This document shows, one piece after another, positions 1 to 64,000 of a DNA stretch of 64,000 nt (position 1 is its first letter; each line of letters begins with the position of its first letter). The DNA is from Lutjanus erythropterus (Eukaryota; Chordata; Actinopteri; Lutjaniformes; Lutjanidae). The DNA is taken from positions 4,192,751 to 4,256,750 of the forward strand of contig CM034608.1 of assembly GCA_020091685.1 (NCBI GenBank), written 5' to 3'. The notes below the pieces were generated by a model, which worked only from the letters and a program-made list of their open reading frames with translations, was not told where the DNA came from and made no database searches. Both the position numbers and the translations under genes were made by a program.

Positions 1-3000
1 TCCTCTTGACCACATGACTGCATAGTGACATGGGTTAGGAAAGGACTCAACCCAGGGACGCTCCACCTGGGGCATGGGGTTGGCAATCCGGAACGACATT
101 CCCCACTTAGATCCATGCCCATTGGTAGGGGTATGATGCTGCTGAATACTGCTGCTCATGCTTTTCCCAGACATCCCTGGGTTCAGAAGTGATCCATTTT
201 TCCATGAAACGTTCCACTGTTTCTCAGGATATCGTTCCCTGAACATCTGATTATCAAAGGATCGGCTCATTTTAGCTTGGGCTTTCTGTAGGGACATCTT
301 CCCTCTCCGGTGGTGGATCTCCATTAACATATAGACCTCGTTCTCTCTTGGCACCCGCTCAGCCCAGAGCTCTGTGTTAAAGCCAGATGACTTCCAGGCC
401 TCTCTCCACTGGGTTAGAGATGGCTTATCATGGTGGAACTGAGTTTCTGAGAACATCCAGGCATCCTGCCAGTCAAAAACGGACCTAGCATGGACTGAGT
501 GTCCAACTGACCTGTGTGTGTGTGAATTGTCAGGATATTGGGAAGCCATACTTGACCTTCCTTGGCTGGTTTGTGCGCTACCTTGCCCTTGTGATCGCTG
601 CTGGGGCCTCGCAAACCTCCATGATTCTCCCCAGCTTCGCTCCCCAGTTGGCCCATTCTTAGGGAGTTCAACAGGCGCAAAGTGGTTCTGGTCCCTTGCG
701 CGGTCCACTCGGATTTGGGGGATGGTGGGCCAACCCTGTTGCCACAATTCAGGCTCCTGATGCAGAGGCTGACAGTTGAATTTCCATGAGTCTTTCAGGT
801 CTGAGGCATTAGGCTTCATGTCTCCTGTCTTCTCAGATGATCTGAAAGGCCTTGAAGGGTCAGGCCTCATTCTTCTTCTCTCCATCCTCATTCTGTGCTT
901 CAGTGCCCTCCAGGAATCCCTCCACTCTGGGGCAGGTAAGACAATTTCCAGGTGTCTCAGGCGAAGCAGGTTGGATTGGGTGAATTCTCTTCTTGGGTGA
1001 TATAACACACTGTGTTTCAACTGCTCATAGGATGGGTCTACTTTATCTGAAGTTGGATAATGCCCTTTCTCCACCTTCTGGGCCTCCATCTTTGGTGGCG
1101 AGAGCTTCAGGACTTTCTCTATTTCTTCACATGGTTTAGAGTTGTTTTTTGTCACCTGCCACGCCTTGCTCCACTCAGAGAGAGCCTTAAATTCATCACA
1201 GAGTTGCATGTATAGATCTCTGTACTTCTGCTCATGATACACAAACATGTCTTCATGGAGACGTGACTCTTTTTGATGGCTGTGATGACTATAGGTTTCA
1301 CCATGATCTTGCCTCTGAGAGGGATCAGCATTCTTGTGGTTGTTGGAGACCACCATGGCTGCTCTCCATGACTCGGCCCACTCAGTCGAACTGTGAGATT
1401 TTTTGACTTTGAGCAACTTGGAGTTGTTGCATCCATGGTGGTTGGCAAGCCTCCAACATTCTTCCCAATTGGAGCTCATCTTTCTATGATTATCTTGCTT
1501 GTTAGCCATAGACTCATTCATTTGACCATTATTTTCGGTAAAACCAACCTCCTGACTTGCTGGCTTAGTGGATCTCCATGAGTCGCTCCATTCTGATGAG
1601 CTCAAGGCCTCATAGTGATGCTGAGTTTCCATCAACAGGGTGAACAATCCAGATTTGTGGACATCCTCTCCATCTACTGTATCCCCCCTCTTATTCTTTT
1701 TGTCAGATTTTCTCCAGGACATCTGCCACTCCTCAGTGGGGAGACTAAAGTCTAGCTCTTCTGACTCCACCATCCTATAGTCAGGTTTCTTCCAGAGATG
1801 AAGGCTGTGAGGATCCATCAAGTTGGGTCCGTTTAGCCAAGGTTTGCCTGGTTCAGAGTAAGGCTGATGAGTAGCAAACATCCAGCACCTGCCCCAGCCT
1901 GGTGTAGCTTCAGCGCCTTCTTCTGCTTGTGGCAAAGATTTGTTGTTCTTCCATGACTTTCCCCACACCATAGCAGAAGGTTGATTCTGGGTGATGGACA
2001 TGAGTAACTGCAGCTTGATTAAATTCTTGTCTTGTCCCCTTTTGGCCATGCCGGAGGCTAGAGTGGACGTGCCTTTTCTCTGGCCTCCTGGCATGCCAAG
2101 TGGACCCGAACCTATGCCACGAGGAAGAGTGGGAGGAGCTTGGGGTTGCTTGCTCTTCCAGACATTTTCGTCTGCCTCAAGCTCACGACGCTTGGGCTTC
2201 CTTTCCACCCTTGTACCTTTTCCCATTCTGACAGCCAATCGATTTTCCCAGTCCTTGTTAATACTGTGGGGAAAAATACAAGTAAAGCAAGTTAGAAAAA
2301 AAGGTAAAAATGGCTGCAGAAAATACAAGGATAACATTTCTCAAAGACAGAATGTAATGGACACTTGCTTCCTCATTCTTGCACTAGTAACAGCATTTTT
2401 CTGTAATTATCGATTCATATATGTATTATGTCAGTATTACATAATGATATGTTGGCAATGCAGGTCCAAATGAAGGACATCTTTCGTCGCTAACAAAGAT
2501 AAATGATTTGTTGTCAGTCTTGGCTTTCAGGAGTTAATACGCACCATTGTGATTCTGTGTTATGTAACAGGTATACATTACAATAAAGGTGGAGTTTTTC
2601 CATGGGCTAGAGTACATGTGATGTATTGCTATCCACAAGGAAGTCCAAAGAGGATACCAGTATATACTGTATGACTGCACTGCTTATATTTAGGCCTGTG
2701 ACAACACTATGTGTAGGGTGAGATAGTGTTACTGAGTGATGCACTGTTACCCGAGTAAAAGTACTGACTGACAGCACTTCAATTGAACCACACAGTTTAT
2801 ATTTATGTACGAGAAACTGGGAGTGTTCTGCTACTGGGTCAATAGACCATGTTGACGCCAGGCTGGTCTTATTAGGGGACAGGTCTCTTCTACCACCAGG
2901 TATACACAAACAAAAATTTGGACTTGCATTAGCAGCATTTGTTGGTGCTTCAAGGATTGCTCTTCACCATTGGAGGAGTCAGGCAAAGACTGTTTTTGAT

Positions 3001-6000
3001 GAATGGCTAAAGTTGATGACGGATATCGCCTCTTTTGAGTTGCTAATAGCAAGGATCAGGGAGGTTTTATGACATGTGGTTTCATTTTTTAATGTACATA
3101 AGAAACATAAAGGATGGAAAATGTTCCTGTCTTCTTATTCAAATGTGCTTAGTACCCTCTTTTTTTCTTTTCTTTTCCTTTCTCTATTAATATGATTACT
3201 AGTTTTGCATTATCATTATTTGTATTATTTATACTGCCGAGTGCAAGACTTTGTTGGTTTTGTTGTTCCACTTGTTTAATGTTATTAGCTGTAGTCTGCT
3301 ATATCGTGTAATAAAAACTTGAATTACAAAAAAAGAAATGAGTCATTAATCATTGCATCTTGCTTTTCTTAATACCATGGCCACATCGGTTCATTGAGAT
3401 GTACAACTGACACAAAGCTATGATGACTGGTCCAATTCACGGAAAAGTTGCGGTTTGCAAGGCTACACAAGAATTCACGGGGACTGGTTGAATTTGCAGT
3501 AATTGCTGTATGTGGTTGTGTATTTGGTTGAATCAAATCAATGCCTGTCTGGGATGTTAGGAAGTCAACAGTTATCTAAAGTAGTAAACAAACATGTTAA
3601 AACATGAAAAAATGTTGGCACTATTGATAAAATATTGAGTGGTTGTGCTTCTTAAGTGGGTTTAAAAAGTCTTGTACAGATTGCACATGTATCCACAGAA
3701 CTGCATGACCAAACTTTGCATTTTCTGTGTGATGTACAGTAACTCTGCCCTGAGCTTCCCCTCCCTCGGTGTTCAGTGTCCACTGTAAAAAAAAAAATAT
3801 TTGTGTTACTTTGTTTAGCTAATCATTACTCCTCCCAGTAAATCTGTCCAGCTGCCGAAGCTGCCTGAGGGGTTGTGACATGTAATCCCTTCTAGAACAT
3901 GTAGCTGCTGTCTGAGCTCTGGTGTTGAGGTTAACTGCCAATCTTACAGCGTGCTGATGGATCAGATTTCCCTTTTGGAACACCTTCACTGTAAAAACTT
4001 TCAATGTAAATTTACAGTCATTAACTGGCAGCAGCTTCATCTGCTAAGTACTGTATTTTTTACAGTTTCTTACTGTATTTTAGAATTCAGTATATGAAGT
4101 CAAATAAATGTGCAGTTTATTACTGTATTCTTGTAAATTCACAACATAATTCTGGTCACAGTTTTGTCAGTAAATAACTGGATGTTTATATTATATATTT
4201 AAAACTACAACAGTAGCCTGTATTTACTTTTTTTGTAAATTTTATTAGCATGCTATTAATAATAATAATGATAATGGCAATAAGATCAATGAAAATATGA
4301 TAAAGGGACAATTAATTGATTATTAGTCCATTTTTAAATTAATTGCCAACTATTTTGATAATGGATTAATCAGTTTGAGTAATTAGGAAGAATTACCGTT
4401 TCTTAAGGAAAGTTTTGAAGGAAAGAAACATGCATTTTTTTTATAAAATCTGATTTTCTTTTAGGGGTGGGGCAAAAAATTGAATAAATGAAAGAAAACA
4501 TTTATGCCAGAAATGTACACAAGTTCAGGTTAGAGGGACAAAGTGTTCTATATCTTTTCTATGAGAATTAATGGTAAAATTAAAATTATTCAGCACAAAA
4601 ATGCTGTTAAAGTTTACATATTATTTTGTTAGTTTCATTCTTTAAAAGTCTTTGAAACTCGGGTTATTTGGTATAGAAATCCTCCCTATTTTCGTAAGTA
4701 TGGTTGTAGTATGCCTGTGTCTTTGTGTTGGCAGAGACTGGGCTCCAAAGTTGAGTGTTTCATTTTTACAGTTTCCCATGCTTTAATTTCACCTTCCCAA
4801 GATGCTCATCTGTTTACCGTTAAGTTAAAGTGCTTAAAGTGCTGTAATCATGTTATTTTTCCTCTCATGTTGCATTGCAGTTTACAGTATGACACTATAT
4901 GACACTAATACAGCAGAATACTCTTCAGCTTTCATTGTAAATTTACACCAAAGAGTTACAGTGTCCATTCTCACCTCTCTGAATTGTGTTTGTCAGCAGA
5001 ATAAAGTGATCTCGGAGAAACTTCTATTTATATATCAAATTTTGGGCAGAGGAAACAGCTTGTCAGTGTAAGTAATGAACCTCTTCTGTAATTACAGAAC
5101 CTGTCGCTCCCTCCCTGTCCATACGTATACATGTCCCTGCTGTAGCATTGAAGTCATCTTCTTCATCTTCATCATCTACTGGTAATTCAGCCTGTAGGCA
5201 CTTGCTTCTGATCCTTGCCTGCCTTTTTAGAGTTTTGCTTGCTTGCTTTTACCTCTTTGGACTTGGATACCTGTTTTGATTGTCTACCTATTGCTTCCTA
5301 TAATACAGCGTAGTACAGCTGTCTTGCACTAAATCCTACCCTCGTAAAGGCTCTTTTTTTTGTTGAAGCTGCTTTAAAACAGTGTCGGTCACCGGAGGAT
5401 ATTTTGGGTGGCTGCTGTTTAACAGTATTAAGCTGGAGATATACTTGCTGTTTAGCCACACATTTGCATAGAGTTCATTTTTGATGACGTACAAAACCGT
5501 CGCTCCAAACCAATGCAGTATATGTGAGTGAACGCTTAAGTGTCATGGCTTGGCAATGCTTATATCTTCAGCCTTAGCCTGGCATCACCAGTGCAAGTGT
5601 GAATTACTCTGGAATCTCTGTTAACTTTCAAATTCAAAGAGGCATTATCAACATGCACAGGCCAAAATGCATGTTAATGCAGTTGGATACATCTACAACC
5701 AATTAGAACAATGAAACTTGACCTAGAACCAAAGAGAGCAAAGAAACGTGTGATGTAACTGTGCTCAGTCTGTTTCCAAGCAGGGCACAGAAAGGCAGCT
5801 ACCCGGTTCCAACCTTTCTCTTATATCTCTCTATATATCTCTATAAATCATCATACAGAACCGATCTAACGTCTATAAATGGTTGTGGTTGGCTACAACT
5901 GTCTTGCATTATACAGAGAGATGCTTTGGTTGTTAATTCTATCAATATTTATTATTCTATTCTATCCATTCTATTATTCTATCCTCACTAATATGGGTTG

Positions 6001-6720
6001 GACAAAAATAACATAAACACTTGTTAGTATAACACAATACAGTTCAGCAGTACCACATATTATGTCCTTCAACTGTATATTACAGGTGAACAAAATGCAG
6101 TTGTAATTAAAGGAGAATGCTGGTTCAGTCTTAAATTTGACATGCATTAATCTGGACAGTGTGTTAGTCAAGTTCACCAAAGCAGAAATAAAACAGTCTA
6201 TCAGAGAGTTGACTTGTTTAGTGGAAGTTTGGTTTATGTGGAAACTGAGACAAAGACCGTATTTTTATGTTTAAAAGCACTTTCAAATTCTGATTAATAA
6301 ATATCCTGCTTCATTTTAACTAACTTTATTTTAATTTCACAAATTACATAAAAGATGTAAACATAGACTTGTTTCATCTGATTTCATGGACAGTCTGTCC
6401 TAATGGCAGACATTAATTATAAAGAAATTTTGGATCTTCTCAAGGATTAACTTGTGTAGATCATATCGAGGCATCAGTAGTAAACTTAGACTGTTTCATA
6501 AACAGGTAAAAACTCCTTGAGGTAGCTTTAAAAACATTTTAAGGACAGGCAGACACAGACAGATAAAGAGTTTTGGTCCTTACGAGGTCAGAGCACTCTT
6601 GTCCATTCGTTCCTGCTCCTGCTGCATCTTCTGTCCGTACTCCTTCTCTCTGATCTCCCAGACATTCTTCATGATGGAGGCGTCGCAGCCGACCACCTCG
6701 GGGTTCTTCTCGTTAGACAT
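1..6720 (-). CDS. Trp-motif repeat protein of unknown function, 3' end beyond the window
   Basis: Not a family I recognise. Two coding exons are seen. The first is 6720-6584: the ATG lies eleven bases inside an exon whose acceptor is at 6732-6733, and the exon ends at a GTAAGG donor after two bases of a codon. The second runs from 2263 to base 1, about 754 codons with no stop, after a CCCCACAG acceptor. The split Ser codon joins in phase. At least 800 residues result. Residues 1-45 are acidic to neutral with a Glu/Gln/Met-rich, probably helical stretch. A basic run lies at residues 67-73. From residue 146 on there are thirteen W-x-x-x-W pairs (first Trp at 146, 169, 225, 271, 312, 341, 410, 493, 553, 590, 644, 665, 729), usually with Ser, Ala or Cys before the second Trp and Arg, Lys or Met after it; residues 538 and 766 hold degenerate copies. 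There is no signal peptide or membrane segment. The existence of the gene is well supported; its function is unknown. Confidence 0.8.
2264..6583 (-). other. Intron of the Trp-motif gene
   Basis: This 4.3-kb intron is bounded by a GTAAGG donor (6583) and a CCCCACAG acceptor (2264). It contains a LINE 3' end near 2870-3340. It also has AT-rich sequence around 4300-4400 resembling the ATTAATC-rich end of a common teleost hAT-like repeat. I see no other coding signal in it. Confidence 0.6.
2870..3340 (+). mobile_element. Tx1/L1-like LINE 3'-end fragment
   Basis: About 45 codons from 2918 read like the extreme C-terminus of an L1/Tx1-type ORF2 (a hydrophobic Ala-rich stretch, then HHW and a Trp-Leu helix), ending at a stop near 3070. 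A 270-base 3' UTR then leads to AATAAA and a short A-rich tail at about 3310-3340. The fragment is truncated 5' and inactive. The family call rests on general resemblance. Confidence 0.45.
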
Positions 6721-6896
6721 CTTCAAATTTCCTGCGCACAGATAAAAAGATGAAGAAACCGCCAAAGAATTATTATTATGTGTTCATTCAGTCTCCTTTC
6801 GGATGCTGATCATGTCTGTCGTATTTTGAAGTAAGGTGGAGATGATGTACCTTGTAGTGATCATCTGTACTTGAGACGCTGCAGGCTGCTCTGCTC

Positions 6897-6904
6897 CTAT
6901 ATAC
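6897..6904 (-). promoter_or_regulatory. TATA box of the Trp-motif gene
   Basis: On the minus strand the sequence reads GTATATAG. About 25-30 bases downstream would start a short non-coding exon ending at 6851, followed by a GTACAT donor at 6850. The next acceptor, at 6732-6733, leads into the ATG exon. A focused TATA promoter suggests tissue-restricted rather than housekeeping expression; that is inference. Confidence 0.55.
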
Positions 6905-6976
6905 TGTCACCAAGAGTCATTAACCTGCTGGGAGATGTTGGGAGGGGCTGTCCTCACCAAAAATATGACACCCTCC

Positions 6977-6977
<1 letters not shown>

Positions 6978-7012
<35 letters not shown>
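6978..7012. repeat. (CA)n microsatellite
   Basis: A pure CA dinucleotide run of about 35 bases, some 75 bases upstream of the TATA box of the Trp-motif gene. Confidence 0.95.
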
Positions 7013-7014
<2 letters not shown>

Positions 7015-7480
7015 AAGATGCACTGCCTTCTCTCCTAACACGCCTCTAACACACCTGTCAGTGGTCACTTTAATCTGTAAAGCAGGTTTGGTACCTATAA
7101 CCTAAAATTACCGACATGTAGCCCACAGACTGTCCTGTAAATCTTAACATGTGACCTCAATCTTTTGTTAGGGAGGTTTTATGTTTATTTTTTAATCTGT
7201 AGAAAATTAGGGCAAATAATGACTAAGAAAAAATATATATAATTTTCTGTCTGATTTGTTCTTATTCACATTGATGCCTTTGTGAATAAGGATTGTTTTT
7301 ACATTGAAGACCCACTGAACACACAGACTTTTAATAAAATAAATAAATAAATACATAAATGACACAATAAATATAAATAGAAATGTAAATCACTGATGTC
7401 CTAGAAAAACTTGAAGAATGATCATACAACATTAATACTCTAATTCCAAATTTTTAGTGAATATTTATCCTTTAAGCTTA

Positions 7481-7520
7481 GCATAACATAACATAACATA
7501 ACATAACATAACATAACATT
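7481..7520. repeat. (CATAA)n microsatellite
   Basis: Eight tandem copies of the pentamer CATAA, nearly perfect. Confidence 0.95.
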
Positions 7521-7639
7521 TAAAACTTACACAACTTCAAACAATTCAAAACAGACAAGAATTTACAATTTCAAACTTTTTAAAAAAGTGTTAAAAGCCT
7601 TCAAAATCTTAAAATAACAATACCTACTGATAACATAGG

Positions 7640-8110
7640 CACAAAACTATTGTTTAAAGTCTTTTTTGTATTTTTTTTTTCTTTTTTATTATGAAAAACA
7701 TGATTTATTTAGACATAAAAAGGGTTAACCATACCCTAAGGACCCCTGTCTCACTTCCTGGTTTATAATAGGCGGGAAAACTGCTCAAGAACTGGTAAAC
7801 TTTTTATTTTTTGACAAAGTCATTAAATATTTCTATCAGATGTGTCTCAACCATGACATGTCAACTCTGTAGTCCTTCTAAATCAAAGCTAAATAAGAAT
7901 TATGGTTTAAAAATGTCTATTTTGATTAACATTAAGAGAACTTCTTACACTTTAAAAAATAAAATGGCTCCTTGCTATGGCTATGCTATGAAATTAAAGA
8001 CAGAGCTGACATCTACATTTCATAAAAACCGCCATCGCTGGGAGGTTGGCACATTTTTTTTTAATATATTTTCCAGCATAATTGAAGAGTAAAAATCAAA
8101 CCCCCTCAAA
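7640..8110. repeat. Dispersed repeat, copy 1 (second copy at 45355-45900)
   Basis: A stretch of about 470 bases closely matches 45355-45900 in the same orientation. Both copies share CTACTGATAACATA, CACTTCCTGGTTTA and CAGATGTGTCTCAACCAT in that order. A further diverged piece may lie near 57720-57900. The short open frames here are not conserved between copies. The family is unknown. Confidence 0.7.
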
Positions 8111-8813
8111 ATACAGTGTTGTACCAGTTTTAAAGAATGAGTGATATAACTTATCGTTAAATGTCAGTTTGACTGAACTCAGCCATCAAAGTCAGAGGTG
8201 GTTTATCCTCCTGCTGCAGGTCTCTCAGCCTGAACTGGATTGTATTTGAGGCTTAAGTTTTATGGAGCATGTGTCTGGCTCAAACCTGCTGCTGTAAATA
8301 TATAGTTCATGCAGAACAGCATGGAGGGAATGTCAGGCCTCCTGACACATGGACAGACAGCCTATTTTCACTTCTGCCAGAAACATTTTTCTGCAATCAT
8401 CCATTTGAGTCAACCCCAAGTCTCGTTTTATTACCATGAACAAAATTTGAAACGTGGCCCATTAGGCATTGAAGCGAATGTGAACAGGTTTTGGCAGTGA
8501 AATGAATTGGCATGTCCCATGCGTCTCTCACAAAAAACATGTTTGTCAGGGTGCTGTGACCTGTCTGGTCTGAGATGTGACCTTCTGTTCCTCACGTTCA
8601 GTCCTCATGAACTGTCATGAGAACGGCATTTTGGGAATTCACCATCCTGAAATAAAATAGAACACCTAAAATAGAAAAAAAGCTGTTTACAGGTGCAGTC
8701 AAAGACCAGGCAAGTGCCATGGCTGTTAGGCTCTTGGCCTGTTGGTCAGTTGGTCCAACAATTCCATCCAAAGTGACAGCCGACATGTTGGACAATATTA
8801 AATTGTCATTCAC

Positions 8814-9795
8814 TGGGCCTTATGCAAGAACCACTCACACAAACAGATTTGTTCTTAAGTGGTGCATACCAGTTATTTAAGAGAACTTGTGGCATTCAGC
8901 AGTTTTCTTGTATTTTGAATTTTCTTTCAGATATGAACAGAGTGGTCCAGACCTGTCATACAGTCATGTGCAGTCAGTCTGCTGGTATCAAAAGGTTTTT
9001 GACTAATGACTGCATATTTCATTAGTTTAAAGACATTTTGAATTTGAGAAATTAATTACACTTCATAATCATCCTGTTTGACAACATTTTAAATTATAAA
9101 ATAATTGTAAATTTACATTACATTACATTCAATGATCTATTATTACTTGTTGTCAGGTGTATTGGTCGTATATCTTCACATGCAGGTTTATGAAGGCTCT
9201 GTCCAGGTGAACATCCTCACTTATTCTGTCCTCTGTCCTCTGTCTCTGTGATGAAAAAGTCCCCTTAACCCTCTCCTGTCACTGCAGTCATCGATCGCCC
9301 CTTAGTGTGGCTGTGGTGAGTCCTTTTTTTCTTCTTCTTCTTCTTTATTTCAGTGACTGTCTGACCCTCCAGTAATACAGCATTAATAGCACTCGCTTTT
9401 TCCCATTTCTTTACTTTAGCAGGTCTTTTAATTCCACAGCTGATGCTGTTAAAATGACAGATATTCCTTCATGGATCTCTGAAAGCAGATGTCAAACTCC
9501 AGACTCGTAAAGTTCTTCTTTTTTCACTTTGTGATACCATTTTCATGAATGAACACTTCCTGACATACGGAGCAGGAAGCGTAGCGTCATGTGGTATTAC
9601 TGGAGCGTTAATTATGCTAATTTACAAGTCTCATGCACGTGCAGTCAAATATGCATAGGTGGATCATTTATACAGTTTTCTGAAGTTACAAGTGCTTATT
9701 GAATCTGACATGGCACGTTTGTACAAGCCCTTTGTATGACAAAAAGTAAGAGAAGTTTAAGACAAGAATACGAAAATCTTCTTGCATGAGGCCCA
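8814..9795. mobile_element. TIR element family A, copy 1
   Basis: Begins TGGGCCTTATGCAAGAAC and ends with the inverted form CTTGCATGAGGCCCA. The interior matches the copy at 25311-26188 throughout, apart from an extra segment near 9250-9360. It has no transposase, so it is a non-autonomous DNA element of about 0.98 kb. A target-site duplication is not clear. Confidence 0.75.
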
Positions 9796-10169
9796 TTGTC
9801 TCTAAAGGATGAATCATAATGACTTTGGTTATGACTTTTCTCCTAGCACCACTAACAGGTCAGCATTACAGATCAAGCCTAAGCCTCTATGGTATTGTGT
9901 TGCCACAAGGTAACATACACATTTTTGGCCCTTTACACCCCCTCAATTCTGGAATACTTTAGAAACGAAGCAGGACCCTGAGGAAAGTAATAGCAGTCTT
10001 TTAAATGACTCTCTGGAGGAGAAGTTGGAAAGTCAGTGTTTATGCACAACGTGGAATATTTCTTCTTTTGCACTAAAGAATTTTACAAATTCCACTCAAA
10101 CAAAATTTTTTATGTACAATTTGAAATCTGATGGTGACTGATATCAGAATGTTTTGCTGCCTTATTAGC

Positions 10170-10470
10170 CAGCTGTCTATGAGTGACTTCCTGTCCTCAG
10201 GGGAGGGGACGAGACAACAGGCAACATAAACTTTAAAAAGAGACTGAACAGCATGTACAAATATATGACCCATATTCTCATACATACATTGGATATCCTG
10301 ACTTTAGACGTGATAAAATAGCAGCACATGGTGGTGCTGATGGTAAATATAGAGCTGTACAGTGTGTCCACACTGTGATATACACACTATCATGCTACAC
10401 ATACTGGACATTTCAGATGAGGGGATATAACTAGACATTGAAAAACACATTTATTGTCTAAGTATCATAC
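10170..10470. repeat. Local duplication, copy 1 (second at 11420-11745)
   Basis: Shares long matches with 11420-11745 in direct orientation, for example CTGAACAGCATGTACAAAT, ATGACCCATATTCTCATA and ATAGAGCTGTACAGT. The two copies flank the BED-finger hAT piece between them. Confidence 0.75.
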
Positions 10471-10683
10471 AATGCAGTGGTTGTATGTATACTATTTCAT
10501 TGTTTTTGACAAAACAACCTAAATTCTCAACAAATCACCATCTTAATATCGTGTGTCCCTGTCATCCCAGGAGCTGTTTTGTTGGGGGCACTGGCCTCTG
10601 GTAAGGACTCCCAAGGCAAATTGGTCTCAGAGGAGAGGCTAGACTAAGAGTGATTCAAAAACCCTTTGATTCTACCTGGATGC

Positions 10684-10971
10684 TCACCCAACACCTCGGT
10701 TAAAATCCAGCTGCTGTTGCTGAGGTGGTGGAGGTGAAGTGGCATCAGAATCTGTGTCTGTACTCTTAGCTACTAGCTTCGTCGCTGCATGTTGTTTCTG
10801 TAGGTGTTTCAACAGGTTTGAATTGCTATTTTGGGAAGTAGATAAGATCTTTGATCCAAGACACAACTTACATTTAACTAAAACATTCTTGTCTTTGTGC
10901 TCGACAAAGGTAAAATAGTGAGAATATCTCCACGTAAAGAAACTTGACTTGGGCTCCGCCGCCGATGCCAT
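10684..10971 (-). pseudogene. BED zinc-finger exon of a hAT-type transposon
   Basis: An ATG at 10971 opens about 95 codons with a BED-type finger: an aromatic-rich start (SSFFTWRYSHYF), C-x-x-C (CKLC), then H-x4-H (KHLQKQH), and a Ser/Pro/Gln-rich tail. A donor-like GGTGAGC sits just before the stop, so this looks like the first exon of a hAT/ZBED transposase. No catalytic or dimerisation domain follows, so it is probably a dead remnant. The flanking sequence to 11235 is hAT-like. Confidence 0.6.
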
Positions 10972-11235
10972 GATGATACCAGTCTTGTAAACAGACACGC
11001 CCACACAGCGTGTCTTCTCCTGTCTCCCCGCTGACACACACACACACAACACACACACAGGAAGATTCAGGACTACACGGCTCTGGCTGCAGCTCAGTCT
11101 CTAGCCGAGACTACACAAAAAATAACGCAAAATAACGGAGTAACGCATCATGTAGTAACGTTAACTGAATTACTGAATTTAAAAAATAATGCATTAGATT
11201 ACTAGTTACTTTGTAACGCGTTAGTCCCAGCACTG
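10972..11235 (-). mobile_element. 5' end of the hAT element with terminal repeat
   Basis: On the minus strand the element begins CAGTGCTGGGACTAACGCG and continues with TAACG-rich subterminal sequence, as in a common teleost hAT family. It leads into the BED exon at 10971. I could not find the other end. Confidence 0.5.
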
Positions 11236-11419
11236 CGGATAAATGATCTAATATTGCAGTTAGGTTAGCAGAATCAGATTTACTCATTCTAAATATAATG
11301 GTATAAACTTTGAAACAAACATACAAGAAAAAGACACATAAAAGCTGCTGCAAAATATTAATATATGTGCAGGACAAATATTTCCTCTTGTACAAAAAAG
11401 TACTGCAAAATTAAACCCT

Positions 11420-11745
11420 TTGGCCAACTGCTCATGAGGGACTTGGTCCTCAGGAGACAGCATGAGGGAAGACTTAAAAAAGGTTCTGAACAGCATGTAC
11501 AAATGTATGACCCATATTCTCATATATACATTCGATATCCTAACTGATTTATAGCACAGGCACGTAATAAACTGGCAGCACATGGTGGTGGTGGTGCTGG
11601 TGGTAAAAATAGAGCTGTACAGTCTGTCCACATGGCTCATCTGTGAGATTCACACCCTCATGTACATGTGCATATACATTTCAGATAAGAGGATGTAACT
11701 AATCATTGAATAAAATATAACACATTTACTTCCTAAATATCAAAT
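11420..11745. repeat. Local duplication, copy 2
   Basis: Diverged direct copy of 10170-10470. The open frames on either strand are not conserved between the copies, so I do not call a gene. Confidence 0.7.
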
Positions 11746-12559
11746 AATTTGCTTCAAGATGGCTAATAGAAATTTCAAAGTAAAAGCATTCAAAAATGTA
11801 TTTCATGAATGACAAATACAATTATTTCTATATAGGAGCCAGTAAGCATTTATTTGAATTTGATGAATATGTCCATGTAAGTAATATTGTAAAATAGCGG
11901 CATTTATACTTGTTTTCATAATTAACTATTGTGCTTTCCTCATATGCAAAAAATGCAAGTATGTACGTTTTATTAGATGATAGTACGTTAAAGCTTTACT
12001 GAGGATGGGAAATTACAACTCTCATAGATTTTTTGGCATTTGGTACCTTTATGAGAGAGCTGACAGGAAGTGAAGGGAAGGAGGGATGAATTGTGATATG
12101 CAATATTTCACATAAACAGAATACACCTCAAGTTTTACAGTGTTTCACCGATAAAGTTGCAGTATTCTGTGTAATGGTGTTATGTTACAGTTAAAGCTAA
12201 TGAGCAAGCTTACCTAGCAACAATGTCATCTAAAGTATCCCTACATTACCTCACATACATTACGTAAGAGCAGCCTAGTCAGGTGTCAAGTGGTCACTGT
12301 TTTTCCAAGTGTTATGTGATCACTGTAATGTTTTCTTCTTTTGCTCTACGTGAATTTTGCAGTAAAACAACAACTGCTGAAACACCTACATTTAAGACCT
12401 ATAACATATGGGACGCGGTTGAAGTGGTCCCTGCTTCATGAGTCAACAGCTGCTGGAGGCCTCCACAAGACAGAGGGTCCTGTCAGAGCTGTAAAATCTC
12501 AGGAGCAGCAGCAAGTTCAGCTCTCAAAGGTTCAGGTGTCTGTTTTCTGACTGGTACAG

Positions 12560-13300
12560 AGCTCCTCAAGGACGTTTAATATTGAATAATGCCCGTAGAA
12601 TTTACCGTGCTCCGAGAAGATTGCACTTCATGGGTCTCCTGGCTGATTCTCGATGCACCTTGTGTTCTCTGGGGGTTCCCAGTACATTCCTCCACATGTT
12701 CTGGGAATGCCCACCTGTCGCTTTTTTTGGAACAGGATCTCCTCTCAACTGTCAGATATATTCTCTTTGACTATGCATGTATCAACAACTACTTTATGTT
12801 TGAATGATGTATCTCAGTTGCCGACCTCTGGGTTCCAGAAAAGACCTATGCTTGCTGGCCTCACTGTAGTCAAGAAATTGGTTGCCACAAGGTGGACACA
12901 CCCTGACGAGCTCTCAGTGAGCAACTGGATTCTCACATTTCTTGATCTAATTTACTTGAAGTTGTCCACTGCTCGTGTGATGGGCGTCAGTGAGTCCAAG
13001 ATTGGTTTGTGGGTATCGGCAGCTGAAAAATTAAACAAACGGACCTAGACATTCAACCTGGTTTACTGCATTTGGTCATGAGGTGCCCTGGGATGGCGGG
13101 AGGGAATGAGGGTTTCTCTTCTTTCCTTTTTTCTTTATTTTTTCTCTCGTCATTTTTTGCCCCTGCTGTCTCTTTGTCATTTTGCACTGTTGTTTTTCTT
13201 CCTATTAATGATTATGCCTTGTTATACTTGTTATCGCGGTGCATTGTCTTTTCTCATTTTGAATAAATAAAAAATGTAGTCACAAAAAAAAGAAAATATC
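12560..13300 (+). mobile_element. Tx1/L1-like LINE, 3' end with ORF2 C-terminus
   Basis: Overlapping frames from 12582 to 13048 give the C-terminal part of an L1/Tx1-type ORF2: a Cys motif (C-x2-C) followed by LHMFWECP. After a frameshift come LCLND, an LAGL..KKL run and a TRW/ELSTARVMG tail ending at a stop at 13046-13048. A 3' UTR, AATAAATAAA (13262) and an A-rich tail follow. The frame is broken at least once and the 5' part is missing, so the copy is dead. Confidence 0.75.
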
Positions 13301-16300
13301 TTAATATTTAATGTAATTAGTGTAATAATAACTAACACTCTTTTCCTGGTGAGGAGGATTATGATGCAGTGATAAACCTAAGCCATTAAAAGGTGTGAGC
13401 TGACAGTTGACTCTAGAGGCTCTATTTCTGTGGCAGCAGCTCAGCTGCACACGTTTGGTGTGCTAGTGGGTGCTGACATGCAGTACAGTGTGTCCTGATG
13501 CCAATCCATGTGGTGTACTGCAGCATTTGCACCACGAATGTATGTGTCTCATATGATCTGCTGCCCGCCTGCTCAATGTAGGTCAGTGCACTTGTGTTGC
13601 ATGATATTTCGGTCACTTATTTAGGTGAAGGCACACCCATATAGATGTCTCAAACAACCTTTATTCATGTTTTGTTCATCTCTCCAATGTCATTCCGCAT
13701 TTTTCAAGCAGCTGACACAGACCGTGATCACAGAGAAAAACGAAACAAGTTTTATTTCCCTGAAAATATGATGTCCGTCAGATCATTAATGCATCGAGAA
13801 AGATGAATTACCCTTAAAAAGAGTCATAGTCTGCCTCTTGGCATGATACCTATAAGCTGGGGCGGTGTTTCATAGCAACGTGGTTGTGGGTGTCAGAAGC
13901 TTTAATATGCACAGTGCATTCTGGTACAAGGCCACAGCTCCACATTGTCATTCTCCCTCAGCACGACTGTGGTTGGGCCGATGTGTTATGCCCTATTCTC
14001 TACCAGGTGTCACCCATGTCTCAGTCTTAGGTCAGTATTCAGGGATGCAGCAGGTAAAGTATCAGCAGAGATATGAAGTAGCTAAGTACAAATACTTTGT
14101 TACTGTACACAAGTAGATTTTCAGGTTACTTGAGTATTTTTCTGGCAACCTTTTACCTTTACTGCCTACATTTAAACACAAATATCTATGCTTTCTACTC
14201 CTTACATTTTCAAAACTGGCTTGTTACTGTAGTTTTAATGCAAGACGAAAACAACATAGAAAGACATAAGATTCATTAAGACCTAACAAGACAAAAACAG
14301 ATGAAAGTGACAGACACAAAAAAAACCCTCAAAGATGTAAAAAGACAAAAATAATGTAACAATATATAACAAGATGAAAACATTGTGCTTAAACTGTTGG
14401 ACTGTTTGTCCACACAGTTTTGTTCTCATTCCATCCATGCTTGTGAACAACTTAGCCTTTCGAGGATGCCCCTTTCATGCCCAATCATGATTCCAAACAG
14501 GTTTCCCAGTCTTTTTTGCCCTTTCCCAACTTTTTTTTGAAACATGTTGCATGCAACAAATTTAGTGTCTATTTATGAAAGAAAAAAAGAAAAAAAGTTA
14601 ATAAGTTTAATAAGTAAATATTAAATACCTTGTCTTTGTACTGTATTCATTTGAATACAAGTGTTTCTAAATCAATGCATCCTGCATATATTTACATATA
14701 CATTTATTTAGTGACCTCACTAACTCACATTTTGGCCATAGCTCAAGCATGCATACACTAATTATAACAAACAAAATTACACACAAATACCTGATATGAT
14801 AAAATGATGAGGTGATGACACTTTATATCCAAAAGGTCAACCTCACTGTCACATCATAATACTAAGCTGTCTATCAGTCATCTCTACTCCTCTGTAAAAA
14901 TAGTCTCAGCATGTTTCTACCTGGAAATTATTCACTGGAATCACACATTTATAGCAATTTCTTCCATTTTGTCAAAAAATACAATACTTTTTATTAAATT
15001 CCTTCAAAGTTACAGGTCAGTGGTAAGTTCCATATTAAATTCCTCCAAAGTCTTCACTACAGACATTATATTAATCTGGACAAACCTGGATGTAAACTAA
15101 CTTGACTGGTTGGTGGAGACAAATAACTGTGAGGCAGTAATTCTTTTGTTTGACTGCTCTATTTTATACAACACTTGACAGTTCACTTCTCACTCTTCTT
15201 AACCGACCACTAGGGGCCACGAGTGATCAACAACTGCTCAGGACAAAGTGGGGTCATGTTAATATTGGTGGAACTTTGCAAATCTCTGCTGGTTGTATCT
15301 GGCAGTTGTGCTTCACCACCTGCTGCCTGGTGGGGATCTGTACTGTATTGAGTGACCTCTGCTAGTTTAGTCTATGTTCTTGTTCAGTGTTCATTGTTTC
15401 AAATAAAGAGTGCCTCGGACCATTTATACAGACAGGAAGAGCTGCTCGGCCGAATATTTCACATTGTTTGGCTGTCGCTCAGATGAAACCAATACCAGGT
15501 GGAAATCAAAACACACTTTATGATGCCAATAAATTCATCTGTTTATTGCAAGCTGGTATCGTGCCAAAGCATGTAATAACCCTGTCAATCAATCAATCAG
15601 TGGTGTTCTATTTTACCTGGACTATGGCTAATCAAGTTAGCGATAGCATGCAAAGTCCTGTTAGACTCTGAAGATGTGGCTTGCTGAGAAACATTTCAGG
15701 TGACAGTCAGTTTGGTTAGGTTTAGGTATTAAAAGTACTTAGTTATGTTTTGGAAAAAATTACTATTTTCTTAAAACAATGAACTTTGATTATTTGTCTC
15801 ACAGGACTCAACCCCTGAGAGGTGTAATATGAAATGAGATTAATGGGTTAGCGAGGTATGTTGAGCCTAAAGCAAAGTTATCAGTGTAACGAAAGTGTCT
15901 TTCTTATAATACGTAAATATCTGAGCAGGTTAGAGCAGATTATGTTCAGGGTTTTACATTAAATTGGACGTAAAAACTGCCGTCTTTTCATGAATTGTCC
16001 TGACGATACTCTTTATAAACCTTATAGATTCTCAGCTTAGAATACATAGTGGGTTGTGTGACCCACCAAGACCTTTAACCCAACTCTGATCAACACACCA
16101 GACATTTGTGACAGGTCACCAAATGTGTAACACCTGTTAAACTAGGTCAGATAAATGAAAAATAACATGTAATTTAAATTTCCATGAATTTATTTTATTA
16201 GTTCTGATTACTTAAAAAAAAAATAATCAGAAATATTTCATGGTAATTGCAGACTTTCAAAATATTAACATTTCTTAAATTCATTTTTCTATGACCTCTC

Positions 16301-17393
16301 ATGGCCCACCTACACATCGTTCCTGGTCCAACCAGTGGGCCCCTGCCTACACTTTGGGAATCACAGCGTTATGTAGGCTGGTACAGTTGCCAAACAAAGC
16401 CCACACTTTATGCAGCATTGGTGGGGTTACTTTAAAAATATATCCTGATACAGTTACTAATTGGCTGTCAACAAAGGATTTTGGATTACCTCAATATGAA
16501 ATATGGTGAAATTGTTTAGCCTAATATAGTGTTTTCAAGGCTACAACTAACAATTATTTTCATCATTGATTAATTGGTCAGTTGTTTTCTCAATTGATTA
16601 GTTGTTTGGTCCATGCAGTGTCACAAAATGGTGAAATCAAAATGGCAGCATGTATTAGGTTAGCCAATCAGAAGCAGAAAAGGTGGGTCATGCCTTGCTA
16701 TATAAGAGTTTGAGTGGAGGTTCATATTGTCTAGAAATGTGGAGGTAGACTAGATCCAGAGAGGTAGAGTTGGACTCAGTCAAATTCCACAACTTGGCTT
16801 GGCAGTTAACACCAGGGCTATCTATCATTTAAAGAACTTCTGATACGAAATGAGACAGTGCCAAAACCAGTACCCTTCATTTGATATCTTCTCTTTGATT
16901 TCCATACTTTTGAACATTTTGGTTGCATCTCAGCATGCCAACCTGCCAAGTCTGTCAAACACTAGACTCAGCTTAACCACCAATGACTGTATGTAGCTGG
17001 AGCTGGAGCTGTGGGCAAATCACAAGTTGCATTGAATAGAAGAACGCTTGTGGTGATCAGTCATGAGCAAAACAACAAAGTTTCGATACTACCTGGTATT
17101 GGGATGTTTTGGTTGATGCCTTAAAGGTGTACCGATACCCAACCCTGGTGAGTGCCATACTTTTTACTCATATATGGTAATGTCCCTGTTTGACCGGTTT
17201 TTCATACGCTTGTGGTAAATTTGTGCCTCCAGGTTAGTTTCTCACTACTAATTGTGTTCCCGGTCATGAAAATTATGCTTGGAATTTTCATATTGGTCTT
17301 TTCCTGCCCCCTGTCGTATGTGTACACTTCAAGGAAGACACTATGAAATTTTCTCGTTAATACAAAGCAATGGCAAAAATGTCCAAAGTCGAT
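13301..17393. other. Gene-free stretch with repeat fragments
   Basis: No supported gene. 13920-14060 shares GTTATGCCCTATTCTCTACC and CAGGTGTCACCC with repeats near 34710 and 38080. 14040-14230 resembles one end of the hAT-like family seen complete at 53895-54810. 16528-16640 resembles one end of another hAT-like family (AACTAACAATTATTTTCAT). 16870-17300 is related to the duplicated segments at 19.2-21.2 kb. I see nothing recognisable in 14300-16500. Confidence 0.5.
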
Positions 17394-18170
17394 CAGTCCC
17401 TCCAGGAAGTTGGAAATTCAACCAATCCTTATGAATTCTGCACCACCTTGCAATTTTGTCTAATCACCGCAACTTTTACACAAATTTGACCAATCATTGT
17501 AGTTTCCTGCAAGTTCCAGCAATCATAGCAATCCCCCCATGCTGAAATCATACATGTACATTTCAATCATACAAGTACATTTCAATGAACTGACTCAATG
17601 TTTTATCATTTTTTTCTGGGGGGGGGATTGGCACAGGAGGTTTATCATTGTTATTGACATTTATCAATGCTCTGTGCAGCTTATATATTTTTTTCATAAT
17701 TTTGTGCTGGTTTTGAGTTTGAGCTCCAAAAAGATTTCGCTCCTTTGTGGAATACAGAACAGAGTGTGGTTTCATTTTCCGTGGAGCAAGTTGTTTTTTT
17801 TGTTTTTTTAATTAAATGTATTGATTAAAAGAATTAAAAGATAGTAACTTTTTTTTCCAAGGTTTATTTGTTCCAGCAATTTCTTTGCAACAAGCACCTA
17901 AAAACATTGCAACATGCATAGCAATTTTTTACAGAAGCTACCGCGAAATTGAGCATCTTATGCTGCAACAGGATAGAAGAAGATAGAAGATAGAGAAGCT
18001 GCTTCAGGTTTCCTGAAGTTTGCAGACCACTTTCATAGCTGAAGAAATAAAGTGTGATGTTGAAATAAGAAGTTGAAATAGAGATCCCTCTTCTGTTACA
18101 TGGAACATCTAGTCTTTTATCTGCCTTGTAAAGCACTTTGAAACGATTCTTTTGATAAGTCACATACAAA
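17394..18170. mobile_element. TIR element starting CAGTCCCTCCAGGA (partial)
   Basis: The left end CAGTCCCTCCAGGAAGTT matches 30659. Sequence near 17870-17930 (ACATTGCAACATGCATAGC) matches the right part of the copy ending at 29526, which terminates TCCTGGAGGGACTG. This is a dispersed non-autonomous DNA element, probably hAT-like. The right terminus of this copy is not visible. Confidence 0.55.
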
Positions 18171-19229
18171 AAACTATATTATTATGAATCACAGGATATC
18201 TGTTTATTGACAGATTAAAACTTCATTGCACAACATCAGACTAATATATCCAACGTTAAATATTACAATTACACAGAAAATTAGTATTATATTACAAGTG
18301 CTGTTTGTTGTCAAAATTAAGACTCAGTTAGAGCCTGTCAGCTCATCGATCAGGTGACAGCCAGGCGTTTGCCGTCGGCGGAAAGCAACTGTCGCGCCTG
18401 GCTCTGAAAACTGTGTCTGCGTCGATCTTGTGAGGTTATCGTTGCCCACCTGTGCATGACGTGAGAGCAAGTTGGGATCAAATCGGACACAAATCTAACC
18501 GGCATGCATTGTGCCGGTAATCGATTCTGCACAGGCCTGGCTCATCTTGAATGCACCTATTTACTCTCACTATAAGTTGTACATGCGCAGTTTGATCCTC
18601 TCAGTGAAAAAGATAGGAGCTTGGTGGGGCGCACAGAACATGCGCCCTCAGCATTCATTTGAATGCTGCTGGTTTACACATTGTCAAACCTCTGGGTGGC
18701 AGCAGCGAGCAACTGGCTCGATCTACATCTGACAATTAATACAGCAGAGTGAGATGTGTTGATAGCTGGAAGAGTTTAGCACATTAGCTGCTAGAATCGA
18801 GACATAAAATCTTCTCATTAGAAGAGAAGCTCAGAGTTAAAAAACCTGACCAGCTCACATCATAAGGCAACAACAATCAGAGGAAGATGATAAACTCATA
18901 GTGACGCCTCACACTGGGACCAGCTGATCTTCATAGAGGTGACTAGTAACTGTACCTGTCAGGTAAATGTAGTAAAAAAAAAAAAACATGAAGTGGAACT
19001 ATAAAGTAATATAATATGGATGTAATTCGAAATCGGACTTAGGTAAAGTATTTGAGTAAATGTACTTAGTTACATTCCCCCACTGGAGATGACAGCTGAA
19101 TGTGTGGTGTTGGTCTTTTACAAACTTTAAAATAGTTGTTGTTTTATGCAGAAAAGTGAGAGAGTTGTCAGTGTAACCAAATTGTCTTTCTTTTAACACG
19201 TGCATATCTGCTCTGGAGCAGGTTATGTT
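18171..19229. other. Gene-free stretch
   Basis: No gene seen. 18340-18740 is more GC-rich than its surroundings but holds no frame I recognise. 18985-19097 ends with a TTACATTCCCCCACTGG stretch typical of one end of the hAT-like family seen complete at 53895-54810. Confidence 0.4.
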
Positions 19230-20057
19230 CAGTTTCTTCTTTCTATCTTGGACCAGGTCAGACTAGGGTAGGTAGGTAGCTGTAGCTGCAGTAGTGGTCT
19301 TTGTATTAATAGGATTGAATGCAGGTATTGTTTGATTGGAGAAGTTTTGCTGCTACCTGGTACTGGGTTATTTCTGTTAATGCCTTACCGGTGTACCAAG
19401 ATGCACTGATACCCAGCCCTCATGAGCATCACTTTTCATTTTCATTAAAGTCCCTGTCTGACAGGTTCTTCAGACGCTTGCGGTAAGTTTTTACCTCCAG
19501 GTTAATTCCCCATTTCTAATCGTGTTCCCGGCCCTTGAGAGTAATGCTTGGAATTTTCATTACTTGGAAGTCTTTCCCTGCAATGATATAACTGCCCAAA
19601 TGACAGTCATGAACACAAAAAAGATCCATTTCTGACAGATGTCATGACATAGTAAGGACAGTGTAATGACAGTCTTATTCACATCCCTTCAAAGAAAGTG
19701 TTACCCTGTTAAGTGCTTTTTCTCTCATAAGAACAGGAGTAGAAGTAACTCATTACAACCAGTCATGTTACTGTAATCAAGTCATTTTGGGAGTACCGGT
19801 ACTTTTATGATGCTATTTTCGCTCTTATTCAAGTATACATTACAGTACTTTTAAAACCATAATTTGGTCATTGTACATGCTGAATTAAATTAAATATAAA
19901 ATAAATAAATAAAATTGAATTAAATTGAATTAAGTTTATATATTTATCAATATGAATACCATCATGTGTAGTTAACTGTAATGACTGCATATATTCACAG
20001 CAGTATTTTTCTGTAGGATAATGAACATCAGTGATCTGATTCAGATTTTAGATTCAT
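19230..20057. repeat. Local duplication, copy 1 (second at about 20690-21760)
   Basis: Shares TCTGACAGGTTCTTCAGA, AGTAATGCTTGGAATTTTCA and TTTTAGATTCATC in order with the second copy. A related segment lies at 16.9-17.3 kb. A SINE and a LINE piece interrupt this copy at its right end and are absent from the second copy. Confidence 0.7.
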
Positions 20058-20059
20058 CG

Positions 20060-20121
20060 ACCATCACTGCCTCCGTACATGGGGCGCACACTCTACCAAC
20101 TGTGCTACCCAGGCGCCCCAA
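20060..20121 (-). mobile_element. tRNA-derived SINE head
   Basis: On the minus strand it reads GGGGCGCCTGGGTAGCACAG followed by TTGGTAGAGTG, a tRNA-like acceptor/D-arm with an A-box, then CGCCCCATGTAC. The B-box half is missing. It resembles a widespread fish tRNA-SINE. It sits inside duplicated sequence whose sister copy (about 21710) lacks it. Confidence 0.55.
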
Positions 20122-20138
20122 TAAACATGTTATTTTCC

Positions 20139-20470
20139 AGCAGGGGACCCCAAACATCCTTCTCCTCAGCTACATTAACCAGCTCTGACTGGGGGATCCC
20201 AAGGCATTCCCAGGCCAGGGCAGAGTTATAATCCCTCCACCTAGTCCTCAGTCTGCCCCGTCGTCTCCTCCCAGCTGGATGTGCCTGGAACACCTCCCTA
20301 GGGAGGTGACCAGGTGGCATCCTTACAAGATGCCCGAACCACCTCAACTGGCTCCTGTCTATGCAAAGGAGCAGCGGCTCTACTCTGAGTCCCTCACAGA
20401 TGACTGAGCTTCTCGCCCTATCCGTAAGGGAGATGCCAGCCACCCTCCCTAGAAAACCCATTTCAGCCGC
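20139..20470 (-). mobile_element. Rex1-like LINE, reverse transcriptase C-terminal fragment
   Basis: An open frame of about 110 codons with SQLRWFGHLVRMP, a Gly/Arg-rich GRRRRGRLRTRWRDY stretch and a final ...WGPLL segment. This is the C-terminal tail typical of fish Rex1-type non-LTR elements. It has no catalytic domain and is 5'-truncated. It is inserted in the duplicated segment, 17 bases from the SINE. Confidence 0.75.
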
Positions 20471-20639
20471 TTGTATTATTTTAATATTAATAACAAATTT
20501 CCACATAGAATAATCACAAAAAAATAATCATATTCTTTGGGAAAAGGCTGGAAATTTATACAAAAATAAAACCAAGAAAGGTGAAACATTGCTGTTTGTG
20601 ATAAGTAAAGGGTACTTTGTTTCAATATTTGAGAGTACT

Positions 20640-21760
20640 TCATTCAGTACCTTCTCTTTAATTTCCATACTTTTGAACATTTTGGTGGCACCTCAGCACG
20701 CTGACCTGCCAAGTCCATCAAATACACCAGGCTCAACTTCACCAACACAGACTGTATGTAGCTGTAGCTGCAGTAATGGGCCAATCACAAGTCACACTGA
20801 TTAGAAGAACACTTGCGGAGATTGGTTGTGACCATAACCATACAAACAGCCATTTTTCTAGATATTTATTTTAAAAGGATTGAATACAGGTATTGTTAGA
20901 CTGACAGCTTTTGATACTTCCTGGTATTGGGTTATTTCTGTCAATGACTTAAAGGTGCACCAAGATGTACTGATACCCACCCCTCAGGAGCCCTGCTTGT
21001 CATTTTCAGTAACGTCCTGTCTGACAGGTTCTTCAGATGCTTGCGGTAAATTTTTACCCCCAGGTTAGTTCCTCATTTCTAATCATGTTCCCGGCCCTCG
21101 AGAGTAATGCTTGGAATTTTCATGTTGGTCTTTACCTGCAATGATAGAACTGACAGAATGGCAGTCATGAACACAAAAACGACTCATTTACATTCATGAG
21201 AGGGGGCATGAGATAGTTAGTACAGTGTAATAACAGTTTTATTCACACCCCTTCTTATTACAACTTCATTATGTTCGTCATGTTACTGTAATCAAGTCAT
21301 TTTGAGGTAATGTTAAAACATAAAGCTAAACAGTTTCCATTAAGTTTGATAATATCTATTTGTCATAACAATGTCAACATTGCTTTAAAAAAATGTGCAA
21401 TTGACCAAATGATTGAATGGTGTCATTTTAACCTTTGACTTCCAAAGACTAAGATATTTTATTTATTTTACCTTTATTTAACCAGGCTGTCCCACTGAGA
21501 TTCAAAATGTCTTGTACAGGAGAGACCTATACATATTAATGCATTTATTCTGTTAGTTTACCATTTTAAAAATGAAACAACACCAAACTGTAAATTTTGT
21601 CAAATTTATTTATATATTTGTCAACATGCATACCATAATGTGTAGTAAACTGTATTGACCACATATATTCTCAGGATAATAACCATCAGTGATCTGATTC
21701 AAATTTTAGATTCATCTACAATTAGTTATATATATTTTATAAAATCATAAACATGTTTTT
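20640..21760. repeat. Local duplication, copy 2
   Basis: Direct diverged copy of the segment at 19230-20130 and partly of 16870-17300. The sequence near 21700-21780 continues without the SINE and LINE pieces found in copy 1. 21460-21530 also contains a TTTACCTTTATTTAACCAGG stretch typical of a widespread fish SINE. Confidence 0.65.
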
Positions 21761-22727
21761 TTTAACATTAATAATAACTCATTTCCACCTCGTCTCCCCC
21801 TACTTTGTTTTTAATTAAGTCTAATTCATTCAATATTTGTATTTTAATTGAAAATTGAGACCACTTGTTTTATTGACAGAGACAATGATAGTTGCTAAGC
21901 AACCAAGATGCATCTCCAACTGTGCAAAAAGTAACAATACAGTGGTAATTTCAGTATGAGTATCTTTACCTTGTGCGTTATTTAAATATGAAAAACATTT
22001 CAAATGAAAATACAGACACTTTTAGAAAAAGTCAGGTAACAGCAGTATCGTATTTTCTAATTCAAAGTTATTGCACATATAGGTATGGAAACAGTCACAA
22101 TGATATTGATATTTATTGGATATTATTAATTAAAAGAAAAGAAAATACTGTGTCCAACTCCAATGGTCTATTAAGTATATGTAATGTAATTTAAACATGA
22201 ATGAGACTTAATCCATGTAAAAAGCAAAAAATAAAAAGCACATGGCTCCATGATCGTGAAGAAGCTAGCAGCCTCTGCCTTTTCTTTGCAGGGATTTAGC
22301 CACTTTAATACTCGAGCTCAGCTCCCAACATGGAAGAGTTCCACCAAAATTAGTTTCATCCTCAACACTATATTTCACCGTCACTGTATCCTAGGCTTCA
22401 TGCCAGAAAAGATAACTGTGATCGGTTTGTATTAAGTCACTAATCTGACAGAAAACATCCTACATGACACATACATGCTGCAAATCACATGTTTTTACTG
22501 TGGTTGAAGTTTTGTTGTTGTGTTGTTTTTTTTTTTACATAAATCTATCACTAATCTATATAGAAAGAGTTAATAATGATTTCAGTTCTGCACTCATTAA
22601 CACATTTATGCATTTTAAGAACTAGTTTCACAGGCACAAAATAGCTGCTGGACAAGTAAGAAAGAAAACCCCAGAGCAGGGAAAACACCAGTGAACGTTT
22701 TTTAAACCCATAAACACGAGTAGAGAT
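21761..22727. other. Gene-free stretch
   Basis: AT-rich. The short open frames lack any recognisable domain or codon pattern. I see nothing further. Confidence 0.4.
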
Positions 22728-22733
22728 TTTATT
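22728..22733 (-). terminator. Possible poly(A) signal of the minus-strand GIMAP gene
   Basis: AATAAA on the minus strand, about 620 bases past the stop codon. It is the first canonical hexamer I noticed downstream. There is no supporting GU-rich element I can assert. Confidence 0.25.
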
Positions 22734-23350
22734 AATACATAAACATAGTGGCTTTATATTCAGTAATATTGTATGTGTCATGAGCTTCACTGCTGTAAAA
22801 TCTAAACTGGAAAACAAATACAGACACTGTTAGTTACACACTTTTACCTTGTCTTGTCAACAGATTGATCGATCATTTGATCAGTAGTAGATTCTATTTA
22901 CAAATGTATGAAAAAGAGAAAAAGCAGGAAATCCTCGCATTGACAGACCTGTTTTTACTGGATAAATCATTACCTGATAATTAAAACTGTCAGTGATTGG
23001 TCAGTTTTTCATGACTAATTGATGACCACAAATGACCAGTTCATTTAGTTAGAATCACAGTTTGTATAATATGTTTGTATTGAACAAAAAACAAACTAAC
23101 AAAAAAACCCTCACACGCAATAGAAGAAACTTGTTTTTTAATCACTAATATTTTTTCAAACACCTGTGTAACTGCATAGTGTTGTTCTCTGTATCTGTAT
23201 CTACTGTGTGTTCATTGTGTCTATTTTGTTTTTTTGTCAACAAACAAACAAAACAAAAGCATACGAAAAATAAACTATTGCTGGTTGAACAACTTAACTT
23301 TCCAGCCAGATGTGAAACTTTTCTAGATGTTCTCAGATGTTTGAGGGGTT

Positions 23351-24285
23351 TTAATATAGAGGAGCCTCGTACAGGTTGGCGTCCTGTTCAGCAGCAGCAG
23401 CAGCAGCATCCTTCAGTACGGTCTGAAACTGAATGACCTTCTGCAGCAGCTCCTCCATGAAGGGGAGGTTTTCGACCAGCTGCTCTGCTGTCTGTCTGTT
23501 CAGCCCCTGCTGTTGCAGAGTCCTCTCAGCCTCCTGAAACATCTCTTCAGTGAAGTTAGTTCCTCCATTCCCCGCCACCATGTCATCGATCTTCCTGATC
23601 AGCTCAATCACTTGAGTTCTGTTACATCTTTGCTTGTTGTTGAAGACATGGTACCGGTTACCGCACTTGTTTATCACCTCTCGCAGTTTCGGGTGGCCAG
23701 CTTGCACGTATTCCCGAATGCTGCTGCCCTGCAGTTCATCGCCACGCGTGAAGAGAACGATCATGTATTTGGCCGCCTCCGGCCCGAAGATTTTCTCCAG
23801 GGCTTGGATGCAGCTTTGCTCTTCTGTGGTGAACCTGCCTATTTGGATGACCAGCAGGAAGGCGTGAGGGCCGGGAGCAGCCACCTGGATGCATTTTGCA
23901 ATCTCGTTCCTTATGCTCTCTGCACTTTTAGACGTATCCAGAACCCCGGGCGTGTCGATGATGTGGATCTTCCTGCGACTGTTAACACGTTCTTTCTCGC
24001 AGGTTATGGTCACAGACTCCGCACTCGCCGAAGACTGGAAAACCTTTTTGCCCACGATGGTGTTACCAGCTGCACTCTTCCCGACCCCAGTCTTCCCGAT
24101 CATCACAATCCTCAATGGAGGACCTGCAAACATAAAGAGATATATTGTGTACATACTTTAAACAGTGGTCAACGCAACAAACAAAAAAAACACCTAATTA
24201 GTCAGTGTTGACAGTAATATGCTGAGCTGAAGAAAGCTAAAACAGTTCAAACTTCACCGTCAGGTAGTGAGATGAGGTTACCCAT
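23351..24285 (-). CDS. GIMAP-family (AIG1-type) GTPase, N-myristoylated type
   Basis: Two coding exons. Exon 1 is 24285-24258: ATG GGT AAC..., M-G-N-L-I-S-L-P-D plus one base, then a GTGAAG donor. Exon 2 is 24123-23351 after a TTTGCAG acceptor. The joined frame is 801 nt, or 266 residues. The start MGN.IS fits an N-myristoylation site, so membrane association is likely. G motifs: P-loop GKTGVGKS at 19-26, DTPG at 66-69, and the family-typical G4 TRGDEL at 135-140. A VFNN stretch follows, then a Gln/Glu-rich, probably coiled C-terminal region with an Ala run. GIMAPs are septin-like GTPases mostly studied in lymphocytes; fish have many. The exact orthologue cannot be named. It is divergent from the plus-strand GIMAP gene starting at 24477. 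Confidence 0.9.
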
Positions 24286-24476
24286 CCGTCTTTGTCCTTG
24301 AATTTTTTGAGACTGAGTGAAGTAGTTTGTGTGAAGCTCTTATATGGAGCAGATCTCCACCCACAGGGTGGATCAACTTACAGTATATCAATGTGATTCA
24401 GTCTGACAGATTTCACAGCTGATCCAGAGACTCCAGTCACACCTGCCTGCTGCCTGTTCTCTACACAGCAGCTACA
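24286..24476. promoter_or_regulatory. Shared intergenic region of two divergent GIMAP genes
   Basis: Only 191 bases separate the two start codons. A clear TATA box serves the minus gene (24339-24346). A weaker GTATATCA at 24383-24390 could serve the plus gene. The roughly 40 bases between the two boxes must carry upstream elements for both, so co-regulation is plausible. That is inference. Confidence 0.5.
24339..24346 (-). promoter_or_regulatory. TATA box of the minus-strand GIMAP gene
   Basis: CATATAAG on the minus strand, 54 bases upstream of the ATG. Expected transcription start is near 24312, giving a very short 5' UTR. Confidence 0.55.
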
Positions 24477-26677
24477 ATGGATTCTTACAGTTCCCTTAGA
24501 AGACCGCCACCACGTAAGTGATGCTCTCTTTCCTCTCTCTGCCTTTTTTTAAATACAATTGAAATGGCTAGCTTTTACACTAATAATCTAACTGTGTATG
24601 TGACATCAGTTCAAAATAATGACATCATGACAGCCCTGTGTGACTTTTTCATTCCTCTGCTCTGACTGGATTGTTCAGTTCAGTGGCAGGTTAACTAACC
24701 TGATGGTCGTGACCTATAGGTCGTTCTTAGGAGATTTTATTTGAATCAACAAATAAATAAGTATGGAAGAAATCCTACAAAATTTAAGATTTTTATCTGC
24801 ACTACATCTGTGATAATAAAAGAAAAAAACATTTAAAATATGCATATTCAAAACTATTGATGAGAGAAAAACAAGAGCCTGTTAACTCTGCCTAAATGTG
24901 CTTATTTTGTCTCATTTATGAAGTAGGCTAAAATGTGCTAGACTGTAAAAATGAAAAAGTTTGGAAAACTAATAATTTCATATATTTTTGAGTTTGGAGC
25001 CTAACTCAAACTTATACGTTTATACCAACAAATACTGACAAATTCCAAACTGTTCTCATGGGCCAATGAGAACAGAGGAATCTGGAGGCTAAAACCGCAG
25101 CAGCACATGACGTGACATTTACCACAGTCGGCTGAAAAACCTGCCAGACAGGCAACTTACTGGAAATGAGACGGATGTTTCAGGCAGGAGGCAAAACTTT
25201 GAAATGCAAGAGCAATAGGCTTCATCACAGCTACAGAATCAGCCATCAAAAACAACAACTTACCTACAGTGGCTGTGAAACTCACTCAAAAGGTGAAAGA
25301 TCGTACCTCATGGGCCTCATGCAAGAACCACTCATACGAACAGATTTGTTCTGAAGTGGTGTGTACAAGTGATTTAAGAGGACTTCTGGCATTCACCAGT
25401 TTTCTTGTATTTTGAATTTTCTTTCAGATACAAACACAATTTCTGAGTGGTTCAGACCTGTAGTACAGTCATGTACAGTCAGTCTGCTGGCATCCAAACA
25501 GAAAATTTTCACTAATGACTGTATGTTTCATTAGTCTGAAGACATTTTGAGTTTGCAAAATAAATTACACTTAATAATTATACTGTTTGACTACATTTCA
25601 AATTATAATATAATTATAAATTTACATATAAAGCCTCTCATCCTGCATTCAATGTTGTATTATTACCTGCTGTCAGGTGTATTGGTCGTATATTTTCACA
25701 TGCAGCTTTATGAAGTCACTGTCCAGGTGAACATCCTCACTTATCTGTCCTCTGTCTCCATGATGGAAACTTTCCCTTAACTCTCTGCTCATCAATCGCC
25801 CATTACTTTGCTTTAGCAGGTCTTTTAATTCCGCTGCTTATGGTGTTAAAATGACAGATTTTCCTTCATGGATCTCTGAAAGCAGAACGTCAAACTTGTC
25901 AAGTTCTTTTTTTTTTCTCTTTGATGCCGATTTCATGAATCAACACTTCCTGACATATGGAGCAGGAAGTGCAGCCTTATATGGTATTACTGAGGCGTTA
26001 ATTATGCTAATTTACAAGTCTGCACATGGAGTCAAATATTCACAGGTGGATCATTTACACAGTTTTCTGAAGTTATGAGCGTTTGTGGAATCTGACATGA
26101 CGTGTTTATACGAGGCCTTCGTTCAAAAAAAAATAAAAGAAAGAGAAATTTAAGCTAAGAATACGAAAATGTTCTTGCATGAGGCCCAATGTTTTGTTGA
26201 GATAATTTACTTTTCTTCTTTAAATGAACTTGAATCTTTGAGATTTAGAACCCGCCAAAAAATTGTATTTCAAAATGTATTGAGAAAAGTGGTTAACATT
26301 TTAATATTTGCAATTAAAAGCATTTAATTTTCAAGCAAACCAAATTATGACAAATCAGACTCACAGCTCACTGTGAACAAATTTTGAATTTTTTTTTTTG
26401 GAAATTTTCTAAACTTCAGATTCAAGTTTATTTACAGAAGAAAAATAAATTATCCAATAAGGTCAGCAAAATATTTATCATTATTATTATTAATGTTGTT
26501 GTTGTTGATATAAATGCTATGTAGTCCTATACAAAGTGAGACACCTCGTCACCCTACCCACTAGTAAGAGCTTGAGATCTGTGCATGAACCCAATGGGAC
26601 CTGTTGGGTTTGGGTCAGGTCAGGCCGTATTACTCACAAATTTCATGGGCTTATGTTGAGTTTGGGCTGTATTGTCA

Positions 26678-26717
<40 letters not shown>

Positions 26718-29700
26718 CATTATTATTATTATTACAAACACAAAAGAAAGAAAGTTGTACTGGCACTAAACATGTTTTAGTTATTAGAACCTCTAAACAA
26801 ATTTAAAGTTCACTAAATTTATAATAATACATAAATTAATTAATTTCAGTTTTACAGTGGGTGAGAAAACATATACATGATCAATAAAAAAAAACAAGAT
26901 TTTTAGCATTGTGTAAAGTAATATTTATATGGAACAATTCAATTTCAGTTTTATTAACTCATTTCACATATCTGAACATTGAGACCACAGTTGTGGGACA
27001 TAAACAAAAGTGGTCTTTGGACCCATAAAATGCTTCATAAATGTAATGAAATCACATTATATTTTGTCAAGATGTTTAATAACACTGTGTATATATTTAT
27101 CAAGCATAATGTGAGAAATTCAAATATAAATCCAAAATTTTACTGCTGGGACTTCAAAGTGTTTGTAGTTTAAAAAACATCTATAAATGACAATCTGTTG
27201 TGCAATAAATGTATTTTTCTGTTTCTACAAATATTCTTTCTACTTCATAATATGAACTTTTATATTTTTTTCATATTTTATTGTCTGTTTTTTCATGCTT
27301 CTCAATTTATAGTAATTGCTTTTTATCTGTCTCTATTTTCTACTTACTGTGATTATTATGTGCCAGTGAGACAAATACCTACTTTGCAACAAACCTGATT
27401 GTGATTCTCATTCTGATTCTGACAGCATATCCTGAAAAGTTAACTGTCGCCCTGTTTGGAAAGAACGCACAGTTCAAGACCATGATTGGAAATACGATCC
27501 TCGATAGTCAAAATACTTCCCTCACAATGTCAAACAACCTTGTCATGGGAGAAAGCAACTCTTTCAAAATCATCAGTGCCCCTGATTTATGTGATGAAGA
27601 ACGTCCACACCCAGACCAGGACATTATTGACTTGATGGCACTATCTTATCCTGGTCCAAATCTCTTCATACTGGCACTAGATCCAGAAAACACTGGAACA
27701 CAGGAACAGGTCATAGCCCAAATCAGTAAACTTGAACATACCTTTGGAGAAGACGTCTTAGAACACTTGATCCTCGTGTTCCAGGACGAGGAGAGCTTCC
27801 ATTCACTCAGGCATCTACAGGAAGACCGCTGTTTCTGTTTGGGCGATGGAAATCTGGCCAATAATTGTAGGAAAGTATGTTCTGGTCATCTGTCATTCAT
27901 GTATGACTACAAAAACTACAGTAAAGATGTTGTGACAAGAAGAAGGACAATCTTACAGAAGAGAGGGTAAAAATTTAATTACTACATAAGAGTTCTGATC
28001 ATACCTGGAGAGCAGAAGTCCCATCCTACTTTATGGCTACCCTGTGTTTCTCAGTATATTTTCTCAGAAGTTTTTTTCATCAGGCTTTCTGAAGAGCTGA
28101 AATTCAACAATTAGTATAGCAATGGTTACCAAACTGAGGGCGAGCCCCCCGGGAGCTCTTTAAGTCTCCATATCTCTCCATTGGAGACACAGATTCTGAG
28201 AATTGCGGCTCATTAACTCACAACCAGCTCTACATCACTGTCCATGCCACCCAGCGTGGTGGTCCGTCTCCCCCATGTCCCCTGACCCCCAGCATCACAT
28301 GCTATGAAGGCCATGCCTCCTATAGTCATTGCTCCCTCTCTCATTTAGCTTAAAATACAACAATATCATGCTGCAGATTCCTGAAACCCATTTTGAGAAA
28401 CTTGGATGAACACAAAGCAGGATGGGATTTCTCTATTTTTATAATCTTGTGATTTAAACTAAATATGATAACCATTTCAGATGCAATGGCCAGCCTCTGC
28501 ATGACCATGAAGAACCAGGCAAGTCTCTAGTTTTATTACTTTCAACTGTATTTGTTCATAAAATGTTGTAATGCTGAAGTAGCTAATCATTTGAAAACAT
28601 ACATATAAATCTGATTTGAGACATTGGCAGGAAAGAATTCCAGGTTGTATTTAATTGGCTAATTTTGGCCCATGCAGCTGTTCTCACTGGGTACTGGGTT
28701 CCACCTTGGTTATGCTTTGTTACTGATTCTTTTCATGGAAAGAAAATCCAGGCAATGGGCGCCACCGTGGCTAGTATGGGGGCTGGGTCCTTGGCAGGGG
28801 CCCTTTGCTGCATGTCTTCCCCCACTCTCTCCCCACTTCTTGTCCTATCCAATTAAGGCAAAAAGGCCAAAAAATAATCTAAAAAAATAATAATAAAGAT
28901 AGATAGTACAATATGTTGACTTCAGGAATGCATCCCTGCTTTTTGTGAATGATGTGGTTCTCTGACCTGTGACCTCAAACACGCACTGCGATGGTTTGGA
29001 GCAGTTTCTGAAGTGGTTGTGATGAGAGTCAGCATCTCTAAGTCTGTTACCATGGAAATCTGCACTGAAAAAGGTGGATTGCTATCCCCAGGTTGTGGTT
29101 CAGCTTGAAGGGACGTTCTTAGGGTGTTTTCACACCTACCTCGTATGGTCCAGACTTTTCAGACTTTTCAGTTTGAATCAGACCAAAGTTCCAGGTGTGA
29201 AACATCCTGAACCATGGTTCAGTTAGATCCAGAAATGAGACCACCTCTTTCCACCAGACCAAAGTCCAGCTTTTTGGCTCAGAACGTGTCAGGGGGAGGT
29301 TTCACACTAGAAATTTTGGGCTGGATCAAACTGAAAAATCTGAAAGTCCGGGGTAGGTGTGAAAATGCCCTTAAAAAATGACCCTTGTTTCAGACCTTTG
29401 TTTCATTGCAAAAATGCCTAAAGACATTGCAACATGAATCACAGTTTTTGAGAAAAGTTGTCTTGAAATCAGGGAAATTAGGCCACAGCAATCCTCAAAA
29501 TAGCCTGCAAAATCCTGGAGGGACTGGTTAATAAATGGCACTATGTACGGTGCTTCTTCACAGGTGCTGACCCCATGAGTCCATCCACCTCTCAACAAGC
29601 CTGTGCTGCAGCTCCTGAAGCAACACTTGGATGTCACACAGGTATGTTTCAAGAGATTAAATTCAACATATGTTAGGTTTAACACCAGTAAGTTTGAGCC

Positions 29701-32042
29701 AGATCAAACTGAAAAATCTGAAAGTCCGGGATAGGTGTGAAAATGCTCTTCTAAAAATTGCCCTTGGTTCAGACCCGGGTCTGGGCTTTTAAGTGTGAAA
29801 GCACCCTAAGACCACAGTCAGGTGAACTTTGGAGTGCTGTGAATACCATTCAAAGCAGTCACAGAAGTGTACCTTCGTATGTGTCATTTCACTGGTTAAA
29901 AATATTTTCTCTCCCTGTTTTGGTGACTGGTGAAATTGTAGTGTGTTTGCTACCAAAATGTGGATTGGCAGGGGACAAACCTGGACTCAAGACAATGTCA
30001 GAAATCCCTATACCCCAACATGAACAGAACCTGATGGTGCTCCATGCTGTACGATATCCTGGTAGAAACTGGGTCATTCATCGTCTTTTTACCTGCCATC
30101 TGTATGACCAATAATTGAACATTTCTACCACATGACTTTTGTTTGCAATTTCTGGACAGCTTGAGTTTTGCCATTTTGAACACAAACTGGACCAGTTAGA
30201 AAACTGAAATACTGTATCATCCTTGCATTGGTTCAATTCAGGAAGCTGTGAATCAACCTTAAGGGTCAAGTTACACTAGAAAGGAACTAGTTCCTACAAT
30301 GTGTTGTTCAAACTCTTAAGAGCACAAAAGTGTTTATCCTTTTCTGGACAGTTTGAATCCAGAGTGAAAACATGGCAAATATAAGGCGGGGTTAGACACA
30401 ATAATCCATTGATATGGAGATATCTGTATACAGCTGGCCAATCATGGCAAAATTTATTGGGCACAGCCACCACAATTCAAAGCAATTAACGGAAGTTATG
30501 TCCAAACCTCCTCCTGGATACTTCACTGTCGGGGCATTTGGGGGCCTATCGAACTGGAAAGATGTCCTAACGGCAGACCCAGAACACGCTGGGGGGATTA
30601 CATGATCCATTCTGGCCCAGCTGTGAAGTGCAACTGACAGATTTCTAAAAAGGAATCTCAGTCCCTCCAGGAAGTTGCAATGCTGCAATCACAATGCCCA
30701 TGAATTCTGCACACTCTTGCAATTTTTTTCAACCATCACAATTTTTCCATAAATTTGACCAAACATCATAGCTTCTTGTGAGTTCCAAGTCTCAAAAGAG
30801 CACAAGGTTTGTCATTGTTACTGCAATTTATCAAGGCTCTGTGCACTTTTATATTTGTAATGTTGTTCTCCAGAAAGATTTGCTTTGTTGTGGGATACAC
30901 AGGTGCACTTCTAGATTTTGTTTGAATGTTTGTAATCCCAAGACTTTTTGGTAAGGTGTGGAACAGAGTGCAACTTGATTCCCCCTGGAAAAGGTTACCC
31001 TTGAATTTTAATGGATTATACAATAAATGGCTGTATGTATGCTGCATCTTCACAGGTGCTGACCCCATGAGTCCATCCGCCTCTCAACAAGCCTGTGCTC
31101 CAGCTCCTGGAGCAACACTTGGACGTCACACTGGTATGCTTCGAGAGATTAAATTCAACATATGAGACAGATGAAATATCAGAGTATATGACAGCAACTG
31201 TGACAAATTAAATGCAGTATCCCTTTGCTTATAAAACATGTTTCAGAGGCAAAACAAAGCTGAGATATACTCAAGTGTGTAACATTACCAGCAACCCCTT
31301 CAAAAGTGAAGTCTCTGGGATTTTATGTCTGGAATCTTTTGATGTAATTATTTAGTCAAAAACATTGAAATATTTGCTCCAACTGTATCTTCCAGTTTGC
31401 AGTGCCTATCAACAGCAGGACAACATGTTTAACGTTGTTCTGCTGGGACTGGCAGGGACAGGAAAGAGTGCATCTGCCAACACCATCCTGTTGGCTGGAG
31501 AGCCCCGGCTTCATCCAAATCAACTGTTCAAATCTCAACCAAGTTCTCTGCCGATCACCACAGAGGTCCAGTTTAAAATAACGGTGAAGCAATTCGGGAT
31601 GGAGGTGAGAGTGGTTGACACTCCAGACTTTTTCAACGATGAAGTTAAGAACTCCCAGGCACACATAGAGAAGTGTAAGATATACTGTCAGCCAGGGAAA
31701 TGTGTGGTGCTACTTGTGATACAGCTGGGCCGGTTCACAGACGGTGAGAGAGGAATATTAGAAAAGCTGGAGAACAAGTTCGGCTGGAGGATCAGGGACA
31801 GCACGATCGTTCTGCTGACCCACGGAGATGAGCTGAAAGGAAGTTCGGAGTATTTTATTAACGCACATGATGACCTCAAGCACATTGTTGAATGCTGCAG
31901 AGGTCGTTGTCATATATTTAACAACTCATCCAAGGACACCAAACAAGTCATGGAGCTCATCAGGAAAATCCCATATTATAAAAACCTTTTCCCCAACTTG
32001 CCCCCCAAAATTGTCACCATGCCAGAGTGCTGTGTATGTTAG
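24477..32042 (+). CDS. Two-domain GIMAP-family protein with duplicated linker exons
   Basis: Six exons join in one frame (1419 nt, 472 residues): 24477-24513, 27426-27966, 28481-28518, 29564-29641, 31056-31133, 31396-32042. All donors are GT except exon 3, which has CAG|GCAAGT, the GC-AG consensus. Residues 1-13 are a Pro-rich start. Residues 16-190 form an AIG1-like domain with a broken P-loop (GKNAQFKT at 24-31), SAPD in place of DTPG and no G4 motif. Residues 207-232 and 233-258 are two near-identical 26-residue repeats (ADPMSPS.SQQACA...), one per 78-nt exon. Residues 268-450 are an intact AIG1 domain: GLAGTGKS 275-282, DTPD 332-335, THGDEL 399-404. The protein ends ECCVC, possibly lipidated. 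The first domain is probably a pseudo-GTPase. The consistent phases make the model strong; cDNA is unseen. Confidence 0.8.
25311..26188. mobile_element. TIR element family A, copy 2
   Basis: Ends TGGGCCTCATGCAAGAAC and GTTCTTGCATGAGGCCCA are near-perfect inverted repeats. The interior matches 8814-9795. It lies in intron 1 of the two-domain GIMAP gene. It has no transposase. Confidence 0.8.
26680..26734. repeat. (ATT)n microsatellite
   Basis: About 18 units of TTA with one C interruption, in intron 1 of the plus-strand GIMAP gene. Confidence 0.95.
29118..29373. mobile_element. Short TIR element in a GIMAP intron
   Basis: Begins TTAGGGTGTTTTCACACCTA and ends TAGGTGTGAAAATGCCCTTAA, an imperfect inverted pair. 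A second partial copy lies at about 29695-29810 (GATAGGTGTGAAAATGCTCT to AAGCACCCTAAG). It is a MITE-like element of about 255 bp. Confidence 0.6.
29380..29526. mobile_element. Right end of a CAGTCCCTCCAGGA TIR element
   Basis: Ends TCCTGGAGGGACTG at 29526, the inverse of the left ends at 17394 and 30659. It lies 37 bases upstream of the first copy of the duplicated 78-nt exon. Confidence 0.6.
30659..31008. mobile_element. Left part of a CAGTCCCTCCAGGA TIR element
   Basis: The left end CAGTCCCTCCAGGAAGTTGC is followed by sequence like 17394-17800. It lies just upstream of the second copy of the duplicated 78-nt exon. The right terminus is lost or merged with the duplicated intron sequence. 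Confidence 0.55.
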
Positions 32043-32542
32043 CTTGGCTATATGTGCTGATCACACTCTGAATCATAGACTGTACAGAGAAATGGACCAC
32101 ATGAAAGCCAGAGCATCTTGGTCGCCTCCTGGTGGCAGGCTCTGGTGCAGGTCATAAATCCTGCTTCACTAAAGTTTCTAGGTAGGAGATGGGTATTACA
32201 CATAAACATATTTTTCCTAAAGATGCTTTCTGTCATTTTAGGTAGTTCTTATCACACTGATGTTTGTTCATGAGTTAATTTTTCTCATCAGTTTCTTCTT
32301 CATCAGTTCTTCTCGCGATTGAGTCGATACAGCAGCTCCAACACTTGTCACTACTAAGCAGACTCTGGCTCCAAATGATTTCACCAGTGCAAGATGGCAA
32401 ATTACACATTCAATCATGCATTCATCATTGTACGTGAGACATACAGACTTTGTGGCTCTGCAGTTTGTTTGGTCCTCACTGATGTTCTCTTTTACGCTCA
32501 CCAGGACACCATCAAATCAATGTTGACCCATATGAGAGTATG

Positions 32543-32548
32543 AATAAA
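32543..32548 (+). terminator. Possible poly(A) signal of the two-domain GIMAP gene
   Basis: AATAAA about 500 bases after the stop. It is the first canonical hexamer I noticed downstream. Confidence 0.3.
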
Positions 32549-34159
32549 ATTTGTCATCAAAAGACAGCAACTCCTCTCCTAACTCCTCTACATGAATATC
32601 CATTTTCATGAGCTGCTGACACAGCTGGAGCCTGCAGCAGGTTTTCACAACGCTATCATTCATCGTCAGTGTGGATGATCACGTCTTTATAGTTAACTTG
32701 GTGTGGACAACCCCTTACTCAAGGAAAGACAGAAAACAAGACCAGTTCCCAAAATACCACACTGTTCCATAAAGTTGATGCTTGTATTAAATGTGCTATG
32801 ATTTGTAAATAATTTGTGTTGAATTTTACAGTAAAACTCTTTGCATTACCAATACCAGTAATCAGAGCAAGCCTATGCCTCCCAGGGATGGTGGCGCTGG
32901 TGTTTACTGCTTTTACTGCTACACAAGGCTTGTATGTATTTGAAAATGTACATTGTAAATAGTCTGTCTATAGTCACTCAAAAAAGAGTTACAGATGTAC
33001 TGTGGAAATGGCATGAATGTATTATTAAAGGGGCTGTAAAGCAACAGTAAATGTGTGTTCTGAGTTTGTCACACTACAGAAAAGTGTGTTATTAACCACC
33101 CAGCCAATTTTGAATGATTAAAAAAATCACCACGTGTATAAAATTAGGTTTCAAAATCATGGAAAAACTGAGCAGTTTTCTCTGCTCTAAAACTCTAGGG
33201 GCGTGACCATTCCACTCTTTTAGTGGTCTAAAAACGTCCTGGAACATGGACGCTCCATCTAGCAGCTTTATTGGACATGTCCAGACATGTTTGAGCCACC
33301 AGAGCCAGAAGATGGTAACTGTATTTTTTTTCCTCTGTGTCGGGTTGTTGGAACTGAAGTAATCTGAAGTTAACTTCTGGGCTGATTTGGACTGAGAGAG
33401 TCACTGAAGGTATATTCATAACTGCAACTATATTTAAACATGTATAATATGTTAAAAAGAAAAACTTTCTTTTTCCTTTACAAGGACAAGAACTGGATGC
33501 AGGACTCCAAGGTGACACCCCTTCATTCAAACGGTAGTTGCTCACACATAAGCCAAAGACAGTTTTCTGATGTTTGCTTCTTCAGTGTTCAGCCCACAGC
33601 TTCATTCCACATGTCTAAATCACTCACACCCACTTAACTAGTTCTTTCAGTGATTCACCTTGGTCTGTTATTATGCCCATTGATGGCTGCTTTCCTTGCT
33701 AAAAAAACACAAGTCAGTTCATCAGTGTTTTGTTGATGAGATTAAGAATGTGGATCTTCCTAACCAGCTATTTATTTTAAAGAAAAATAGCAAAGGACAA
33801 ATGGCAAAGTGTGGATATTGATGCAGCTCTACGGGTTGTTATAAGCTGACTTCCTGTAATAGTTAATAAAATCACACTTTTTTGAAGTTTGTCAAAAAAA
33901 CAAAACAAAACAAAAAACTACTAAAAACTACTACCACAGCCCAGGGATGGAAGGAACTATTTACGAATACTCAAGTTACCAAAAATAAGTATTTTTTGGG
34001 GGTACCTGTACTTTTATGTGTAGATTTTCTTGCATCACACTGTGTAATCTATTTAGTTACTTTTAAAATCACAACTGATTACTTAGTACAGATTAAAGAT
34101 TTCTCATTCTTAAAGATCTTCACTGTAGATCTTTAACTTGGAGCCACATGTGACTGTAC
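32549..34159. other. Gene-free stretch
   Basis: No gene seen. 33940-34140 looks like one end of the hAT-like family seen complete at 53895-54810. The segment just before this stretch, 32080-32170, resembles a dispersed fish repeat with GTCGCCTCCTGGTGGCAG. Confidence 0.35.
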
Positions 34160-35075
34160 ATGACTGTATGCGAACGGCATGTCAAGGCTTTAGGAGACTT
34201 GGATTACACCAGACAAGCAGTACGGAGGCATTTTATGTTTTAATTTTTGGTTGTTTTTTCCATTTGAAAACTGGTCACCATTCACTTCCACTGGAGATTC
34301 TGCGACACTGTATTCCTGTGAAATTCCAGCAGTCTTTTGCAGACTAAAAAAAATAAGCCCAACCTACAGTCAGCTTTAGGGTGAGTAGATGATGACTGAA
34401 TTTTCATTTTTGGATAAACTGTCCCTTTAGGTGTGAATTTACACCACAATGTGTGAGCTCTGAGGGGTCCTGTGCTGAAATGTGTTTTTCTATTGTGACG
34501 TGAGCTACATACACAGATGACTTGTGAGTATTTTGTCACCCCTGACTTGAAAAGTTAAGACATACTACTGTTTTTGGAACATTGAACATGCCCATTGATT
34601 GCAGGATTTAGCACTATAACTGAGAATGCCATTATTGAAGCGCAACCAACTTTTCCTAATACATCTTTAAATGTATTCAGCTTGTTCTCATTCTGAGTGT
34701 GGTTGGACCTAGGTACTGTATTATGCCTTATTCTCCACCAGGTGTCACCCTTTCACAGTTTGCCCTTCCTGGCTTCTACCTATCGGTCCAGAGGTTCTGC
34801 AACCTTATATGAGTATTTCCTTTTTGGACAATTTCTACTAGTCCTGTGCAATTAATCTAAATATTATTGAAATCCAAATTGTAGAGGCTGCAATATTTTA
34901 ATGAAAAAAAATGTGTCACAAAACAGCATTATAATGTTGTTTTGGTACAGACCCCAAATAATGTCACACCATCATGATTTTAAGTTTTACAATGAAAATG
35001 AAAATTCGGATGCAAAAATTATCCTTCCCTCTAATCATGGATCATATCTCAATCATAAGATGTAAAAAGAATCAT
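34160..35075. repeat. Duplicated segment, copy 1 (second at 37500-38530)
   Basis: Direct matches with 37500-38530 in the same order: TTAGGAGACTTGGAT, CACCAGACAAGCAGTA, GGGTGAGTAGAT, CAACCAACTTTTCC, CAGGTGTCACCCTTTCACAG and AGCAGCATTATAATG-like sequence. No coding frame is conserved between the copies. Confidence 0.8.
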
Positions 35076-36326
35076 TCAGTGTGTCTGATGTGCAGGCACA
35101 CTACATATGATCCACCATACTTAATTTTATTATTTTTCTTCTGCCAGATTTTCGGCATGTAAACTAGTCTTGTGCTGTTGGGAGCACATACACAAAAAGC
35201 ACATCAAAACATTTGGAAAATTCGGGACAAGTGTGCTACTACTTTTGTTGATGATTCACTAAACCATTTCCACAAAACATTTCCCATTCAAAGTGAACTG
35301 GATTTTTGTGACAAACACTCAAAAATCGCTCCTCTTTGATGCCACGTGGCTTCACCATCCTTTAACATAGAAAAGTAATTCAATGTTTGAACGGTTCACC
35401 AGACTGTGGCCTTTATTCACAGTAAACAGCATTTTCATAACTACAACGGTTTTAGCAAAATCACAGTTTTCGTTTTGGGGGATTTTCAGTCTATTTCAGA
35501 CTTTATAATGGGTGTGTATTGTGTGCAGTCATTAGAGCTCACGCCCACAGCCACAGTGTTCACTCTACATACACAAACTATACATCAAATTGTAGGAAAA
35601 ATCGTGCCAGTTGCAGAGGTGTGGAAGCAAACAGACAAATGGTTTTGGCTGATCAAGGTCCAGAAGGACAACAAGTCCAACCAACTGCCCCATTCTATCC
35701 CATGTTAAGCAAGAGCCAAAATTTCTGGAAGAAAGCAGATGATCCCAGTTTTTTCCATCATGGTTAAAATTAAATGTTCTGTTGCACACAGGTGATTGGC
35801 TGAATAAACCAACAGCAGTTAGGTCATCTCAGTATTCAAATTTCACTGTGTCTTTGCACACAGGCGATTGGCCAACTTCACCAACCTGAGTTCTTTGCAG
35901 TTAAAACCTCATACAGAGACAATTACACCTGAAGCGGCTCAAGGTTTGAAATTATTAACAGTTTAAAAAGACTGTCTATCTGTCTGTCTGTCTGTCTCTC
36001 TGTCTCTGTTACTCTGTCTGCTTATATGTCTGTTTCTGTCTGTCTTTGTCTTTCTGTGTCCAATTTTGACATTTTTGTCTGTGGTCTATTTCAACTGTTC
36101 ATAAATTCGAACCTTGATCTGCTTCAGGTTCAATTCTTTCTTTCTTTCAGTCCTTTCAGTATTGAAATTTCTCTGTGCTGTAACATACAGGCGATTGGCC
36201 AGTTTCACCAACCTGAGGCCAGTCCTGTCTTCTGATTGGTGGACTGACCTAAAGCTGTTTTTTGACTGTTAAAATCTCATACAGAGAGAATTACACCTGA
36301 AGCAGCTCAAAGTGTGAAGTTATTAA
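35076..36326. other. Gene-free stretch with an internal repeat
   Basis: Sequence near 35860-35950 recurs at 36188-36320: CAGGCGATTGGCCA, CACCAACCTGAG, CATACAGAGA and ATTACACCTGAAGC in order. A (CTGT)n stretch lies at about 35975-36055. No gene seen. Confidence 0.55.
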
Positions 36327-36878
36327 CAGGTCCACTTTAAATTTACATGGTCTATAATCCTCACACTAAAATAATGATGAAGCAACTACAGACACTTTGA
36401 ATACTTTTTACCAGTATCCGTTTTGCATTGCTGATATCGCAGCTCAGATCACTGATTAGAAAATTCATCATCATTTATCACGGAAAATCTTAAATCAGTT
36501 ACACTCATTTTACGTTGGTTTGGCCAAAAACTTATGTGATCTCCACATCTCTGTCATCAGGAGATAGTGTCAGACTGACAATGTCATGTTTAAAGCTGCT
36601 ATATTAAGTTTTATGTCTTAATGTGCAGTTTTTATGTTAGAATAAACGGCAGCATTAAGACTGCATTTAGTCGATCAGTAATTTTCTGACAGCATTCTTC
36701 TTCTCCTGCTTTATTTGCAGCAACAGTGTTGCTTTTTGCTGTAAAATATTTTGTATATTTTCCAAAGCTCCAACTTTGTGCTGCCGTGACACTGTTGCAA
36801 ATAAAGCAAGTGTCTGTAGTTCCTTCATCATTATTTTAGTGTGAGGATTATATACCATGTAAATTTAAAGTGGACCTG
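36327..36878. mobile_element. 552-bp element with long (~70 bp) terminal inverted repeats
   Basis: The left end CAGGTCCACTTTAAATTTAC runs for about 70 bases, and the same sequence in reverse complement ends at 36878. The interior has no transposase. A target-site duplication is not evident. It is a non-autonomous DNA element. Confidence 0.8.
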
Positions 36879-37499
36879 GGGCAAACAGGAAAAATGCCTC
36901 TGCTTCCCCAAACAGAGGTCAACATGACAATGTGACGCATACAGTTTGTGCCACTGAGGCACCATGTTAGATTTATGCATTATACAGATTCGTTCAGTGA
37001 TTTTACGAACATACAGCTCAGTTACTTTTAATTTTTAAAGTCTTCCCTCAGTTTATAAGTTATATCGCTCATAAACAACCTTGCTAGGACAATAATTGAC
37101 TTAAGAGCGGAGCTTTTTAATCCTTCACGCATGCGCAGTTTGTAGAATCGATGTTACCTTCCACTCGATACATAATGCCTGTGACCTCGTGATGTAGTTT
37201 TGACAGTAATTTCACGGTTGTCAGATTCGTATCCATAATGAAGAAAACCCACCCATAAAACTGCAATCTGCATTTGTAATTTAGTAAAGTTGTAACTTTA
37301 TGAGTTGTATTCTCACGGAGAAAATATACGCTACATAATATATGCATGATTTGACAAAATTTTTATTTATGCACAACTATAGACTAACATGCACACATTT
37401 TTAATACGTGCACAATTTTTTATGTGTGCATGCATGAATCTTTTGACAGTAACCTTACCCCATACTTAGAGCCATGTTCAGGTGTGCATGCTGAACTGT

Positions 37500-38530
37500 G
37501 TGTGTGGTGACACTGTGTGAACAGCATGCTGGGGTTTTAGGAGACTTGGATCGCACCAGACAAGCAGTATGATGGCATTTTATGCTTTTTGTTTGTTTTT
37601 TTTTTTGTTTGTTTGTTTGTTTGTTTGTTTGTTTGAAAACCATTCACTTCCATAGTTTCCTCTTACCTGTAGTGTTTTGTGGACTAATAAACTAAACCTG
37701 ACCTTCAATGGGCATGAGGGTGAGTAGATAATGACTGAATTTTCCTTTTCAGGTGTTGTCTGTATTACCAAAGTGAACATAAAAGCTCTGATGAACCCTG
37801 TACTGAAATGCATAAGCATTTTCCTATTGTCATATGAGTTATATAAACAAACAAATTGTGAGTATTTCCTCCTCCTTCACCTGAAAAGTTGAGATGTACT
37901 ACCTTTTCAGTTTTTTTGTAACATGCCTGTGGATTTTCGGGTTCAGCGCTACACTGAGAATCCCATTATTGAAGCACAACCAACTTTTCCAAATACAGCT
38001 TTAAAGGTATACTGTGATACTTGGAAAGATTAAGCTTGTTCTAATTCTCACGTTCAGAATGAGTGCGGTTGAACTTATGTGCTTGTATTATGCCTTGTTC
38101 TCCACCAGGTGTCACCCTTTCACAGTTTTCCCTTCCAGTCAGTAAACACCAATCTTCCATCAGGTCAGTGACAGCAGCTAAAATCTGCCAATTCAGCAGT
38201 CCATCTCCTCCGCTTCTACCTGTCAGTCCAGATGGACACTTTCAACTTGGGCTGCACAATTAATTGAAATATGATTGACGTCCAAATCATAGAAGCTGCA
38301 GTTTTTTTGATACGGGAAAAATGTGTGTCAAAGCAGCATTATAATGACGTACTGTAGAGCTGTCCTGGCCTACAGATGTTCTCCAGATGTAACAAACCAC
38401 ATTTGTTTAGTACGGACCCTGAATAATACCACACCAGAAGAATTTAAGTTTTTACAGAGAAAATGAAGATTCTGCTGCAAAAATTATCATTCCCTTTAAT
38501 CACAGATCATATAACCATATCTTAATCATA
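37500..38530. repeat. Duplicated segment, copy 2
   Basis: Direct copy of 34160-35075, diverged, with an added (TTTG)n run near 37590-37635. Confidence 0.75.
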
Positions 38531-38731
38531 ATGTGTTGAAATATTCAAATTTGTTTATAACTGCAGGCTTATTTATTAAGCACATGTAAAGACAACATAA
38601 GCTGTTATTACATATATTATATTTATTTATTATATCTATTTTATTAAAATGTATTAATGAAATGAAACAGTGTGGCATTATGTGTTGAATTAAAGGTTTC
38701 TCATTCATGATGTACATCACTTTGGATAACA

Positions 38732-38876
38732 TTCATTCATTCATTCATTCATTCATTTTCTGTAACCACTTATTCATGAAGGGTAATGGGGGGCTGGAGT
38801 CTATCCCAGCTGACATTGGCTGAGAGGCGGGGTTCACCCTGGACAAGTCGCCAGTTCATCGCAGGGCTACTTTGGA
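38732..38876 (-). mobile_element. L2-like LINE 3' end
   Basis: Contains GGGCTGGAGTCTATCCCAGC, GGCGGGGTTCACCCTGGACA and CGCCAGTTCATCGCAGGGC, the conserved core near the 3' end of fish L2-type LINEs. The (CATT)n run at 38730-38757 is the short-repeat 3' tail, which places the element on the minus strand. Confidence 0.7.
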
Positions 38877-38879
38877 TAA

Positions 38880-41215
38880 CAACGTTTGCTAAAAATTGAA
38901 AATAACAGTTTAGTCTGTGACATCATCAGGTTTAATTTTTGTTCTTCCTTTTCTTGAGGTCTCAAGTGCCAAAAAATAAGCAGCAGAATATAACAGACTC
39001 AAATGAACACCCAACAACGAATGACAAAGAAAGAAAGACACCCGAGGTTGTTGCAGCTGATAAAATTTTGCCAAAATCAACCCAAAACATCAGTATTAGA
39101 CTTCCTATTTGACTGTTCTGACTCTTTCCATTAACCAGTCAGATTTAGCCCGTCTCCATCAGCCAATCATGTTGTTGCTGTCAGACTGTAAATCTGTCTC
39201 TTCTCTGTTGCTGCCAGCTGTCATTTCAGCAGAATTTCACTTTTCTCATCCTGATTGTGCACATGTCAGTTAAATATATTTTGTTCACTCAGAACGAAGT
39301 CTGTCCTCATTGAAGTCTCATTGTGGTGAGTTTTCAAACAGCAACTGACAAATCCTACTGATTCTACCTTAAACTGGTTTGTTTTAGAGGAATAAAGTTT
39401 AATGAAGACAAAGGCACATACAATACATAAAGGACACACTGAGACATACAAAGTACAGTAATAACATAAAAACTTGCAGCTTCGTGCAGCTTCATTTTAA
39501 CATTTTAATATTCACTTGTTGTTGTTTCCCTCAATGATTATTACATTTTCCAACTGTAAAAATATGTAGTAGTGTTGTCACTACACTTTTTATTAAAAGA
39601 TTAATATAACAAGGCTATAAGTTGACACTGGATACTCTACAGTGGTGTTTTTGTCAATTCACTGTCAAATATTCTGTATCGATTTTTATTGATCTATCAA
39701 TATTTTTGATGATACTAATTTGTAGCGTATAGACCAAATAGAATGTTTTTTTTAATTGTCAACTAAAATGTGCATTAAATGGCTCCAGTCATTCCTGTGA
39801 GATCACAAGGATATCATATATAAAACAATATCACAGTTTTCAGTTTAGAGTTCTTAGTGTGTAGGCTGACATCCATATGTTCATTGAGTTCACTCTTAAA
39901 AACAGTAAAGACTGGCTTTGAACCATTTTATTTGCAAATATCAATGTGGTATTTAGCAAGATGAAAGATTTAATATAAAATCTACCCTTCGTTTTTCATC
40001 TTAAAATCCAACACACCAAAGACGACGTCCTTAAAACTTAAGAAAAATCTGCAGTGCACTTTATGATGTCTGACCAAAATTTCTCTGTATGAGAACAATT
40101 CTGAAACATTTTCACAAAATAAGCAGTCAGACTCAATGTTCTGTGTCTCTTAAGGACAGATCTTACTGGGTAGAAACTGTGAATTAATTTAAACATAATT
40201 TTTCTACCTTTGTTAGTAAGAAAATACTAGAGAAGTAAATGCCACATTTTTCTCCAAGTCACATTTAATATTTTGTACTATTCTAAAATGTGATTATGTA
40301 AGGAGTTGGAACAATATCTGTTTTGAATAAAGCCCTTATCGTTCTGTTATTGGCCTGATGCTGTGCTGAAGAGCACAAACCACCCACAGATAAACTGACA
40401 GTATGATGAAATGGCCTTGAGAAGTTAATACACCTCAGCACCATCATCATAACAACAGGAATAGAATTGATAACATCTGCATATTCCTTCATTAGTATGG
40501 GAATTTGATATTTGTTCAGAGAATTTAAGTAGTTGTATTGCCTACCATTCAAGACAAATAGGATTTTTAGGGGAAAAAAAAGTTATTTATTTTTGTAGAG
40601 ATTGTCCTCTTTATTCATATGTGGTAGGAAGTTGTGCTTAAACATGGGAGACCCCATGTTTAAACGATTAATTGGAATTTTACTACTATAATGTACTATT
40701 TACTATATAAATACTATTGTACTACTATAAAAACTGCACCATTTAATAAACTCCACATAATTTGGAATACAAGTTAAGCTAATTAATTTTGACTGGATGA
40801 AGTCCAGAAAATTCAACCTTCCACAAGTGATTTATGCTCAATAATACAGCACATAAATCCAAATCTTAAACTGAATTCAGTCCACCTCTGCGTGGCACGT
40901 CATCTTTCTGTCCCGGACACAAAGATCGTGTATGTAAGAAGAAGGATTACTCGGTGATCATAACGCTGACCCAGCATTATTGTGGTGCTCGGAGTCAGTC
41001 TTTTCCTTTTCCCTCCTCATTTGAAACAGAAGTATAGAATCAAGGCCTGAGAACGATCCCAGCCTGTGGCCCTTTCCTGCATACATGTAGCTTCTCCATC
41101 ACAGTCAAATGTGTCACAGTTTCACAGTTTATTACAGGAATAGTTCAACATTTTGGGAAATCTGCTTTTTGCCAAGAGTTAGATTAAAACAATGGTTCAC
41201 AACTTTTTTTCCTTG
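38880..41215. other. Gene-free stretch
   Basis: No gene seen. 39990-40560 has the texture of a decayed minus-strand L1-like element (TTTTCACAAAATAAGCAGTC and similar), but no frame survives. I cannot support more. Confidence 0.3.
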
Positions 41216-41218
41216 GAG

Positions 41219-41700
41219 TCCCCACCCACGACTTATTTTCGACATTTCAACTTAATTGTCGACGTTTTGATTTAATTCTCTACATCTCGACAACTTTTTC
41301 TCAACATTTCGACTTAAGTCTCTACATTTCGACAACTTTTTTTGACATAATTGTCAACATTTTGACTTAATTTTCTACATTTGAACTTAATTCTCGATAT
41401 TTTGGATTTATTTTTGACATTTCGACTGTAGTGTCATCATTTCATTAAATAAAAAAGACATTTTCCTGTCCTCATCCCCTGACGATTTATTTGCGACATT
41501 TCGATTTGATTTTCTACAATTCAACAACTTTTTCTCGACATTTCAGCTTAATTCCTTACAATTTGAATTAATTCTCGACATTTCAACCTAATTCTTTGCG
41601 TTTCGACTTTATCTCGACATTTCGACTATATTGTCATCATTTCATCAAATAAAAACCACAATAAAAAGACATTTCTCCTGTCATCCCTCCTCCCCCTGCT
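41219..41700. repeat. TCGACATTT-rich degenerate tandem repeat upstream of dnajc25
   Basis: A motif close to TCTCGACATTTCGACTTAAT recurs about 15-20 times. At a larger scale two blocks, about 41219-41475 and 41476-41700, each begin with an ACGA/ATTT...CGACATTTC segment and end GTCATCATTTCAT-AAATAAAAA, so a block of about 260 bp is itself duplicated. It ends about 200 bases before the dnajc25 start codon. Confidence 0.75.
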
Positions 41701-41827
41701 TGGCCCTAACAGTCCCACACAGAAAAGTGACACAAGGCAGAGAAAAGTCAACAACAAACATAGTAAGTAAACATAAACATAAGCGTCTGCCTCAGGCACA
41801 GACGATCTCTGATGCATCGTCATCCTT

Positions 41828-51985
<10,158 letters not shown>

Positions 51986-52157
51986 CGGCCACGAGCTCCG
52001 TCTGTAACATACACACCTGCCTCAGTGCCAACATACATGGACAACACACGCCGTGCTGTGTGGAGAAATACCTGTACAGAAAGATTAACTATGCCTGTTT
52101 ATATAGTGAGAGATATTTTCATAGCGATCAGGACTCAGAAAGGGGATAACTAAGTGG

Positions 52158-52163
52158 AATAAA
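52158..52163 (+). terminator. Poly(A) signal of dnajc25
   Basis: AATAAA 173 bases after the stop codon, the first canonical hexamer downstream. Confidence 0.6.
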
Positions 52164-52365
52164 CTGTGAGCTGGAGCTTCAGATTCTGGAGTAATTTTTT
52201 ACATCATTATTTCATTTTAAAGAAGTTTAATAATTTTTTTTCCTGTAATTTTCCCCAGCCCTTTTTTTTGTTCCCTCCTGCTGGTAAAAACAGATGGATG
52301 AATGAGTTTTGGTGCCTGAGTTTTTGTAAAATGATTTTCTGTTGGATTAACTGACATCTTCCAGG

Positions 52366-52500
52366 TGCAAGGCGATTAGCATAGCAACTAGTAATCAGAA
52401 AGCTACAAGTGTGAACCCTGCAACAGCCTACTGTCAAAGTGTCCTTGGGCGAGGTGTCGGACCGCCACCTGCTGCTCCAGAGCATCAGCTAAAAGTCTAT
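52366..52500 (+). mobile_element. SINE fragment
   Basis: A GCGATTAGCATAGCAACTAG head is followed by AGTGTGAACCCTGCAACAGC (degenerate B-box) and GTCAAAGTGTCCTTGGGCGA, the order seen in fish V-type SINEs. It is diverged. Confidence 0.5.
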
Positions 52501-52910
52501 TAGCATTTATTGTTTTTATGATGAATAAACCAGAGCAGTAACATTTGGTTAAATCCTCACTTTCTTCCTCAGAGTCAGATGAGAAGAGGGATATCAATTT
52601 CATCTTCTCTGACTCCAGGGTGTATTAAGCCTAGCTTAGCACAAAGACTGTAACCAAGTAGGAACTGTTAGCCTGGCTCCGTCAAGATGGAGACTTTAGC
52701 TTGCTAGCTAACAAGAGCGAAAAAGGAAGTGGTGAAAAGATGAAACTGATATCCATCTTCTCATCTGACTCTGGGGAATAAGACAAACAGTTAGTTCCTT
52801 TGTTTACTTTTGTGTTTTTTTTTTCTTCAAAGGACATAATCTCAGATGCTGGTTTTGAGAAAGGAAGATCCTGCACCTTTATCTTGCTCAGCATCACAAT
52901 TTATTGATCA

Positions 52911-53102
52911 TAAGGCCCTCTGGACCTTAATCAAGGTCATTTTAGTCTTTGTCAAGAGTGTTTTGCCCCTCTGGGACTTTGTTAAGAGTGTTTCGGTCCC
53001 TCTGGACCTTCGTCAAGTGTTTTAGTCTTTGTACCTTCTTCGGCCCCTTTAGACCTTTGTCAAGCAAGTTTTAGGTTCCCTGGACCTTTGTCAAGAGAGA
53101 CC
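52911..53102. repeat. ~31-bp degenerate minisatellite
   Basis: About six units of roughly CCCTCTGGACCTTTGTCAAG plus AGTGTTTTGGT. Some units are shortened. Confidence 0.75.
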
Positions 53103-53146
53103 TTTGTTTTTTAATATCACATTTAAAATAATTTAATATTCATTAA

Positions 53147-53405
53147 TTACACTATCGAAAGCATTGAAGCTACTTTATCCTCTTTCTGGTATAGTAACAA
53201 CTCCAGTCCAGAGGCACTGAACAAGTTCATTTGGTCAATGAATTGTGATGCTGAGCAAGAACGCTGTTCGGGATCTTCTATAATTTGTTCTGTAGAAGGA
53301 CATGTCCGCTGTTCAAACATAAAGACACTGATAAATTTGTCGGTTGGTTTAAAGAGATGATTTCCTCCACGGATTTTCTGTCTCACCCGTTTTGTTGAAG
53401 CTTTT
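53147..53405 (-). other. Unassigned open frame, doubtful exon
   Basis: About 86 codons after a pyrimidine-rich acceptor, ending in a stop. No domain is recognised. Part of it (53215-53260) is an inverted match of 52880-52925, which suggests repeat sequence rather than an exon. Confidence 0.12.
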
Positions 53406-53894
53406 CTATTAGAAAAAAAAAGCAGAAGCAAAACGAGACAAGGACATTTCAAACATTTGTGTAAATCACAAAGTCTTATTGTGTAAATGGAAGCCAAAGT
53501 TGCAAGTATCTGTATATTGTGCAACGCCAGATCTTTCTTACACAGGGAGCTTGTCATTGTGGTTTCCGCTGTCTCTTCACAAGTTCAGGTGACCGCTTAC
53601 TGTTTACTGCATTTGAAATTACTGGTTTTACTTAATATTATTTATTGTTTCACACTTCACTGGTCTTTTTGTTGTCATTTTGGTGTTGAGGCGGCATTAA
53701 ACGCATACTGTAACCACAAAGTCATACAGTCTTTGATATGAACACAACAACATGGTTTTTAAATAAATAAATTTATGAATACATTTTAAAAGAAGTTTGT
53801 TTCAGCAGATCAGTTGACCTTTTGCTAAACCCAACCTCTGAAAAGCTAATCTTATCCCACTGTAGCAACCATAAGTAGGCTAATGTGTCGAGCT

Positions 53895-54810
53895 CAGAGG
53901 TGGCAAGACTACACACATTCTTTACTCAAGTAGAAGTACCAATACTTGGGCAAAGTTGTATCAGTACTTCTACTTTCACTGAAGTCTTTCTTTACACAAG
54001 TAAAACTGAAAAAATACAGGTACTTAAAGTAGAAAAGTAAAAGGCTGCCCTCTACAGGACATTTGTATTGGCTGTTTCTGTTAGTTAAGTGAACCTCACC
54101 TTTTCTTCATTGTTGGTGTCCTTCGCCGTCTAATTTGTCTTTGTATGTCTTTTATGTTATTGTCTCTTATGATATTCTTCATTTTGTTACATCTTTTTTG
54201 TCTTGTTAGATTGTTTACACCGTTTTATGTCTTGTTGCGTCATTTTTTTTTTTTTTTGTATTTTGTGTCGCTGTTATTTTTTCATTTTGTTTTTTTTCAT
54301 CTTGTTACATCTTGTTATTTTTTTGTCTTACGTCTTTGTTTTGTTACGTGTTTTTCATTTTTGTGTCGTTTTTCGTCTTGTTACTTTATTTTTCGTACCG
54401 TTAGTATTATTATATCTTTATTGTACCATTACATCATTTTTCATTTAGTTGCATCTTTTTGTTTTTTGTACATCTGTCATGTGTGATATGCACTGATGGA
54501 CACACCAGGGTCATCTTTACTTTGTGTTATTGTTCAGTCCATTCAGGCTGAAATCAGTCTCGATGTTGGGAAGGTGGTGAACAATTACACAAAATAAAAA
54601 TAACTAGTAATATATTTAAAAAAGGAGGAGCAGGTTAGTTTTGAAAACGTAAGGAATAGAAAGTACAGATTATTTGTTTTAAAATATAGGGAGTAAAAGT
54701 AAAAAAGTTGTCAGAAAAATAAATATTACAATAAGTAAAGTACAGATGCCTGAAAACACTACTTCAGTAAAGTAACAGAGTATTTTTTTCTTTGTTACAT
54801 TCCACCTCTG
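53895..54810. mobile_element. 916-bp hAT-like element
   Basis: Ends CAGAGGTGGCAAGACTAC and GTTACATTCCACCTCTG. Flanks GTCGAGCT and GTCAAGCT are an 8-bp target duplication with one change. The interior has ACTCAAGTA-type ends and a T-rich degenerate tandem repeat at 54120-54490 based on TTGTTACATCTTTTTGTC. There is no transposase. Confidence 0.75.
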
Positions 54811-56662
54811 GTCAAGCTTTGAACTTCAATATGCAGCTACACCTCAGTCTTTCAGCATTAGCTAGATTGTCTATGTAGTAATCTATGTAGACTGCATCTT
54901 AACCAACTCGAGCTAATGTTAGCTTAATTACCTAGCTAGCTAAAATCTGCTTGTGACAGTTCCCATTTCAAAATTGACGGTCACTGGTAAGAAACAAGAA
55001 GCTGCTTTTTCGTTCAGTTAAAACACATTTGGATGGAAATGGAGGGGAGGTCGTACTGCTGTGCTTTGTTGGATGCACAGGGAAAGTGAAGGAAATGACA
55101 GTGTGAAAAATGAAAAAGAAGTCCAGAGAAAAGTTCACCCCTGCCTACTCCTACACCTGACCTTCAGTTTTTCATTTGAAAAAATATAACCGCACCTGCC
55201 AGGTGATTCAACACACTAACTCCATTAATGTTCACATGCCGCACTGTCACAAGCACAAGCCTTTCATCCATGACTAGATGCACGCTTCCTTCTGCACAGT
55301 GGTAAGGTTGGTCAGTAGAGAGAAAATAGTCATTACATTAAACTGCTCACAACAAGGTCTGTAGATTATCTTGAGTAACTAGGACTGTTAGCCTAAATTC
55401 GCAATGGCAGACATCTCTACGGTCAACATCTCCAAAACTCTCAACTCCCACCAAAACTATCTCAATGGATAAGTAGCACAACATTCGAGAGGAAAGATAT
55501 GAATTTTTGATTTAGGGGTGAAATGTCCCTTTAAGTCATATGTCGTTTGTAGAGAAGTGTTACGCTAGTAAAGTGTTTGCTGATTCATGCTATAAAAAGG
55601 AAAGACAGCAAATGCTTGATGTGACACTGAAAACTCATTATTAACTCTTAATTTGAAACACACCATGTCCTGGAAATATTAATTACTATACTAATACTAT
55701 ACTACACTAATAATATACTGTACTATACTAATAATACAGTAAAGCTTTTGTTTATATCAGAATTTAACAACTATTCTTCTCCATTCTGCCTGAGAAAACT
55801 AATGTTGACATTAATCTCACTAGCAGAGTTACATTTTGATTTTCTTGACACACAGTTATTCATCCATTACCAAGGATGAGTGCCAACCATTCTCCAGGTT
55901 CAGACTCGGGGCCATCCAAAGTTCAATGGGCAGATTAAGAAAAAAAAGAAGATAAACTGATCCAGAGCTATCTGGTATCTTAGGCATATTAGTGTTAGAA
56001 CTTTTTGTTAATAACTATAAGATATAACTTATCCTGACAAAATAAACCCACAATCTTTCCAACTTTTTTTCAGTAAATATGACTTAAAATGAGAAATCTG
56101 TAATATATATTTACTGTAAGAAAAATGACTAGAACGTGTCAGCAAAAATCAAGGAAACATGTTAAGTTCAAATACTTGCTTCCCTTAACATGAACGCTAC
56201 AGCCATGATGAGCGTTCGGAATTCAAGTTAATGCAGCATTTTCACCAAATAGGTGTCTGTTTGAGTTGAAATCATTAATAATCTTGCAGAAGGCGTAGAT
56301 GTTTGGACCTGTTAAACTGAGCAAAATGTTAATGGAGTTTGGCAGGCAGTGAGACAGGCAGGCACTGAACGCAACATCCAGAGTGTGTTATTTCAGAGCA
56401 GGGGACTTTTGTTTTCAGGATAACGGCCTTAACTTTACACTGACAGACAAGTGACAGTTATATACAGCTGATCAACTCAACAACTGTAGTTCTCGTCCTC
56501 ACTTGTCAATTTACAAGGTCGTGCGTTCCTGCAAAGCTCCTGCAGGCCGCCCATCTTTGCCATGTCTGGGGAGGAGGGGGCAGGGCAAACAATTTGCTCC
56601 AATCACAGATCACATATTAAACAGGATTACAATCTAATTAATATACATTATTATATAATATA
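54811..56662. other. Gene-free stretch
   Basis: No gene seen. 55310-55530 resembles 43560-43890 (ACTGCTCACAACAAGGTCTG, ACTATCTCAATGGATAA and GGGTGAAATGTCCCTTTAA-type sequence), so another dispersed repeat is present. Confidence 0.4.
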
Positions 56663-56863
56663 CAGTGTTTCCCCTGTCCTGCATGTTTTAGATGTTTCCC
56701 TGCTCAACACACCTGATTCAGATGATCAGTTTGTCATGAAGCCTCTGTCTGAAGCCTCAAGCCTGATAATGAGCTGATCATTTGAATCGGGAGTGTTTGA
56801 GCAGGGAAACATCTAAAACATGCAGGGCAGTGAGCTCTGAGGACCAGAATAGGGGAAACACTA
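56663..56863. mobile_element. Palindromic MITE
   Basis: Left CAGTGTTTCCCCTGT and right AGGGGAAACACT; further in, TGCATGTTTTAGATGTTTCC pairs with GGAAACATCTAAAACATGCA. About 200 bp in all, able to fold into a long hairpin. Confidence 0.8.
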
Positions 56864-57082
56864 TTATAAATGGCTTCAACGGGCTTTGTAAATTTGTTTC
56901 TTTGTTTTACCTACAATTGCCTTAACATGCCATCATGGTTTTTGTACAGCCTAATAGGAAGTTGCATTAACCATTCAGCACGTCTAATGTAGAAGGCCTC
57001 TCAAATTGTTTTTTTTTTTTTAGGTGTGGGTAAAGAGCTCAACTGAAGCTGAATTTTGGAGGCGATTCTTCCCATATCGCAT

Positions 57083-57648
57083 CCTGGTGCCATGTGTTCC
57101 TCAGGTAAGCGACACACACACACCTGGCCATCCACGTGATGTAAAAGAAAACGTGATTCATCAGATCAGGCCTCCTTCTTCCATTGCTCTGTGGTCCAGT
57201 TCTGATGTTCATGTGTCCATTGTTGGCTCTTTCAGTGGTCCACAGGGGTCAGCATGAACATCCTGACTGGTCTGCAGCTATGCAGCCCCATACACAACAA
57301 ACTGAGATGCACTGTGTATTCTGACACCTTTCTATCAGAACCAGTATTAACTTATTCAGCAAACTGAGCAACAGTAGCTCATCTGTAGGATTGGACCACA
57401 CGGACCAGCCTTCACTCCCCACGTGTATCAGTGAGCCTTGGTCGCCCATGACCCTGCCGCCAGTTCACCACTGTTCCTTCCTTGGACCACTTTTGATAGA
57501 TACTGACCACTGCAGACCAGGAACAGGACAAAATGTTCACTTTCTGCCTAATATATCCCACCCACTAACAGGTGCCATGATGAAGAGATAATCAGTGTTA
57601 TTCACTTCACCTGTCAGTGCTCATAATGTTAAGCCTGATTGGTGTATA
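57083..57648 (-). pseudogene. Tc1/mariner transposase fossil
   Basis: Read on the minus strand with frameshifts it gives Tc1-type pieces: KWSKEGTV-like and HGRPRL-like segments near 57490-57420, and S-D-E-S-R-F-L-L-H near 57160. The last is the region of the second catalytic Asp of the DDE/D triad. Internal deletions and frame breaks make it inactive. Confidence 0.7.
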
Positions 57649-57649
57649 T

Positions 57650-58725
57650 TTCATATATATAAATCCTTAAAGAATGCTTTTTCACCAATTGGAATTAAGA
57701 GTGTTGGTATTAATCATTTTAAAGGGTTTTTTGTTGGTAAGATATATTCTGTCCCAATTCTCAAGAATGGGTGAAACACAATGATCACATGTCAGCCAAT
57801 TTTAACTCTAAATGCTCTAAATGTGGTTATTAAAGAAATGTGACCAAGATACATACCGAGCAAGATACTTTACAGTTGAAGAGTAAAATTGTCACCTAAT
57901 ATAGTATAAGTATAATTCCAGCTCCCTCCCTTCCTGCCTGCTCGGCAGTTTGAGCTGTCAAATACCTGAAGGTGAATCATACTGGAAAGAAAACAAAGCA
58001 GCCGTGTCAGGTTTTCCATTAACAATAAAAATTATTAACATACATTTTAAAACATACAAAAACAAACAATACAAGGCAGAAGGATGATAGAAGGCCCATG
58101 TCATTCCAACATTAACAACAATAACCTGTTATAACAGTGAAAAGTACTGAATGAATTGGACAAAACCTCGCTGCGAATCAAGTCTTTAGTAACAACGCCT
58201 TAACTCGTTAACTCATTAAAATAGTGCCTGCTGAGATGATCACAATCATACTTCTCTTTAATGAAAAACAAAACAGATATACAAGTGCAGAAACATACAG
58301 ACCTCTGGGAGAGTCTGTTTTTTTTCTTTTTTTTAGTGCGGTTATAATAAGAGCTGTAATCTGCCTCGGCAACTAACTACATCACAGGACGTACACAGAC
58401 TGAAGGTTTTACATACGTGACTGTTCTGTACATCATCAGCCTTTACTGGATTCTTTTCACAGTTTTTATTCTTATGTTCACTGGTTTGGGAAGAAAAATA
58501 AAATGCCACTTATCTGGTTGATGCTGCATGAAGTGCGTAAAGGTCAAAAATCCACAATTTTTCCAACCCCAAAGTCTCGTCATATACTAACATTCATAAC
58601 TCGAATTTAAATTTAGGATATAAATGGAAAATGAACATTTGTGTAGTTGAAAATATCAGCCTATTTCCTGCTGTGTTTAAGAAAAACAACATTAAAATAC
58701 ACTAAAACTTATTCATTTTGTTGTT
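57650..58725. other. Gene-free stretch
   Basis: Between the Tc1 fossil and the next repeat block. 57720-57900 shows weak similarity to the repeat at 7640 and 45355. It may include the distal 3' UTR of the spindlin gene, but the end of that transcript cannot be placed. Confidence 0.3.
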
Positions 58726-58729
58726 CTTT

Positions 58730-59430
58730 TCTAATAAACTGCAATTTACTTCTTTTCCACCAAATCAGGAAAGCAGCCCACAGTTCCACCAGTTTTAAGT
58801 GGAACCATTGTAATCATGTTGACTTCGTAAGGTATTCTGATGATGTTTGCATCTGGAATTTTTTTTTTTATTTGACTGCATCAATGCTATTTATTTATTT
58901 ATTATTTTGTAATAAACCAGAATTATACTTTTACCCCTTCTCCACCAAATTAGCTCTGGACTCTTGAAGTTACAGCGTAAACCAGCCCACATTTTCACCA
59001 TTTATCAAAGGAACCATTTTTTATCATCCGCTACAGACATCCCACTTCATTTGAAACCAAAAGGGCCACAAATTACGTGTCAGAGTCCAACCTTGGAGTT
59101 AGAATGGGACCAGTTTCTTTCGTTTCCCGTCAACATCAAACAAAAAAAAGTTCTAATTTTCAGTCAAAATAATGACAAAAGTAAAAATGGCGACTTAGTA
59201 ATGCTATAAATTTTTAAAAAATTACAGGTCATCAGAATGCATTTCACCAAATTAGCTCTGGGCTCTTCGTGCTATCTGGCTAACCAGCCATCTAGCCAGC
59301 TGTTTTTTTGGTACCATATGGGAACCAATTTATTTTTGGTCCAAATGCTCCAAACAGCTCAAACTTAGGTGAAGAACTGAAACAGAACTGATTCCACGTT
59401 GGTGGAAAAGGGGTATATGAGGACTCAAGG
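58730..59430. repeat. Threefold degenerate repeat with CCACCAAAT core
   Basis: Similar blocks start near 58755, 58940 and 59244: CCACCAAATNAG..., then AGC(C)CAC or CTAACCAGCCA, then a GGAACCA segment. It lies in the region downstream of spindlin and may be part of its 3' UTR. Confidence 0.45.
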
Positions 59431-62381
59431 ATTCTTATTTAGTCTAAAAATGAAGCTGGTTGAAAAAACACTTGCGGTAAAATTTTTGGAGTGCTGGTAA
59501 TAATATTTTTTTAGTTTTGGTAGGATATGATTTGTACAGAACATGTGTTTATGGAAAACCTTCAGTCTCGAATAAATCCAAATAAAATAAAATGTACATT
59601 TGTGAAAAAGGAAATTTAAACCTTCACTGGTTGTTAATCTCTTTATATACTAAACACATCCGACTGTGTCCTCTCTTACTGCATTCATGCTATGGAAAAG
59701 ACCAGATCATCTCGTGGGCTTCAGACAGAAATAATCGGATCAGATCTACACCACGAGGAGTCCATAATCTTTTGATCTGTGTGTAAATACAAACTGGGAT
59801 ACTTTTGTTTCTGTAATTATTTTATCGAACAACAAATCGAAGTGAACTGGAATCAGGCTTCCAATTCTTAACATCTTGACAACTAATGAAAAGATTTGTT
59901 TTTCTTGTAGATTCTGGTGACAATTTAAAGTCCAACGTAGTCCGGAAATGTCACAGGAAAATTCTCGCCTCCTCCCGGGGATTTAAGGTGCATTCAACCG
60001 TGTTTTCTGCTCCTTAAAACAACGTGTGACATTTAGAATCACTGTGTTCCCAGTTCAAATGGAGGAATCCAAGAATTCACAGATCCAGGCGATTGTTTGT
60101 CCGTAACAAGGTATTTAACATGAAAACAAACTGCCAAGGACAGAAAGGGCTTTGGCCAAGTTTCGTTTCTCCGTCCCCTCACTCTTTCATTGATGACTTA
60201 GAAAAGACAACACGAGAGCAAATCCAAAGGCTTTAGTGAAATCACAAGAAAAAGCTGTCCGATCGTCTTTAACATCAAACAACTTCACAACAAGAAGGGG
60301 TTTTGGCAATGATAAAAGCAAAAAAAAAAAGCCCCATCTTTTTTTTTTTTAAATCAGTTTTTAACTGCAGATGTCTTTAGATGAGGATTTGCTGACCCTC
60401 TTCATGAATATTCACTTGAAGTTGGTGAAATGAAGCCTGTGTGAAGTAGCGCACTATATGATGAAGGAACTTGTTTTGTTCTGTACAACAACCGCAACAG
60501 AAATCCCACTTGAATTTACCTTCATTTGAAACCAAAAGTGGCATAAATTAAATTTTGGGATATTTCTTGGTTAAAGTTTTTCTTTTTCGTTTTTTTTAAT
60601 ATTTACTCTTTTATAATGTCTCTCAAGTCCAATCCTGAGGTTAGACTGGGACTTTTTTGTTTCCTGTCTAACTGATCTCAGTTATATGGAAGCCCACTTC
60701 AGCCCAAAGAAAACAAACAAACAAACAAAAAAAAAAAACAGTCAAGATTTTAAGTCACAATTATGACCAAAGTAAAAATGTCGACTTAGTAATGCAAAAG
60801 TATAACACTCACTTAAACAATATTATGATACAAGTAAAAAGGTTTATAATTAAAAAAAAAATAGATTAACAATTTTAAAAAAATGATTTTGTAGATCATA
60901 ATTTTAACAAATAAAACCTTTTGGCTTAGTCAAAACTATGAACTATTAAGCCAAATGATGTGACTTACTAAGTCGAAATAATTATTTTTTAATAAGTGAA
61001 AATCACTACAAGAAATGTTGCTTACTTTTTTGGTCAAAATTATGAAATATAAAAATTAAACCAAGAGTAAGCCATGATGTAAAAAATGTACTTAATCAAA
61101 TCAAAATTACGAGATAGTAAGTCGAGATTCTTTTGACTCGATATCTTGCAGCAGTGTATTGATGCACACCAGAAAAAGAAAAATGGATTGGTACATATTA
61201 TAACATGACGTTTGTTGTTATGACAGGTTATTACAAGTTATTACAACATGCAAACTTATGTAATAACATTTTCTTGTTATAACAAACTATTTTTCTTATT
61301 TTTCAACATTTTATTTTTTAAGCTATTTATTATTTATTTTTATTTTATTTCAGTATAACCTTTCATGTCATAACAATCTAAGTTATTACATTATAATGCA
61401 AAACGTTTCATGTTCTAAAGTGATATATGTCATAATAACGTGAAAATATCTTGTTATAACAAACTTTTCATGTTATAACATGTTTCCTTTTTTGGTGTGA
61501 CAGCAGTACACTTTCGAAGTATCTCATCATTTTGACTTAGAAAGTCATCATTTTGACTGAGTAGTGATAAAAACAAAAAGTAAGTCAAAATTATGAGATA
61601 CTATCCAGCTGTTTTTTTCTTTTTTCATGCTAGAAATGGACTTCCATACAGTTGTGATGCGAGTCCTGATTGGATGAGACGGATATCAAGGATTACAGAG
61701 CCGATCAACAACACTGAGCTGAGTTGTGTTGTTTTGTTGTAGAGTTTTCCATCATGATCGCAATTGTTTGTCTCTGCAGTCCAAGAATTCTCCTTTTTCT
61801 TGCCTTCCTTCCACCAGCCGTCTCCAAATTTCAAGTCTGTTTTCCGTGCTGCCAGTTCGAGCGCAGAAGAGTTGGCTACTGTCAAACTTTATGATGGTGT
61901 TCACAAGGACGTAATCTTGAATTAGCTGTGACATTCTTCACTGTGACGAAGACTGCTACCAGCCCACTGGAAGAAATTAGAACACTGAAAATGAATTTGA
62001 AGGTTTAGTTTCTGTTTGTGGACTAAAACTTTTTGGAAGCCTTTGCCTTTCATACTAAGAGTATTTGAAATGTTTTGGACTTTGTAAGGGTAACATAAAA
62101 CAACGGCCATTTTTGAATTTATTTTAAGGATCTAAGAAGGTCAGAGATTAGTCTTCAACATCATCAAGCTGGGTTTTTTTTTCCTCTGTCTCAAACGTTC
62201 CCGGTCACAAAAACAAGGCGATTCTCAAGAAGTATCTATCCAGTCATTTTCCGTAGTGAGAATTTTTTTTAGAGTCTTTATCTTTGATGGTCTGAGGAAC
62301 AAGTGCTTGATCAAAAGCTTCCGATGTTTCAACATGTGCTGCATTTTGTTTCCGTCACGTGGGAGGGACGTCCACAAAGTC
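59431..62381 (-). other. Probable spindlin 3' UTR and flanking sequence
   Basis: No coding frame. This lies immediately downstream of the spindlin stop codon; vertebrate SPIN1 transcripts are known for long 3' UTRs. 60770-61600 contains repeated GTCAAAATTATGA and GTTATAACA motifs and A-rich runs. Many TTTATT (AATAAA on the minus strand) occur, so the cleavage site cannot be chosen. Confidence 0.35.
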
Positions 62382-62581
62382 TTATGAAGTTTTGACCAGG
62401 TCGTAGACGTAAATGAGAAAGTCGTCGTCAAACTTGATGAAGTAGACGGAGGGCTTGGCCTCCACCTGGTGGATGACCATGCCCGTTCGTTTGCCGCCAT
62501 CGTCTTTGGCGTACTCGACTTGTTTACCCACCAGGCTGTCCACCACCTCGCCAGGCTCCCTCTCCGCTGGGACGCTGTCGT
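62382..62581 (-). CDS. spin1: Spindlin (SPIN1-like), last coding exon
   Basis: The exon begins after a CCCTCTGTAG acceptor (62582-62583), with the Asp codon split by the intron. It encodes 66 residues to a TAA at 62384-62382. It contains [20 protein letters not shown], then [20 protein letters not shown] and a [14 protein letters not shown] end. This is the third Spin/Ssty (Tudor-like) repeat and C-terminus of spindlin, a reader of methylated histone H3. Sequence identity to the mammalian protein, as I recall it, is very high. The remaining exons lie beyond the right edge. Assignment to spin1 rather than a close paralogue is likely but not certain. Confidence 0.9.
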
Positions 62582-62699
62582 CTACAGAGGGACAGAGAGA
62601 GATGTTAGCACTAATTAGTATTAACATGTCCGCCATCTTACCTGCTTCAAGTCAACTAAACAGTGAAGTAGCTGTAAATGTCCAAAATAAAAGCACAGG

Positions 62700-63039
62700 T
62701 TCCAACAACACTTTATATTAAGTTGCTAATAAGCATTTGTTAATAGGTAATTAGGCCCTTATTAGATGCTTATTGAGGATAACATGTGTTATTAAGGCTA
62801 TATAAATGTTAATAATAACATTATAAACATGTTTATACATAAACATATGTTATAAAAAAAATGTAAGTAAATACTTGAGAAAGAAACTTGTTACTAGTTT
62901 ACAGACTGCCTAAGAATATTAATTAAATCCTCATGAGTTTCTTATAATCGTTTATAATGGCATTTCAAACAAATTAATTCAATTTAACTAATGTACCTAT
63001 TTTGTCACTGTTAAACCTTTACTAAGATTTTGTTGTTGT
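62700..63039. repeat. Dispersed ATTAATAA-rich fish repeat in the spindlin intron
   Basis: AACACTTTATATTAAGT, then GCTAATAAGCATTTG, TAATTAGGCCCTTATTA and repeated TTAATAA/CATTATAA units. This resembles a widespread teleost repeat. No gene. Confidence 0.45.
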
Positions 63040-63315
63040 TTATTTAAGATTTTTAAAAACTTTATTATGCACTTATTAACAGTTACATATACTCCTATTA
63101 ACTGTTAGCTATGATTTTAGGCGTACCGGCTTGACAGTGTGAATGACTTTTTAAAGTTAATAAATCCTTTGTTATGCACTTATTAATAGTTAACTATGTT
63201 TGTTAGGGGCACTGGAGCCACAGTGTGAACAATGCTTTTTAAAGGTAATAAATCATTTATTATGCAGTTAATTAACAGTTTACTATGTGTACGGGAGTAC
63301 TGGATCTAACATGTT
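63040..63315 (-). repeat. Satellite-like monomers, reverse orientation
   Basis: About three degenerate units containing GCACTTATTAA-AGTTAACTATG, a GGGGCACTGGAGCC-type core and TTAAAGGTAATAAATC. They are the reverse complement of the monomers at 63649-64000. Confidence 0.65.
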
Positions 63316-63648
63316 AACTGCCCTGGGTAAGTTGCTCTTCTCCTGGTCCTGATGAAGCACTGGTTAACATCATAGCGAGGTTAACATTAGTGTCTCGCAG
63401 AAGCCTGCAGTGCTTTGAAGGGTATAGCCAATCGGAGCAGAGTAGTTGCGGGTCTTCCCACAAGGCTTACTTGGTGGGCGCATCCAGCGAATGTATATCA
63501 GTTTAGTCTCTCCCAACTGTGAAATGCATATGTAACTGCATTTTTTAATGCAAAAAGCTGGAAATGCCTCACTAGCTCACCTGGTAAATCATGTGCTCCA
63601 TACATTGAGTTCTTACCACTGAAAGCAGGTTTGCATCCAATGAAGGCC

Positions 63649-64000
63649 TAATGCAGGATTTATTAACCTTAATAAGGCCTGCTAACACTTTAGATCCAGG
63701 GCATCCCAGAAAGCATACTGAACTGTTAATAAGTGTATAGTTAACTGTTAATAAGTGGTTTATTAACCTTGATCAGGCTTGTTCCCATCTTAGATCCAGT
63801 GCATCCCAAAAAACACACTGAACTGTTCATAACTGTAAATAAGTGGTTTATTACCCTTGATAAGCCCTGTTCAGATTTTAGACCCAGTGCATCCCAAAAA
63901 GCATAGTTAACTGTTAATAAGTGCATAATAAAGGATTTATTAACCTTAATAAGCATTGTTCAGACTTCTGATCTGTTGCCCCCCAGAAAACATAGTAACT
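63649..64000 (+). repeat. Satellite-like monomers, forward orientation, running off the window
   Basis: Four units of about 80-98 bases: TTTATTAACCTTAATAAG, then AGATCCAGTGCATCCCA, then AAGCATAGTTAACTGTTAAT and AAGTG. Boundaries fall near 63748, 63828 and 63915. The array continues past the right edge. Confidence 0.75.

Follow-up and report, generated by a model that had tools for sequence, protein, structure and literature searches.

A repeated tryptophan-pair motif conserved in a family of probably disordered fish proteins, encoded in part in a genomic window of Lutjanus erythropterus

The window considered here, by which we mean the whole of the DNA that was analysed, is a stretch of 64,000 nucleotides from Lutjanus erythropterus. 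At one end, positions 1..2263 of the minus strand are confirmed as coding; they form an exon of a genuine gene, for which the databases offer only the name 'uncharacterized', and it is this gene that is our subject. The remainder of the window includes three frames of the AIG1/GIMAP-type GTPases, located at 23354-24157 on the minus strand (Pfam AIG1, 232 bits), at 31356-32039 on the plus strand (132 bits) and at 27353-27967 on the plus strand, where the match is weak (41 bits) and the frame may be a decayed or atypical copy. A DnaJ-domain exon is recognized by Pfam at 41848-42327 (plus strand). Judging by eye, we take this exon and a downstream frame at 49368-49787 (plus strand), which gave no Pfam match above the cutoff and no match in the PDB, to resemble DNAJC25. 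The BED zinc finger frame at 10687-11100 (minus strand; Pfam zf-BED, 22.4 bits) possibly derives from a hAT-type transposon, and the far end of the window (63142-64000) is occupied by a foldback, MITE-like element of 88-bp tandem repeats with long inverted arms, of which 63147-63207 and 63893-63953 are 89% complementary. Searching all 64,000 nucleotides against Rfam at gathering scores, together with a tRNA scan, returned no match.

The minus-strand frame that runs from 2263 to 1 contains no stop for 754 codons, an event with a chance of ~8e-18 at the base composition of the window. A sequence-only reading of this DNA had already drawn attention to both the unbroken frame, which reaches the window edge, and the splice acceptor at its start, and in both respects it was right. 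The stop-to-stop open reading frame is somewhat longer (2340..1, minus strand, 780 codons), the part above 2263 being intron, and the acceptor, ...ccccacag|TATTAAC at 2264/2263, marks the start of coding exon 2. Coding exon 1, which the sequence-only reading had missed, was located by tblastn with the N termini of eight orthologs as queries (best identity 83%, E 8e-24) and lies at 6584..6720 of the minus strand. It begins with an ATG at 6720 and its product is MSNEKNPEVVGCDASIMKNVWEIREKEYGQKMQQEQERMDKSALTS, with the final Ser codon split by the intron. The latter is a phase-2 GT-AG intron of 4320 bp (2264..6583, minus strand), with a GTAAGG donor directly after exon 1, and joining the two exons restores the Ser codon (TC|T) to give ...SALTSINKDW..., in agreement with the orthologs. 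Just upstream of the ATG, the sequence tgtgcgcag|gaaatttgaag (6721-6745) resembles a splice acceptor, and an upstream non-coding first exon is therefore possible.

Exon 2, which is identified by its open frame, by tblastn and by its homologs, continues past the edge of the window. Over the part that lies inside, the encoded protein is co-linear along its full length with annotated members of the family: it is 83% identical to residues 1-46 of the 967-residue Sebastes ortholog P0004, and tblastn aligns exon 2 with residues 46-810 of the same protein at 67% identity. Because the exon meets the window edge at residue 810 of 967, some 157 codons lie outside the window.

Relatives are numerous. The first search returned 74 proteins and the second, which started from a smelt relative, returned 69; together with a profile search built on 12 divergent members (39 matches, E up to 1), these amount to 102 distinct proteins. 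The records are titled 'uncharacterized', 'hypothetical' or 'unnamed' and carry 61 species names, all of which we take to be those of teleosts, from eel to percomorphs; three that span this range, Anguilla (Elopomorpha), Denticeps and Sebastes, were confirmed as Teleostei by taxonomy. A relative is also known from Oryzias javanicus (P0056). The closest relative is 71% identical to the window protein and that from Anguilla 23%. Relatives from outside the teleosts were sought with the same profile search, which needs shared five-residue words and may miss distant ones; the named proteins among its 39 matches were all fish. The claim that this is a real protein is thus upheld by 102 homologous proteins, intact splice sites and the open frame. 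Orthologs broken by stops or frameshifts were not encountered among these homologs, most of which are of similar length; they are predicted proteins only, and since that is what the search returns, broken orthologs would be missed or would appear as fragments. A few short relatives, such as P0067, P0072 and P0102, are indeed present.

Nine relatives (lgn P0013, P0016, P0019, P0055, P0064, P0075 and P0091; jgi P0057 and P0071) come from contigs of 2.8-3.9 kb and have both exons in one frame. As the exons are 4320 bp apart here, these contigs, whose records do not state whether the source was RNA or DNA, are most simply regarded as spliced transcripts. Conversely, the N termini of P0002, P0003, P0010, P0015 and P0029 consist of intron-like residues followed by SINxDW or SINxEW, as would be expected of genomic reads of the same exon 2 acceptor.

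The family is already catalogued, both as uncharacterized LOCs and under the Pfam accession PF27680, and PF27680.1 is carried by 68 of the 102 relatives. Among these carriers, 67 begin with an exon-1-type N terminus and one (P0101) has it internally, and all 34 relatives without PF27680 are also without this N terminus. The accession therefore tracks the exon-1-type N terminus and would cover the N-terminal helix, not the tryptophan pairs. The conserved helix, ASIMKNVWEIR...SALxxINxDW, is present in the window protein, as the location of exon 1 and the alignment establish. PF27680 evidently covers this helix, and is a label rather than an explanation. The sequence-only reading knew of no named domain with this pattern, and none was matched in the Pfam and PDB searches, the Pfam library used being one without PF27680, in which even the known carriers P0004, P0005, P0062 and P0069 gave no match to it. 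In what could be seen of the open-licence articles in PubMed Central, no description of the repeated motif, or of a mechanism for the protein, was found.

Sequence searches of the PDB gave no match for the exon or for the alignment profile, and the weaker candidates from all sources were rejected. DUF7948, the sole sub-threshold Pfam match in the exon at E up to 1 (10.6 bits), was judged to be due to chance, as was LtuB, a sub-threshold match in P0005 only among P0004, P0005, P0062 and P0069. Pfam searches with 19 N-terminal segments hit four different families, each in a single member (best E 0.044), and an N-terminal profile produced five weak PDB matches, of which the best was ribosomal S21 (E 0.7). 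A 46-row profile of the motif, searched against the PDB at E up to 10, retrieved two P450 entries (E 1.1 and 1.7, one site each) and CASC5 (E 5.4).

Thirteen W-x-x-x-W pairs are distributed along exon 2, exactly as had been counted, compared with 1.5 expected and a maximum of 7 over 10,000 shuffles. Pairs 1 to 13, all on the minus strand, are WGKSW (1951..1965), WGRCW (1882..1896), WQMSW (1714..1728), WSDSW (1576..1590), WEECW (1453..1467), WAESW (1366..1380), WSKAW (1159..1173), WRDSW (910..924), WQQGW (730..744), WGESW (619..633), WQDAW (457..471), WREAW (394..408) and WNVSW (202..216). All 13 have S, A, C or G ahead of the second Trp, and 11 have K, R or M directly after it (Q and P in the others), so both of the residue preferences noted by the sequence-only reading are real; its range of 20-97 residues for the spacing of the pairs requires correction to 21-83, measured from start to start. 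Two further sites on the minus strand are degenerate. At WGMSF (91..105), equivalent to position 776 of P0004, the 89 orthologs that cover the site have F at the second position in 66 cases and W in 23. At LKDSW (784..798), equivalent to W542/W546 of P0004, the first position is W in 85 of 87 covering orthologs. The loss of this first Trp in L. erythropterus might be taken as a sign that the open frame is a chance occurrence or a decayed gene, a notion that is scarcely conceivable in the face of 74 homologs in the first search alone, identity of up to 71%, intact splice sites and 754 open codons.

Across the family the motif conforms to the consensus S-x-[ED]-W-x-[ED]-[SACG]-W-[KR]. The number of pairs per protein ranges from 12 to 21 in 90 aligned proteins, with 16 the commonest value (38 of 90), and from 7 to 22 over all 102 relatives, fragments included. 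In smelt, anchovy and Denticeps, a segment absent from the percomorph, ostariophysan and eel rows compared holds as many as three additional, partly degenerate motifs. Decay, mainly to W-x3-F and W-x3-H, affects two C-terminal sites in many rows.

Conservation was assessed in several overlapping sets. The 90-protein alignment represents 90 of the 102 relatives, five having been lost to a length filter and seven (P0011, P0066, P0071, P0093, P0094, P0095 and P0100) removed by hand; a second alignment contained 72 of the 102 together with the window protein, and a separate conservation measure used 97 homologs. In the last of these, the identity of paired Trp residues was 0.98 compared with 0.47 outside the motifs. 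Among the 72 homologs the values were 0.986 for paired Trp and 0.90 for unpaired Trp (0.88-0.90 over the two sets), and no other residue type rose above 0.61; as Trp is conserved in most proteins, the unpaired residues provide the fairest contrast, and that difference is smaller. The expectation that the pairs would be better conserved than the sequence between them (0.98-0.99 against 0.47) is nevertheless borne out. Over 16 sites in 90 proteins, the first Trp is W in 1387 of 1416 cells and the second in 1395, with F or Y at the second position in just 5. Position +3 holds a small residue (S, A, C, G or T) in 96% or more of the homologs at every one of the 13 sites but one, where the figure is 76%. 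In 10 of the 90 proteins, motif similarity was 0.36 for the same position across species versus 0.16 between positions, and because each copy resembles its own position in other species more closely, the copies must be old and have not been homogenized. Most linkers differ in length from protein to protein, with identities of 47-58%, so that they drift while about thirty tryptophans are nearly frozen across the fish sampled. Some are fixed: that from site 542 to site 560 is of 18 residues in 85 of 87 rows, and that from 647 to 668 is of 21 in 81 of 88.

The composition of the motif was derived from 1610 instances, which come from related proteins and are hence not independent. Proline makes up at most 2% of residues from -1 to +7, versus a background of 6%, and reaches 13-18% at -5/-4 and at +9 to +11. 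At -1 (0.56) and +2 (0.47) acidic residues are over-represented, as are basic ones at +5 (0.70) and +8 (0.36), and S, T, D or N are favoured at -4 and -2. The hydrophobic moment is maximal at 100-120 degrees, a result that is in part built in by the i,i+4 placement of the Trp residues. The charges follow the helix dipole, and the motif has the sequence signature of a short capped helix on which both Trp residues would share one face. AlphaFold2 weakly supports a helix at the motifs: in what are low-confidence models, a predicted helix spans both Trp residues in only 2 of the 13 window motifs and 2 of the 16 in P0004, and touches one Trp at several others.

The one clearly ordered part in the predictions is the N-terminal helical segment, encoded by exon 1 and the start of exon 2; in the model of P0004, helices are placed at residues 7-41 and 44-59, with block means of 90-95 over residues 21-60 and lower values before. 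Of the 967 residues of P0004, 793 have a pLDDT below 50 (mean 43.2, 90-row alignment), and for the window exon the corresponding figures are 494 of 755 (mean 49.5, 73-row alignment). Low pLDDT may reflect a poor alignment instead of disorder. By a charge/hydropathy measure, all six proteins tested fall on the disordered side, and the proposal of a disordered scaffold thus finds support from both approaches. At this level of model confidence, a Foldseek search of P0004 against the PDB (7 matches, best E 5.6) is meaningless. It could be argued that AlphaFold2, given relatives from fish alone, failed to recognize a single folded solenoid or repeat domain built from the repeats, and the very strong conservation of Trp and the several fixed linkers would suit a folded core. 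Such a domain is improbable given that I, V, L, F and Y constitute only 15-20% of residues in six orthologs, that most linkers are variable in length and sequence, and that mean pLDDT was low with either alignment.

For a probably disordered chain bearing many individually conserved, helix-like diaromatic motifs, multivalent docking is the best explanation, and we infer that the exon encodes most of a soluble, mostly disordered scaffold of ~950 residues. Each of its approximately sixteen short motifs would fold upon binding into a helix of two to three turns, one face of which would present both tryptophans and the small residue; the tryptophans would fill two adjacent pockets of a groove on the surface of a putative partner, and the small residue would allow the helix to approach it closely. 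Carried in many copies on one flexible chain, the motifs could confer avidity or bring together numerous molecules of the partner. We hold the idea of a disordered, multivalent scaffold whose helical pairs dock on a repeated partner with evenly balanced confidence; that it constitutes a new class of helical docking motif, present in ~14-21 copies on a scaffold so far seen only in fish and gathering one putative partner, is put forward more tentatively. The fixed length of some linkers counts against docking in that it exceeds what a free linker needs.

Fixed spacing between some adjacent pairs would also suit helices that bound each other, within and between chains, to build a condensate or structural network. 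Self-assembly would likewise be served by numerous amphipathic motifs of similar kind along a chain that is probably disordered, and head-to-tail pairing might arise between the acidic N-side of one motif and the basic C-side of another. The AlphaFold2 models, each of a single chain, are of too low confidence to bear on packing. A conserved small residue beside the Trp pair would fit a specific pocket better than loose self-association, and we consider such a network unlikely. Nor do we favour a protein that coats membranes through amphipathic, Trp-rich helices, despite its basic character (pI >9 in five of six tested) and the observation that some WxxxF/Y regions of PEX5 also bind bicelles (PMC8086558). 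Acidic residues at -1 and +2 and a scarcity of aliphatic residues make for a poor membrane face, and for lipid binding F, Y or L should do as well as W, which is nevertheless retained in ~98% of cells; this role is very improbable. No membrane span was detected on the Kyte-Doolittle scale in six orthologs, in which the most hydrophobic 19-residue stretch has a mean of at most 0.73.

Known tryptophan motifs were compared with the repeat. The kinesin light chain W-acidic motif, [LM]-x-W-[DE], calls for an acidic residue at +1, which the fish motif lacks in most cases. Neither GW/Argonaute hooks nor AP2 WxxF motifs have the i,i+4 spacing seen here. If a docking scaffold is the correct reading, the nearest studied case is the N-terminal region of PEX5, whose WxxxF/Y motifs are read by the PEX14 NTD and the PEX13 SH3 domain and in some cases form amphipathic helices (PMC11024197, PMC8086558). 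The two systems share multiple diaromatic pentapeptides, with aromatic residues at i and i+4, on a chain that is disordered in PEX5 and probably so here. The fish protein differs in having Trp at the second position, where PEX5 has Phe or Tyr, in its small +3 and basic +5 residues and in carrying about 16 copies of the motif, against 8 reported in human PEX5. The C-terminal TPR domain of PEX5 has no counterpart here: Pfam searches of the window exon (E up to 1) and of four full-length orthologs matched no TPR family. PEX5 is thus offered as an analogy for a possible mode of working, with no sequence relationship found or claimed. With the gene kept from eel to percomorphs and its motif near-invariant, docking can be probed directly, and were the partner conserved in other vertebrates, the two would make a new pairing of short motif and domain beyond those already known.

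A diverged copy in shad offers a further view of what is retained. The Alosa alosa gene model P0101, of 1251 residues, looks like two neighbouring gene copies run together, its residues 244-496 being 51% identical to the C-terminal part of P0076 from anchovy; judged from the protein record alone, the fusion may be an annotation error. Residues 506-1251 make up the second copy, about 22% identical to the family, which has its own N-terminal helix at residues 512-577 (49.8 bits) and 15 pairs, 14 of them with S or A ahead of the second Trp. The N-terminal helix and the tryptophan pairs have persisted in this copy where almost all else has drifted.
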